Source: Candidatus Harrysmithiimonas galli
GTDB lineage: Bacteria; Bacillota; Bacilli; CAJFEE01
Direction: 5' to 3'
DNA length: 64,000 bases
Assembly: GCA_904373265.1 (NCBI GenBank)
Contig: CAJFEE010000007.1
Location: 43,108 to 107,107 of the forward strand
Positions 1 through 64,000 of this stretch are shown in pieces (within the stretch, counting starts at the first letter, position 1; every line of letters begins with the position of its first letter). Under the pieces are notes generated by a model. It saw only the letters and a program-made list of their open reading frames with translations. It was not told the origin of the DNA and made no database searches. The translations under genes were made by a program, and so were the position numbers.

Positions 1-1282
1 ACGCCATTTGTGCACCAACTGGATTGGCATTAAATGCATCATCAATGATGGTTAAATCAGCGTTCACCTTTTTTAGTGCCAAACGATGCGCAACCGGTTG
101 AACCTTTTGTACAGCAGAAGCCATTTTCTTTAATGACAGACCCATTTCTAAGCCAACCGCAATGGCACAAAGCACATTATAAATATTATGCTTCCCTAAC
201 AAATTTGTCTGAAACTGCACTTGTTCTCCTTGCACCTCTACAAAAAAATTAGATCCCTTTTCATTATAGATAACTTCGGTCGCACGGATTTTTGCTTCAG
301 GATTTTCAATTCCATATGTAACAATCTTACATGTATTTTGAATCGGATAAGTGGCAATATTTTGATCATCAATATTTAAAAAGGCTACACCAGACTCTGG
401 TAAACATTCTACAATTTCAAATTTCGTTTTCTGTACATTTTCAAGTGATCCGAACGTTTCCAAATGCTGTGGACCGATTGCCGTAATAATGGCATAATTT
501 GGGTGGACAATGTCACAAATCTCTTGAATATCCCCAATCTGCTTTGCTCCCATTTCAGCAATAAATACTTCATGAATTGGCTTTAAATGATTGCGCACTG
601 TAATGGTAACGCCCATTGGGGTATTATAGCTTTCCGGTGTCATTAAGGTATGAAATTTAGAAGACAAAACCGTATGCAAAATATGCTTCACACTTGTTTT
701 TCCATACGAACCAGTTACCCCGATCACTTGCATTCCCTTCATCTCATCGACAATACGACGCGCATCATTCATATAACCTTGATTGATTTTACGCTCAAAT
801 GGACTGATAATCGTATTGGCCAGCCAAACCACCAGGAAATTCAAAAAAGCAGCAAATGTTAAAATCAATACAACGAACGGACTGGTATCTTTCGCCGTAC
901 CAAAGATAAAAAATGTGCCCGCATAAATCATCAAGTATAATAGAGCAATGATCACAAATAAACGCTGTACACGTGCTGTAATCACAAGCGGTTTTTTAGC
1001 TGGCTTACGCTCTTGAGTCACTGTCAGTAAAATAAAAAACACAACAAAAGACAAAATGGCATACAGCTTATTTCCCATCAAAAATAGGAAAATAGATAAA
1101 AGTGGCAGTAAATCTCGTTTCATATATACATGTTTTGGATGTGCCTTCATCCATTTTACATATCGCTCATTGCGATAGGAATTTTGTTGGAGCATATGCA
1201 CACTTTTTAACGTTTTAATTGTTACATAACATCCATAAATCAGCAGCAATCCATATACATAAAGCAGTGTAGCAAAAGACAT
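1..1282 (-). CDS. murF: Mur ligase family protein (MurF-like, UDP-MurNAc-tripeptide--D-Ala-D-Ala ligase) with N-terminal membrane region; C-terminus runs off window
   Basis: Minus-strand open frame from ATG at 1282; hydrophobic N-terminal part followed by Mur ligase P-loop-like GVTGSYGKTSVKH; start overlaps the stop of the upstream hydrolase (TAATG). Confidence 0.75.
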   Translation of the reverse strand, partial: MSFATLLYVYGLLLIYGCYVTIKTLKSVHMLQQNSYRNERYVKWMKAHPKHVYMKRDLLPLLSIFLFLMGNKLYAILSFVVFFILLTVTQERKPAKKPLVITARVQRLFVIIALLYLMIYAGTFFIFGTAKDTSPFVVLILTFAAFLNFLVVWLANTIISPFERKINQGYMNDARRIVDEMKGMQVIGVTGSYGKTSVKHILHTVLSSKFHTLMTPESYNTPMGVTITVRNHLKPIHEVFIAEMGAKQIGDIQEICDIVHPNYAIITAIGPQHLETFGSLENVQKTKFEIVECLPESGVAFLNIDDQNIATYPIQNTCKIVTYGIENPEAKIRATEVIYNEKGSNFFVEVQGEQVQFQTNLLGKHNIYNVLCAIAVGLEMGLSLKKMASAVQKVQPVAHRLALKKVNADLTIIDDAFNANPVGAQMA

Positions 1283-2052
1283 TATGATTTTTCACCGTCT
1301 TTCTTTAAAAAATGATCAATAATGATCTGAAACTCATAAAACTTTTCCAAATAGGAAAAATGTCCGCAATCTTTCAGAACCACCAGACCAGCATCCGGAA
1401 TTTTTTTCTCCATAATTTTTCCATCTGATATCGGAGTTACTGTATCATTTTCACCCCATATCAACAAGGTTGGAGCCTGAATTTTCGGCATAAAAAGCTG
1501 TAAATCTTCATTCACAACAAGAACCATTGTTTGTTGCATTACACCAGACACATTTGTATAATCGGAAGAACCAAATTTTGCTCGCAGCTTTTGCAACAAC
1601 ACTTCTTCTTTTCGATTGACAATAGGAAACTTCAATAAATATTTTGCTGTTTTAAATGAATAAACCTTCAGATAATAAGATAAACTTCTTTTTGGCTTTA
1701 TTCCAGCACTATCCACAAGAATCATCTTGCAAACTGGGTTTCTTGAAGCATACACGATGCCAACTCGGCCCCCAAAGGAATGTCCCATTAAAATCGGATT
1801 CTTGATTCCCAACTGTTTGACAAAATCCTCCAGCATTTCCGCATAATCTTTAACTGTCCATGGCTTAGGTGGGTCTACACTTGCACCAAAACCTGGAAAA
1901 TCAATGGTAAATACACGGAAGCAAGATGCCAAATGCTGATGAACCGCCGCAAAAGCTTCAATATTCTGACCCCAGCCATGCAACAAAATCACATCTTGCC
2001 CAGATCCATTCATAATATAATTGATTTTTACACCTTTTGCTTGTATTTCCAT
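1282..2052 (-). CDS. alpha/beta hydrolase
   Basis: ORF with VILLHGWGQ, GHSFGGRV nucleophile elbow, and C-terminal DCGHFSYLEKF. Confidence 0.85.
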   Translation of the reverse strand: MEIQAKGVKINYIMNGSGQDVILLHGWGQNIEAFAAVHQHLASCFRVFTIDFPGFGASVDPPKPWTVKDYAEMLEDFVKQLGIKNPILMGHSFGGRVGIVYASRNPVCKMILVDSAGIKPKRSLSYYLKVYSFKTAKYLLKFPIVNRKEEVLLQKLRAKFGSSDYTNVSGVMQQTMVLVVNEDLQLFMPKIQAPTLLIWGENDTVTPISDGKIMEKKIPDAGLVVLKDCGHFSYLEKFYEFQIIIDHFLKKDGEKS

Positions 2053-2527
2053 TTCATGCAGCCTCCATCATGACTCATTCCCGCTTAAATTCTTGCATAT
2101 CACATTTCTTTATCATATCAAATTCTACTTGCTTTTGCTATATAGATACAGATATATCCATTTATGCATATGCATATATGTGTATTTTCGTGCTTTTACT
2201 TTTAAAATGGACACCAAAAAAACAGAGCAGATCTTATTTCAAACAGAAACCATCTACTCCATGAATAGCTGAAGTTACTTTTCTTTTCCCAATCAATCTT
2301 TTATACTCTCACACCATTTTTAATTTGATTTCAAACCATTTATAGGAAATTTTTAGAAATATATTTTGAAATATAGTATAATGTTAAGATGGAAGAAATA
2401 GCCAAACTATTTTGGTTATTTTATCTTAAATTGCTGAATCTACTAAAGTTTTACCAATAAAAACAAACTTATGCTTACTTTCTCAACCGAATCTAAGAAA
2501 ATATAAAACTGTTAAGGGGGAACCAAA

Positions 2528-3985
2528 TTGCTTATAAAAAAGAAAAATCGTAGAAAGTTGATTTTACTCTTGATTGCTTGTTTATTTTTACAAGCAACAT
2601 CAGTCATGGCCAATGAAACCAGTGCCGAAGCGGACGCACCATTGATTGTCGAGCCAAATGCGGAAGTTCCTGTTGAATCAAATACTGAACCGCCACCAAG
2701 CACATCCTCTGTTGGTACACCAGAAGAGTTTGGTGCAAATGCATTCGACACAGAAGATGACACTGAGGCTTTGCAGCAAGCTTTAGATACATATGATACC
2801 GTTAAATTGACAGACGGCGGTGTATATTATATTTCTGATACACTTTATATAAAGAAAAATCAAAAAATTTATACACCTGAAGTACGTGCAAGCATTATAC
2901 AAACCGTACCATTAGCAGCACTTTCCAATGTTCCAAAGTTAAAAACAACTCTGAAGCTAAACAAATGGCTAAAAAAAGGGCAATCAGCTATTCAAATTGC
3001 TGCACCAGACAGCATGATATCAGATCTGTTCGAATCGGATACTGTTGACTCAAATACATCTGAGTTAGATATTGCCACAAATGATTTTATTCTCATGCGA
3101 TCCGACCAATTATGGAAGGAAGATAACCGTGGATATTTACGAAAAGGAGAAATTCATCTTGCGCAATCCTATACAGATGGTCTTTTAACGCTATCTGAAG
3201 ATCTTTTTGATACATATTATGCGAGCGAAACCGTTACCATGAACATATATGAACCGATGACTGTGGAACTTGACAATATTGAATTTAAAAATTCAACACC
3301 CGTTTTCAATACTTTGATTAGCATTTGGTATACACAAAATTCTGTATTCAAAAATCTTAACATTGCCAATGCAAAAGAAGCCGGAATTATTTTGCAATAT
3401 AACTACAAAGCTACCATTGAAAATAGCACATTTCATCTAGGAATTACAAAAGACGATAGCCAAACCGGCTATGGAATTCAAGATAACGGCGGTATTTATA
3501 CATCCATCTCAGAATGCACGTTCAGAGGAGTTCGACGTGGTGTTGATTTATCCGGAAACGTCCCAAACTGGTACAGTACTGTGGAAAATTGTGAAGCATA
3601 TGGACCCATGAACACCACGCAGTTGGCAACCGGAAACAGTGGATTTGGCACACATTCAACCTGTATGTATGCAACGTTTCGGAACAACTATGTGAAAGGA
3701 TTCAGACAAGGATTCGCACTGCGTGGCTCAAATCTTCTGTTGGAGAACAATACAGTGTATGGAAATCAAGATTATTTTCTACAAGCAACACATGGAACCA
3801 ATATTACTGTGCAAAAAAATACGTATACACGTTTTAGCAAAAAAACAAAACTTCCCGTATTTGCCAACTTGACACAAAGCTTTTCTGGGAAAATTAAATT
3901 GATTAACAACCAGTCTTCTCCGGTTACCAAATGGACAAGCAAAGCCAAAAACACCAGCACATCGGGAAATAAAACAGTGAAATAA
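2528..3985 (+). CDS. secreted right-handed beta-helix / pectate-lyase-superfamily-like protein
   Basis: Signal peptide (KKKNRRKLILLLIACLFLQATSVMA), EFGANAFDTEDDTEALQQAL motif typical of pectate lyase superfamily N-termini, repeated N-rich beta-helix coils. Confidence 0.7.
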   Translation: MLIKKKNRRKLILLLIACLFLQATSVMANETSAEADAPLIVEPNAEVPVESNTEPPPSTSSVGTPEEFGANAFDTEDDTEALQQALDTYDTVKLTDGGVYYISDTLYIKKNQKIYTPEVRASIIQTVPLAALSNVPKLKTTLKLNKWLKKGQSAIQIAAPDSMISDLFESDTVDSNTSELDIATNDFILMRSDQLWKEDNRGYLRKGEIHLAQSYTDGLLTLSEDLFDTYYASETVTMNIYEPMTVELDNIEFKNSTPVFNTLISIWYTQNSVFKNLNIANAKEAGIILQYNYKATIENSTFHLGITKDDSQTGYGIQDNGGIYTSISECTFRGVRRGVDLSGNVPNWYSTVENCEAYGPMNTTQLATGNSGFGTHSTCMYATFRNNYVKGFRQGFALRGSNLLLENNTVYGNQDYFLQATHGTNITVQKNTYTRFSKKTKLPVFANLTQSFSGKIKLINNQSSPVTKWTSKAKNTSTSGNKTVK

Positions 3986-4032
3986 TCGTTTGTCACTCAA
4001 AAATGATTTCAACATTTTCTTTATAAAAAATA

Positions 4033-4079
4033 AAAAATGCACTTATAAACCCATTTTTTCGGTCTACAAGTGCATTTTT
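4033..4079. terminator. rho-independent terminator
   Basis: AAAAATGCACTT...AAGTGCATTTTT inverted repeat with T-tract. Confidence 0.7.
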
Positions 4080-4289
4080 ATTTTTTCTCACCTGAGCATA
4101 TCAATGAAACAACCAACTCAATCAAGAGCAATGCCTTAAAGGCGCCAATATCAAATTTTATGGTGAATGCTCCCCATCTAAATCCAATGGAATGGTAACC
4201 CTACTTTTTCAATCAAAGAATGCAAAAAAATTGAGTAGGCTTCTTGACTGATAGATTCTTTTTCATAGCAACCTCGTGCAAAGATTTAT

Positions 4290-5387
4290 TCAAGAAGGAA
4301 TCTGTGATTCATAGCGCGCTTTTGTCAAAACATCCTGGACAATTTCTCGATCTGCTTCATTTTGAAAGCTGATACGTAAAATCCCAAATATATCTTCTCG
4401 CTCTTCAATAATACGAATATTGGTAATGCTAATATTTAATGACTCAATCAAACCAGTCACATGCGCAATCGCTCCTGGACGGTCAACAATATCTACAAAT
4501 AAATCATAAAAGCTTGGAATGGCGCCAGATCCCTTTTGTGGCAAACGATCACGAAATATGCGCGCCTCATCAAAATATGCGTAAATTCCAGCTGCATCAT
4601 TTTTTTCAATTAAACGTTTGATTGAAAGCATTTCCTCTGACCATTCTTCTAATAAGGAAATGACATTAGCACGGTTGGAACGAATAACATCCAGCCAAAT
4701 CTCTGGGCTACTGGAAGCAATACGTGTAATATCTTTAAAGCCACCTGCTGCCAACCTTTGTGTAAACGGATGAGACTGAGAAAAGCGCTCCGTTTGCCGA
4801 ACAATCCCTGCTGCAATCACATGTGGAAAATGACTGATCATTCCAGTTAACCGATCATGTTCATCGGCAGGCATAATTTGAAAATGGGCAGCAGTGCCCG
4901 ACAGCAAATTCTGCAAATCGGAAAGCTGAAAATCTGTTATTTGTTCTGTCGGTGTAAAAATATAAAATGCGTTCTCAAATAAATGCGCTCGAGCTGCTGC
5001 AACACCAGTTTTATGCGATCCTGCCATTGGGTGACCACCGATAAAACAAATCCCTTTTTCAAGTAATGGATCCGCTGCTTGCAAAATTTCCTGCTTTGTA
5101 CTGCCAGTATCTGAAATCACCACATGTTTTTGTAACTGAAAAGTAGATAGTTCCTGTAAAATCTCACAAATGGCAGAAATTGGTGTCGCTAAAAATATAT
5201 AATCTGCGCTCTCTGCCGCAGTATGTAAACTTTTTGTATATGAATCAATTATACCTAGCTGTAAAGCCAATGCACCTTCTGCATCATTTAAATCATATCC
5301 GATAATTTGAACCTCATGTTTTTTTCGAATTGCCAGTGCAATGGAACCGCCAATCAACCCTAAACCGACCAATAAGATTTTTTTCAA
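4290..5387 (-). CDS. tyrA: prephenate dehydrogenase with C-terminal ACT domain
   Basis: GLGLIGGSIALAIRK Rossmann motif, GGHPMAGSHKTGV, ACT-like C-terminus (VDIVDRPGAIAHVTGLIESLNISITNIRI). Confidence 0.9.
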   Translation of the reverse strand: MKKILLVGLGLIGGSIALAIRKKHEVQIIGYDLNDAEGALALQLGIIDSYTKSLHTAAESADYIFLATPISAICEILQELSTFQLQKHVVISDTGSTKQEILQAADPLLEKGICFIGGHPMAGSHKTGVAAARAHLFENAFYIFTPTEQITDFQLSDLQNLLSGTAAHFQIMPADEHDRLTGMISHFPHVIAAGIVRQTERFSQSHPFTQRLAAGGFKDITRIASSSPEIWLDVIRSNRANVISLLEEWSEEMLSIKRLIEKNDAAGIYAYFDEARIFRDRLPQKGSGAIPSFYDLFVDIVDRPGAIAHVTGLIESLNISITNIRIIEEREDIFGILRISFQNEADREIVQDVLTKARYESQIPS

Positions 5388-5414
5388 AGCGGCTACCTCC
5401 GTTTCTACCTTTTA

Positions 5415-6497
5415 TCACTTTCTCTTCTTATAAACTTTGGAGAATACTTTAATAAACTGCTCTAAAACTTTTTGTTTTGGTATGGTCACACGGATTCCAT
5501 TTGGAAATGCACGAACAATAAAGCCTTTTTGTTCCAAACGGATTGAAAGCTGTTCTGCATTGGAAAGCTTCATATAAACAAAATTGGCTTGTGATGGATA
5601 AGATTTGATTCCCATCGTTCTACAATAGCTTTCCAGCATTTGTCTGCCTTTTTCATTTTCTTTTACACATTTTTGAATAAATTTTTGACCTTTTAACGCA
5701 CCAAAAGCTGCAACTTGAGCAATTGTACTTGTATTAAACGGCAGCCGAGCAAGATTCAGCTGAGTAATGAATTCTTTACGAGCGACCGCATAGCCAATTC
5801 GATAGGCCGCCAAACCGTAAGCTTTGGAAAATGTACGTGTAACCACAATATTTTCAAATTCTTGAATCCATGGAATTGTTTCGGCAAAACAATCCGTTGT
5901 TACATATTCATAGTACGCTTCATCCAACACAATTAAAACATCTGGAGGAACTTGCTTAACAAAGTTAAACAAATTGGTTTGATCAACAATTGTGCCCGTC
6001 GGATTGTTTGGATTACATATCCAGACAATTTTTGTTCTTTCATCAATCGCCTGAAGCATGCCTGGTAAATCATGTACACCAGCAATTAAAGGGACACGCT
6101 TCACATCAGCGCCCTCAATCACTGCATGATGCGCATATTGAGAAAAAGTCAAATCAGCTTGTACAATATTGTCTCCAGGCAAAAGAAGCGCACGACTGAT
6201 CATTTGAATGATTTCATCCACACCCGCACCAAACAAAATCTGTTCCTCTTGAACATTTAAATGTGCACTCAATGCAATCCGCAAATTCATCGCTGCACCA
6301 TCTGGATAAATATTCGGTGTATGAAAATATTTTCTGATTGCTTTTTCAACTTTTTTTGAACAACCGAATGGATTTTCATTGGATGCCAGCTTGTGGATTG
6401 TATCCAACTGATATGTTTTTTGAATCGTTTCTATTGAACGACCTGGAACATATGCTGACAGCTTTGCAAATTGCGGCTTTACTTTCATAATGATCAC
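5415..6497 (-). CDS. hisC: histidinol-phosphate / aromatic aminotransferase (HisC-like)
   Basis: KLASNENPFGCS, NPNNPTGT, DEAYYEY, TFSKAYGLAAYRIGY motifs. Confidence 0.88.
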   Translation of the reverse strand: MIIMKVKPQFAKLSAYVPGRSIETIQKTYQLDTIHKLASNENPFGCSKKVEKAIRKYFHTPNIYPDGAAMNLRIALSAHLNVQEEQILFGAGVDEIIQMISRALLLPGDNIVQADLTFSQYAHHAVIEGADVKRVPLIAGVHDLPGMLQAIDERTKIVWICNPNNPTGTIVDQTNLFNFVKQVPPDVLIVLDEAYYEYVTTDCFAETIPWIQEFENIVVTRTFSKAYGLAAYRIGYAVARKEFITQLNLARLPFNTSTIAQVAAFGALKGQKFIQKCVKENEKGRQMLESYCRTMGIKSYPSQANFVYMKLSNAEQLSIRLEQKGFIVRAFPNGIRVTIPKQKVLEQFIKVFSKVYKKRK

Positions 6498-6791
6498 ACC
6501 CTTTTTATCAAATTATATATGGCCATTCCATCGATGTTCTTTTACTTTGCTATTTTTGGCATTTACCACCACTTGGCAAACAAAAGAGATGGTGGCATTA
6601 CATCCTATTTTACAATCGTTAAAATTCCTGCTAAAAAATAGACGTTCCAGCTATAGAAAAACTTTACTTCCCCAATCGTACTCAATATAAATAAAAGACA
6701 AACCATCAACAGGGCAAAATCATAAAGTTGATCATCTAATAAATAATGAAATGCACATATTCAAATGAACATGCGCATTCATTTTAAATTC

Positions 6792-7874
6792 TTACTTTTT
6801 TTCCTGGTTCATTAAAGGACCGACTGCATCCATAAATTCATCAAATTCTGTAAAATTTAATTGTTGCTGTGAATCAGACAAAGCTTCTGGCGGATTTGGA
6901 TGCACTTCAACCATAACAGCATCTGCTCCAATCGCAAGTGCTGCACGTGCAGATGGGATTAAAATATCTTTACGTCCGGCTGCATGGGTCACATCAACCA
7001 TAACTGGCAAATGTGTTTCCTTCTTTAAAATTGGAACTGCGTTAATATCCAAAGTATTTCGTGTTGCTTTTTCGTAAGTTCGAATGCCTCGTTCACATAA
7101 AATAATATTTGGATTGCCTTGACTCATAATATACTCCGCTGCATGAACAAATTCTTCAATGGTTGCAGATAAACCTCGTTTTAAAAGAATCGGTTTATGC
7201 ACACGCCCGGCTGCTTTTAACAACTCAAAATTTTGCATATTTCGTGCGCCAATCTGAATAACATCTACATAGGTCAATGCAGGTTCAATATCGGCTGGTG
7301 TAACAATTTCTGAAACAACTTTCAAGCCGTATTCATCACCGACTTGGCGCAAAATTTTTAACCCTTCTATACCTAACCCTTGGAAATCATATGGTGAGGT
7401 ACGTGGCTTAAACGCACCTCCGCGAATAAATTTCAATCCTTTTGATTTTAAAACCGCTGCCACTTCACGAACTTGTTCTAAAGACTCCACTGAACATGGT
7501 CCAGAAATAATGGTTTGTGTACCGTCACCAACTGGCACATCTCCAACCATAACAACGGTATCTTCCAACTTTGCTCTACGAGATACAAGCAATACTTTCT
7601 TTGATTTTTCAACTTGCAAATCAATGCTTTCTTTAAATAAAATTTTAAAAATATGACGAAGCATTGTATCTGAGTAAGGTCCTTTATTATGTGCCGCCAA
7701 ACGATCCAATACCTGCCGTTCTCGCTTCGGATCATGATATTTTAAACCTTTTTTATCTTTATACTCTCCAACCTCTTTTACCAATTGCCCACGTTTATTA
7801 AAAAGCTCCAAAAGCTGTAAATCTAAGGCGTCAATTTCTTCACGAATTTTTTCAATTGTTTTGTTGTTTTCCAT
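6792..7874 (-). CDS. aroF: bifunctional chorismate mutase / 3-deoxy-7-phosphoheptulonate synthase
   Basis: N-terminal AroQ-type chorismate mutase ([19 protein letters not shown]) fused to DAHP synthase ([26 protein letters not shown]). Confidence 0.92.
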
Positions 7875-7910
7875 TCCTATTCCTCCCTAAATTTCCATAT
7901 CAAAATAATA

Positions 7911-8200
7911 AAAGTCCCTTGCGGTTTCTTTTGAAAATACCGCAAGGGACGAATATATCGTGGTACCACCCTTGTTCATGAAGCAAAATGTTTCATCTCA
8001 TCACGAATACCGGCGTGAACCGCCCTTTTCATCTGATAAAACAAATGACAAAGGAAAACTCCAAGCTGTAATTCGCAGTCAGCTTTTCACCAATTTCCAC
8101 CACCATTGGCTCTCTGCATCCATTTTGAAGGGAGCTGAACATGCTACTTTTGACTCTTCATCGTTTTATTTACTTTATCGCATTAAAGTGTTATGTGTAT
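7911..8200 (-). promoter_or_regulatory. T-box leader of the aroF operon (probable Tyr specifier)
   Basis: Minus strand contains AGGGTGGTACCACG (T-box core) at about 7958-7974 followed by terminator GTCCCTTGCGGT...ACCGCAAGGGAC (7914-7950); GAATTACAGC specifier-loop candidate with TAC at 8068-8070. Confidence 0.88.
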
Positions 8201-8298
8201 TATAGAAAGGTTCACTATAAAAGTCAATAGTTTTTAAAAAAATTGTTTGAAGAATTTTTGAACCCAATTTATTTCATTGTTCACAACCAAGGATGATC

Positions 8299-9840
8299 AT
8301 TTCATATCCATACATCCTATGTTACGGTTCAACGAGATTGCCCAGTTATGCGGAGCCAATGTCCGTGAAATTTCAATACATCCTATGTTACGGTTCAACG
8401 GACTAATCCAGATGCTAATGTAACAGGTAATCAAAATTTCAATACATCCTATGTTACGGTTCAACCCTATCGTCAATCGACACTAAGAGTTATGTTGGAG
8501 AATTTCAATACATCCTATGTTACGGTTCAACAAATAAAATAAAAGGAATTTTAAAAATACAGCAAGAATTTCAATACATCCTATGTTACGGTTCAACTAA
8601 ATTCGCCTTTCTCACTTTTGCATTTTCTTCCAATTTCAATACATCCTATGTTACGGTTCAACACAAAACCATTCCTATCCTCTGGAAATTCAAGAGGATT
8701 TCAATACATCCTATGTTACGGTTCAACCACGACCCTATCTACTGGGAAAGAAACAAGGTTGTATTTCAATACATCCTATGTTACGGTTCAACTTAGCCAT
8801 TTCTGATAAACTTGTAATCTCAAACATAATTTCAATACATCCTATGTTACGGTTCAACCGCGATGTACCCGATCTGTTTGGTCAGCGTTTTGATATTTCA
8901 ATACATCCTATGTTACGGTTCAACATATTCTGGCATTGGCAAACCAGAACCGCTAAAAGATTTCAATACATCCTATGTTACGGTTCAACTTACACATATC
9001 GTTTTTTATAACTTTAAATTTAACCATTTCAATACATCCTATGTTACGGTTCAACTTTTAGTCGCTGTGTTGTTAATTCGATGTTTTCAGATTTCAATAC
9101 ATCCTATGTTACGGTTCAACCTCTTGTGTTGGCTCCGCTTGTCGTTAAGGTCACGGATTTCAATACATCCTATGTTACGGTTCAACAATGACCTGGTTGC
9201 TTGTAAAATCTTCGTTTTTGTATTTCAATACATCCTATGTTACGGTTCAACATCTTCCCTGTATTTAGCCCAAGAATCTAAAGAAATTTCAATACATCCT
9301 ATGTTACGGTTCAACCTAATTTATCAGCCGGAAAAACTATTGGACTAACAACATTTCAATACATCCTATGTTACGGTTCAACAACTATAAAAAATATTAT
9401 ATTTACCTATCCCCTTCATTTCAATACATCCTATGTTACGGTTCAACCTCTTTCCTATAACTTTCACAGGCTATGGCAATTAAATTTCAATACATCCTAT
9501 GTTACGGTTCAACAACCACGGTAATACCTCAAAACGCGAATCAAAAAAATTTCAATACATCCTATGTTACGGTTCAACATCTCTCACAGCAATACCATGC
9601 AAATAAAAAAGATAATTTCAATACATCCTATGTTACGGTTCAACAGGTGGGAAATGTCATAGAGAAGTTATATTTATACTATTTCAATACATCCTATGTT
9701 ACGGTTCAACACTGTCTCCCAAACAGATACAGGCATTTCTTTTTGGATTTCAATACATCCTATGTTACGGTTCAACCCTGTGTTGTAAATGGAACAAAGA
9801 TTGCTGTTGCATTTCAATACATCCTATGTTACGGTTCAAC
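8299..9840 (-). CRISPR. CRISPR array 1: 23 perfect 30-bp repeats plus one degenerate trailer repeat, 23 spacers of 34-37 bp
   Basis: Repeat ATTTCAATACATCCTATGTTACGGTTCAAC on plus strand (minus: GTTGAACCGTAACATAGGATGTATTGAAAT, ending in the ATTGAAAT 3' handle typical of type I-A/I-B repeats, so transcription is inferred on minus). Degenerate repeat at the left (trailer) end. Confidence 0.98.
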
Positions 9841-10014
9841 CATTGCGGTTCATATGATCTATGCCTTTCATTATACAGGCATAACGTTGAAACATCAACA
9901 ATTTTTATAATTTTTTCCAATGATTTATGATTTTTTTAGAAAAAAGAAAAAGAATACGATAAACATTGAAATCTCAACATATAATTGCCCGATTGCCATC
10001 TTGTAATTGGAAAA
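9841..10014 (-). promoter_or_regulatory. probable CRISPR leader of array 1
   Basis: Non-coding AT-rich region between cas2 and the array, at the end opposite the degenerate repeat; similar to the right flank of array 2. Confidence 0.7.
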
Positions 10015-10305
10015 TTATAAAATTAAAGATTCTCCATTTTCTCGTTTATTTCCTAAAATTTCTTCTCCGAAAACTGTTTCATTCATCATTTTAATCATAC
10101 ATACAAAATCTTCCTCTTTATCAATGACTCTTTTTAAATCATTTCTCAGCGCAATCATATTTGATGGTGTAATTTCACCACGAAAGACAGATTTCTGGAA
10201 ATGCGATAAATATTTCTTACAAATCTTAAAAACCTTCTGCACACGTTTCTCATTGACATCATAAAACAGAAACATATAATTAAAATTTATATTTTTCTTC
10301 ATCAC
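10015..10305 (-). CDS. cas2: CRISPR-associated endonuclease Cas2
   Basis: 96-aa ORF adjoining cas1; MFLFYDVNEKRVQKVFKICKKYLSHFQKSVFRGEI is Cas2-like. Confidence 0.93.
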   Translation of the reverse strand: MMKKNINFNYMFLFYDVNEKRVQKVFKICKKYLSHFQKSVFRGEITPSNMIALRNDLKRVIDKEEDFVCMIKMMNETVFGEEILGNKRENGESLIL

Positions 10306-11318
10306 AGATTCTCCTTTAAGTCAAATGGTTTAAAATCCTGCCCTTCCATAATCATCTTAATGAGCTTATATGCATCCAGTTTCATCGCTGTTTGATAACT
10401 AATTTTTCTTTTCAATTTTTTATGTGTAAAAACAGATTGCAGTCGCGCTTCAAACGCTTCAATAAAAATATCTCTTCCTTCTTCATTGAGCAAACAATAG
10501 TTTACTTTTTTATCAAAATGCTTTTCAACTTTCAAACGTTTTCGATTGACCAATTCAAAAATCGTACGATACACAATGACTGGTTTAAATGCCTCACTTA
10601 AATCCAGGCTCAACGAAAATCTACGTTCAGATGGATCATGTAAAAAACTAATACGTTGATCCAAATGTGTACGATAGATGGCAGAGATCATCTTTGTATA
10701 CAACAGCATATTCCCAAATGAAATCAATGCATTCATAGGGTTATCCGGCGGACGCTTCACTCTTTTATTTAATATAAAATCCTCTGGCAAAAAATAGACC
10801 AAAGAACGGTAGAAACCTTCCCATAAATTTCCTTCATAGGCCATAATCTCAGGAATAGAATTTGCGGTCTTCACAGCTTCTGAAAAATCTTGATGGATCC
10901 AATCCAAAAATGGTTTTAAATCAGATTTTCCATGTCTATAATAATGATACAATGCTTCATAAATATTTTTCCCAATTCCTAAAACAATGGATTTTGCAAT
11001 TTTTAAACGCCGCACGGGATCTTTAAATGTTTCCACCTGCTTAATCAATACTTTCCCACTGTTATATTGATTTTTAGGATAGAATGTCCCTGTATAACCT
11101 TTATAATAATGAAAAAAATGAACCACAACATGGTTTTGAGATAAAAAATCAAGCAATTTTGTATTGATACTCACCTCATTTAAACAATAAATTTCCTTTG
11201 TATTCTCAATTGGGATGTACACATTTTTCCCATTCTTTCGAAAGCAAATTGAATGGTCTTTTCTTGTCAATTCGCCCATTGAACGAATATATTTTGTCGT
11301 TCCCATGCCTTTTTCCAC
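10302..11318 (-). CDS. cas1: CRISPR-associated integrase Cas1 (type I-B)
   Basis: YEGNLWEGFYRSL, NPMNALISFGNMLLYTKMISAIYRTHLDQRISFLHDPSERRFSLSLDLSEAFKP motifs. Confidence 0.96.
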   Translation of the reverse strand: MEKGMGTTKYIRSMGELTRKDHSICFRKNGKNVYIPIENTKEIYCLNEVSINTKLLDFLSQNHVVVHFFHYYKGYTGTFYPKNQYNSGKVLIKQVETFKDPVRRLKIAKSIVLGIGKNIYEALYHYYRHGKSDLKPFLDWIHQDFSEAVKTANSIPEIMAYEGNLWEGFYRSLVYFLPEDFILNKRVKRPPDNPMNALISFGNMLLYTKMISAIYRTHLDQRISFLHDPSERRFSLSLDLSEAFKPVIVYRTIFELVNRKRLKVEKHFDKKVNYCLLNEEGRDIFIEAFEARLQSVFTHKKLKRKISYQTAMKLDAYKLIKMIMEGQDFKPFDLKENL

Positions 11319-11333
11319 CCTTCATGATAAAAA

Positions 11334-11825
11334 TTAAATATAGCAATATTCATAGTACGCACATTTCTTACATTTTTTTGCATGTATGATTGGCGGGACA
11401 TCCTCACTTTGAACCAACTTTTGAATTTCTTCTATATATTGTGCAAGCATTTCTTCATTTTCCTTCGTTAATTCAAAAACCAACACTTTTTTCGTTTGTT
11501 TCTTCTTTTCAATAAATTCCAGTTTCCCCTTCCGTTCCAAACCCTTGTCTTTTAAAACCTTTAAATAGAACATAAGCTGCCATTTTGCCGCCTCTACATC
11601 TGCATCTGATTTTTTAATTTCTGTTACATATTCCTTTCCCAATTTATCCACAACAATGGACTCAATATGAATGTCATCTGCTTTTTGTGCATGCAATATT
11701 TTCCCCATTTGTACATGCTGGCTATTCTCTTCTAGGTTGAGTTTATGCATAGACAAGTAGCATTGCCTTTTGCAATGAAAATAATAATTGATTATCGTAC
11801 CAGTAACATTTATCAAATGATTCAC
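11334..11825 (-). CDS. cas4: CRISPR-associated exonuclease Cas4
   Basis: 163-aa ORF, CKRQCYLSMHKLNL at N-terminus and C-terminal CKKCAYYEYC cysteine cluster. Confidence 0.92.
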   Translation of the reverse strand: MNHLINVTGTIINYYFHCKRQCYLSMHKLNLEENSQHVQMGKILHAQKADDIHIESIVVDKLGKEYVTEIKKSDADVEAAKWQLMFYLKVLKDKGLERKGKLEFIEKKKQTKKVLVFELTKENEEMLAQYIEEIQKLVQSEDVPPIIHAKKCKKCAYYEYCYI

Positions 11826-11829
11826 CCCA

Positions 11830-14424
11830 CTAATAAATAAAATCTACATTTCTGACAAGATTCAGCTTCCCCTCTTTAAAATAATTCTCCCGATCTGCAA
11901 TATAATAAATTTCACCGACTTGTTCATCATAATAGGCAATGGCAGCCATTGAAGGCAGTTGATATAAAAAATAATTCATTTTTGCCCGGATTGCAGCAAG
12001 CTTCACCTTCTTCTTTGCAAATGAAATTTGCTCATTTTCCAACAGTTGAACATAGGTATCCCAAATTTCTTTCCCGTAAAAAACTTCACCCGTTTTCTCA
12101 TCTATAATTTCTCCATTAAAGAACACCCAAATCAATTGACGATTATCTTCAATTAATTCCATACGTTTGGCAATCCCAGCGTAGTCAAGCAGCATCAATT
12201 CATCTTCAAAAAACTTTCTCAAGCCTTCTGGCCCCCATGAATCATTGAAATTATTTTTCAAACTTTCCATAATCAGATCATAATAGTCCGAAAACCGTTT
12301 TTCATTCAGAATTTCTTGCATCTTGACTTGTTCCAACAAATAATCTGAGCTAATGCGCACATCTTTGTGATAAACTTTACTCGGCTCATCTACTTTAAAA
12401 AAATACACCCTACCCAATTTTTTCCCTGAGCGATTGATCCGTCCCAAAAATTGTTCTTCGCTATCCAGTTTAGAAATATTCTTATACCCAATATCCATAT
12501 CAATGTCTATACCCGCTTCAACAACCTGTGTTGCAATCAAAATTAAACCATTTGGTTGTTCTGAAGTTACTTCTTTCAAAATACGGTTGCGTTCAATGAA
12601 ACTATCATCGCCAGTCATTAATTCTATGACACATTCTAATTCTTCATCTTCTTTTAAAAGCTGAAAAAAATTTACTGCTGTTTTCTTACATATAAATTCA
12701 ACCAAAATCTTCCTGTTCTTTTCCACTTGCTCTGCAATATGTACATGCAGAGTGTCCATATCTACTTTTTGCTCTAGCAACTCAAAATTCAATTGAACTC
12801 GTTTTTTAAAAATCGGATGAGCAAAATATTTTTCACGATTGTCAACAAGATGTGTACAAATATGATCATTATTCATATACCTCGAATATATCTCGCTTTT
12901 TTGGTTTAATAAGTATGTAAAATCTGGCAATGTTGCTGACATCACAATAACTTTGCAATGAAATAATTTAGAAAACGCTTCCAAAAATAAGATGATCTCC
13001 GTCCAAATTTGGTTTTTATAGCTTTGAATCTCATCTAACACAATGACACTATTTGCAATTTGGTGAAAGGCAAACGCTGACTCACGACGCACACCAAATA
13101 AAATATCAAACAAACTCACATGTGTTGTTAAAACAAATGGATAATTTAAAAACTGTCGATCAAGCAAAATTTTTTCGTAATGTTCTGTATACATTTCTTC
13201 CTCTTTGAGTTTTTGATCATATCCCTTTACTTTCATTGGCGTCAATGCATTTACAACCGCAATCTGCTGAAATAATTCCGGATTGTTTCCAAATATTTTC
13301 TCCAGGTTATTTAAATTTTGTTCAACCAATGTGTTAAACGGATAAACGTACAAAATTTTGTTTAACTCTGTTTTTTCCTGAATCAGCTTGAAACTACAAT
13401 TGAAAGCAACATTGCTCTTTCCACTTCCAGTTGGTGCCTCAATAAAAAATATAAGGTCGTCCATATGCCGTTCCAGCTTCGATTCAATATCTAAAAACAA
13501 TTCATTTCGCAAAACAAAAATATCTTTCTCATTTGGAGAAACTTCTATTTGCTTGTACCGCTCTTTTTCATACTTACGAATTTGCTGCAAGACCGTTGTT
13601 TCTTGATAAGCTTGCTGGAAAGTGGCGATATCCGCCAAATTACCAAAATCGTGGATTTCCACATCATTCATATATGCAGTTGTAGCATAATAATCCGAAG
13701 CGATAAGCAACGAGAACAAAAATCGCAAATATCCAGATAAAAATAAAGCTTTTTCAGGTGTATTTTTTCTTAAACGAGAATCCACTGTCCGACATATTTT
13801 TTGCATTTTTCCCCATTGGAGCTGCGACTGAAATAAGTACAAATCATTTTGTTGTAATTTTTCGCCACTTATTCTCATCGTACCATTTGTAAATTTTTCT
13901 AAATAATTCTGGAATGCCTGTAACGATCCATGATGCTTGCTAATTAAGTAAGCATATAAAAATACAAACGGGAGAAGCAAACCTTTTTCCTTTTTTTCAA
14001 GTACTTTTAAATTTGTCATAAAATAATCTATATATATCAATGAGGATAAATTGGAATGTTTTGAGCCTTCTTTTAAAAAATCTTGAAAATGACCTTTTAA
14101 ATGATGATCCATTTTCTCACTTTGAAACTGGGGATTAATTTTTCCCAAATCATGGAAAGTAATTACATTTGCAGTCATCCGATAAAAAAATGTCCGTCCC
14201 GAATCCGACAGTGACTGTTCGAAATAATATGAAAGAAATCGATCAAAAACTGGAAATAACTGTTTTTTCTCAATGAGTTCCAAAAAATACATTTGGCATT
14301 TTTTTGTATGTGCTTGTAAAGTTTCTTTTTGATTTGTTTCTTTTTGCCGATGTGCATAAAATATATACTTTTGTGCATTGATACAATCTGCTATGTCAAC
14401 AAAATCTGTTTGCCTAAAAGCCAT
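11830..14424 (-). CDS. cas3: CRISPR-associated helicase-nuclease Cas3 (HD + DExH)
   Basis: HDLGK HD motif, APTGSGKSNVAF, VLDEIQ, MSATLPDF, ATQVVEAGIDID motifs. ORF track starts at TTG 14445; ATG at 14424 preceded by GGGGGTG is the likelier start. Confidence 0.94.
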   Translation of the reverse strand: MAFRQTDFVDIADCINAQKYIFYAHRQKETNQKETLQAHTKKCQMYFLELIEKKQLFPVFDRFLSYYFEQSLSDSGRTFFYRMTANVITFHDLGKINPQFQSEKMDHHLKGHFQDFLKEGSKHSNLSSLIYIDYFMTNLKVLEKKEKGLLLPFVFLYAYLISKHHGSLQAFQNYLEKFTNGTMRISGEKLQQNDLYLFQSQLQWGKMQKICRTVDSRLRKNTPEKALFLSGYLRFLFSLLIASDYYATTAYMNDVEIHDFGNLADIATFQQAYQETTVLQQIRKYEKERYKQIEVSPNEKDIFVLRNELFLDIESKLERHMDDLIFFIEAPTGSGKSNVAFNCSFKLIQEKTELNKILYVYPFNTLVEQNLNNLEKIFGNNPELFQQIAVVNALTPMKVKGYDQKLKEEEMYTEHYEKILLDRQFLNYPFVLTTHVSLFDILFGVRRESAFAFHQIANSVIVLDEIQSYKNQIWTEIILFLEAFSKLFHCKVIVMSATLPDFTYLLNQKSEIYSRYMNNDHICTHLVDNREKYFAHPIFKKRVQLNFELLEQKVDMDTLHVHIAEQVEKNRKILVEFICKKTAVNFFQLLKEDEELECVIELMTGDDSFIERNRILKEVTSEQPNGLILIATQVVEAGIDIDMDIGYKNISKLDSEEQFLGRINRSGKKLGRVYFFKVDEPSKVYHKDVRISSDYLLEQVKMQEILNEKRFSDYYDLIMESLKNNFNDSWGPEGLRKFFEDELMLLDYAGIAKRMELIEDNRQLIWVFFNGEIIDEKTGEVFYGKEIWDTYVQLLENEQISFAKKKVKLAAIRAKMNYFLYQLPSMAAIAYYDEQVGEIYYIADRENYFKEGKLNLVRNVDFIY

Positions 14425-14443
14425 AATTACACCCCCAAAATAC

Positions 14444-14482
14444 AAAAGCCACTTTCTACCATTTTGGAAAAAAGTGGCTTTT
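14444..14482 (-). terminator. terminator-like hairpin between cas5 and cas3
   Basis: Perfect 12-bp stem AAAAGCCACTTT / AAAGTGGCTTTT, followed on the minus strand by GTATTTT. Confidence 0.6.
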
Positions 14483-14485
14483 TAT

Positions 14486-15232
14486 TTAATAAAAAGTCAG
14501 AATACGACCACCTACCGAATAAGCCACTTTTTTTCGTTCGCTTACTTTCATATTGGTCAAAACAAAAGTCTTTACTTCATATAAATTGGTCTGTGCATTT
14601 AATGCAACAGGCAATTTTTCCTCATATTTATACGGATTCATATCTTCTTCATCTTCATCGTAATCATCATAATCCGGAAAATGAATGGCAAAATCCTGCT
14701 TTAAAAATAGGCTGTCCAATCGTTCTGGTTGTTCATATCTTATGACATCTGAAAAAATTTCTACATCTGAAATGGATGCCAGATGATCATTTTTCCCTAA
14801 ATATGGAATAAAAATGCTTTTCCTAATATTTAAATAATCTGCTAGCTTCTCACTTTCTTCACAAGCAACTTGTACATAAATATCCCATGCTGGACTTTCC
14901 AACCATTGCTCCCTAACCACAAGATTCCCACCTTGTTCTTGTGAAGCATAACCAACCGAATTGTTAAAAACTTGAATTTTTTTGGGAAATACGCCACCTA
15001 CAGCCCCAATTGGAACCACAGATAGCTGCAAATTCTTTAATCGTTCATAAAACGCTGGAAACATCTCGTCTTTTTTTTGCTGTGCATACCCCCCATAACC
15101 AAGGATTGCTCCAAATAAACCGAGCAATGCAATTTTATGCAAGTGACCATATGTAAAATAAAAATACGTGTTGACATCTGGTTTTTTAAAAAAGGCTGTT
15201 TCTCCGCTTAAACGAAATTTGAGCACTCTCAT
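14486..15232 (-). CDS. cas5: Cascade subunit Cas5 (type I-B)
   Basis: N-terminal MRVLKFRLSGETAFFKKPDVN and FGAILGYGGY typical of Cas5b/h. Confidence 0.9.
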   Translation of the reverse strand: MRVLKFRLSGETAFFKKPDVNTYFYFTYGHLHKIALLGLFGAILGYGGYAQQKKDEMFPAFYERLKNLQLSVVPIGAVGGVFPKKIQVFNNSVGYASQEQGGNLVVREQWLESPAWDIYVQVACEESEKLADYLNIRKSIFIPYLGKNDHLASISDVEIFSDVIRYEQPERLDSLFLKQDFAIHFPDYDDYDEDEEDMNPYKYEEKLPVALNAQTNLYEVKTFVLTNMKVSERKKVAYSVGGRILTFY

Positions 15233-15234
15233 GT

Positions 15235-16179
15235 TTAAACCTCTTTTTGTGTAAAAATATGGTATTGTTTGACATTCTCCACATCCGTTTTGATTTCGGT
15301 TGTGTTTGGATTATAATAAATTTCAACCTTTTGAATCTGGTTTTGCAATGAATTCAGCAGCCCCCCAATAGAAAAACCAATCGTATTTTTCTCCTCACCT
15401 TTTTCAAATTCCATATAAGCAGACAAATTCGGTAAATATACATCTGGATCGGTTTCCACAAATAAAGCAAATTCATTTTCACAGCCAATTTTGGCATTCG
15501 TTGCAAAAGCTGTAGCACTTTTTAAAGCGACCGCTTTAAATTTGGCATAATCGTCTTCGGTATAACCGTCGGTTACTCCCAACTCTTGATATTCTTTATA
15601 TGCAAGTGGATTGACCACAAACGGATAAAAATAATGCGCTTCATTGCTGACTATTTTCGTTCCAAGTGTAGAATTCTTCGCTTCTTCTGAATTTTCTTTT
15701 TTATCTTTTGTTCCATCACGAAACGGGGATAAAATTTGCTGTTCTTCTGGATTGGTATCGGCATAAAAATTCAATCCTTGACCAATTTGTACTGCCCCAG
15801 TAATGGAAATATTTTTCTTTTTTGCTGCAAAAGTGGCACCAAAATTTTTCACATCAATTGCACAAAACAGATTTTCCAATATTTCCTTGGCAGACGTATT
15901 CTCCAAATCTGGTACATTGAATAAATATTCGTATCGTTCACTTAATGTACGGGGAACAAGATTCACTCCACCCTTTTTCTCTGTGGATAGTTTGAAAGAT
16001 TTTATGTATAAAACTTTCTCACCCTGATCTTCCCACATTTTCTTCATAGGATATTTCAAAGCTTTATCGCTTCCAAACGTTGTCCCATCTGAAAGGGTTT
16101 TCGGATATCCACTAAAATCCGCATTCCAATTTGATAAAATCGAAGAAATTCCAATTATTCCATACACTCTTTTATTCAT
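15235..16179 (-). CDS. cas7: Cascade backbone Cas7 (type I-B)
   Basis: Position between cas8 and cas5; NFGATFAAKKKNISITGAVQIGQGLN is Cas7/Csh2-like. Confidence 0.9.
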   Translation of the reverse strand: MNKRVYGIIGISSILSNWNADFSGYPKTLSDGTTFGSDKALKYPMKKMWEDQGEKVLYIKSFKLSTEKKGGVNLVPRTLSERYEYLFNVPDLENTSAKEILENLFCAIDVKNFGATFAAKKKNISITGAVQIGQGLNFYADTNPEEQQILSPFRDGTKDKKENSEEAKNSTLGTKIVSNEAHYFYPFVVNPLAYKEYQELGVTDGYTEDDYAKFKAVALKSATAFATNAKIGCENEFALFVETDPDVYLPNLSAYMEFEKGEEKNTIGFSIGGLLNSLQNQIQKVEIYYNPNTTEIKTDVENVKQYHIFTQKEV

Positions 16180-17920
16180 TTTCTATTTCCTCCTTTTTTT
16201 CGTAGAACAAATTGCTATGCAAAAAACCATTAATTAACATACTTCGGTCAACGATATGACTTCCCGGTTCATATGCTGTTGCCATAGCGTACAAATGATT
16301 GAAACGTTTTTCATATATCGTAATGTCATAGTTGTATTTCATATATAATTTCTCCAGTTTTTCTTTTAAAAGTCGATCGGTTTTCACAGTTAAAAAGCCG
16401 TTTAACAAAGATTGTGGAATCTTTTTGCTTTGACTTTTTGAAAATAAGTAATAAATCAATTGTCCTACTACAAAGTAATATTCATGATCACTCTGAATTT
16501 GGTCTGTTTCTTTCGCATACATCTTTTGTTTCAAATTTTTCTTTATTTCATTAACCCGGTCCCCCATATTTTCTCCTCCTTCAAAATAAATTTTTAATGA
16601 AAGCCATAAATTAAATTGATGTGCAGCTTTCTTTACATTTCCTTTTAGTAAAGAATTCCTTAGCAATAAAAATACAACCTGATCATATAGACCTCGAAAT
16701 AATACAGCATTTCCCTTATATAACCATTCAAACAAGCTATCTCTTGTCAGCACAAATAGCTGCTTTTCTATTGAATCTTTCAGCGGAACATCTTTTGCTG
16801 GTGTAAAATAATTGTTGGATAAAAAAGGAAATAAATATTTCTCCAATAGATCTTCCATTTCCCGACGTTTCCAAATGGACCCATATGGGTAATCTTCCAA
16901 CCTTTTTATATGTAAATGATTATTCTGCTCAAAAGATTTAGATAATTCCTCATAATAACCAGAAATCACATCAAACCGATGAATCTCTGCTCCTTCCTTC
17001 CCTTTTTGAATGCGCAAAAAATAGCCGCTAAAATGCGCTGGGCATTTCCCATCTTGATAAGACTGAATGGTTGCTGTATCTGGATCAATATAGATATTAA
17101 ATTCTCTTCGATCAGCGAAGCTTAACAAATACTCAAAAAATTCCAGTTGCAAAATGGCTTCTTTGATTGAGATTAAGTACGGAATCTTTGTTTTGCGACT
17201 TTTGTTTTCCAAAAACGGTTTTTTATCATTCATGCTCATATTTTGATTTGGCAAACCCAAAATACCAGTCTCAGTTTTTATGTTAAAATCATTTTTATTG
17301 TAAATCGTTGGATAGAGATATCTTTCAAACTCTTGCTCATACACCGCCAACGGAAATTCAAAAAATATTTTCAAATAATCTTTTCCTTCTATTGCACACC
17401 ACTTCTCCAAAGAAAAAATATTTTGCAGTATCCACGTTTTAGCTTTCTCCAAACTTGTACAATCAACTGGACCATTCTTTTCTTCAAAAGCTTGATAAAG
17501 CTCCAATGACTTCGATTTCTTAGCATACTTTACTGAAAAATCTTTTAATGTATCATAATAATTTACAATCCCTTCAGACGTTAACTTGCCGCCTTTTAGG
17601 CTCTCTTTTTTCACAAAAAACGAGCAATAATTGTTGCTGTGAATGATCTTTTGTTTATCTACAGGCTTATTCATATCTCGCAACTTACTATAGAAGTCAT
17701 ACCGACAAATATCCCGAAATTTAGGATTGGCTCTGGCTGCCAATTCTTTTGCTTTTTTATCTTGTTTCACTTCAATGATAGTTGGCTCACCAAAACCATC
17801 ATCTTTAACCGGAACCAAAAGATAACTGCCATCTACAGGAATATAATTATCAAAAATCAGCGCCATTCCTTTTTGTTTCAATTCCTGTTCAAACACTTCT
17901 AAGCAATCTTTTAGCATCAT
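16172..17920 (-). CDS. cas8b: Cascade large subunit Cas8b-like
   Basis: 582-aa ORF in the cas6-cas8-cas7-cas5 position; overlaps cas7 start; C-terminal GQLIYYLFSKSQS...HLYAMATAYEPG. Confidence 0.82.
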   Translation of the reverse strand: MMLKDCLEVFEQELKQKGMALIFDNYIPVDGSYLLVPVKDDGFGEPTIIEVKQDKKAKELAARANPKFRDICRYDFYSKLRDMNKPVDKQKIIHSNNYCSFFVKKESLKGGKLTSEGIVNYYDTLKDFSVKYAKKSKSLELYQAFEEKNGPVDCTSLEKAKTWILQNIFSLEKWCAIEGKDYLKIFFEFPLAVYEQEFERYLYPTIYNKNDFNIKTETGILGLPNQNMSMNDKKPFLENKSRKTKIPYLISIKEAILQLEFFEYLLSFADRREFNIYIDPDTATIQSYQDGKCPAHFSGYFLRIQKGKEGAEIHRFDVISGYYEELSKSFEQNNHLHIKRLEDYPYGSIWKRREMEDLLEKYLFPFLSNNYFTPAKDVPLKDSIEKQLFVLTRDSLFEWLYKGNAVLFRGLYDQVVFLLLRNSLLKGNVKKAAHQFNLWLSLKIYFEGGENMGDRVNEIKKNLKQKMYAKETDQIQSDHEYYFVVGQLIYYLFSKSQSKKIPQSLLNGFLTVKTDRLLKEKLEKLYMKYNYDITIYEKRFNHLYAMATAYEPGSHIVDRSMLINGFLHSNLFYEKKEEIENE

Positions 17921-17929
17921 TACACCTCC

Positions 17930-18625
17930 CTATTTCCACTTGACATTGACAAATCCACTGCCCCTAGCGTTATTTCCCCCTAAGCCTACACCTAATGCAA
18001 AATGAGCCAAAATTTGGGCAGAAGAATGTTCAGAAATTTTCAGTTCTAATTTATCCCCAAGTAAAATAATATTTTTTTGTTTTACAGCAATTGGCTTACG
18101 ATTGGAAAAAGTAATGGAATTTGTCCATGTGAAATTTTCATCCAATTTTTTTCCAGTGGACTCATTATATTTTTTGACAAGATTAATAAAAAGTTGATTT
18201 TCATATTCTGATAGGGTCATCCAATCTCGCCAATAGCCTTTATCATTCTTTAACACAACCGGTGTAATGGAGTAGAGACGATCAATCGGACGATAAGGGA
18301 CAGTGCGAATTTCTGTAGATTTTCCTTGTAGTAAAGAGCTTTCATGATGTGATAAAACGCGGTCAAAATATATCGCTAAGTCTTTCTTAATGGTACGAAT
18401 GGTTAAAGTATATGGCTTGCCCACTTGATAAATTTTATTGCTCTCCATCGGGTACAACTGATCAAAGCAATAAAACTTAAATCTTCGTTGATGATGTAAC
18501 TCGCCAATACTTTCATCAAAAAATAAAGATGAATCCATAAATTGAATTAATGCTTGTTGTAATACTTCCCACAAAAGTTCTTTTTTGGGCAAAATCTTAC
18601 AACGAATTTGAAAAACATCTAACAT
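17930..18625 (-). CDS. cas6: CRISPR repeat endoribonuclease Cas6
   Basis: First gene of operon; C-terminal glycine-rich ALGVGLGGNNARGSGFVNVKW typical of Cas6. Confidence 0.9.
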   Translation of the reverse strand: MLDVFQIRCKILPKKELLWEVLQQALIQFMDSSLFFDESIGELHHQRRFKFYCFDQLYPMESNKIYQVGKPYTLTIRTIKKDLAIYFDRVLSHHESSLLQGKSTEIRTVPYRPIDRLYSITPVVLKNDKGYWRDWMTLSEYENQLFINLVKKYNESTGKKLDENFTWTNSITFSNRKPIAVKQKNIILLGDKLELKISEHSSAQILAHFALGVGLGGNNARGSGFVNVKWK

Positions 18626-19080
18626 ACAGCACCTCCAAAATCATAAATCTTATATCAATTGTAATTTATTAAAAAGTAGCTTTCAATCATTTTTATAACT
18701 TCTATTTCTATTTTATATTAAAATATATTTTCAGAAAATAATATCTAAATAAACAATTGTATCACACCCTCTAAAATATAAGAACTAAGATGCTGTCTAC
18801 TTCTATCAAATAAAACAAAAATAAGCTGCTTCTAAAAACTTTTACACCGCTTGCTTTTCTTCTTTCATAGATCCCGAATCCATCTTTAAAGAAACTTTCA
18901 TGTTTCATGTTAAAGTACAGGTATTCTACAGCAAAATGAGATAAATAGTTTCATTTTAGTCTCCTTTCTTTGATTTTTAATGATTATAAATATAAAAATA
19001 TTTTAATGACAAAAAGCAGCCAACAAATTCTCGTATGTATTTTTAAATTATATCAGAAAGAACTGTTTTTTGCAACAAAA

Positions 19081-19115
19081 AAGCAAGTGCCAAATTCGTT
19101 TTTTAGCACTTGCTT
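19081..19115. terminator. rho-independent terminator-like hairpin
   Basis: AAGCAAGTGC...GCACTTGCTT inverted repeat with T-tract in loop/flank. Confidence 0.5.
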
Positions 19116-19142
19116 ATTAAAATATATATTCCAACAATATTC

Positions 19143-19229
19143 ATAAAAATACATCCAATGTTACGGTTCAACAAAAATATAATAATTTAAAAAAACATAA
19201 TTTAAATACACCTATGTGTTAGGGTTCAT
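19143..19229. repeat. decayed CRISPR repeats (two) upstream of the cas operon
   Basis: 19143-19172 ATAAAAATACATCCAATGTTACGGTTCAAC differs from the array repeat at 4 of 30 positions; 19200-19229 ATTTAAATACACCTATGTGTTAGGGTTCAT is a more decayed copy. Confidence 0.75.
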
Positions 19230-19667
19230 TACTATCTTAAATTATGCCAGGATTCTTTTCTGATTTCAAGTCTTTGTTTTTTACACAAAAAAACATCCTA
19301 TCACATCAAAACTCTGCATGGAATCATTCAAAACAATATTTTGATTTCCTAGCCAATCAAGGGAAGTTAGAGCAAAAAACAAAATGGCTTTTTCCTATTG
19401 AAGCCTTTTCCCTAAGTAAACCAGAAAAGCCTGCTATAAACTGTCAGCCTTTTCTGGATCTTTTCTTTTGATAGAAGTCTTTCCGATAAAAAACCTAAGA
19501 AAAAAGGCAAAGCGAAATTTTCATAACAAAAAACACGATCATTCCATCCTGATTGAATCCATAATCAAGCTTTTATAAAACTTTATCTTTGATCTGATCT
19601 GCCAAAACCACACCATTTTTTCGCTTTGTTATTTTAACAACAAAGCATATGGAAATGGAAGTCTCAT

Positions 19668-20744
19668 TTATTTCCGGTGCATTTTAAACTCCAAAAACAA
19701 TTCGTTATAATAAGCCAAATTGCGTTTGCCCAGATTTTCATAAACCTCCAGACGTTCAACTACTGCATCGGGCGGATAAAAACGCTCGTCGTTGACAATT
19801 TCGGGATCCATCAATTCCAGTGCAGACAAATTCGGTGTAGAGTAACCGATGTACTCTGCATTTTGTGCCGCATTTTCCGGACGCAGCATAAAATCAATAA
19901 ACTGATGTGCAGCTTCTACATTTTTTGCCGTTTTCGGAATAACCATATTATCAAAGAAAATATTGGAACCTTCTGGCGGCAAAACATAGTCCAATGCTTC
20001 ATTGTCCCACATCATTTCAGCGGCATCCCCTGACCAAGTTACACCAATTCCTGCCTCATTATTAACCATCAACAATTTCATTTCATCGCCAATAATGGCC
20101 TTAATATTTGGTGTCAATAAATCCAACTTCTCCTTTGCTGCAATCAGCTTCTCTTTATCCGTTGTATTCAAAGAATGATGTAAGCTGTTTAAAGAAAAAC
20201 CCAGTACTTCACGTGCACTGTCTACCAAAAAGATTTCATTTTCCAACTTCGGATTCCATAAATCATCCCAATGTTCCAATACAATATTTTCATCCAATAA
20301 TTCCGAATTATACACAATCCCGACAGTACCCCAAAAATAAGGAATTGAATATTGATTGCCTGGATCGAATACCAAATCCATAAACCGCGGGTCAATATGT
20401 TTTAAATTTGGCAACTTGTTATGATCCAGTGGCAATAGCAAATCCTCCTCAATCATTTTGTTAATCATATATTCCGAAGGAACAGCGATATCATAATTTG
20501 TTCCACCCTGCTCAATTTTCACAAGCATAGCTTCATTGGAGTCAAAGGTTTCATATACAACGGTTAATCCGGTCTCTTCCTTAAATTTTGCCAAAAGATC
20601 TGGATCCAAATAATCGCCCCAATTGTAAATGGTCAATGTATCACTCCCGGAAAATCCCTCAGAAACATTCAAGCGGTGATTAACAAAAAACAAGCCAACA
20701 ACCAAAATCAAAACGACAACCAATGTTTGAAACAATGCTTTCAT
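19668..20744 (-). CDS. potD: spermidine/putrescine ABC transporter substrate-binding protein
   Basis: LTIYNWGDYLDPDLLAKFKEETGLTVVYETFDSNEAML, IPYFWGTVGIVYN. Confidence 0.95.
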   Translation of the reverse strand: MKALFQTLVVVLILVVGLFFVNHRLNVSEGFSGSDTLTIYNWGDYLDPDLLAKFKEETGLTVVYETFDSNEAMLVKIEQGGTNYDIAVPSEYMINKMIEEDLLLPLDHNKLPNLKHIDPRFMDLVFDPGNQYSIPYFWGTVGIVYNSELLDENIVLEHWDDLWNPKLENEIFLVDSAREVLGFSLNSLHHSLNTTDKEKLIAAKEKLDLLTPNIKAIIGDEMKLLMVNNEAGIGVTWSGDAAEMMWDNEALDYVLPPEGSNIFFDNMVIPKTAKNVEAAHQFIDFMLRPENAAQNAEYIGYSTPNLSALELMDPEIVNDERFYPPDAVVERLEVYENLGKRNLAYYNELFLEFKMHRK

Positions 20745-21595
20745 GATCTCACTGTACCTCCTTTCTTTCGTTTATCACGTGTAAATATATAGACCGCTAA
20801 AACAACAATTACAGTAATAATAAAAATAATGGTAGTTAAAGCATTGATCTCCAAAGAAATTCCCATGCGAGCCATCGAATAAATTTCTACTGCCAAAGTC
20901 GAAAAACCGTTTCCTGTAACAAAGAAAGTAACAGCAAAATCATCCAGTGAATAAGTTAGCGCCATAAAAAAGCCAGCAAAAATTCCTGGTGAAATATATG
21001 GGATAATAACCTTCATCAACACATCACGCTTTGTTGCACCCAAATCCCGTGCAGCATCTACCAACGAAGGACTCATTTCCTGAAGTTTCGGAAGAACCAT
21101 AATCACAACAATCGGAATGCAAAACGCAACATGCGATAACAAAACCGAAGTAAATCCAAGCTGAATCCCAACTATGGTAAATAAAATCAGGAAAGAGGCA
21201 CCAATAATCACATCCGGACTTACGATCAATACATTGTTTAAGGCAAGCAATGTACTTTTCATCCGATTGCGCTTCACTTCCACAATTGCAAGTGCGCCAA
21301 ACACACCAAGAATCGTTGAAATAACTGCCGAAAGTAAGGCAATAATCAATGTATTGATCACAATAATAATCAAGCGTGTGTTTTCCGTTAAATCTCGGTA
21401 ATAATCCAGTGTAAAACTTTCAAAGCCACTCATATTTCCACCGCTGTTAAAGGAATAATAAATTAAATAGAAAATCGGAGCATACAAAATGAAAAACACA
21501 ATAACCAAATAAGCTTTTGAAAGAAGTCCAAGTTTTCTCACTCTAGTACCCCCGCTTTCTATTTTTTGTAACAAACATAATAATCGCCATCGCAA
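20741..21595 (-). CDS. potC: spermidine/putrescine ABC transporter permease
   Basis: AARDLGATKRDVLMKVIIPYISPGIFAGFFMALTYSLDDFAVTFF EAA loop; likely internal start in the lead-in overlapping potB. Confidence 0.93.
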   Translation of the reverse strand: MRWRLLCLLQKIESGGTRVRKLGLLSKAYLVIVFFILYAPIFYLIYYSFNSGGNMSGFESFTLDYYRDLTENTRLIIIVINTLIIALLSAVISTILGVFGALAIVEVKRNRMKSTLLALNNVLIVSPDVIIGASFLILFTIVGIQLGFTSVLLSHVAFCIPIVVIMVLPKLQEMSPSLVDAARDLGATKRDVLMKVIIPYISPGIFAGFFMALTYSLDDFAVTFFVTGNGFSTLAVEIYSMARMGISLEINALTTIIFIITVIVVLAVYIFTRDKRKKGGTVRS

Positions 21596-22361
21596 GAATT
21601 AAAAATACCGCAATGGTTGCACCCATTCCCCAATCTTGCGTTACCAAAAAATGCTGTTCAATCGCTGTACCCAACGTAATCACACGATTTCCAGCAATTA
21701 AACGTGTCAGCATAAATAAACTGAGTGCCGGAATAAAAACGACCTGAACACCAGATTTCACACCATCTAAGGTCAGTGGAACAATCACCTTTTGAAATGT
21801 TCGCAGACTGGAAGCTCCTAAATCTCTTGAGGCATCCAACAAAGTCGGATTCATTTTCTCCAGTGCATTGTAAATCGGCAAAATCATAAACGGAATAAAA
21901 ATATACACCGCAACGAAAATAAAGCTAAAATCTGTAAACAAAATTTGCTTCGGTTCTATACCAAACACTTGTAAAAATGCATTCGCTGCACCATATGTGC
22001 CGAAAATTCCAATAAAGGCATAAGCCTTTAACAATAAATTAATCCATGTTGGTAAAATAATGAGCATTAGCCAAAGCCGGCTATGCTTAAGCTTAGTCAA
22101 CAGATAAGCTGTCGGATAAGCAATCAACAAACAAAACAATGTGATTAAAAAGGCATAATAAAATGAGCTAAACGTCATTTTCAAATAAACAGGGGTAAAG
22201 AAATTCACATAGTTTGACAGTGTAAAGTTCCCATCAATATCCAAAAACGAATAATATAAAACAAGTACAATGGGTGCAACAACAAAAATGGCAATCCATA
22301 CTACATAGGGGACAAGAAAAATTTTTCCAGGTTTTTTTTGTCTCATTTTACTGTTCCCCAT
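21543..22361 (-). CDS. potB: spermidine/putrescine ABC transporter permease
   Basis: [31 protein letters not shown] loop, operon position. Confidence 0.93.
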
Positions 22362-23436
22362 ATGCTTCTAAACGCTTGTCAAATTCTTCTTCTGTTTCAT
22401 TAAAACGCATTACGTGAATGGCATCATCAGCAAAAAACAGACCAATTTCGTCCCCAACCGCAACTTTTTTCGTCGAATGCACCAACCATTCATAACCTTC
22501 CTCATCATAGCAGCAAATTTCATAATGTACCCCACGGAAAAGCTGTGAATCAACACGAACCTTTACCTTCCCTTTATCCGGTTCTGTAATTTCCAAATCT
22601 TCTGGACGAATCATAATTTCAACCGCTTCATTCGGATTCAATCCAGCATCTAAACATTTAAATTTCTTATTGTTAAACTCCACCAAATAATCCTCAAGCA
22701 TCACGCCTGGTACAATATTTGATTCTCCGATAAAATCAGCCACAAAGCGGTTAATTGGCTCATCATAAATATCCATTGGTGTACCACTTTGTTGAATTTG
22801 TCCTTCATTTAGCACAAAAATTTCATCACTCATAGCAAGTGCTTCCTCTTGATCATGTGTTACAAAAATAAATGTAATCCCTAAGCTCTGCTGAAGTTCA
22901 CGCAGCTCGTACTGCATTTCTGTACGCAGCTTCAAATCCAATGCGCTTAATGGCTCGTCTAACAAAATAATTTGTGGCTCGTTGACAATGGCTCTAGCAA
23001 TTGCTACACGCTGTTTCTGACCACCAGACATTTCCTCTATCTCACGATCTTCATAACCACCTAAATTCACAAATTCCAAAGCCTTCTTTACCTTTGCACG
23101 AATCTCAGCTTCTTTCACTTTCTTAATCCGAAGCCCGAATGCAACATTTTCGTAAACATTCAAATGTGGGAACAAAGCATAATCCTGAAACACCGTATTG
23201 ACCTGCCTTTGATGTGCCGGAACACCATTGAGCAACTGATTGTTAAAATAAATTTTTCCTTCTGTTGCCTCAGTAAATCCAGCAATCAAACGTAAAATGG
23301 TTGTCTTTCCACAGCCAGACGGTCCCAGCAATGTATAAAATTTTCCTCTTTCAATTTCAAAACTGACACGATCTAAAATCAATGTATCATCATAAAATTT
23401 GGATACATTTTCAAAACGAATAATTGCCTCAGACAA
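22348..23436 (-). CDS. potA: spermidine/putrescine ABC transporter ATP-binding protein
   Basis: [39 protein letters not shown]-like C-terminus. Confidence 0.96.
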
Positions 23437-23469
23437 TTTTGTTCCCTCCCAGATTCATTGTAATTTCAG

Positions 23470-24045
23470 TTATAAATAAGACTCAGTCACAACCAAAATT
23501 AATTCAGATTTTCCATCAAAATCATTGATAATCTGGTGCTTTTGACTGGCGTCATAATAAATAGATTCTCCTTTTTTTGCGACATAAGTCCGGTTTCCAA
23601 GTTTGACCATAACCCGACCAGACAGCACATACGCGAAAGTTTCCGATAAAGAAGGCTCGAATTCTTTGAACATTCCGTTTTTTTTAAAAGTCAAATATAT
23701 GGGTTCCATTTCTTTTTCATTGGATTCAGGGACAAGCCATTGTATCTCATAACCTTTTTCCTCATCTACAAAAAAGGTTTTCTCATTTTCATCATAAACA
23801 ACCTTTTGCACTTGCTCCTCTTCATCAAAAAATTGCTTCGGTGAGCAGCCTAGTACTTCTAAAATATTAAAAAAGGTTTCAATGGATGGTGAGCTTAAAT
23901 CCCGTTCCAACTGTGAAATATACCCCTTGCTTAAATCTGTTCGTTCACCAAGCTCTTCTTGTGTCAGTCCCTTTTTCAAACGTAAATTTTTAATTTTTTT
24001 CCCGATTTGCATCATTTCGCGTCCTCTTCCCCATTTTTCCTGCAT
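23470..24045 (-). CDS. XRE-family regulator with C-terminal cupin
   Basis: HTH (IKNLRLKKGLTQEELGERTDLSKGYISQLERDLSSPSIETFFNILEVLG) plus cupin (ETFAYVLSGRVMVKLGNRTYVAKKGESIYYDASQKHQIIN). Confidence 0.92.
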   Translation of the reverse strand: MQEKWGRGREMMQIGKKIKNLRLKKGLTQEELGERTDLSKGYISQLERDLSSPSIETFFNILEVLGCSPKQFFDEEEQVQKVVYDENEKTFFVDEEKGYEIQWLVPESNEKEMEPIYLTFKKNGMFKEFEPSLSETFAYVLSGRVMVKLGNRTYVAKKGESIYYDASQKHQIINDFDGKSELILVVTESYL

Positions 24046-24066
24046 TTTTATGCATGTTTATATATG

Positions 24067-24145
24067 GTAAACCTTAAGGAAATCTTGTTTATATTTAGTA
24101 AACTACAAGTAAACAAAGTTTAATATTTTTAAACTTAAGGTTTAC
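24067..24145. promoter_or_regulatory. putative operator region of the XRE-pot operon
   Basis: Exact 12-nt inverted repeat GTAAACCTTAAG (24067-24078) / CTTAAGGTTTAC (24134-24145), with further GTAAAC/GTTTA half-sites in between. Confidence 0.55.
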
Positions 24146-24321
24146 AATTAGAATGGTCAAAACTCATTATACATGACCTTAGCCATTTTGCAATACCTTT
24201 TTTATAAATTTATTGACATTGGAATAAATATTTCCGAATTTTGTCCAAGAAAAAAGCATATACAAGATCGCTCTTCCAAACGAACCTGCATATGCGTCTA
24301 AATTTTCTATCTGTTGCAAAA

Positions 24322-24720
24322 TCAATAAGAAATGGCACCGCTGACCAACATGCCAACTCCAATGGATATGGCTGCCAAAAACACACCCACTGCAATATTT
24401 CCCTCTTCAACCTTTTGTACAAGGCTGACTTTCATAAAAATTAAATGCTCAACAACCCAATATGAAACGATTTGCAGTACAATTCCAGCTGCACTCCAAA
24501 TGCTAAAATCCAGCAAACCGACTGAATACTTAGCTGCAGACATAATCACAATCGTCATTCCGACCATTTTACCACCCAGCATTAAAGCAGCAGCCACATT
24601 TTGATTTTCGACGATTTCCTTTCGCTCACGCATTTTTGTTGAATAGCAAAACAAAACCGTTCCAACAATCGTAAAAACAACTGCCAAACCTAAATAACAT
24701 AATGTATAAACAATACTCAT
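24322..24720 (-). CDS. DUF350-family membrane protein
   Basis: Four hydrophobic segments; downstream of GspS-like gene. Internal Met (MSIVYTLCYLG) is the likely start. Confidence 0.7.
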   Translation of the reverse strand: MSIVYTLCYLGLAVVFTIVGTVLFCYSTKMRERKEIVENQNVAAALMLGGKMVGMTIVIMSAAKYSVGLLDFSIWSAAGIVLQIVSYWVVEHLIFMKVSLVQKVEEGNIAVGVFLAAISIGVGMLVSGAISY

Positions 24721-24739
24721 TTTTCCCTTCTCCTCTGAA

Positions 24740-25984
24740 TTACTTTGTACCAATCGGCAAAAAATACGATTCATTTCCCGTAATTAAATTCCCAGCTCTT
24801 GCACCCATTGCACCGACCTGATTTCCAATGACAAAGCAGCCCACTAAAATATGTGCCATACACCGACCAACAGGAGATTGAATTTCTTTTTGCGGGGAAG
24901 AGACAAACTTTTGATACACTTTTAATTGCTTGTCATAATCACCAAATTGCTGAGCATGATTGTTGCAATCACTTTGATAAATTTGCACCGCGGCACCTTC
25001 CCGACCAAACACTGGTTTTTTTACATAGGGAATTCGTGTAGACAAAAAGTAATCCGCATCTAAATACGTAGGCAAAAAATGATCTTGAATCATTTGATGC
25101 TCAGCTTCCGTGTAACAGGTGTGTCCCATTTCATGCAGTCCCCAAATCAAAGCTTGCACTGCTTTAGATTGCAACAAAAAAGCAGAAATCGGATTACAAA
25201 TCGCTAACTTTTTTTGTAAAACCAGATGTAAAAGTTCAACACCAACTGCTTCACCCGTTTTCTCATCTTGATCTTGCATAAGAAATTCCAACGGATAAGT
25301 TTGACGATACAACAAATGAATTCGTTCTCCTTTTGGCGTATATAAACCTTCCCCAGTAACAATGCGTAAATCATTTAATGCAAGAACCTCGGGAGAAAGA
25401 TTGGAAAACAAGCCCGCCAAATAACAAGTTGTCTCCCAATCTTCAACCGATTCTCGATGTGCAGTAAACACAATTTTGGCATTGGTTTGAGAAAATCCAC
25501 AAATTGCCAAACTTTCCTGAATTGCCGCTGAGATGATTTGCACCAACTCTTGCTTCTTTCCATCATTTATTGGCAAATAACCAAAATGCTTGGCAACCTG
25601 ATCATTGATTTGATAGCACTCCATAATAAAAGTTGGTGTATCACTGTTTAATTCATAATGCTTCCACTTCGTTCCTTCAGGTACCATATCCAAACGCTGA
25701 ATGATTGAAGGTACAGATAAAGTTGTATGTGACAAAAACGGAAAAGCTGCTTTTGGAAATCCCAAATCCCGATAAGTATCACTCTTCATTTGCTGCAAAA
25801 GTCCAGCAGTTTTATGATACACATGAATAATTGCTGTAGCTGCTTGCTGTATGCGCAATAAATCCGCTTGCGAAAAATATAGGACATCATACAGTGCATA
25901 AGGTTCATCTGCCAAATCATACCAAAACGGACAAAACTGTTTATAAAACTGCCGACGCTTTTCTTGCTGTATGAAATTTCCCAT
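24740..25984 (-). CDS. glutathionylspermidine synthase-like ATP-grasp amide ligase (YgiC/YjfC-like)
   Basis: YELNSDTPTFIMECYQIN, VFTAHRESVEDWETTCYLAGL, KPVFGREGAAVQIY. Track start 26110 overlaps the preceding lipoprotein; the ATG at 25984 (MGNFIQQEK) just after that gene's stop fits better. Confidence 0.82.
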   Translation of the reverse strand: MGNFIQQEKRRQFYKQFCPFWYDLADEPYALYDVLYFSQADLLRIQQAATAIIHVYHKTAGLLQQMKSDTYRDLGFPKAAFPFLSHTTLSVPSIIQRLDMVPEGTKWKHYELNSDTPTFIMECYQINDQVAKHFGYLPINDGKKQELVQIISAAIQESLAICGFSQTNAKIVFTAHRESVEDWETTCYLAGLFSNLSPEVLALNDLRIVTGEGLYTPKGERIHLLYRQTYPLEFLMQDQDEKTGEAVGVELLHLVLQKKLAICNPISAFLLQSKAVQALIWGLHEMGHTCYTEAEHQMIQDHFLPTYLDADYFLSTRIPYVKKPVFGREGAAVQIYQSDCNNHAQQFGDYDKQLKVYQKFVSSPQKEIQSPVGRCMAHILVGCFVIGNQVGAMGARAGNLITGNESYFLPIGTK

Positions 25985-25988
25985 ATGT

Positions 25989-26408
25989 TTATCCGCCTGT
26001 TCCACCAAAAAATCCTTTCCCAAATCCCGAACTACCAGAATTCGAGCTTGTTGTCCCTGTACTTTTTCCCGATGTTCCAATCGAAGAAGTGATTCGAGGA
26101 TTGCCTCCAAGTCCAGGCGTATACTGTGAAAAATATTTTTTATACTTGCTATTGGACATCAGTGCGGTTGCTGAGCGATACAAAGTTCCTCCATAATAAT
26201 AGTATCCACGATAAGAACTGGAGTCGTCATCACATACATAAGTACCTGTTTCATCATCCCATTCCCACTCTCGGCATCCCCCTTTCTCTTCTGGATATAA
26301 ATCAGGAGAAATCTCATTAGTTGTAGCCTTAGAACTGTTACATCCTGCCGCAGATATACAAAGCAGTGCCGCCGTTGCTGTACGTAACATTTTTTGTGTC
26401 TTTTTCAC
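25989..26408 (-). CDS. small lipoprotein with Gly/Ser-rich C-terminus ending GG
   Basis: Lipobox LCISAAGC; C-terminus SSGFGKGFFGGTGG; probable GTG start after GGAGGGAG. Confidence 0.72.
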   Translation of the reverse strand: MKKTQKMLRTATAALLCISAAGCNSSKATTNEISPDLYPEEKGGCREWEWDDETGTYVCDDDSSSYRGYYYYGGTLYRSATALMSNSKYKKYFSQYTPGLGGNPRITSSIGTSGKSTGTTSSNSGSSGFGKGFFGGTGG

Positions 26409-26471
26409 TGAATCTCCCTCCATTAGTGATATAATAATCATACAAAAATTCAGGAAAGGTGGTAAATCCTA

Positions 26472-26921
26472 ATGTTCCCAACACCATTAACCAAAATGGA
26501 GTATCGGCTCAACGATCCCAAAAACCGATACCCTGCCATTTATCATCTGGAAAATATTCCAACATTAGAAATTCTATGCAGAAGAAGCACAGACTATTTT
26601 ATACTCGCAAACAAGGTATACGAACAAATCAGCACATTACTTGAAGGAGCTGTTATGGTTGTATATGTTGAAAACAGTCTCGATGAAATTGCCTTTGAAA
26701 CAGAAACGACACACATGCAACTTGGCATAGAACTTCGTTTATTTAACGAGCGAGCCGGTCATCCCATATTGGAATTTGTCGCCTGCCATAATCATGAAGA
26801 AATTTTACCTTATCTCTACACAACTTATCTTCTTCTACACGGTAAAGAATATGAAGTAATCAGTAGCGAAACCGATCAAGACCGCCATGTTTTCGCTATT
26901 TATTTGAAACCAACTGCATAA
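26472..26921 (+). CDS. hypothetical protein
   Basis: 149-aa ORF divergent from the lipoprotein gene, preceded by GGAAAGGTGG. Confidence 0.6.
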   Translation: MFPTPLTKMEYRLNDPKNRYPAIYHLENIPTLEILCRRSTDYFILANKVYEQISTLLEGAVMVVYVENSLDEIAFETETTHMQLGIELRLFNERAGHPILEFVACHNHEEILPYLYTTYLLLHGKEYEVISSETDQDRHVFAIYLKPTA

Positions 26922-27021
26922 CCTTAAATTCCATATTTACAAAATCAAAATCACAAAATACAAATCCTTGGCTGAATCAAATCCCTTGGAAATCGATTCT
27001 GAGGGATTGAATTTTCACTGT

Positions 27022-27954
27022 TTAATTGCTGAATACATCGGTTAAATTGGGGACAACCTGTTTCTTTCTAGAAACAACACCCTTTAAAATGGCGGTATGG
27101 TTTTCCAATTTTACGTCGAATGCTTTCTCTACTGCTTCAGCTTTTGGACCAAACGCTAAGCCAACAGAGTCATTGGTTAAAATATTTGTAATCACGAGCA
27201 AAAATAGATCATAGCTTTGTTCTTGAATTGCTGCTTGCATCTCTTTTTCCAAAGCTGCTTTCTTTGATAAAACTTCTGCCTCATCAACTGTATTCACCTG
27301 TGCAACTCTGACTGTACTTTTTCCCATTGTAAATGATTTGGCATCCAAGTTAATCAATTGGTGCGCCGTTTTATCACTTAAATCTGCTCCAGCTTTTAAC
27401 ATGTCCAAACCATACTGCTTTACATCAATACCTGCTATTTCAGCCAGTTGTTTGGCTGCCTCTACATCTGCCTGTGTACAAGTTGGACTTTTAAACAACA
27501 AGGAATCTGAAACAATGGCAGAACACATCAAACCTGCCATTTCTTTAGAAATGTCCACATTGTTTTCTTGATATATTTTATATAAAATTGTCGCTGTACA
27601 TCCAACCGGTTCTGCTCGATAATATAACGGACCCGCCGTTTCAAAATTCGCAATACGATGATGATCAATAACTTCCAAAATCTCTACATCACGAATATCA
27701 TCTGCACTTTGTTGAAACTCATTGTGATCAACCAAGATCACCTGACTCACATCTTTTGAAACTTTCTCAACAAGCCTTGGTTCTAAAACATTAAAATGGT
27801 TTAAGACATAAGCCGTTTCAGCACCTATCTCACCCAAACGTATCGCTTCAACATTCATTCCTAACTTTTGTTTTAAATTGGCATAGGCAATCGCAGAGCA
27901 AATGGTGTCTGTGTCTGGATTTTTATGCCCAAATACATAAATCTTTTCCATCAT
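27022..27954 (-). CDS. ppaC: manganese-dependent inorganic pyrophosphatase
   Basis: [50 protein letters not shown] motifs. Confidence 0.95.
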
Positions 27955-29062
27955 TCTACCCCTTTTTACTTTGATTTCATTTATCTTCATTCATTTTATC
28001 ATCATTTCCAAAAGAAACAACCTCCCATTTTCATTCATAAAAACCAATGCCAAGGTTGAGCCAAAAATCAAAAATGGCTTCTTTTGCATCTGATTGACTT
28101 TTCTTATATGACTCATAAATTTACCATAAAGTACTGAGCTTACCTCATTCCTTTCTTCCATAGACGTCTCATTAATCCATAATTTTCCAAAAAGATTTAA
28201 ACCAAAGCTTAGCCAGCAAAAACACTTTTATTCCTGTATATTGTATAAATAGATTTGAGCGGCTTTTTTATCCATTACACCTGTTTCCTTCATCATTTAT
28301 ATCCAAGATGGTATACGCCTTGGTTCCTCAAAATAACCATCTTATTTTATTTTGAGCAGCATACAGCAAAAACTTACATTCCTTGTGTTGTAACCGATTT
28401 TATTTTTTGAGATACATGTACAAACTTTCTCCATGTTATCAGCTCAACATAATCATTTTTTACGTTTTTTACAAAAATTTCCTCAACAATGGTCAACTAT
28501 GTCGGACACCTGTTTTTCTAAACAGAAATTCAACTGGAACATTAGCACATACAACGACTAATTTTGGCTACCTTTTCCCCGATACCAGTGAGATAGAGGA
28601 ACTTGGGAGAATCCCAACTGTATGGAATAATTTTCAGTCTATATTCTAAAACTTATCCATGCGTTTTTACAAATATTCAAACCAGACAAGTATGAGCTAT
28701 CACAGGGACTTTAACAAATCATTATACAAAAGAATTCAATCCCTCTACTCAGATGGAATAAATCAATGCTTTATATGAAACAAAAAATGAGATTAAATTA
28801 CAAAATATTTTCAGTTACACTTCAAACAGTAAAATGGTTTTATACATCCGTATGGATCTTCGTAATTATGAATCAAGTACCTAGCTCAATGATTTTCAAA
28901 GAAAATACGTTCACCATCATCCAAAAAACCTTCCCTCCAAGTAAAATAACCTTCAAAAAAACATCTGGATTTTTTCCATCTGTATTCACAAAACCCTACA
29001 TTTCCAAATTTTGACAGCCAAGCTGCTGAATCATTTTGTATTTCTCAATCTGACGCCACAAA

Positions 29063-29103
29063 AATATCCGATTGGGTTTTTACATCAAAGCCAATCGGAT
29101 ATT
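29063..29103 (-). terminator. terminator of the transglutaminase-like gene
   Basis: Perfect 13-bp inverted repeat AATATCCGATTGG / CCAATCGGATATT with T-run on the minus strand. Confidence 0.65.
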
Positions 29104-29184
29104 GATTTGACCAAATCTTGGATTCCATAGCAGAATTGATCTAGCCTATACATGGAAAAATTTTGTTATCTTGGATGCACAACT

Positions 29185-30624
29185 TTATGCTCTGCACGTC
29201 ACTTTTGTTGAAATTTTAAAAGTTTTACCACCTTGTGTTACTGTTGCAGTAATTTTTGTTGTTCCTTTATTCATGCCTTTTATCTTACCATTTTGGTACA
29301 CATAGACAATATTTTTATTCCCAGATGTATATACAACTTTTGCATCTGATGTTAACCCATAGATTTTTAATACTTTTGTCTTACCACGATACACACTATA
29401 TGCTGTAGAAATAGTTGGCGTTTTTACTTCTTTTACCAACAAAGAATCTGTTACTTGTGTTTCGTCAGCAGGCTCTGATAGATCTATAACCTTTTCTGAT
29501 GTTTCTGCTTGATTTGGATCAAATACATAATCGGTTAAACTTAATGTTGGATAGCTGAATACATAGCCACCTGTCACTATACTTCCGTCATTTACATGAC
29601 CGGGGAAATTTTCTAATCCTTTTAAGAAAAAGGCATATTTATCCTGAATACGTAACGTTTCAGAAGGCACTCGTAAGTATATCGGATCATCCCAAGTCAC
29701 ATCGACTGCGTACCACTTGCCTTCAAGCATTACATAATTCCACATATGCGGTTCTCCGTCACCGTCTCCGCTTACAATCATATTTGGAATCTGAACCGCA
29801 TCACACAATACTTTTAAAGAACGGGCATAGCCTTCACAAACCGGATTATTCATATTGCCTGCATCTGTACTTCCATAATGTAATCCACTGGTAATTTTCC
29901 ACGCTTTCGGACTCATTTTGGAGAATTCATATCGATTATATTCATTTTTATCTATCAAATAATCATGAAAAAATTTCACACGTTCGTAATCGGTCTTTGG
30001 TAGATCTGCGGTCAAAGACGCAATTGCCTCATCCATGAAACGAATATCTGTTTCTACCTCTGCGGGTGTCTGGTAATCGTCTGTAAAATAATTAGAATAA
30101 TCAGGTGCCAAAGCAATTTCCCCTCTAATGGTACGACCAAGTGTTGTATATTGAAAAACCATTTTTGTGGCCTCAATCCAGAATACCTCAGAATAATCGC
30201 GGTCAAATGCATCCATTCCAGCTTGTAGGCTTTGTCCAAATTCATCAGAATCAATGTGAAAACTTCCAAGCACAAACGAAAACCGAATGGAATCCTTTCC
30301 AGTTTTCAATTTTTCAATATTATTTTGTAAAGCATTATATACTGCCCATGCAACAGGATTATTGCGAATTTGATACCCATAACTGTATGATTTAGAAATA
30401 TACGCGTTTTGTGCAGTCGGGCTTTGAAACGCTATAAGATTCCCAGCATTTTCCTCTGAGGAACGAAATTCATAAACATAGCTGTCACCGATTTTTTCTA
30501 TAGTGTTTGTTGCCGCTGAAGCTAAAGGCACACTGTCCGCTTGGAACCAAAATCCCAGTAAAAATGCCATCCCCAATAAAACCATTTTCCGTTTCATCCA
30601 TACATCCTCCCTATCTACTATCAT
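29185..30624 (-). CDS. secreted transglutaminase-like protein with C-terminal Ig-like (BIG2-type) domain
   Basis: Signal peptide; PVCEGYARSLKVLCD, EPHMWNYVMLEGKWYAVDVTWDDP (Cys-His-Asp triad context); NKNIVYVYQNGKIKGMNKGTTKITATVTQGGKT. Confidence 0.85.
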   Translation of the reverse strand: MIVDREDVWMKRKMVLLGMAFLLGFWFQADSVPLASAATNTIEKIGDSYVYEFRSSEENAGNLIAFQSPTAQNAYISKSYSYGYQIRNNPVAWAVYNALQNNIEKLKTGKDSIRFSFVLGSFHIDSDEFGQSLQAGMDAFDRDYSEVFWIEATKMVFQYTTLGRTIRGEIALAPDYSNYFTDDYQTPAEVETDIRFMDEAIASLTADLPKTDYERVKFFHDYLIDKNEYNRYEFSKMSPKAWKITSGLHYGSTDAGNMNNPVCEGYARSLKVLCDAVQIPNMIVSGDGDGEPHMWNYVMLEGKWYAVDVTWDDPIYLRVPSETLRIQDKYAFFLKGLENFPGHVNDGSIVTGGYVFSYPTLSLTDYVFDPNQAETSEKVIDLSEPADETQVTDSLLVKEVKTPTISTAYSVYRGKTKVLKIYGLTSDAKVVYTSGNKNIVYVYQNGKIKGMNKGTTKITATVTQGGKTFKISTKVTCRA

Positions 30625-31064
30625 TATCTCTAATATTAATAGAAAAATAGAGCAAAAAAAGCAGATTTACATAAATGTTAAAAAACTGTGTACCCATCTG
30701 ATTACAAAAATCCTTTAAGAAATTCCACTGATCATTCACAAACCCATTTCCTTAAAAATAGGAAGCTATAAAACAATTATTCTCAAAACAAAAGCCAAAT
30801 ATTTTTCAACCGTAACCTTCAAATCTCCTACAAAGAACTTTATTTCTAGTCTGCATGTTTTTTCTCCGAATTTTGTATATTAGAAATCAGAACACCCATT
30901 TATTCTTTTATATCCTTAGCCAAATATCAAAAGTATTATTTTTTATTTGATTCAATCTTAAACAGCTTTATCTTCACAAAAAATATGTTCTTTTACACCA
31001 AAAAAGTTTCAGACGACATTTTTGCATTACCTAAAATAGAACTCCTCTCTCTTTACCATCAAAA

Positions 31065-32600
31065 CTACATTAATGGCGCAAATAAGCGTAGCACACTGCG
31101 AAGCATTCGCGTGCGCCATTTCACTTGTTTGCAGTCCTCAAGGGTAACCTCTCGGCAAAGCTTTAATGTTTCAACAAAGTCCTGGTATACAGCATGAACA
31201 CTTTGGGTTCGATACAGCCATACCGCACATTCATAATGAAGGTACAGACTGCGATAATCCATATTAATTGTTCCAACAACGGCATATAGATCATCCACAA
31301 CATAATTTTTGGCATGAATAAAACCAGGCGTATATTCATAGATTCGCACACCGCTTTCAATTAATTGCTGATAATATGAACGTGTCAAGTGATGAACATA
31401 TTTCTTATCGGGAATATACGGCGTCATAATGCGAACATCTATACCAGATTTTGCCGCAATACATAACGCTTGCACCATTTCGTTGTCAATGACCAAATAT
31501 GGACTTGTAATATACACATATTTTTCTGCTTTATTAATTAAATTTAAATAAACGGTTTCTCCAACAGTTTCATGATCTAATGGACTGTCATCAAATGGCT
31601 GTACATATCCATCGCTTTGATATTGCTCCTCTTGATAAACTTCGGGACGATAAGCAGCAAAATCACTTTGAACATTTTTCAAATAATCCCAAACTGATAA
31701 AAACATAACGGTCAAATTCCAAACCGCATCCCCTTTTAGCATAACAGCCGAATCCTTCCAATGACCAAAGCGTTCAAAAGCGTTAATATACTCATCTGCT
31801 AAATTAATTCCGCCGATAAATCCAGTATGTCCATCAATTACGGTAATTTTTCGATGATCACGGTTATTAAACTTTTTTGACAAAATCGGGACAAAAGGAT
31901 TAAATATACAGCATTGAATCCCTAATGCCTCCAATTTTTTGGGATAGTGATACGGCAAAGTCATCATGCAACCAAAATCATCATAAATGACTCGCACATC
32001 TACCCCTGAACGTGCTTTTTCTACCAAAATATCCAAAATGGTATTCCACATTTTCCCTTCTCGAATAATAAAATATTCTAGGAAAATATAATGCTTGGCC
32101 TGTTTTAATTCCTGAATCATAGAAGCAAATTTTGCTTCCCCAATGGGATAATACTCAGAATATGTATTTTGATAAATTGGTGAATATGCATATTCAGAAA
32201 TATAATGACTTTGGTGATATGCATTCATATTTTCTTCTTTTAAACTTTGTACCACAGTAGAATTTCTTGTCAATGTACGAATATAAGTATCCCCTACCTG
32301 CTCCATACGACGCTTTTGCCGTCGTGTCAACGCAGATCCGCCAAATAACAGATAAAACAAACCTCCAAAAATGGGAAAAAGAAAAATTGGGATAATCCAC
32401 GCAATCTTATAGCTTGGATTGCTTCGATTGTTTAAAATCCACAAAACGACTACCATACTTAAAACCAGACTAAAACTATAAAAATAAATAAAATACTCAC
32501 TAAAACGAATAATAATGAAAATAAGTATGGAAGCTTGCAGAAAAATTAGGAAGCCAATTAAAAATATGCGATGAAACAGTAACTTTAAAATTTTCTTCAT
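31065..32600 (-). CDS. cls: cardiolipin synthase
   Basis: Two HKD motifs (NNRDHRKITVIDG; IHAKNYVVDD) and N-terminal transmembrane segments. Confidence 0.94.
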   Translation of the reverse strand: MKKILKLLFHRIFLIGFLIFLQASILIFIIIRFSEYFIYFYSFSLVLSMVVVLWILNNRSNPSYKIAWIIPIFLFPIFGGLFYLLFGGSALTRRQKRRMEQVGDTYIRTLTRNSTVVQSLKEENMNAYHQSHYISEYAYSPIYQNTYSEYYPIGEAKFASMIQELKQAKHYIFLEYFIIREGKMWNTILDILVEKARSGVDVRVIYDDFGCMMTLPYHYPKKLEALGIQCCIFNPFVPILSKKFNNRDHRKITVIDGHTGFIGGINLADEYINAFERFGHWKDSAVMLKGDAVWNLTVMFLSVWDYLKNVQSDFAAYRPEVYQEEQYQSDGYVQPFDDSPLDHETVGETVYLNLINKAEKYVYITSPYLVIDNEMVQALCIAAKSGIDVRIMTPYIPDKKYVHHLTRSYYQQLIESGVRIYEYTPGFIHAKNYVVDDLYAVVGTINMDYRSLYLHYECAVWLYRTQSVHAVYQDFVETLKLCREVTLEDCKQVKWRTRMLRSVLRLFAPLM

Positions 32601-32903
32601 TTTTGCGCCTCCGTGTTTTAGTATGCTCCCAATTACAAAAAAGCCAGATCACCAACAAAACAAATAAAAACCATAGCAGGTATACAAAAATACAAATTGC
32701 ATTCTTTTATAAATGACTAAACAAAAGGTCTAAGACAAAAGGAAAAATCATTATTTGTTTCCCATTTGATTTTAGACACCAAGTAACCGTGTAAACAACT
32801 TTATCATAAAAAATAGACTTGACAATGATGGAAAAGCATGTGCTAAGCTGAAAAATCAGAGTATCCATTCTTTGTATCAAACTATAACAAGACCTAATAA
32901 AAT

Positions 32904-34085
32904 TTACTGCATAAATTTTTCTTTTTCGATCTTTCTAAATTCCAATCTGCCGTAAATGGCTTCACGAAATAAGGTATATGCAAGTGAACAAAGTGGTACA
33001 CCAATTAACATGCCTAAAACTCCCATAGCACTACCCCCGACCGTTACAGCAAACAACACCCATAGTGCAGGAAGACCGACTGAAGTCCCAACTACACGCG
33101 GATAAATTAAATTGCCCTCAATTTGTTGCAATACCACCAAATAAATAATAAACCACACCGCCAAAATCGGATCGGTGACCAAAATCAAGAATGCGCCGAT
33201 AAATGCGCCGATAAATGCACCAAATACTGGAATCAATGCCGTAAACCCAACAAGCACACTGATCATCAAAGCATATGGAAATTGAAAAATCAACATTCCA
33301 ATATAACATAGCACACCTAAAATCACGGCATCTGTACATTGACCCGTAATAAAATTTGAAAACACTTTGTTGGAAACTTTACCAACATAGATCAAATAAT
33401 CCCCACGTTTTTCAGAAAAATATGCATATAAAATTTGCTTTAATTGTCGAATTAATGTTTCCTTATCATACAAGAAATAAATGGCAAAGACAAACCCGAT
33501 AACCAAATTAAATGCTGCACTGAAAACAGAGGTGGCAACTGTAACGGTTGAATTCAAAACGCTGGATGCACCCGATTGTACAAATTCCAAAACTTTTGTT
33601 CCAATATTGTTCCAGTCTAAATCAAGCGCAATGACACTGGAAGCCAATTCCGGATATTCAGATAAAAGCTCATTTACTTTCCCTTGTACTTGACGAAAAA
33701 ATTCCGGAATTCTTTCAGTTAAAGCAGCCAATGTACGCGCAAACTCTGGCACGACCATAAAAATGACAAACAAAATAATGCCCAAAATCAATAAGAAACT
33801 GAGCGTAATACTGAATGGACGTTTGAATTTCTCTATATACTTTTTTCCTTGTAGTGCTTTTAAACCAAATAGTTTACGTTCAAAAAAGCGAAGCGGAACA
33901 TTGGCAACAAACGCAATACAAATCCCGACAATTACAGGCATTAACAATCCGACAAAAAAGCGGATAAAATTCATAACGCTATCAAATTGATTCAATGCAA
34001 AATATAAAACAATCCCAAATGTAATGATTCCCAAGATCTTCCATATATTCTTCTTATCCAAATTCAAATTCGTTTTCCTCCTCAA
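32904..34085 (-). CDS. AI-2E family transporter
   Basis: Multi-TM 393-aa ORF with FTALIPVFGAFIGAFIGAFLILVTDPILAVWFIIYLVVLQQIEGNLIYPRVVG. Confidence 0.9.
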   Translation of the reverse strand: MRRKTNLNLDKKNIWKILGIITFGIVLYFALNQFDSVMNFIRFFVGLLMPVIVGICIAFVANVPLRFFERKLFGLKALQGKKYIEKFKRPFSITLSFLLILGIILFVIFMVVPEFARTLAALTERIPEFFRQVQGKVNELLSEYPELASSVIALDLDWNNIGTKVLEFVQSGASSVLNSTVTVATSVFSAAFNLVIGFVFAIYFLYDKETLIRQLKQILYAYFSEKRGDYLIYVGKVSNKVFSNFITGQCTDAVILGVLCYIGMLIFQFPYALMISVLVGFTALIPVFGAFIGAFIGAFLILVTDPILAVWFIIYLVVLQQIEGNLIYPRVVGTSVGLPALWVLFAVTVGGSAMGVLGMLIGVPLCSLAYTLFREAIYGRLEFRKIEKEKFMQ

Positions 34086-34859
34086 TCTGCAGAATAAAGC
34101 AACTGCTCTATATGTTTTTCCTCTTTATCATACCATTCCAGCTACAATATGCGAAATAAAATTGGATTTTTCAATCATTGATCGACCCACATCCATTCAT
34201 TTAAACAAAAAAAAGAGGAAATAAGATAGAAACCCGGTGCTTAACCATTTGATTCAACGACAGAAAGCTTTTGATGTCATATTTTGATAAACATAATCAA
34301 ATATTTCCTATCAACACAATACTACCCCTTCTCAATTTTCTTCTTTTGGCCAGCAAGAAAAAAACGAGGCATTTTATACCATCAAAAAACTTACTGCTTG
34401 TACATACTTATGAAATGATAAAGAAAACCGGATATACTTTGTAAAAAAATAAATCCGGTTTGATACATTATAACTTTCTCTCTTGAAAAACGGACAATTG
34501 ATTATCCTTATTTCATCGTTTCATCTATTCTTATGCGCATTATCAATGAAAATGTAAAAGTAAGACAAAAATGTCCATAATGAAAAGCCTGGTTTAAATC
34601 CATTTTTTCCAACACTTTCACATGGAGAAAACCCCTTATAAAAAAGAGCAAAATAAGGCTCTTGGCTTACCAACCACTCCAAGAAAACAAAACCCATCGG
34701 AAAAAATTTTATTCCGCCCCTTAATATAGATCAATATCTCAGTCAACTCAAAATTTCATATTTTCTTGTTCTTTCAATCAAAGAAATTACAAAAGGGAAA
34801 ATTCTTCATATATATTTTGTTTTCATTTAAGCTGTCTAAACTTATCCATCCATCAAAAA

Positions 34860-36191
34860 TTATTTTGATGCATTCCCTGCAACATTTAAAATATCCCATG
34901 CACGGGCAAACGGTGGAGCATAGCAGAAATCCAACATTCCGAGCTGCTCTGTCGTTAATCCGGCATAAATCGCAACTGCAAGTGCATCCACTCGGTGAAC
35001 AACTTGTTTCTTTCCAACCATTTGTGCACCGAGCAGTTTTTTGGTATCTGCATGATAAATCAACTTCAACCATAAATCAACCTGCCCTGGATAATAATGT
35101 GTTTGATTTTTATCTGAGATAAAAGTGGTCTGATACAAAATTCCCAGTTCTTTTGCCTCTTTTTCTGTCAATCCAGTTCGAGCTGCTTCCAAATTCATCA
35201 CCTTTAAACAGGCAGAGCCAAGCGTACCTTCAAAACTTGTTTTTGCACCGGTTAAATTTTCTCCGACAATACGACCGATTTTATTGGCTGTTGTTGCCAA
35301 TGGAATATACTTATGTGTCTGACTGAGCAAATGATAAACCGTCGCACAATCTCCGGCAGCATAAATATCTGGTATACTGGTTTCACCATATTCATTAATA
35401 ACCACTGCACCATTTTCCAACATTTTTATTCCGGTATTTTGCAAAAATTCTGTATTGGGGCGAATCCCTGCAGCAACAATAACTACATCTGCAGCATATC
35501 TCCCTTTATTCGTTACAACTTCCGAAACAACCTCATCGCCTACCAACGAAACAATCGTTTCACCCGTTCGATAGTCAATATGCTGTCTCAATTCTTCCTC
35601 CAATTTTTCTGCAATTTCTACATCGAAAGTTTTGGATAATACATGTTCTGAACGTTGAAGCAAGGTTACATTTTTCCCAAGATTTTTCATTGCTTCAACC
35701 GTTTCCAAACCAATATATCCCGCACCAACAATGACAATATTTTTCTTATCTGGATCGGTTATTTGTTCCTTAAGTTTCACACCATCTGACATTGTTTTGA
35801 GCATGTGTACATTTTGATAATCTGCACATAACCAAGTCGGACGAACAGCCGAAGCACCTGTTGCAATCAACAAACGGTCATAATCAACAATATCCTTTTT
35901 TTCTGTCAATAAATCTTTTACTGTAAGTTGCTTTTGTTTTACATCAACCGTTTCAACCAATTGATGCTGATGTATCACTATACCACTTTTCTGAAATTGC
36001 TCTGCAGTTCGCGCAATCATTTTCTCCTTTTCCTGAAAAAAACCTCCAACAAAATACGGCAATCCACAAGCGCCAAACGATACAATATCTGTCGCATCAT
36101 ACACATGAATCTCTGCCTCTTTCATCATACGTTTTGCCTTTGCCGCTGCACTCATCCCTGCAGCTTGTGCTCCAATAATAACAATCTTCAT
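34860..36191 (-). CDS. CoA-disulfide reductase / NADH oxidase-like flavoprotein
   Basis: IVIIGAQAAGMSAAAKAKR, SFGACGLPYFVGG redox Cys, NAD-binding IVIVGAGYIGLETVEAM. Confidence 0.88.
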   Translation of the reverse strand: MKIVIIGAQAAGMSAAAKAKRMMKEAEIHVYDATDIVSFGACGLPYFVGGFFQEKEKMIARTAEQFQKSGIVIHQHQLVETVDVKQKQLTVKDLLTEKKDIVDYDRLLIATGASAVRPTWLCADYQNVHMLKTMSDGVKLKEQITDPDKKNIVIVGAGYIGLETVEAMKNLGKNVTLLQRSEHVLSKTFDVEIAEKLEEELRQHIDYRTGETIVSLVGDEVVSEVVTNKGRYAADVVIVAAGIRPNTEFLQNTGIKMLENGAVVINEYGETSIPDIYAAGDCATVYHLLSQTHKYIPLATTANKIGRIVGENLTGAKTSFEGTLGSACLKVMNLEAARTGLTEKEAKELGILYQTTFISDKNQTHYYPGQVDLWLKLIYHADTKKLLGAQMVGKKQVVHRVDALAVAIYAGLTTEQLGMLDFCYAPPFARAWDILNVAGNASK

Positions 36192-36549
36192 GACTAAATA
36201 CCTCCTAAAATCAGAAAATAATTTGATCTATGGATTGCTAGCAACTCCATTACTTAGATCATGGTGTTTTCTCTGTCTTAAACCTATCCTAAAATGATAT
36301 TAGCCATAGCTGCAAATAATCTGTTTGAAAGAAAAATAAAACGAAAAGGAAATGATCTCCCTCATCCTGTTGTTCATCCGATTGCTTATTTTAAACCCAT
36401 TTGCCTTTCAAAAACGACTTCCAATACAAAATTTGTCAGAAGCACAAATACCTGTTATGATTTGAAAAGATCTATAACCTACAAGATTCACTCTACAAAA
36501 AGAGGTTAAAGGAAAACCAATCTATTAATGGAGGTTTAATTCATCTATT

Positions 36550-37128
36550 ATGAAAAAACTGGTTTTGTCATTTGCATTTTTAGGATTTTTAGCCATACCC
36601 TTGTTGGTACTTGATGGTTTTTTGGTGTATTGGATGAACGGCAGCTATACAAGCTTCCCCTTACTTTTTATCTTTTTTATTTTATTTTATGTATTAGACT
36701 TTATTTTCGGATTGTTTCTGGAAGGAATTGCACATGCTCTGTCAATTGCATACAGCCTATCTCGAAAAAAACAAGAAATGCTGTTTTTCCTATTTGAATT
36801 CTTTGGCAGTTGTCTTGTAATTTTCTCATTAGATGCTTTATTTACCTTTGTCAACTTATCTGCAGCCGCTAAAATTGTGCTTATTTCCATACATGCGTTA
36901 CTGTTTTTACTTATTGAAAACTTTTCCGCCCCAAAATCAGAGCAAGCAGACGACATCATACCAGAAATTCAGCTTTCTGTTGAGCTCCAAAACGAAATCC
37001 GCCTACTTTTGAAAGAAAATGACATGATATCTTGCATCAGCATTTTACAAGAAAAATATCCAGATATCCCATTTCAGCATATTGTACAAGCTGTACGAAA
37101 AATTTATTACGAGACAAAATCTTCATAA
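36550..37128 (+). CDS. hypothetical membrane protein
   Basis: 192-aa ORF with four hydrophobic segments preceded by GGAGG. Confidence 0.6.
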   Translation: MKKLVLSFAFLGFLAIPLLVLDGFLVYWMNGSYTSFPLLFIFFILFYVLDFIFGLFLEGIAHALSIAYSLSRKKQEMLFFLFEFFGSCLVIFSLDALFTFVNLSAAAKIVLISIHALLFLLIENFSAPKSEQADDIIPEIQLSVELQNEIRLLLKENDMISCISILQEKYPDIPFQHIVQAVRKIYYETKSS

Positions 37129-37221
37129 AGAAAAGTTTCTGACCAAAACATCATAACTTCTGCAAGGAATTTTTCCTATCTTAATTCATATCTACATTTT
37201 AATACAATCAATGACAACTAC

Positions 37222-37977
37222 CTAACCGGTCGACTGTTCTTGTTGCAAAAGCGATATGGTATTTAAATTCACCTGCAAAAAAAACACACTGAACAATGCA
37301 AAAATAAACACAAGCGTCGTTGGATAAAAATAATTGTCACAAATGATCGACAACAATAAAAACCCTCCATACATGCACATAGAAAAACGAAGTTGCCAAG
37401 CCGTAACATATGGAGATTGTTTCAAGGACTCAAGAATCTGCTCCATATCTCTATAGCTAAAGATGAAAAATAGCAATACACATAAATAAATATCAACATA
37501 TAAAAGTGCCAAAAAAAATAAAAACAGCCAAACATACATATTCCGAATGGCTTCTTCTGCTTCTTTTGTGCTGTGCATGAAAAATTGATTAATTTCCTTC
37601 CATACCAAACGGTTTTTGCCAAAAAAACGATACAACTGCCAATGTGCAACAAAGCTCAAACAGAAAGCAGCCAAAAAAACAGGAAGCATGTAGCTCAGCA
37701 TTGCATCCACCGCAAAAATATGGCTAAAAAACAATAGATAACTATACGCCAACAACTCCGAAAAAACCACACAACCTACCCAACGAATCACCGGTCTCAT
37801 TTTCTTGGAATAAAAAAGTGGAAAATATTTTGCAAGTGTATAAAATAATAAAATGCTGCATGCAAAAATAATGAACGGATTGATAATTTCCTGACCATCT
37901 ACTTTTTTGACACATAAAATCAAATAGAGAAAGAGCAAAGCAAAATGAAGAATCAAAGTATAGATTATGTTTTTCAT
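37222..37977 (-). CDS. hypothetical membrane protein
   Basis: 251-aa multi-TM ORF. Confidence 0.6.
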   Translation of the reverse strand: MKNIIYTLILHFALLFLYLILCVKKVDGQEIINPFIIFACSILLFYTLAKYFPLFYSKKMRPVIRWVGCVVFSELLAYSYLLFFSHIFAVDAMLSYMLPVFLAAFCLSFVAHWQLYRFFGKNRLVWKEINQFFMHSTKEAEEAIRNMYVWLFLFFLALLYVDIYLCVLLFFIFSYRDMEQILESLKQSPYVTAWQLRFSMCMYGGFLLLSIICDNYFYPTTLVFIFALFSVFFLQVNLNTISLLQQEQSTG

Positions 37978-38260
37978 TGCCCACCTTCTTATGCAAATAA
38001 AATATAAGATCCTTTCAATCCAGTGTACATGGAAGCTTCATCATTTTTCAAGTATAAGGATAGTCTAACTTTTCTAGTTTATACCAAATTCCATCTATAA
38101 ATTTATTATTCCATTTTTTTACTTTTTCATAGAAAACATTGTCATAAATAGCCTGTCGATTAATTATAACAACGGATTTTCCCCATTATTTACCGTAGAT
38201 AGACCCATTCAAACAAAAAACCTTATTATAGAACCGATATGATATTGAAAAAATATTCAA

Positions 38261-38290
38261 ATTTCAATACATCCCATGTTACGGTTCAAC
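38261..38290. repeat. isolated CRISPR repeat (1 mismatch)
   Basis: ATTTCAATACATCCCATGTTACGGTTCAAC. Confidence 0.95.
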
Positions 38291-38481
38291 ATGAAAATGC
38301 AGTTGGAGCTAAAAAACTCATTTATGACACTATTGTAAAAGGAGTACAAAACGGTGAATCTGTAATGATGTTGCACAGAAAAACAGGTGTTTCCCGAAAG
38401 ACTATTTATAAAATCAAAATGAATGGTTCAATACTTTCGGTTAAATTCATTTTAATTTTAAAAGCTATCGTTTCTTACTAG
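38291..38481 (+). pseudogene. recombinase-type HTH fragment fused to a CRISPR repeat
   Basis: Reading frame HENAVGAKKLIYDTIVKGVQNGESVMMLHRKTGVSRKTIYKIKMNG, resembling a resolvase C-terminal HTH; its 5' side is CRISPR repeat. Confidence 0.55.
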
Positions 38482-38496
38482 ACTTTCATAAAAATA
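38418..38496 (+). repeat. 79-bp direct repeat, copy 1
   Basis: AATGAATGGTTCAATACTTTCGGTTAAATTCATTTTAATTTTAAAAGCTATCGTTTCTTACTAGACTTTCATAAAAATA; 3 mismatches to copy 2. Confidence 0.92.
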
Positions 38497-38658
38497 TAAT
38501 AAGGCTACGATTATGACTAAATTTTCAAAAATTCACAACCTTAGAAATGGGATTTTTAGGCAAAAAAACTTCTAAACTATTTCTAAAAAAAGGAGAAAAG
38601 GCTCCTGCTGCCTTCTGACAAGCCGCGCACCAGCTGGCAAGGGGTAAGGAAAGAATAG

Positions 38659-38687
38659 AAAAACCAGAGGATGAGTCCTCTGGTTTT
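38659..38687. terminator. rho-independent terminator
   Basis: AAAACCAGAGGA / TCCTCTGGTTTTT hairpin. Confidence 0.75.
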
Positions 38688-38770
38688 TCATTTTTCTACA
38701 ATGGCGCATGATACTTCTTGAGATGAAAGAATTGGAGAAAGAGGTCACACTACCACCTACCATTTTATGA

Positions 38771-38959
38771 TCACTTGTTTTTGGCATATGTCATAGTATA
38801 GGCACCTAAAGCAGCAAAAAAACAGCCGAATACAGCTATTACAATTCTCCATATTGCTCCTGGGAACTCTGTCGGAAACGGAAAAATTAAAGCTGCTATA
38901 AAAACTAGAAGCCCAAAAATTACTAACACAACGCCTGTTATGAGTTTTGTCTTTGTCAT
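38771..38959 (-). CDS. small two-TM membrane protein
   Basis: 62-aa ORF, mostly hydrophobic, in the same orientation as and directly downstream of the secreted-protein ORF. Confidence 0.55.
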   Translation of the reverse strand: MTKTKLITGVVLVIFGLLVFIAALIFPFPTEFPGAIWRIVIAVFGCFFAALGAYTMTYAKNK

Positions 38960-38976
38960 TTGTTATCTCTCAACCT

Positions 38977-39474
38977 TTATAAATTTATAGTAATTGTAGG
39001 CGATTCAATTGTTGAATCAAAAGAAGCTCCGATAGGGAATCCTAATATATCAAGACCAATGAACCAAGTACCTGTCACAGAATATTTTGTATTCATTCCA
39101 CCCAGCGCAGTACCATAACCGCTTCTATGTGTCCATGTAGCTCCCACAAGACCTGTCATATATGAATTGTTAACAGTAATATTTGAAACTCTACCGCCTC
39201 CGCTATTACTGTAATAAAATCTAATTTGAGCATTTGTTCTTGACAACAAACTGGTATTTCCACCACCCCACCAAGACACAGTAATAGTATACCACCCAGA
39301 AGAATTAGAGCTGCTTCTTGTGACATTTTTTATATCAATTTGCGGTTGGAGGTAACTTTATCCTCAACTTTCAGTTGCTGACAATTCTCTCTGTTCCGCA
39401 GCGAAGGCTGTTGTACTTACTCCAAATAGCATAATCACTGAGGGTAACATCGTTAACGATTTTCTTATCGTAGT
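38977..39474 (-). pseudogene. secreted protein gene with two in-frame stops between signal peptide and mature domain
   Basis: Same-frame reading MTTIRKSLTMLPSVIMLFGVSTTAFAAEQRELSATES*G*SYLQPQIDIKNVTRSSSNSSGWYTITVSWWGGGNTSLLSRTNAQIRFYYSNSGGG...ITINL. Confidence 0.7.
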
Positions 39475-39755
39475 CATTACCTCTATTTCTTTTCAGTTAT
39501 CAGGGATAGCTAACGCTCTTTCTTATTTTTATATCGTCTTTTTGAATTGTTTTTTAACAGTTTTTGATATTTTTTATTCAAAAAGAAAAATTTATTTTTT
39601 TGATCAATTATCTATATAATTGAGTAGTTAAAAAACTATAAAGGATTAAAGTAAAAAAATTATGTTTTTTATAAAGTATAAGCTTTTAAAATAACTTCTA
39701 ATTGAAAGGATAATAAAATAAAAATGCATGTATATTTATTACTGATTGCTACCAT

Positions 39756-39834
39756 AATGAATGATGCAATACTTTCGGTTAAATTCATTTTAATTTTAAA
39801 AGCTATCGTTTCTTGCTAGACTTTCATAAAAATA
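39756..39834 (+). repeat. 79-bp direct repeat, copy 2
   Basis: AATGAATGATGCAATACTTTCGGTTAAATTCATTTTAATTTTAAAAGCTATCGTTTCTTGCTAGACTTTCATAAAAATA. Confidence 0.92.
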
Positions 39835-39836
39835 AA

Positions 39837-39864
39837 AAATCCGTAATAAATACGGATTTTTTTA
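39837..39864 (+). terminator. rho-independent terminator
   Basis: AAATCCGTA...TACGGATTTTTTTA hairpin. Confidence 0.75.
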
Positions 39865-39995
39865 TTTAAGTATTTACTTTTTACTCTCTTGCTTTCTATT
39901 TTTTATACTATATTTTTATTTTGTTATTTCTAAAATATTTTGATGTTAATGCGGTTAAATGTAGTGTGGTTGGAACAGTCTTCAGAAATTAAGTA

Positions 39996-40025
39996 ATTTC
40001 AATACATCCTATGTTACGGTTCAAC
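39996..40025. repeat. isolated perfect CRISPR repeat
   Basis: ATTTCAATACATCCTATGTTACGGTTCAAC exact. Confidence 0.97.
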
Positions 40026-40135
40026 ACAAAACTCATAAAGAATGCAATATGTTAAAGTATATTGACTATTTTATATACTAATCCTCAAATATTTATGGTA
40101 ATACATGGTAAAAGAAAATAGGGAAGGAGAGAGCA

Positions 40136-40528
40136 TTGATATGTCCAAAATGCAAGAGTGATAATACTAGGATTGAGTTGGTGCGAGGTAGTGATCTGGT
40201 GGCTTTGGTAATATTTTCGTTTGCAACCCCTATTTCAATACTTATCGTACTTTTATTAACTGGCACATTATACACTACTGCCATTTTTTATGTTCTGGTC
40301 TATAACCGCGAAGCATTTATATTTATTATTAACTTGTTAGGTGTGGTAGTTGCTCTATTATTGATATCACTGAATATATACATAGCTTATAGGATATATC
40401 TAAGGAAAGAATACATCTTATGCCAGTCTTGTGGACAAAGTACTAGAGTAAGTAAGAATAATCCTGTACTTCAGAGAGTATTGCCCAAACAACAAGTACA
40501 AAAACAGAAAACAATATCTAAAAAATAA
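40136..40528 (+). CDS. small membrane protein with N- and C-terminal CxxC (zinc-ribbon-like) pairs
   Basis: MICPKCKSDNTR... two long hydrophobic segments ...YILCQSCGQSTRV; preceded by GGAAGGAGAG. Confidence 0.65.
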   Translation: MICPKCKSDNTRIELVRGSDLVALVIFSFATPISILIVLLLTGTLYTTAIFYVLVYNREAFIFIINLLGVVVALLLISLNIYIAYRIYLRKEYILCQSCGQSTRVSKNNPVLQRVLPKQQVQKQKTISKK

Positions 40529-40551
40529 TACATTGAGTCACTTTCTGGTCA

Positions 40552-40582
40552 CCCGAGAATATTATTTTCTCGGGATTTTTTC
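40552..40582 (+). terminator. rho-independent terminator
   Basis: CCCGAGAATATTATTTTCTCGGGATTTTTT. Confidence 0.8.
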
Positions 40583-40762
40583 CAAAATAAAAAGCCCTGC
40601 TCTAGCAAGACTTTAAAAAAGTGATATAATATTTTCGTTGCCTACTCCATTCCTGCAACAGGAAGGGGGAGCGAGCTTTGTCACTACTGAAATCGTCTTC
40701 TAAGCACATTATAACATATGTGCTCAACAAAAGTATACGCATATTGAATACTTTTTATTTAC

Positions 40763-40991
40763 TTATTGTATCGTTGCACCCAAAACCAGTACTTCATAAT
40801 CTTTAACCTTTACTTCTTCTCTACTCCAAGGGATGTTTGCTGCTCCAAATGTAGGTCTAACTTTTCCTGGGTGAACACCACCTTTATAATTTGCTCTAGT
40901 CACATAAAGCGGTGTGTCGTTCTCCTCGTTTCCACATACAATTGCACCCTTTGAAACTTCACCATTACTAGCTTTTTTTCCAGACTAACAT
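40763..40991 (-). pseudogene. DM9/DUF3421-like domain protein, frameshifted in an A7 tract
   Basis: RBS (AAAGGAGAGG) + ATG TTA GTC TGG then A7; dropping one A gives MLVWKKASNGEVSKGAIVCGNEENDTPLYVTRANYKGGVHPGKVRPTFGAANIPWSREEVKVKDYEVLVLGATIQ*. Confidence 0.7.
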
Positions 40992-41168
40992 AAAGTGTCC
41001 TCTCCTTTTTTAAAATTGATAAATTGTGATATCAGAAGTTACATTTATTTTTTTTAAAGCTTTTTTAATATATGTTACACAAATATTGCACGAATGTCGT
41101 ATGAAGATAACTTTTAAAACACGTACAATTAGCCGTGCGTATTTTATATAGCTTGTTTAAGCTAAAAA

Positions 41169-41205
41169 ATAAGAAAAGGGAAGGTATTTTCCTTCCCTTA
41201 TTTTA
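41169..41205. terminator. rho-independent terminator-like hairpin
   Basis: AATAAGAAAAGGGAAGGTATTTTCCTTCCCTTATTTT. Confidence 0.65.
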
Positions 41206-41597
41206 GAAAATCCGGTATCCGTAAGAATTTCTGCTTAATTGACTCCTTAGTTGAACATTCCTTCCTTGTGCTATGCTCCACCCAAGGGTTGACCCTATAC
41301 TCGCTATTTCTTGGCTACTCATATTAGAAGTCACATTAGGTAAAGTAATATTTACATACATATCTCCTGTCTAAAAGGACAGGTTAGAATGAGTAGATTT
41401 ACTTGCCATATAATCCAACTCTGTCAAGGCACGAACACCATCAGGAAGATGAAAAGTACCTCCAGATAAATTCTTTAACTTTTCTTCTGTTAGCTAACTC
41501 TGATGTAATAATAGCCAATCTATCATTGTACTCATTTATCTTCATATTTTGGAGTAGAGGACTGTCTGAGCTCACCCCGTCCAAAGCAGCCTGTTGC
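41206..41597 (-). pseudogene. remnant of a phage-type protein (possibly tail tape-measure C-terminal region), frameshifted and ending at a CRISPR repeat
   Basis: Minus-strand pieces MQQAALDGVSSDSPLLQNMKINEYNDRLAIITSELAN / TEEKLKNLSGGTFHLPDGVRALTELDYMASKSTHSNLSF* / GDMYVNITLPNVTSNMSSQEIASIGSTLGWSIAQGRNVQLRSQLSRNSYGYR in shifting frames. Confidence 0.5.
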
Positions 41598-41693
41598 ATT
41601 TCAATACATCCTATGTTACGGTTCAACAAAAAACATGAAAATCAAAAATGGAAAAAATAAAAAATTTCAATACATCCTATGTCACGGTTCAAC
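41598..41693. CRISPR. two-repeat mini-array (one 36-bp spacer)
   Basis: Perfect repeat 41598-41627, spacer 41628-41663, repeat 41664-41693 with one mismatch (ATGTCACGG). Confidence 0.95.
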
Positions 41694-41977
41694 AGGGCTG
41701 TCCCTTTCCTAAAGGTTTTGCCTCTGTGAATTTTTTTCGCTCCAACAAAAGTGAAACACTTAAACTTTAAATCAATCAACTTCTAGTTACTGCAATCAAG
41801 AAAAAAGAAACAAAAAAACTGCCCTCTGCTATCTAAGCAAAAATAGCAAGTCATACTCGTTTAAAAATCTGATTCCTGACAAATTCAATTTGATTCTAAT
41901 ATCCTTTATATCTTCTTTATTTCTTCATCATCAGCCAAATTAAAAGTAGGTCTACACCATATTATCACAATACAAAC

Positions 41978-42325
41978 CTATTCCTGCTCATAATTTTTCA
42001 AAATTTCATTACCCTTTTCTACAAACATACCAGTATTTACAAATGATCTTAAAATAAAAATCAAATTATCTCTAATAAAAACAGGATTAATTTTCATAGC
42101 ATTTTGCTCAAAAGCAAAGTTATTTCCATTATAATTCTGGATAAGAATTCTAAGATCTCTTAAATCTTTTTTTGATAAATCATACATAACTGTAGTTTCA
42201 TAAATTGTTGTTTTTTGCATTTTGTCATCGTTTAACGACCCTATTAATGTCAAAAGACTTCTGTTATGAAATTTAACTTTTTCTATTTCGTTAATTAAAT
42301 TTTGGTATTCATTATTTTCGAGCAA
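41978..42325 (-). CDS. hypothetical protein
   Basis: 115-aa ORF; LLENNEYQNLINEIEKVKFHNRSLLTLIGSLNDDKMQ...; likely non-ATG or near-ATG start. Confidence 0.5.
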   Translation of the reverse strand: MLENNEYQNLINEIEKVKFHNRSLLTLIGSLNDDKMQKTTIYETTVMYDLSKKDLRDLRILIQNYNGNNFAFEQNAMKINPVFIRDNLIFILRSFVNTGMFVEKGNEILKNYEQE

Positions 42326-42340
42326 CCATTATCCCCCACT

Positions 42341-42430
42341 TATAAAAGAAATGCATCTATTGCCCAAGCTATATTTCTAGCATAAAAAGTAGGTACACCA
42401 GCACTTAATAAAGCTTGATAAATTTCACCA
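42341..42430 (-). pseudogene. 3' fragment of a gene ending at a CRISPR repeat
   Basis: Minus-strand frame GEIYQALLSAGVPTFYARNIAWAIDAFLL* begins at the repeat edge. Confidence 0.5.
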
Positions 42431-43643
42431 ATTTCAATACATCCTATGTTACGGTTCAACTTGGATCGTAATTGGTAATTGCGATATCAAAGTAAAATTT
42501 CAATACATCCTATGTTACGGTTCAACATCAATAATCCGGACGGTTCGATTCGGATTACGAAATTTCAATACATCCTATGTTACGGTTCAACTTTAACCCT
42601 TTATAGTCAGTGTACTGTGCTCTTGTAATTTCAATACATCCTATGTTACGGTTCAACGCCTTTAACATCTACGGAAAATAAAGTTGGGACAAAGATTTCA
42701 ATACATCCTATGTTACGGTTCAACCCGGTTTTTTTATTTTTAAAATCTATCTATAATGTATTTCAATACATCCTATGTTACGGTTCAACCTACAATAACA
42801 GTGGATTTTCCATTAGGTACATAATTTCAATACATCCTATGTTACGGTTCAACGTTAAATTTGCTTTCACTATTTTTCTACCACCTTTATTTCAATACAT
42901 CCTATGTTACGGTTCAACTAATTTATTAGCCGGAAAAACTATTGGACTAACAAAATTTCAATACATCCTATGTTACGGTTCAACCGCAACTCTCACTTTA
43001 CAAAAGTATTCTTAATCAATATTTCAATACATCCTATGTTACGGTTCAACATCCATCATCGTAATTTAACGGGTTATCTAAACCCATATTTCAATACATC
43101 CTATGTTACGGTTCAACTTAAAGCATAAAAATTATCACCGACTTCTTCCAAAATTTCAATACATCCTATGTTACGGTTCAACGGTTCGGATGTTACAGGG
43201 TTTAGTGAAACATCAACATTTCAATACATCCTATGTTACGGTTCAACATTTCATTTCAATAATGCCGTGCATATCCCGAAAATATTTCAATACATCCTAT
43301 GTTACGGTTCAACAACTATAAAAAATATTATATTTACCTCTCCACTTCATTTCAATACATCCTATGTTACGGTTCAACGGAAGCGAGAAAAAACAATATC
43401 GTTTTCGAATAGAATTTCAATACATCCTATGTTACGGTTCAACAAGGATTACCCGAATAATGTTAATATAAAAATACAGGATTTCAATACATCCTATGTT
43501 ACGGTTCAACTATATTAATTTCTTCACCACCTAAACTTTTTACAAAATTTCAATACATCCTATGTTACGGTTCAACCTTTACCATTCTGACTGCCTGTTG
43601 CTGTTGTAATGGGATTTCAATACATCCTATGTTACGGTTCAAC
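42431..43643 (-). CRISPR. CRISPR array 2: 19 repeats, 18 spacers, no adjacent cas genes
   Basis: Same 30-bp repeat as array 1 at regular 64-67 bp period, spacers 34-37 bp. Confidence 0.98.
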
Positions 43644-43760
43644 CATTGGTGTTATGTGATTTATATTTTTCATCATACCTGAATAGCATTGAGATTGCAA
43701 CATTTGGCATAGATTTTTCCAATAAAGATCAAGTTTTTTACCAAAGGAAAAAATGCTCCA
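43644..43760 (-). promoter_or_regulatory. probable CRISPR leader of array 2
   Basis: Aligns by eye with array 1 right flank (CATTG..GTT.AT.TGAT.TAT...TTTCAT.ATAC..G.ATA...TTGA...CAACA...TTTTTCCAAT). Confidence 0.65.
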
Positions 43761-44261
43761 AAACCATTGAAATACCAACATGTACCTAAACCCCAACAGA
43801 TTCTTAGTTGGAAAAAACTTTATCTTTTGCAGAAAATATTCTATCATCAATGGTTATGCCCACGCTATAAAGAGCAAGACTTTTACCATCGAATCAATAT
43901 TTATGTTTTGCACTAAGGCTTTCCTATCAAAACTTCATAAACTCAGACAGTATGAGCAACAGCTAGATAGCTTTTCTCTTTCCTATACCGAAAAAATTAA
44001 GCTTGGGACAAAAATTATTCAAATGAAAAATCGTATGGAAAAACATCACACTTGCCTAGGACATATTCCTGTAATTTCCTGTCACTCTTTTATACACATT
44101 CCTTTCATATCGCCATATTTTTACATACTTATTCATATCCTTCAATGTTTCTTTGCACAGTCAATCAGAAAAAATTTTTTCTGATCGACTCCTTTCACTT
44201 TCGAACTTTGTTCCCATTTTTTATTTTATATTTCTGAAACGTTTTTCCAAGTGATTGACAG

Positions 44262-44771
44262 TTACCTATCCACTGTATGGGGTGCAATTCGTGCCAACGC
44301 CTTGCCAAGTGGCTTTAACAAAAATAAAACTGCCAAAAACGTACAAAGTAAATTGCCAAGTGAAACCTGAAACCCGAGCAATAACCGAGCAAGCAACGCC
44401 TCATAACCTAAGTTCGCAATCAAAATATACGGTAAATCAATGATTGTACCACAACAAAATGCAAGCATACCACCAACTATGGCAAATACTATTTCAGAAC
44501 TTGTCTTCTTTTTGATCCATGCATAAATCAATACATATTGTGGAAACAGCAGCAAATACATCAATGTCCACGGCGCAAGACCACGCGTAATGATCAATAA
44601 TAATGTAAACAACACCGTCGCTGTCCATGCTTGCTTTCTTTTAAAATATAGACCATAAACCACAAGCATAAAATTGAATAGCTCCACATACATCACAAAC
44701 GATCCCATCGTATACACAATATATAAAACCGCTGTAAGCAAAGCCGTTGTCGTTAATTCATAGGTACGCAT
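44262..44771 (-). CDS. ECF transporter S component (probably cobalamin-related)
   Basis: 169-aa multi-TM ORF, co-directional and downstream of a cobalamin riboswitch. Confidence 0.75.
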   Translation of the reverse strand: MRTYELTTTALLTAVLYIVYTMGSFVMYVELFNFMLVVYGLYFKRKQAWTATVLFTLLLIITRGLAPWTLMYLLLFPQYVLIYAWIKKKTSSEIVFAIVGGMLAFCCGTIIDLPYILIANLGYEALLARLLLGFQVSLGNLLCTFLAVLFLLKPLGKALARIAPHTVDR

Positions 44772-44774
44772 AAT

Positions 44775-45212
44775 CTAAAAGCCCATATCTTGCGTAAAAA
44801 CAAAAATTACTTCATCTTGATCAGATAAACCAACCTCATCTACACCAGGTGCCTGTCCGACCTCCATGGTCAAATTTTTACTGGGTGATTCATATGCATA
44901 CATCCACCACGGACCGTTTTGCATATCAGTTGATGCCAAATTCTTTACAGTTGTTACAAAGCGCCCATATTCAGAATCAACCATTACAACGCCAAGCGTC
45001 TCTTTTTTCTCTTCCAAAAAATCACCAAGTGTCTCTGCATCCGTATGAAAGCGAGCTCTTTCCAGTAAAACAACATTTTTTACCTCATCCTTTACCGTCA
45101 CAAAAACTTCTTTTTCTCCTTTCTCCCCGGAAAAAAAATCGGTTTGAAAAATAAAAAATGCGGCAACTACAAGAATAACCGCGCCAATTGCAAACCATAA
45201 TTTTTTCTTCAT
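44775..45212 (-). CDS. DUF4430-type secreted/membrane-anchored protein
   Basis: N-terminal TM (KKLWFAIGAVILVVAAFFIF), GPWWMYAYESPSKNLTMEVGQAPGVDEVGLSDQDEVIFVF. Confidence 0.75.
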   Translation of the reverse strand: MKKKLWFAIGAVILVVAAFFIFQTDFFSGEKGEKEVFVTVKDEVKNVVLLERARFHTDAETLGDFLEEKKETLGVVMVDSEYGRFVTTVKNLASTDMQNGPWWMYAYESPSKNLTMEVGQAPGVDEVGLSDQDEVIFVFTQDMGF

Positions 45213-45214
45213 AT

Positions 45215-45730
45215 CTATTCTCCTTTTTTATATGATTTTGAATGAAAACGGACTTCATCTATGTGATTCAACCGATTGATTTCCAATGCACAAACAAATA
45301 AATAGTTGGTCATTAATTCAGAAAAATCAATCAATTCATCCAACGACTGTGGGACACTGTGCCGAATCAAATGAAGATTTCGTGTCACACGCTTCGCCAT
45401 GCCACGTGCTACATGATAATGACAAGCAATCACATGTCCAGTTGGATAAACAAAGCCATCTAACCGCATCAAATTCTGCTCCTTTAACCGACGATAATCT
45501 TGTAACAACCATTTGGTATCTGCTGGCGTTATCGCAACCATTCCTCGAACAGAACCATTTAAATGCAAAACCTTATCCATCAACCATTCTGTTTCAGCAT
45601 GCAAAGAGGTTCCCATCGCCAAAATCAACCCCAAATAAGAGGCCAATTCATCAGTTAGTACTTCATGATCGACAATCCGTTCTTTCTCATGTAAAAAAGG
45701 ATAGGATATAAAATCCATACTTTTTTCCAT
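45215..45730 (-). CDS. ATP:cob(I)alamin adenosyltransferase-like protein
   Basis: GFVYPTGHVIACHYHVARGMAKRVTRNLHLIR resembles PduO-type motifs; start corrected to MEKSMDF because the upstream part of the track ORF lies in the riboswitch. Confidence 0.65.
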   Translation of the reverse strand: MEKSMDFISYPFLHEKERIVDHEVLTDELASYLGLILAMGTSLHAETEWLMDKVLHLNGSVRGMVAITPADTKWLLQDYRRLKEQNLMRLDGFVYPTGHVIACHYHVARGMAKRVTRNLHLIRHSVPQSLDELIDFSELMTNYLFVCALEINRLNHIDEVRFHSKSYKKGE

Positions 45731-45767
45731 TGTATTTCCTCCTTTCCCCTCCGAAAAGTCCATACTA

Positions 45768-45978
45768 TGTTTAGGCAGGTCTCCTGGCTCATGACTCAAA
45801 CATACCGATTCGCCTTCCCATAAACAAAAATTCACAGTGGCATTTGTGAATACGGAACTTGTCACTTACAGTAGCGGGGGCTGCAACATAACGTATTTCC
45901 CTATTATGAAACAAAAAATAAATAAGTAGCCAATCAGAGAAACTGTTAAACTTTTTTATTTTCGCTTCCACCTAAACA
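45768..45978 (-). promoter_or_regulatory. cobalamin riboswitch
   Basis: Minus strand contains GCAGCCCCCGCTACTGTAA, AATGCCACTGTG, GGGAAGGCG, GAGCCAGGAGACCTGCC; P1 TGTTTAGG...CCTAAACA closes 45768-45978. Confidence 0.95.
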
Positions 45979-46934
45979 TTTTTATTATGAACCTTTAGCA
46001 TAATACAGAAAAAATAACTTTACAATAGTACAAACGTTTGTTTAAAAAACGACATCCAGCTTTTTTTTGTAAAAAACAAAGAATCACCTGTTTTCACCAT
46101 TTCTATTGTAACAACTTTTTTCCATATACAAAAAAGCCACAGACACTACAGCAAATGGAAATCTTGATTTTTCTTCTTTCCTCTTAATAAAAATAGCGTT
46201 CTTGTAGACTTCCCCAATTACTACAACCAACAACGGGAAATCTTTGAAAATAACGCTCAGAACGGTTCATATATCACGAACATAACCCATTATCCAAATA
46301 CCTCTCCTAATTTAGCGCATATTCACAAATTCAGAAATTAAAACCAAACCAGCCCTCCAAAAAGCCAATTGGTCCACATTCTTTAAGATAGCTATATATC
46401 ATAATGGCTTCTTTTCAAACATAACCGCCCAACTTATCTACTCATCTTCCTGATTGCTCCATAGAAGCGAAAAACAATTCCTTTACCAACACACAGAATT
46501 TCTTAATGTTGTCATACAATACAAAATGTACAACCAAACCTTTTGAGAAAATAAAGTTTCAATTGCAAAAAAATTGGCAAATGAAGTATAGCAGCTTTCC
46601 ACCAATCCAACACGTGTTATTTTTGTAACAGATTCCAACCGATACAAATGAAAATACCTCTCTAAAAAATAATCACCATCGTGCAATCATGTTATCCCTT
46701 AAAACAATGCTGATATACCATAAGTAACACGAGAATATAACAGACAAGCACCCCGCTATTCCATAATCTAATGTTTGCAAAATTATGACATATTTCTATA
46801 AAATTCATGAAATATATAAATAGACAGGATGTAAAAGCATTTTGACGTTGTTTTTAGGCAATGTCAATGGAATTTGATAGACATATTATTTCTGCTTATC
46901 ATATGATAGGAAAGAAGCCAAGGAGGTCACCAAA

Positions 46935-47342
46935 ATGGAAATAGGGAAAAAATTAAAGAGTGCCCGGCTCAAAGCGGAACTCACTCAGGAATCTGTCGCC
47001 GATAAAATTCAAGTGTCTCGTCAGACAATCTCAAATTGGGAAAATGCGAGATCATATCCTGATATTGTGAGTATTGTTCATTTGAGCAATCTTTACAATA
47101 TTAGTCTGGATGAATTACTAAAGGAAGACAGAAATATGCTTGAACATTTAGAAGAAAGCACCAATGTTGTAAAGAGCAACAAAAAACTGATTGCAGCAAT
47201 TACCATTAACATTGTGCTTCTGCTTATTTTGATATTGTCTTATAGTGTGGTACCAGAAAATATCATATTTTTAACTTTTGTCTTTGTGCTGGCGATTATG
47301 AGTTTTTCCATACTGCTCTATCAAATCATCAAAAAAATATAG
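46935..47342 (+). CDS. XRE-family transcriptional regulator with C-terminal TM segments
   Basis: IGKKLKSARLKAELTQESVADKIQVSRQTISNWENARSYPDIVSIVHLSNLYNISLDELL. Confidence 0.92.
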   Translation: MEIGKKLKSARLKAELTQESVADKIQVSRQTISNWENARSYPDIVSIVHLSNLYNISLDELLKEDRNMLEHLEESTNVVKSNKKLIAAITINIVLLLILILSYSVVPENIIFLTFVFVLAIMSFSILLYQIIKKI

Positions 47343-47354
47343 GAGGTATTGAAT

Positions 47355-47687
47355 ATGTCTACACCTGTCATTCTGCTGTTTATTGTGTGCTTTGCAGCAA
47401 TGATTGTGGGAGCACTACATATTGGATTTCAGCTTTTCAAAATTATTGTTTTGGATTCTGAAGCCAGAAGGTTAAAACACCCTAAGTTATGGGGACTTCT
47501 CTCTGCAAGTGGAAACAACTCTTCTGGATTGATTATGTACTTCATCGCCAGAAGAAAATATCCAATCGTAGATATGTCGATGGAAACTCACAGAGAAATT
47601 GAGGCAAGAAAGAAAAGAGCTGGGGTTGGAATTGTATTTTTAGCTTTAGGCGCAATCGGAGTTGTAATTGCCATTTCACTGATGTAG
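47355..47687 (+). CDS. small membrane protein
   Basis: About 110-aa ORF with terminal hydrophobic segments, between XRE and CPBP genes, RBS AGGAGG upstream. Confidence 0.65.
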   Translation: MSTPVILLFIVCFAAMIVGALHIGFQLFKIIVLDSEARRLKHPKLWGLLSASGNNSSGLIMYFIARRKYPIVDMSMETHREIEARKKRAGVGIVFLALGAIGVVIAISLM

Positions 47688-47700
47688 AAAGGAAAAAAAT

Positions 47701-48306
47701 ATGAACTTTTTTGGTCAGCTTTTAAGCGCATTGTTACAACTTTTGATTTTTACTACGATTCCGTTTCTTTGGTATGTAGTAACCCATAAAAAAATAACTG
47801 GTTTTTTTCAATGGTTAGGATTGAAAACACCCATAGACACAGATAAATCAATATGGAAATTTGTTTCAATTGCTGTTATAGGATTTAGCATTGTTTCTAT
47901 TGGAATTTTATTTATCCTAAAAGATGTTGATACAGTAACTTCCAGTTTTATGGAAAGGAAAATTGCTGCATTGCCATCTGCATTCATATATGCTTTTGTC
48001 AAAACTGCACTTTCAGAAGAAATTTTATTCCGAGGTTTTATACTGAAACGACTTTCAAACAAATTGGGTTTTAAGATTGGTAATATTATTCAGAGTGTTC
48101 TTTTTGGTTTGCTGCATGGTGTAATGTTTGTTTCTGTTGTCGAAACTATGAAGTTACTTTTGATTGTCGTATTTACTGGTGCTATTGCATGGTGTATTGG
48201 TTACATAAATGAAAGCAAGGCAAATGGGTCTATTATACCGGGATGGATCATTCATGGTATAGCAAATTTGTTTTCAGCATTCATCTCAATGTTTTCTGTC
48301 ATATAA
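47701..48306 (+). CDS. CPBP-family intramembrane protease
   Basis: KTALSEEILFRGFILKRLSNKLG and GLLHGVMF motifs. Confidence 0.88.
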   Translation: MNFFGQLLSALLQLLIFTTIPFLWYVVTHKKITGFFQWLGLKTPIDTDKSIWKFVSIAVIGFSIVSIGILFILKDVDTVTSSFMERKIAALPSAFIYAFVKTALSEEILFRGFILKRLSNKLGFKIGNIIQSVLFGLLHGVMFVSVVETMKLLLIVVFTGAIAWCIGYINESKANGSIIPGWIIHGIANLFSAFISMFSVI

Positions 48307-48329
48307 TAGTAACTGAACATAAGTGAAAA

Positions 48330-49400
48330 ATGGCAAAACCATCCGAGCCAGTGGGCGGGCAAGATGAACAGCGCATACCGCATCCGTGTTTGGCAGATAT
48401 ACCAGCTTTACCCTGCCGGGAACGACCCAACCAAGATTGCCCGTATGCTAACGGAGCAACAAATCTACACACCAAAGACACTAAAATACCACAAAATGGA
48501 CAAGCACCCGCCGCTACCCCCCTGGCTATAAATGCAAGTGGGCAAAGAACACCATCGTTCATCTGTTGAAAAACCAGGAGTACACTGGCTGTCTGGTGAA
48601 CTTCAAGACGAAAAAGCCCTCTTACAAGGTCAAGCACAATGTGGAAAATCCCATTGAGAAACAGGCGATTTTCTAGAACCACCATGAGCCGATTATCAAC
48701 ACAGAAACATGGGAGCATGTGCAAAAGTTATGCAAGCTGCGCAAACGCCTGAGCCACTATGATGAAGAGTGGAGCAGTTCTCTGGTATGCTGTTTTGCAC
48801 CGACTGCGACAGTGTTCTCTATCAGCAAAAAATACCAGATCGACAAGTGGAAACAAGACGGTGACATCTGAATCAGCTACAAAAATCGCACCTGCGACTG
48901 TATGGTACACTTTATCCGCGCTGACCTGCTTGATCGCCAGTGCCCTTACCAATTTTCGCAAAGTGACCGAGTATGCCATCAAGCACGGATACCGCTTTGT
49001 GAAGCTGCTTAACCAGCAGAAACGAAATCAGCAGCGAGAAGACCGCCGCAGTCACAAAAAGCTTGAACAAACCCAAGAACGCATTCTCGAAGTGAACTGT
49101 ATTATTAAGCGGCTATATGAGGACAATGTGAACGGCAAAATCAGCGACAAGCGTTTCATGGAATTGTCAGCAGACTATGAGCGGAAACAGCGAGAACTGA
49201 AAAACCGCGCTGCCGCCTTGCAGCCCGAACTGCACAAGTCTCAAAGCGCCATCAGCCACGCAAAAAAGTTTATGGGGATGGCTCGCAAGCACCTACCCTT
49301 TGAGAAACTTATTCCCACCTTCCTTGCCAGAAATGGTAGGAAAAATCGTCATGCATGTGTGCATCTATGGCGAGAACGAAACCCACAGGCAGGACATTGA
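48330..49400 (+). pseudogene. decayed large serine recombinase
   Basis: Shifting-frame fragments NSAYRIRVWQIYQLYPAGNDPTKIARMLTEQQIYTPKT, NTIVHLLKNQEYTGCLVNFKTKKPSYKVKHN, EPIINTETWEHVQKL, ERILEVNCIIKRLYEDNVNGKISDKRFMELSADYERKQ with in-frame stops; GC-richer than surroundings. Confidence 0.8.
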
Positions 49401-49579
49401 GATTTATTATAGCTGTACCAGAAAGATTGACTTGACCGAAGCTAAAGCTCGACTATCCAACACAACGCACAAGTTTCAGATAAAAACAGCAAAATTTTTA
49501 CACTTCTATTACTTCTTTATCGCACATCATCCAAAAGCAGCTTGCTTTTAACAACCTCCAGAACATGAAAAACAAACCA

Positions 49580-50386
49580 CTATGAATCACGCAAAAACCA
49601 TATCCCAATTCCCAAACCAACGACTGTTAAAATAACCAAGGTATCCTGCGTTCGCCAATGAAACTGTCGCGCCTTCGTACGCGATCGCCCCGTCTCATAT
49701 CCTCGGGCATCCATCGCCAGTGCCAACATGTCTGCACTGCGAAATGCTTGTGCAAACAACGGAATCAAAAAAACTGTTGCCAAGTGAATCCGCTGTCGAA
49801 CCGAAAATGTCCCCAAACGAAGATCTAGCCCTCTTGCTGCTTGTGCCTTTGCAATCCGATTCATCTCATCCGAAAGCATCGGAATAAACCGCAGTGCCAA
49901 ACTCAACATCAGTGCCCATTCATGAACTGGGAAACCGATTTTCCGAAATGGATATAGCAAAGAAACCAACCCATCCGTAATTTGCATCGGCGGTGTAGTA
50001 ATCGTTAAGATCGAAGAAATTCCTATAATGATAAGCAAGCGAACACCCATATAAAACCCGGAAATGACTCCAGCTTGATAAATTTCAATCCAACCAAAAT
50101 CCCAAAGCACTACACCAGTTTTCACTGTCAAAATATGCAACAAAAAGACAAACAAAACCATATGTAATGCATACCGAATGCTGCCAAAAATATATCGCAG
50201 CCGAACACCTGTTAACCAAAAAATCAAAAATGTAAAGGCAAACAACAAAGCGGTTGTCCAAAAATTATTTGCTCCAAAAATAATAACCGTATATAATGTA
50301 ATACTTAAAATTTTGGCACGTGCATCCAAGTGATGCAAAAACGAATCTACCTCAATATAACGTCCGAACGTCGCCTTCATTCCCAT
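49580..50386 (-). CDS. ecfT: ECF transporter transmembrane component EcfT
   Basis: Multi-TM; AQAARGLDLRLG and MDARGYETGRSRT Ala-Arg-Gly motifs. Confidence 0.92.
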   Translation of the reverse strand: MGMKATFGRYIEVDSFLHHLDARAKILSITLYTVIIFGANNFWTTALLFAFTFLIFWLTGVRLRYIFGSIRYALHMVLFVFLLHILTVKTGVVLWDFGWIEIYQAGVISGFYMGVRLLIIIGISSILTITTPPMQITDGLVSLLYPFRKIGFPVHEWALMLSLALRFIPMLSDEMNRIAKAQAARGLDLRLGTFSVRQRIHLATVFLIPLFAQAFRSADMLALAMDARGYETGRSRTKARQFHWRTQDTLVILTVVGLGIGIWFLRDS

Positions 50387-51240
50387 ATCACTTCTTTTTG
50401 CTTGGCTAAAGCCATGGCAAGTTCATCTGCACACAGACAACGTTTTTGCAATCGAAATCCGCAGCGCGCTTCGATTTCTTGCTGCAAATGAGTAACAGTT
50501 GGTAAAAGAAGACCGGTTTGTTGTAAAAGTACATCATCGTGAAAAATTTCACGTGGTGGTGCTTGCCGAATCACCGTTTGATTGGCAAGAACAAGCATTT
50601 CCTCTGCATCATTTGCCGCTATATCCATCTCATGCGTAACCAAAACAATTGTCATCCCTTGCTGATGCAGATTTCTAAACAAATTCAACAACTCTTCCTT
50701 ACTTTTTGCATCCAAACCAACAGTTGGTTCATCTAACACAAGCAGCTGTGGCATATATGCCAATACACCAGCAATTGCAATCTTTCGCATTTCTCCACCA
50801 CTAAGCGTAAACGGTGAGCGACATAGAAAATTTTCGGACAAACCAACTGCCTGCAAAGCCTTTCTTGCCTGAATTTTCGCTTCTGTCTTTGAAAATCCAA
50901 AATTAATTGGTCCAAAGCATAAATCCATTTCAACCGTTTCAGCAAACAGTTGACTTTCGGGAAATTGAAAAACCAATCCGATATTTCTTCGTACACGCTG
51001 TAAATCAGTAGCATTGGTTTTTTCGTCTATACAAACACCCATAACTTCAACACTTCCTGATGTTGGACGCAATAGTCCAGAAAACAACTGAATCAGCGTA
51101 GACTTTCCAGCACCTGTCTGTCCTGTGATTACATAAAATTTTCCTGGTTCAATTTGCAAGTTCACATTTTGCAATACAGTTGATTCAAACGGTGTTCCGA
51201 TACCGTAGGTAAAGTCTACATTTTTACAAATAATTGACAT
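50377..51240 (-). CDS. ecfA2: ECF transporter ATPase EcfA2
   Basis: GQTGAGKST, LSGGEMRKIAIAGVLAYMPQLLVLDEP; start at MSIICKNVDFTYG. Confidence 0.92.
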   Translation of the reverse strand: MSIICKNVDFTYGIGTPFESTVLQNVNLQIEPGKFYVITGQTGAGKSTLIQLFSGLLRPTSGSVEVMGVCIDEKTNATDLQRVRRNIGLVFQFPESQLFAETVEMDLCFGPINFGFSKTEAKIQARKALQAVGLSENFLCRSPFTLSGGEMRKIAIAGVLAYMPQLLVLDEPTVGLDAKSKEELLNLFRNLHQQGMTIVLVTHEMDIAANDAEEMLVLANQTVIRQAPPREIFHDDVLLQQTGLLLPTVTHLQQEIEARCGFRLQKRCLCADELAMALAKQKEVIWE

Positions 51241-52043
51241 ACATCCTCCACAAGCTCTGACAGACTGGCATACGAAGAACGAACCACAATCCCTTCTTTG
51301 CGAAGTGCTCTGCAAAATACATCCAAAAAAGTTGAGCCTAACGCATATTTTTCTCGCAATATCACATTTCTCAGAACCGATAGCGATGAAAAACAACCTA
51401 CACATTTTCCCTCTGCTAAAATTAATGTACGATCAGAAATTTCCAACTCAGATAAGTCATGTGTAACTGAAACGACAGTTATTTCACGCTCCGCTCTTAA
51501 ACGCTGTAATTGCAGAAAAAAATCAATTCGACTGACTGCATCCAGCATAGAGGTAGCCTCATCCAGCACAAGAATATCTGGACGCAAAGCCCAAATACCA
51601 GCCAATGCAACCCGCTGCTTTTGTCCACCAGACAACTCCTCTGGCGATCGATATTTTAAATCTGAAATTTGCAGAGCTTCCAATGATTCATCAATTCGAA
51701 GGAGCATTTCCTCTCTTGGAATTTGAAAATTTTCCATACTGAATGCCATATCATCAAAAACGGTTGTTCCAACAAACTGATGATCCGGATTTTGAAAAAC
51801 CATTCCGATTTTCTTGCGGATTTCCCACAAATTGTTTGGCTCTACCCTCAGATTATCAATAATAACTTGACCGTGATTGGGTAAAATCAAACCATTTAAC
51901 ATTCTGATTAATGTAGACTTTCCTGATCCATTTTGTCCAACAACACTTAACCATTCTCCTTTCGATACACAAAAGGATATATCTGTCAAAAGATCTTTTG
52001 ATTGACCCGGGTAACCAAAAGACACATCCACTACTTGAATCAT
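51216..52043 (-). CDS. ecfA1: ECF transporter ATPase EcfA1
   Basis: [51 protein letters not shown]. Confidence 0.93.
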   Translation of the reverse strand: MIQVVDVSFGYPGQSKDLLTDISFCVSKGEWLSVVGQNGSGKSTLIRMLNGLILPNHGQVIIDNLRVEPNNLWEIRKKIGMVFQNPDHQFVGTTVFDDMAFSMENFQIPREEMLLRIDESLEALQISDLKYRSPEELSGGQKQRVALAGIWALRPDILVLDEATSMLDAVSRIDFFLQLQRLRAEREITVVSVTHDLSELEISDRTLILAEGKCVGCFSSLSVLRNVILREKYALGSTFLDVFCRALRKEGIVVRSSYASLSELVEDVCQLFVKM

Positions 52044-52939
52044 TTATCCACCTCATTTATGGCTATTGTAGCATAGATTTAATTTATGGAGAAAAATCTT
52101 TTCTCCATAAAAAACATGACGGTCTCTAGCCCCATCATGTTCAAGAAAGATCTTTATTTGTTCATGATCTAAGTCTTTTTTTGAGAGATTCTTGCTACAT
52201 AGATTTTCATTTTCACAGACTTAAATTCCGGTTACTTCAATCATATCATAAATAAGTTATCCTTTTTGAATTGAAAAATTGTATCTCACTTTATTTTTGA
52301 ATCAAATGACTGGATTTCACTTAACCTTATATTTTATCTGCCACAAATATTCTTATTCAACCGCTGGATATGAAAACAAAATTGTAGCAGACTTCTCGCC
52401 CATTTTGACAATCATTTTCTTATGCAATGAGTAAGCCTCTTAAAATTTTTATACAATAAATTATAAGCTTGGTTTTACAAAAGCAAATAAAGCTTATTGT
52501 TTCATTTCTTTTTGGGAATTCTTTCTGTTTGCACATTTTTTTGACAGTCTCTTCTTTAAACGATGCAACCGTTTCTTTGATTGAAAAATATGTACGCCTT
52601 CTATAAAAATATGCTGATACATCCTCTGGAAAAACGATTTTATAGAGCCATATCCCCTCAACAATCATACTGCCAAACAATCATCAGCCTTCCCATCATA
52701 AAAAACCGATGAATGAAATAGATTCACTCAAAATAAATCGCAAATCTAGTTAAATTCGTAAACAATCAAGAATAGACAACAGTAAAACACCCATAGCAGT
52801 CTCACTCTTTATCTTTTGAAAAGAAATGAAGAAATTTTTATGGACTGTAATCAATTAACAACCATTTTATAGACAAAGAATTCTTTTATAGCAACCTTCC
52901 ATTTTAAGAAGCTTACGGTTAAACACAGAAACCATTGAC

Positions 52940-53740
52940 TTACCGTAAGCCTTGATCTTTCTGGAACAACAAAATTTGATTTTTCTCGTTATATAATGAC
53001 TGGTAGCCGAAATACAGCGCACCAAACACAGATACACAAACAACTGTACACATCGCAATCATAATCGCAATTTGGTAAAAAATACTTGTCATTGGTAGAG
53101 TTCCTGACAAAATTTGTCCAGTCATCATGCCAGGTAAGGAAACAATCCCCATTCCCACCATAGAATTCAAAGTCGGAAGCAGCGCAGTTTCCAAAGATTG
53201 ATTCACATGCGGCAATAAAATCTTTTTTGGGGAAACTCCAAAATTTAACAAGGCTTCAATTTTCGACCGCTGTCCCTGAAAGCTCTCTTGAAAAGTTTTG
53301 ATTCCAAGTGTCATACCTGTCATCGCATTTCCCATAATCATACCGCCAATCGGAATGACATATTGTGGGTTAAAAATGGATTCCCCAACAACAACCACAA
53401 TAAAGAAGACAAGCACAAACAGACCTGAAACAGTAAGCGAACAAGCAATCGCCCACTGAAAACGACGGTTCAACCCTTTATTTTTGGAAAGCACTCGGTG
53501 AATGGCAAATCCTGTCATTACCACAAAATACAGCACTGTAAAAATCGGATGTGGGTACTCAAAAATATACGTTAAAATCAAACCTGCCAAAACAAGCTGT
53601 ACAGTCATACGAATGCTTGCAACAAAAAGCAGCTTCGTCTGATGAATTCGGCATTTCCTCATTACAAAAAGGACAATCAGCAACAATAAATAAATCAGAG
53701 CAAACTGCCCAATTTGCAGCTCAACCACTTCCTGCATCAT
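52940..53740 (-). CDS. fetB: FetB-like ABC transporter permease (UPF0014 family)
   Basis: VIPIGGMIMGNAMTGMTLGIKTF, SLPGMMTGQILSGTLP motifs. Confidence 0.88.
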   Translation of the reverse strand: MMQEVVELQIGQFALIYLLLLIVLFVMRKCRIHQTKLLFVASIRMTVQLVLAGLILTYIFEYPHPIFTVLYFVVMTGFAIHRVLSKNKGLNRRFQWAIACSLTVSGLFVLVFFIVVVVGESIFNPQYVIPIGGMIMGNAMTGMTLGIKTFQESFQGQRSKIEALLNFGVSPKKILLPHVNQSLETALLPTLNSMVGMGIVSLPGMMTGQILSGTLPMTSIFYQIAIMIAMCTVVCVSVFGALYFGYQSLYNEKNQILLFQKDQGLR

Positions 53741-54369
53741 GACCGCCTCGCTTTCTGCAATTCAATTTTAACATCTGCAAATTTTTCCACTGTGTGCAGA
53801 TCATGTGTAATCACCAATAAAGTGATTCCCTTTTCCTTACAAACTTTCGATACATTTTCAATCAAACAAGTTGCTGTCCATTCGTCCAATGCAGCCGTTG
53901 GTTCATCCAAAAGCAATACATCTGGTAAAAAAGACAGCCCGATTGCAACAAAAACCCGTTGTCGTTCGCCACCAGATAAATTGACACAAGACGTATCCGG
54001 CGGAAAATCTATACAGCAAGCAGATAAATATTTTCGCATCTTTTCCAAACTGGGCAGAGCTTCCTCACGATATTCATAAAAAATCCGGAAATTGTCTGCA
54101 ATGCTGCCCCCAAACAAATAAACCATTTGTGAAACGAGCAAAATTTTTTTACGTAGCTCCAAAGTTGGCTGAAACTCAAGCGGTTGCCCATAATATAAAA
54201 TTTCACCAGCACTCACAGTTTCTGTAGCATTTAGCAGTTTAAACAATGTACTTTTGCCACTGCCGCTTTCTCCATAAAAAACAACCATATTTCCTTTTTG
54301 AATTTCAAAGGATGGATACTCTATATTTTGGAAGATTACATCTTTGATTTGTAAAACTGGTTCTAACAT
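53737..54369 (-). CDS. fetA: FetA-like ABC transporter ATP-binding protein
   Basis: GESGSGKST, LSGGERQRVFVAIGLSFLPDVLLLDEPTAALD; overlaps fetB. Confidence 0.87.
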   Translation of the reverse strand: MLEPVLQIKDVIFQNIEYPSFEIQKGNMVVFYGESGSGKSTLFKLLNATETVSAGEILYYGQPLEFQPTLELRKKILLVSQMVYLFGGSIADNFRIFYEYREEALPSLEKMRKYLSACCIDFPPDTSCVNLSGGERQRVFVAIGLSFLPDVLLLDEPTAALDEWTATCLIENVSKVCKEKGITLLVITHDLHTVEKFADVKIELQKARRS

Positions 54370-54895
54370 ATGCGCTCCTTTTTAGTTAGCAAAATATAAC
54401 ACAGATCTATCATAGCATATATAGACAAAGTATAGAGAATAAAATATACCATTTTCGTTCTTTTTACGTTTTGCGTATAAATCATTTCACTGCATATTAA
54501 GTAAGCATCTGAAAACCAAAAACCAAATGTTTCAGAAATTCTGTATCGAATAAACGCTAAGAAACTACTATTCATTTTTGCATCTTATAATGAAAAAACA
54601 ACGTGGGATTTTGAAACTGTACACGCAAACTGCATCGTAATGGTCTACTTGCAAAATACCTTATATTCCATCTGTATTTTCTGTAAAGAAGCATACTATA
54701 TTGTTACGGTTCGGTTGAAATAAAATTTCACATTTTTAATTTATTTAAATCTTGTACAAAAATTTTTGATTTTTGTTTGCCAAATGGTGTTTTAAGATTG
54801 GTTTTCTCATTGACATTAACAATAAAGAAATGAAAGATTTCTTCATGAAATGCAACGACATTTGACTCAGTCTTTTTATCAATCAAATGACTATA

Positions 54896-54932
54896 TAAAA
54901 AATCCTCCCGAAAAAACGAAAGGATTTTTTAT
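54896..54932. terminator. rho-independent terminator-like hairpin
   Basis: AAAATCCTCCCGAAAAAACGAAAGGATTTTTT. Confidence 0.6.
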
Positions 54933-55158
54933 ATAAAACAATTGAATGCTCAACTGATCTTAGCTAAATATAAACATTTTTTCTACATATAAAACTTATC
55001 AATCAACTTGCCTAAATAGAATATAAAGAAGCTCTTTTTAAAAAAGAAGTTTGAACAGACAATTCGCTTAAACAGACAAAACAGTTTTATCAGCCCAACT
55101 AACAGCCCTTATTCTTTGTAAACTCTAAATTGACATTCTATGGACACCAAAAACAAAT

Positions 55159-55752
55159 TCAAGATCTTCTTTTCCAAAATAAATATATGATATAAAGAAG
55201 CAAACCGATTCCCAATACTATCAATATTGGCTCAGTATATGCTGCAAACAATGCACCTGCACTTTGCCAATTTTCTCCGAGCTTTTTTCCCAAATACACA
55301 TACAATGCTGTAATCGGAAGCATCGCTAAAAATGTATACAATGTAAATTTCCAAAAACTCATTCGAGCAACTCCACACGGAACGGACACAGCCGTACGAA
55401 CCACTGGAAAAAAGCGAGCAAAAAAGGCAACACTTGCACCATATTTTTCAAAAAAACGATCGGCAGCACGGATTTGTTTTTCTTGGATTAGAAAATATTT
55501 CCCATATTTTATTACCATTGGACGACCACCATACTTTCCCAGCGCATATAAAGTAATGGGACCAATTGTACCACCAACAGAACCTGCCAATACAGTTAGT
55601 GCATAATGAAAGTCACCTTCCGCTACCCAAAACCCGGCAAGCGGGAGCACAATTTCTGCTGGAACAAATTCAAAACAGAGCGCAAACAAAATCCCAAAAT
55701 ATCCGAATCCTTTTAGTGTTTCTAGCACTGACAAAATAAATGCTTCAAACAT
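55159..55752 (-). CDS. DedA family membrane protein
   Basis: FEFVPAEIVLPLAGFW, FARFFPVVRTAVSVPCGVARMSFWKF. Confidence 0.92.
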   Translation of the reverse strand: MFEAFILSVLETLKGFGYFGILFALCFEFVPAEIVLPLAGFWVAEGDFHYALTVLAGSVGGTIGPITLYALGKYGGRPMVIKYGKYFLIQEKQIRAADRFFEKYGASVAFFARFFPVVRTAVSVPCGVARMSFWKFTLYTFLAMLPITALYVYLGKKLGENWQSAGALFAAYTEPILIVLGIGLLLYIIYLFWKRRS

Positions 55753-55896
55753 GTATACGCTCCTTTAACCTTCAATTATATATATCAACTTTTTATTATA
55801 GCAATCTCATGTAAATATCGTGTAAAAATTTTATAAATATTTTGTTAACAGTCAAGTCAAATGACTAAAATAAAAGCACCGGCTTTCTTTTTCGCT

Positions 55897-56151
55897 TTAA
55901 TATGAGAACCAATACTTTTGCATCCTCTTCAAAAATTCATTGGTAATTGGAAAACGGCTATATGAGCCTAGCACCGTATTTGCCCCACAATATGGACAAA
56001 GCGCTGTTTCTCCCTCATCTATCCATTTCGTGATCTCCTTTGGATGGAAAATGGTACGACATGAGAAACAGCCACATAATACATCCTTCTCCAATTCTGC
56101 TCGATTTCTAGTTGCATATACATGTGCTGCCTTTAATTTTTCTACTGGCAT
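55897..56151 (-). CDS. small cysteine-motif (zinc-ribbon-like) protein
   Basis: 84 aa, CGCFSCRTIF and CPYCG. Confidence 0.7.
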   Translation of the reverse strand: MPVEKLKAAHVYATRNRAELEKDVLCGCFSCRTIFHPKEITKWIDEGETALCPYCGANTVLGSYSRFPITNEFLKRMQKYWFSY

Positions 56152-56507
56152 GTTTTTCTCCTTACTATTTTCCTGTTATATATTGTATTCATATCGGTTC
56201 TCAAAGTCTAATATTTTCTCAGTTGTTATCTTTATTCTACCAAAAAAGCAAACCAATCCAATAACAATAAAGGCACAGTAATCTTTTAAACTCTCTTTTC
56301 TTGATCTACATTATATCTTGAAATAAAATACATATCATATGTTTATTTAAACTTATCCCAACCACCTAAAATGCGCCTATATTCCTGATATAAATCTTTC
56401 ATAATACAAAAGATAAAAAGTCGTTTATACTTTGGAACATAAGCGCGCTCTGATTTCAATTTTAGCTTCTAAATATTTTTGCAACCTAAGCCAAATGTTT
56501 TTCTATT

Positions 56508-58310
56508 TTATTCCACTGTTACACTTTTGGCCAGATTACGTGGTTTATCAACATCACATCCTCTTTGCAGCGCAGCATAATAGGCCAGAAGCTGTAAAGG
56601 AATGACAGATACAAGTGGAGAAAGCGGCTCATATACCTTTGGCAGAACATAAGCATCCCCATCCATCGTTAAATTCTCTGTAGCAATAACACAAACATGA
56701 GCGCCACGTGCAGCCACCTCTTTAGCATTTCCACGAATATTTAAATTCACAGATTCCTGTGTCACAAGTACGATTACTGGTGTTTTTTCCTCAATCAAAG
56801 CAATGGTTCCATGTTTTAATTCTCCACCGGCAAAGCCTTCACATTGAATATAGGAAATTTCTTTCAATTTCAATGCGCCTTCCAGACCCACATAATAATC
56901 CAAACCTCTACCGATGAAGAAACAATTTCTTGTATGCTGTAAATAATTCAAGGCAATTTTTGCTATAATTTCCTTATTATGAATCAATCCATCCATTACT
57001 GTTGCAATTTTTCCAAACTCTGAGAAAATATCAAAATCTAATGGTAAACCTTTTTGTATCGCTGTATCCACTGCAAGAAGTGCTAAAACAGCAATTTGAG
57101 CCGTATAAGCCTTTGTTGAGGCAACTGCTATTTCCGGACCCGCATGTAAAAGCAATGTACAATCTGATTCACGAGACAATGTCGAATCCGGAACATTTGT
57201 AATGGCCAACGTTGGGTAGCCTTTTTCCTTTACTTTTACTAAAACGGAACGGCTGTCTGCCGTTTCTCCACTTTGTGAAATCAAAATAAACAAAGGGTTT
57301 TGACTTAACAACGGCAGATTGTAAGAGAACTCACTTGCAATATGTACCTCAGTTGGAATTCCTGAAAATTTTTCTAAGTAGTCTTTCCCAACCAAACCAG
57401 CATGATAGCTTGTTCCGCAGGCAATCATATAAATGCGATCTGCTTTTTGCATCGCTTCCCGAATTTCACGATCTATGATCAGTTGTCCATTTTCATCCTG
57501 ATATCGCTGCACAATTTTACGCAAAACCATCGGTTGTTCATCAATTTCCTTCAACATATAATGTGGATACGTCCCTTTATCAATATCACTTGGATCCAAT
57601 TGTGTTGTAAACGGCTTTCTTTCTTGGATTTCACCGTACAAATCGGTAATAATGACACGATCCTTTTTTAAAATCACAACTTCTTGGTCTTTTAATTCCA
57701 GAAACTGATTGGTAATTTGTAGTACAGCAATGGCATCCGATGTAATCACATTAAATCCGTCACCCAAACCGACAAGCAGTGGGCTTCGATTTTTTGCTGC
57801 ATACAAAGTATCTGAATCTTGCGCATCGATTAAACCAATTGCATATGATCCATGCAGACGCTTTAAACTATGACGAAATGCTTCCTCAACATACATACCT
57901 TGCTCGACATATTTTTCAACAAGCTGTACGATAACCTCTGTATCTGTATCGGATATAAAATGAATATGATCCAGATTTGAATGTTTAATTAAATCATAGT
58001 TTTCAATAACACCATTATGCACCAAAGTAAAGCGTTTGCTGCTTGATTGATGTGGATGTGCATTTTTTTTGCTTGGTGCACCATGTGTCGCCCAACGCGT
58101 ATGCCCGATACCGATAAATGGATGAAAACTGTCTACTACAATCTGACGTAAATCAGCAATTCTTCCTTTTTCTTTTGAAATATGCAGACCCGTATGATCA
58201 ATACCAGCAATGCCCGCAGAATCATATCCACGATACTCCAGCTTTTCCAATCCATGCAGTAAAATTTCTTTACAGTCACTTTGACCGATATATCCTACAA
58301 TCCCACACAT
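56508..58310 (-). CDS. glmS: glutamine--fructose-6-phosphate aminotransferase
   Basis: [10 protein letters not shown]-terminus at 58310, SIS domains, [14 protein letters not shown]-terminus. The track start (58451) extends into the ribozyme. Confidence 0.97.
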
Positions 58311-58339
58311 GCTTGTATCCTCCTGTATTCGATAGTTCT

Positions 58340-58488
58340 GTGCATCTAAAACCCTCTTTGTCCGAAAAATCACTCTTCCGTTTTGTAAAAGTTCTTTATA
58401 GCTGAGATGCGCAGCTAGGAGGCATCCGCCGAAAATTCGATCTTCCTCCACCTCGTCTGCTTTTACAAATGTAAAAGCACTGGCGCTT
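58340..58488 (-). ncRNA. glmS ribozyme/riboswitch
   Basis: Minus strand AGCGCCAGTGCTTTTACATTTGTAAAAGCAGACGAGG...GATCGAATTTTCGGCGGATGCCTCCTAGC...CTTTTACAAAACGG matches the glmS ribozyme core pattern. Confidence 0.93.
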
Positions 58489-59004
58489 TTTTATGATTAT
58501 CTAATCTTTACTCTTCATCCCTTTCCTAACGTATTTGATGTGTGACGTTTATATTATATCCTATTTGGTGCAATTCCACCAACTCTTAACCTTTCCCAGG
58601 CAAACCTCTTTCATATGGAAATCCAGAATAAAAATATTTTCTATCAAGAAAGTTCAGCTATTACTCATATTCTTCAAAATTTTCGTATTGATGAAATGTC
58701 AACAGGAAAAAAATCCAAACAAAACCAACGATTTACAGTATCGCTTGAAGAGACAAAGAAGCCATTTTTAATTTTTATCCCCGCTTCACCTTTATAAACG
58801 TAAAAATACAATCAATTTGCTTAGCTCTCTTACTGCTGCATACAAACATAATATGTGATTTTTCTACTCATCAGAACAGATGCCCTATTTGGTTTTTGGT
58901 AAATTCTTTACCGCAACAAACTTTGTCTTTTTTATCCTTTGCTGTTTGGAAACGGGGTGTGGAATCTGCGGTCTAAAAATGGATACACATGTCTTACTTA
59001 ACAA

Positions 59005-59036
59005 AAAACGATTTTCCATTTGGAAAATCGTTTTGC
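59005..59036. terminator. terminator downstream of glmM
   Basis: AAAACGATTTTCCATTTGGAAAATCGTTTT. Confidence 0.75.
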
Positions 59037-59046
59037 TTTTTTCTTC

Positions 59047-60384
59047 TTAACCAATTTCCTGAATCACCGTTACAATTTGGTCCACATACTTTTGACATAG
59101 CTGCTCTGTTGCCGCCTCTGCCATAACACGAATTAGCGGTTCAGTGCCTGACGGACGCACAAGTAAACGACCATCACCATTCATTTCTGTTTTGATTTTT
59201 TGCATAATTTCTGCAAGACGTGGATGATTCATAACAGTCTGTTTATCGGAAACCTTTACATTGACCAGTACCTGTGGGAATTTTTTCATTTCACCAGCTA
59301 AAACCGAAAGAGGCTTGCCAGACTTTCTTACAATATTGGTTAATAATAATCCAGTTAAAAGACCATCCCCCGTTGTATTATAATCCAAATTTACAATATG
59401 TCCAGATTGTTCTCCGCCTAAATTATAGCCATTCTTGCGCATTTCTTCGACAACATAACGATCACCAACGGCTGTTGTAACACTTTTTATTCCTTGGGTT
59501 TCTAATGCTTTATGAAAACCAAGATTGCTCATTACTGTTGAAACAATCATGTCTTGTTTAAGCATACCTTCCTGCTTCATATACTTACCAATGATATAAA
59601 GAAGTTGATCCCCATCTACAACCTCACCATTTTCATCAATCGCAATTAAACGATCGCCATCTCCGTCAAATGAAAGGCCAATATCTGCTCCTTTTTCCTT
59701 CACATAGGCGACCAGTGCCTCTGGGTGCGTTGAGCCGACGCCGCTATTGATATTCTCGCCATCTGGAGAATTCCCAATGGTCAATACCTCTGCCTCCAAA
59801 TCACCAAATAAATAAGGACCAATTGTTGAAGTTGCACCGTTTGCACAGTCCAATGCGATCACCAAGTCAGTAAAATCGCCATCTACAGCTTGTTTAATGT
59901 AGTTCATATATTTTTGGGCACCCTCAAAAAAATCATAGACTGTTCCTACCTTTTCACCAGTTGGTCGTGGCAAGCTATCCTCTTGCATATCCATAAAACG
60001 TTCAATCTCATCTTCTTGCGCATCTGATAATTTAAAACCATCTGCACCGAAAAATTTAATCCCATTATCGGCAAACGGATTGTGGGAAGCTGAAATCATG
60101 ATCCCCGCTTCTGCACCTAGAGCTTTTGTTAAATAAGCGACTCCAGGTGTTGTAATCACACCCAAACGTGCAACCTCAATGCCAATGGACAGAAGTCCAG
60201 CAATCAAAGCACTTTCAAGCATATAACCAGAAATCCGTGTATCCCTCCCAACAACGACCTTGGCTTTTTCTTGATTTTTGGTTAAAACATATCCTCCCAC
60301 ACGTCCAAGCTTAAACGCAAGCTCAGGTGTCAATTCCTGATTGGCTATCCCTCGAACACCATCAGTTCCGAAATATTTACCCAC
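59047..60384 (-). CDS. glmM: phosphoglucosamine mutase
   Basis: [37 protein letters not shown]. Confidence 0.97.
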
Positions 60385-60411
60385 TTTTATACCCCTTTCT
60401 GATGCCTACAT

Positions 60412-61650
60412 CTATTTTAACTCATATTCAACCTGATTGTTCGCTAATTTTAATTCAACCTGATCTAATGTTTTTATTTTCAACTCAGATTGATGTGTTC
60501 CAGTCCCCTTTCCAATAACTGAAAAATACACGACAATATCCTTTGATTCTAAGTTATTCACAACTGTCGGTGCACCAACTACAGTCACATCAACCGTCCC
60601 CTTTTGAGGCTGTAAAAATTCAATCGAGTAATCAGAGGACAAATCATCCACTTGAATTTTTATATTTTTAAATACTTTTTCTACTTTTTTCTCAACCGTT
60701 ACCAAAACCGTTAATTTTTGTGGTGAAACAGAAACAACACCTTTGGGAACCGGGATGCTTACCTCAATATTTCCGGTTTTCTTCACAGCACTTAAATCCA
60801 ACCCAACTTTTACATTCGGTTCCAAATCCTCTAAAATTTTCTGCGTCCGTCCATACATTGTTACAATCTCTGTTTCTGGATGAACAGAAACAAGAGCATA
60901 TGCATCTGCTAATGGCTTGTCTATCGTCAGCTCCAATGGAAACTCCTTATATGGATGAATCACCTCCACTTGAATTTCTACAGTTTCATATTCTAATTCA
61001 ACATCCACTTGATTGCCTTCTGCATCATAAACCAATACCTTTGCATTTGTTTTAAAACTCTCATTTACTCCATCTAAGTCAACGATACTTTTAACCAATG
61101 CAATTTTTTCCACCCTGTCCTTTGCACCAGTAATATTGATACGCTCCGGATTTACCTTTGCTGAACCAACTGAAAACCCTGCTTCCATTTGGTTTCGATT
61201 TATATAATCAACTTCAATTTCAAATTCTTTTGTAATCTTCTCCTGAATATTAACGGTAATGCTTTCAGGACTAATATTGACAGACAACTTTTCTGATATA
61301 TTTCTGTAACCTAAATTGACCGTATGTGTACCAAGCGGTAAATCACGTAAATCTGCAAAAACTGAAAATTGTTTCTGTAAACTTGCTGACTTCGTAATAT
61401 TGGTCGGACCTGTTAAATCAACCGTTACATTTGTCGGCGCACCTGTTACAACTAAATTTTCTTGATCATAGTATAGTTCCAATGGTACATTCGTGACCGT
61501 TTCTGTTCCCGATCTACTGCCAAGCAAACTTTTTTCTTCAATTTGCCCCTCCCATGTAGCCGAAATAAAAAGCATTATGGCTAGCAATAGTGCAACAACC
61601 CTTAAAAACCAATTGCTATCAACCCATTTATCCCATGTATTCCTATTCAT
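60412..61650 (-). CDS. cdaR: YbbR-domain regulator of CdaA
   Basis: Repeated YbbR-like domains; between cdaA and glmM. Confidence 0.9.
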   Translation of the reverse strand: MNRNTWDKWVDSNWFLRVVALLLAIMLFISATWEGQIEEKSLLGSRSGTETVTNVPLELYYDQENLVVTGAPTNVTVDLTGPTNITKSASLQKQFSVFADLRDLPLGTHTVNLGYRNISEKLSVNISPESITVNIQEKITKEFEIEVDYINRNQMEAGFSVGSAKVNPERINITGAKDRVEKIALVKSIVDLDGVNESFKTNAKVLVYDAEGNQVDVELEYETVEIQVEVIHPYKEFPLELTIDKPLADAYALVSVHPETEIVTMYGRTQKILEDLEPNVKVGLDLSAVKKTGNIEVSIPVPKGVVSVSPQKLTVLVTVEKKVEKVFKNIKIQVDDLSSDYSIEFLQPQKGTVDVTVVGAPTVVNNLESKDIVVYFSVIGKGTGTHQSELKIKTLDQVELKLANNQVEYELK

Positions 61651-62464
61651 CACGTTTACCCATCCAATTCCATTTAAATTGTATTTCTTGTTTAACATTT
61701 GCAAAAATTTCCATATCCAAAAGTTCTTTTAATCGTTCAATCGTAATATTACGGTTAATTTCACCGTTTCGTGTTACAGAAATTGCACCTGTTTCCTCAG
61801 AAATAACAATGGTAAAACTATCAGTTACTTCACTAATCCCAATTGCTGCACGATGTCTTGTGCCAAGCTCCTTTGAAATAAACGGATTTTCTGACAATGG
61901 TAAATAACAGGCTGCAGCAGCTACACGTTTATCCTGAATAATAACAGCACCATCATGCAGTGGTGTATTGGGAATAAAAATATTAATCAGTAACTCAGAA
62001 GAGATTTTGCTATCCAGACGGATCCCCGTTTCTATATAATCACCCATTCCTGTTTCTTTCTCAATCGAAATTAAAGCACCAATTCGCCGTTTTGCCAAAT
62101 AACTGCTTGCCGTTGCAATCTGTTGAATAAAATCACGTTTCTTTTCTTCTTCCTGATGTGAATGACGTGTAAAAATCTTTCCACGTCCCAAATGCTCCAG
62201 TGCACGTCGAATTTCTGGCTGAAAAATAATAATAATAGCTAAGAAACCCCATGTCATTACTTGATCTGTTAACCATGATAAGGTTGGCAGATCAAAAAAC
62301 AAACTGGCAAGCCGAACGACCACAACCAATGCAATTCCTTTTAACAATTGTACTGAACGCGTTCCTTTAATAATTCCTAATAATTTATACAATATAAACC
62401 AGACAACAAATATATCAATTGTAACCAATAAAACATCTAGTGGAGACCATTCCATCAAATTCAT
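61643..62464 (-). CDS. cdaA: diadenylate cyclase
   Basis: DGAVIIQ, GTRHRAAIGISE DAC motifs; N-terminal TM segments. Confidence 0.96.
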   Translation of the reverse strand: MNLMEWSPLDVLLVTIDIFVVWFILYKLLGIIKGTRSVQLLKGIALVVVVRLASLFFDLPTLSWLTDQVMTWGFLAIIIIFQPEIRRALEHLGRGKIFTRHSHQEEEKKRDFIQQIATASSYLAKRRIGALISIEKETGMGDYIETGIRLDSKISSELLINIFIPNTPLHDGAVIIQDKRVAAAACYLPLSENPFISKELGTRHRAAIGISEVTDSFTIVISEETGAISVTRNGEINRNITIERLKELLDMEIFANVKQEIQFKWNWMGKRDE

Positions 62465-62496
62465 GTGCTATCCTCCATTTTCTACAGCATTTCTCC

Positions 62497-63408
62497 TTAT
62501 AAACTTTTTGCACCAAACAAAGTTCCAATCAATTGAACAGCAACTTTGCCAGAATGATTATTGATATCTTTACAACAATCAATCCCAAAAAATTCAGAAG
62601 ATGTAATCAATCCTGCCTGATACAACAGATTCATTGCAATCATTGTTTCTTTTGGTGTCAATCCCATAGAAATTGGATCGCTGATCCCAGGCAACATCTC
62701 CCCATCCAGACAATCAAAATCAAAGGAAAGATGGACTCCGTCACAATCTGCTAAATAATCAATTGTTTCATCGATAATTTTTGAAATACCCATTTTTTCA
62801 ACATCCATAATCGAATAAATTTTAACTTGATATTCTTTTGCTGCCAATATTTCCAACCGGCTATAATCTCTCGCACCAATAAATACCAAACTTTGGGGCG
62901 ATAAAGGATTGTCTAAACTTATTTCTTCGCTGATTTTATCTAAATCCCTTCCAATTTGCAATTTACGAAAGGACTTTTTTAAAAAAGAAAACATCGATAT
63001 CGTATTCTCATCACCTAAATTCAAATGAGCGTCAAAACATATCATTCCCATTTTCTTATAATGTCTAGATAAACCTTCGACAACCCCTAAGGAAACCAAT
63101 TCATCTCCTCCCAACACAATTGGAATTTGCCTTTTTAAAGTTATATAATATGTAAGTTCTTGTGTTTTTTGTAAAATACTAGAAACAATAGATAAATTTG
63201 GAGGCTCGGGAAGATATACTTGAATTCGTTCTGTTTTGTCTAAAACAATATCTCCATAATCAAAAACAATACCATTTATACCACAACAATTTTGCAGCAT
63301 ATGATGCAATCCGGCATAACGAAACGCTCTGGGTGCCAAATCCACGCCGATAAACGGATGCAGCAAATTATTTAATTCAACACCTAAAATGCTTAAACGT
63401 TGTCCCAT
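62497..63408 (-). CDS. arginase/ureohydrolase-family protein with altered metal-ligand motifs
   Basis: GGDELVSLG, CFDAHLNLGD, LSFDFDCLDGE at positions of the ureohydrolase GGDH / DAHxD / DxD motifs. Confidence 0.82.
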   Translation of the reverse strand: MGQRLSILGVELNNLLHPFIGVDLAPRAFRYAGLHHMLQNCCGINGIVFDYGDIVLDKTERIQVYLPEPPNLSIVSSILQKTQELTYYITLKRQIPIVLGGDELVSLGVVEGLSRHYKKMGMICFDAHLNLGDENTISMFSFLKKSFRKLQIGRDLDKISEEISLDNPLSPQSLVFIGARDYSRLEILAAKEYQVKIYSIMDVEKMGISKIIDETIDYLADCDGVHLSFDFDCLDGEMLPGISDPISMGLTPKETMIAMNLLYQAGLITSSEFFGIDCCKDINNHSGKVAVQLIGTLFGAKSL

Positions 63409-63645
63409 TTACGCACCTCATTCAAACCATTTTCTTAATTATAAAGCAAATATAGATAGAATCCAATGATAGACTTTCTTTAATCACAAAACAAATACAA
63501 AAGTTGAAAAATGTTTTTTACCTTTATTATACGGAATACACATAGTAAAACAAAAAACATCATAAAAAATGAAGGAAAACTATAGAAAAAAAGAAAACCC
63601 GTCAGATTGACAGGTTTAAACATAATTGTTGCATTGAAATAAAAA

Positions 63646-63718
63646 TGAGCCATGAAGGACTTGAACCTTCGACCCTCTGATTAAAAGTCAGATGCTCTAC
63701 CGACTGAGCTAATGGCTC
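63646..63718 (-). tRNA. tRNA-Lys (TTT)
   Basis: Cloverleaf on minus strand: GAGCCAT...CTTTTAA...ATGGCTC. Confidence 0.97.
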
Positions 63719-63727
63719 ATCAAGTGG

Positions 63728-63799
63728 CTGGGCTAGCTGGATTCGAACCAACGAATGACGGAGTCAAAGTCCGTTGCCTTACCGCTTGGCTATAGCCCA
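63728..63799 (-). tRNA. tRNA-Gln (TTG)
   Basis: TGGGCTATAGCCAAGCGGTAAGGCAACGGACTTTGACTCCG...TAGCCCAG followed by CCA. Confidence 0.96.
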
Positions 63800-63809
63800 A
63801 TAAAGATGG

Positions 63810-63890
63810 TGGAGGGGGACGGATTCGAACCGCCGAACCCGAAGGAACGGATTTACAGTCCGTCGCGTTTAGCCACTTCGCTACCCCTCC
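63810..63890 (-). tRNA. tRNA-Tyr (GTA)
   Basis: GGAGGGGTAGCGAAGTGGCTAAACGCGTCGGACTGTAAATCCG with long variable arm, CCA follows. Confidence 0.96.
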
Positions 63891-63905
63891 AAAAATTTTC
63901 TATGG

Positions 63906-63978
<73 letters not shown>

Positions 63979-64000
63979 ATAAACAAATGATGGTGGAGGA

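Follow-up and report, generated by a model that had tools for sequence, protein, structure and literature searches.

Two spacers of CRISPR array 1 recur in CRISPR array 2 as near-identical but distinct versions (pairs A and B, Table 1). Sequence comparison indicates that each pair represents, with high probability, two independent captures of one protospacer from phages that had diverged, as an earlier note on this DNA had proposed. The window is a stretch of 64,000 nucleotides corresponding to positions 43108-107107 of contig C7, in a 2.7 Mb genome assembled in 59 contigs.

The window carries a complete type I-B CRISPR-Cas system on the minus strand with the gene order cas6-8b-7-5-3-4-1-2, in which every Cas protein is intact (PADLOC). 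The large subunit Cas8b is accompanied by Cas7, Cas5, Cas6 and Cas3, and the adaptation module (cas1, cas2 and cas4) adjoins an array provided with a leader. The 30-nt repeat, whose crRNA-sense end is ATTGAAAT, also conforms to this type. Array 1 lies directly beyond cas2 and its repeats match Rfam CRISPR-DR3, while array 2 is located ~33 kb away. The 42 repeats of the perfect series are all identical across the two arrays. The crRNA-sense repeat, GTTGAACCGTAACATAGGATGTATTGAAAT, implies that crRNAs are read on the minus strand and that the leaders are at the right ends of both arrays. The leaders of arrays 1 and 2 share 62% identity, and the leaders of six arrays of the genome align with a conserved TTTTTCCAAT block. 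Since a leader can be recognised at each of the two arrays and no Cas protein is disrupted, past activity of both, as previously suggested, is reasonable. Contigs C34, C6, C2, C13 and C27 carry additional arrays or fragments of arrays, not mentioned in the earlier note, whose repeat is the same or closely related. Contigs C34 and C6 stop inside arrays (at C34:21819 and C6:109536, respectively) with the same repeat in a compatible orientation, and these ends may be one long array split by the assembly.

Table 1. Features of the type I-B locus, its arrays and the spacer pairs (window coordinates)
Feature	Position	Strand	Description
type I-B cas operon	10015..18625	-	PADLOC
cas6	17930-18625	-	PADLOC Cas6b 3.2e-77
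cas8b	16172-17920	-	PADLOC Cas8b 3.5e-173
cas7	15235-16179	-	PADLOC Cas7b 4.2e-38
cas5	14486-15232	-	PADLOC Cas5b 5.3e-54
cas3	11830-14445	-	PADLOC Cas3b 2.2e-264
cas4	11334-11825	-	PADLOC Cas4b 1.3e-52
cas1	10302-11318	-	PADLOC Cas1b 1e-139
cas2	10015-10305	-	PADLOC Cas2b 3.4e-35
CRISPR array 1	8304..9840	-	23 perfect 30-nt repeats and 1 degenerate leader-distal repeat (8304-8333); spacers 34-37 nt
array 1 leader	9841..10010	-	between array and cas2; conserved TTTTTTCCAAT-like block
CRISPR array 2	42431..43643	-	19 perfect repeats; orientation as array 1
array 2 leader	43644..43815	-	
pair A spacer, array 1	9316..9352	-	crRNA sense GTTGTTAGTCCAATAGTTTTTCCGGCTGATAAATTAG, 37 nt
pair A spacer, array 2	42919..42954	-	crRNA sense TTTGTTAGTCCAATAGTTTTTCCGGCTAATAAATTA, 36 nt
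pair B spacer, array 1	9383..9417	-	crRNA sense GAAGGGGATAGGTAAATATAATATTTTTTATAGTT, 35 nt
pair B spacer, array 2	43314..43348	-	crRNA sense GAAGTGGAGAGGTAAATATAATATTTTTTATAGTT, 35 nt
array 2 spacer A2_5	42725..42759	-	opposite-strand overlap with C27_28 (array on contig C27), 1 mismatch in 25
C6_9/C6_14			single change, position 1
C6_0/C6_4			single change, position 32
C27_8/C27_10			identical except length, 37 vs 34 nt
C27_21/C27_26			ribosome-binding site, one-base indel

The surroundings of the two arrays show other irregularities. Solitary perfect or near-perfect repeats occur at 38261, 39996, 41598 and 41664, at the leader-distal end of array 2. Those at 41598 and 41664 form one normal repeat-spacer-repeat unit. 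The gaps in this region (38261-42430), of 1.7, 1.6 and 0.74 kb, contain unrelated and partly decayed genes, as though foreign DNA had entered between the repeats, and one stretch occurs twice (around 38415-38490 and 39755-39830). Upstream of cas6, at 19145-19229, a 27-nt spacer-like stretch is enclosed by two degenerate copies of the CRISPR repeat. This layout resembles the creA component of CreTA toxin-antitoxin modules (PMC8501985), but could equally be read as a decayed mini-array. A toxin gene was not identified there, and the best nearby matches to the potential guide are short (a 6-nt run at the start of cas6).

The coordinates, lengths and mismatches given earlier for the two pairs proved exact. 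In crRNA orientation the two copies of each pair have their 5' (PAM-side) start in common. The copies of pair A start with GTTGTTAGTCC... in array 1 (37 nt) and TTTGTTAGTCC... in array 2 (36 nt). They are identical at 34 of 36 aligned bases, with differences at positions 1 and 28, and the additional base of the array 1 copy is at the 3' (PAM-distal) end. Pair B is identical at 33 of 35 bases, with differences at positions 5 and 9. Chance likeness was rejected because both pairs stand far above randomised spacers: they score 32 and 29 whereas the best pair in 40 Markov-1 random spacer sets reached at most 15, and their 5'-anchored identity is 0.94 in each case compared to 0.69 for the best in 30 shuffled sets. 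The pairs are adjacent in array 1 (spacers 15 and 16 of the perfect-repeat series) and are spacers 8 and 14 in array 2, with five spacers between them. The pair further from the leader, and hence older, is pair A in both arrays. None of the neighbouring spacers is common to the two arrays. It had also been noted that one pair translates on the minus strand, as expected for allelic phage genes. The frame VVSPIVFPADKL is indeed open, but it is not the sole open frame. A second on the opposite strand (NLSAGKTIGLT / NLLAGKTIGLT) makes the coding argument ambiguous.

Re-capture from diverged phages would operate as follows. A single type I-B adaptation machinery (Cas1-Cas2-Cas4) would serve several arrays with related leaders. 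The PAM would fix the 5' end of the spacer, so that repeated captures begin at the same base, and the PAM-distal end would be loosely trimmed to give 34-37 nt. The sequence differences, some 5-6% over the pair A and B sites, would be polymorphisms between related phages or phage generations. They may be enriched in the PAM-proximal seed, which is expected if escapers of the older spacer were sampled again. The phage origin of the pairs, PAM fixation and the order of events are inferred. A duplication conserves both ends of a spacer while re-capture at one PAM conserves only the PAM side, and changes in distal length therefore favour re-capture. Such changes are observed in pair A and in C27_8/C27_10. 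Together with the lack of common neighbours, the limited leader identity and the distribution of substitutions, they argue for re-capture. Substitutions affect 4 of 71 positions in the pair A and B spacers but 0 of 1260 in the 42 repeats (Fisher p = 7e-6), a contrast that is weaker if the repeats are homogenised or under selection. Pair B has equal lengths and, taken alone, is compatible with duplication followed by mutation.

The same pattern is found elsewhere in the genome, where arrays on other contigs contain four more near-identical pairs (Table 1). In all five ungapped pairs the 5' ends coincide and any length difference is located at the 3' end. This combination of a common PAM-side start and a free PAM-distal end is that expected for independent acquisition. 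Random spacer pairs share a length in only 32% of cases, with lengths clustering at 34-37. The opposite-strand overlap between A2_5 and C27_28 is one more site captured two times, a case not easily accounted for by duplication, and C2_18 and C2_23 overlap partially, over 14 nt. A scan of GTDB genomes for the repeat matched a single other organism, a Tissierellales MAG (JAHDQO010000016.1), whose array belongs to the same 30-nt repeat family although the organism is unrelated. No spacer of this array is common with the present genome. It includes a spacer pair of like form, with a common start, lengths of 34 and 36 nt and a change at position 5; the two members are also distinguished by inversion of a hairpin loop (GGAAAGCTTACTTTCC / GGAAAGTAAGCTTTCC). 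A true duplication is present in the array on contig C6 (L012, minus strand 225-309). There the spacer copies are identical (35/35) around a truncated 15-nt repeat, and the doubled spacer is the product of a slip or recombination inside the array. Duplications in this genome thus look unlike the near-identical pairs.

In seven spacers of the arrays on C2, C6 and C27 a gene start is immediately preceded by the ribosome-binding motif ATTTTTGGAGGGATTTTTT or by a close variant of it. Of these spacers, six start within two bases of one point of the motif, one is from the opposite strand, and the genes downstream are mostly different. This suggests a PAM immediately before a ribosome-binding site that is conserved in phages.

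Array or block duplication, followed by loss of the intervening spacers from array 1 and by point mutation of the copies, would account for the identical order of pairs A and B in the two arrays, for the involvement of the same two arrays in both cases and for the equal lengths of pair B. The earlier note had discarded it because the pairs are five spacers apart in array 2. This spacing argument is weak on its own, since the pairs keep their order from one array to the other and a subsequent deletion could account for the spacing; it is other evidence that leads to the rejection of duplication. The difference in length of pair A would require an indel exactly at the spacer-repeat border, neighbours are not shared, substitutions are confined to the spacers, the leaders are only 62% identical, the copies of the real duplication on C6 are identical to each other, and like pairs are present within other arrays and in another organism. 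Duplication is accordingly quite improbable. Filling of arrays 1 and 2 in different lineages, later united by horizontal transfer of one array, is slightly less so but still unlikely. Array 2 is indeed located apart from the cas operon, and unrelated DNA interrupts its leader-distal end between solitary repeats (38261-41693), but repeat and orientation are the same as in array 1, the leaders are related and independent captures would still be required. Least probable is an origin of both versions from paralogous sites, i.e. a repeated element within one phage genome. The seven spacers with the ribosome-binding motif exhibit such a family, with different downstream sequence, but most of them diverge after about 20 nt, whereas the likeness in pairs A and B extends from end to end.

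Primed re-acquisition, in which a seed-mismatched older spacer drove the Cas3-dependent capture of new spacers including its own updated version, is a special case of independent capture and does not exclude it. We consider it possible, though doubtful. Four of the six substitutions in the ungapped pairs fall within positions 1-9 (p about 0.04), and five of eight are seed-side with inclusion of the Tissierellales pair (p about 0.03). As these statistics use a post hoc cut, chosen after seeing the data, and very few events, the apparent seed lean is suggestive only. Priming has a direct precedent in the Legionella type I-C system (PMC5071653), and mismatches are also enriched in the seed of SIRV protospacers (PMC6452263). 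However, about as many same-site pairs are expected from repeated sampling without priming: a birthday-type estimate with ~158 spacers, taking as assumed values one to three phage families and one PAM per 16-32 bases, gives ~1-5. Neither hotspot nor primed sampling, which the pairs had been taken to imply, is therefore required.

A phage source of the two versions, for which a search had been proposed earlier, did not emerge from the collections covered here. No protospacer of pairs A and B was detected in 50,697 phage records (only a weak match to a Yersinia phage, E = 0.5), among 72,556 plasmids, in 85,462 GTDB genomes (only one exact 21-mer of pair A), in 400 genomes of the class or elsewhere in the genome itself. 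Among the weak matches in the class genomes, the two loci that were read (L025 and L029) are look-alikes of pair A in apparent fmt and 5-formyltetrahydrofolate cyclo-ligase genes and were taken as chance. A match with three mismatches in the genome itself is antisense within a dxr-like gene and was also attributed to chance.

The genome contains prophage genes on contig C36 (integrase, repressor, polymerase and terminase) and at the start of C4 (L041:1-3100; tape measure), which we infer from gene content to be one prophage. It did not give rise to pairs A and B. Two other spacers have diverged counterparts in it: A1_11 in the tape-measure gene (32 of 35 positions identical, mismatches at 2, 3 and 35) and C34_7 at the start of the repressor-like gene (30 of 36). 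Both are tolerated self-matches, the former with mismatches in the seed. The two diverged sites are flanked by AATTTTAA and CGCAGTTA, two sites being too few for a motif. Diverged alleles of spacer targets thus exist in phages of this lineage.

Near-identical spacer pairs within a genome show that the host met related phages more than once, and the combination of a common PAM-side start and a free distal end provides a simple test to distinguish re-capture from duplication. The arrays might further be a readable record of escape and re-capture, in which phages mutated in the seed were captured again at the same site with the same PAM, although we hold this only tentatively. If true, pairs within a genome would both date and place phage escape mutations. 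Should the seed bias hold on a larger set, phage escape could be read from host genomes without the phage, and recurrence of seed-biased differences in unrelated arrays would constitute a general fossil record of escape.

Re-capture of the same site in one genome is a documented event, of which the present pairs are a clear further instance and not a new mechanism. In Legionella type I-C, older spacers mismatched in PAM or seed preceded newer, perfectly matching ones with overlapping targets (PMC5071653). As here, spacer pairs of the same genome (L. pneumophila Toronto-2005, against LME-1) derive from overlapping sites at different acquisition times (PMC5071653). However, the LME-1 target is known and the newer spacer is perfect in that case, while pairs A and B lie in two arrays of a type I-B system and are known from the spacers alone. 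Independent acquisition from one locus has been reported in Thermus (PMC6452258). The same-site capture resembles that of pairs A and B but was deduced from different CRISPR types or partial overlap, and occurred between isolates or system types, whereas pairs A and B are sequence variants within one genome and one system. Variation of targeted sites is concentrated in the PAM-proximal bases, as may be the case here, in the SIRV viruses of Sulfolobus islandicus (PMC6452263), where it is supported by thousands of mismatches on virus genomes compared to the handful of spacer-spacer differences in the present genome.
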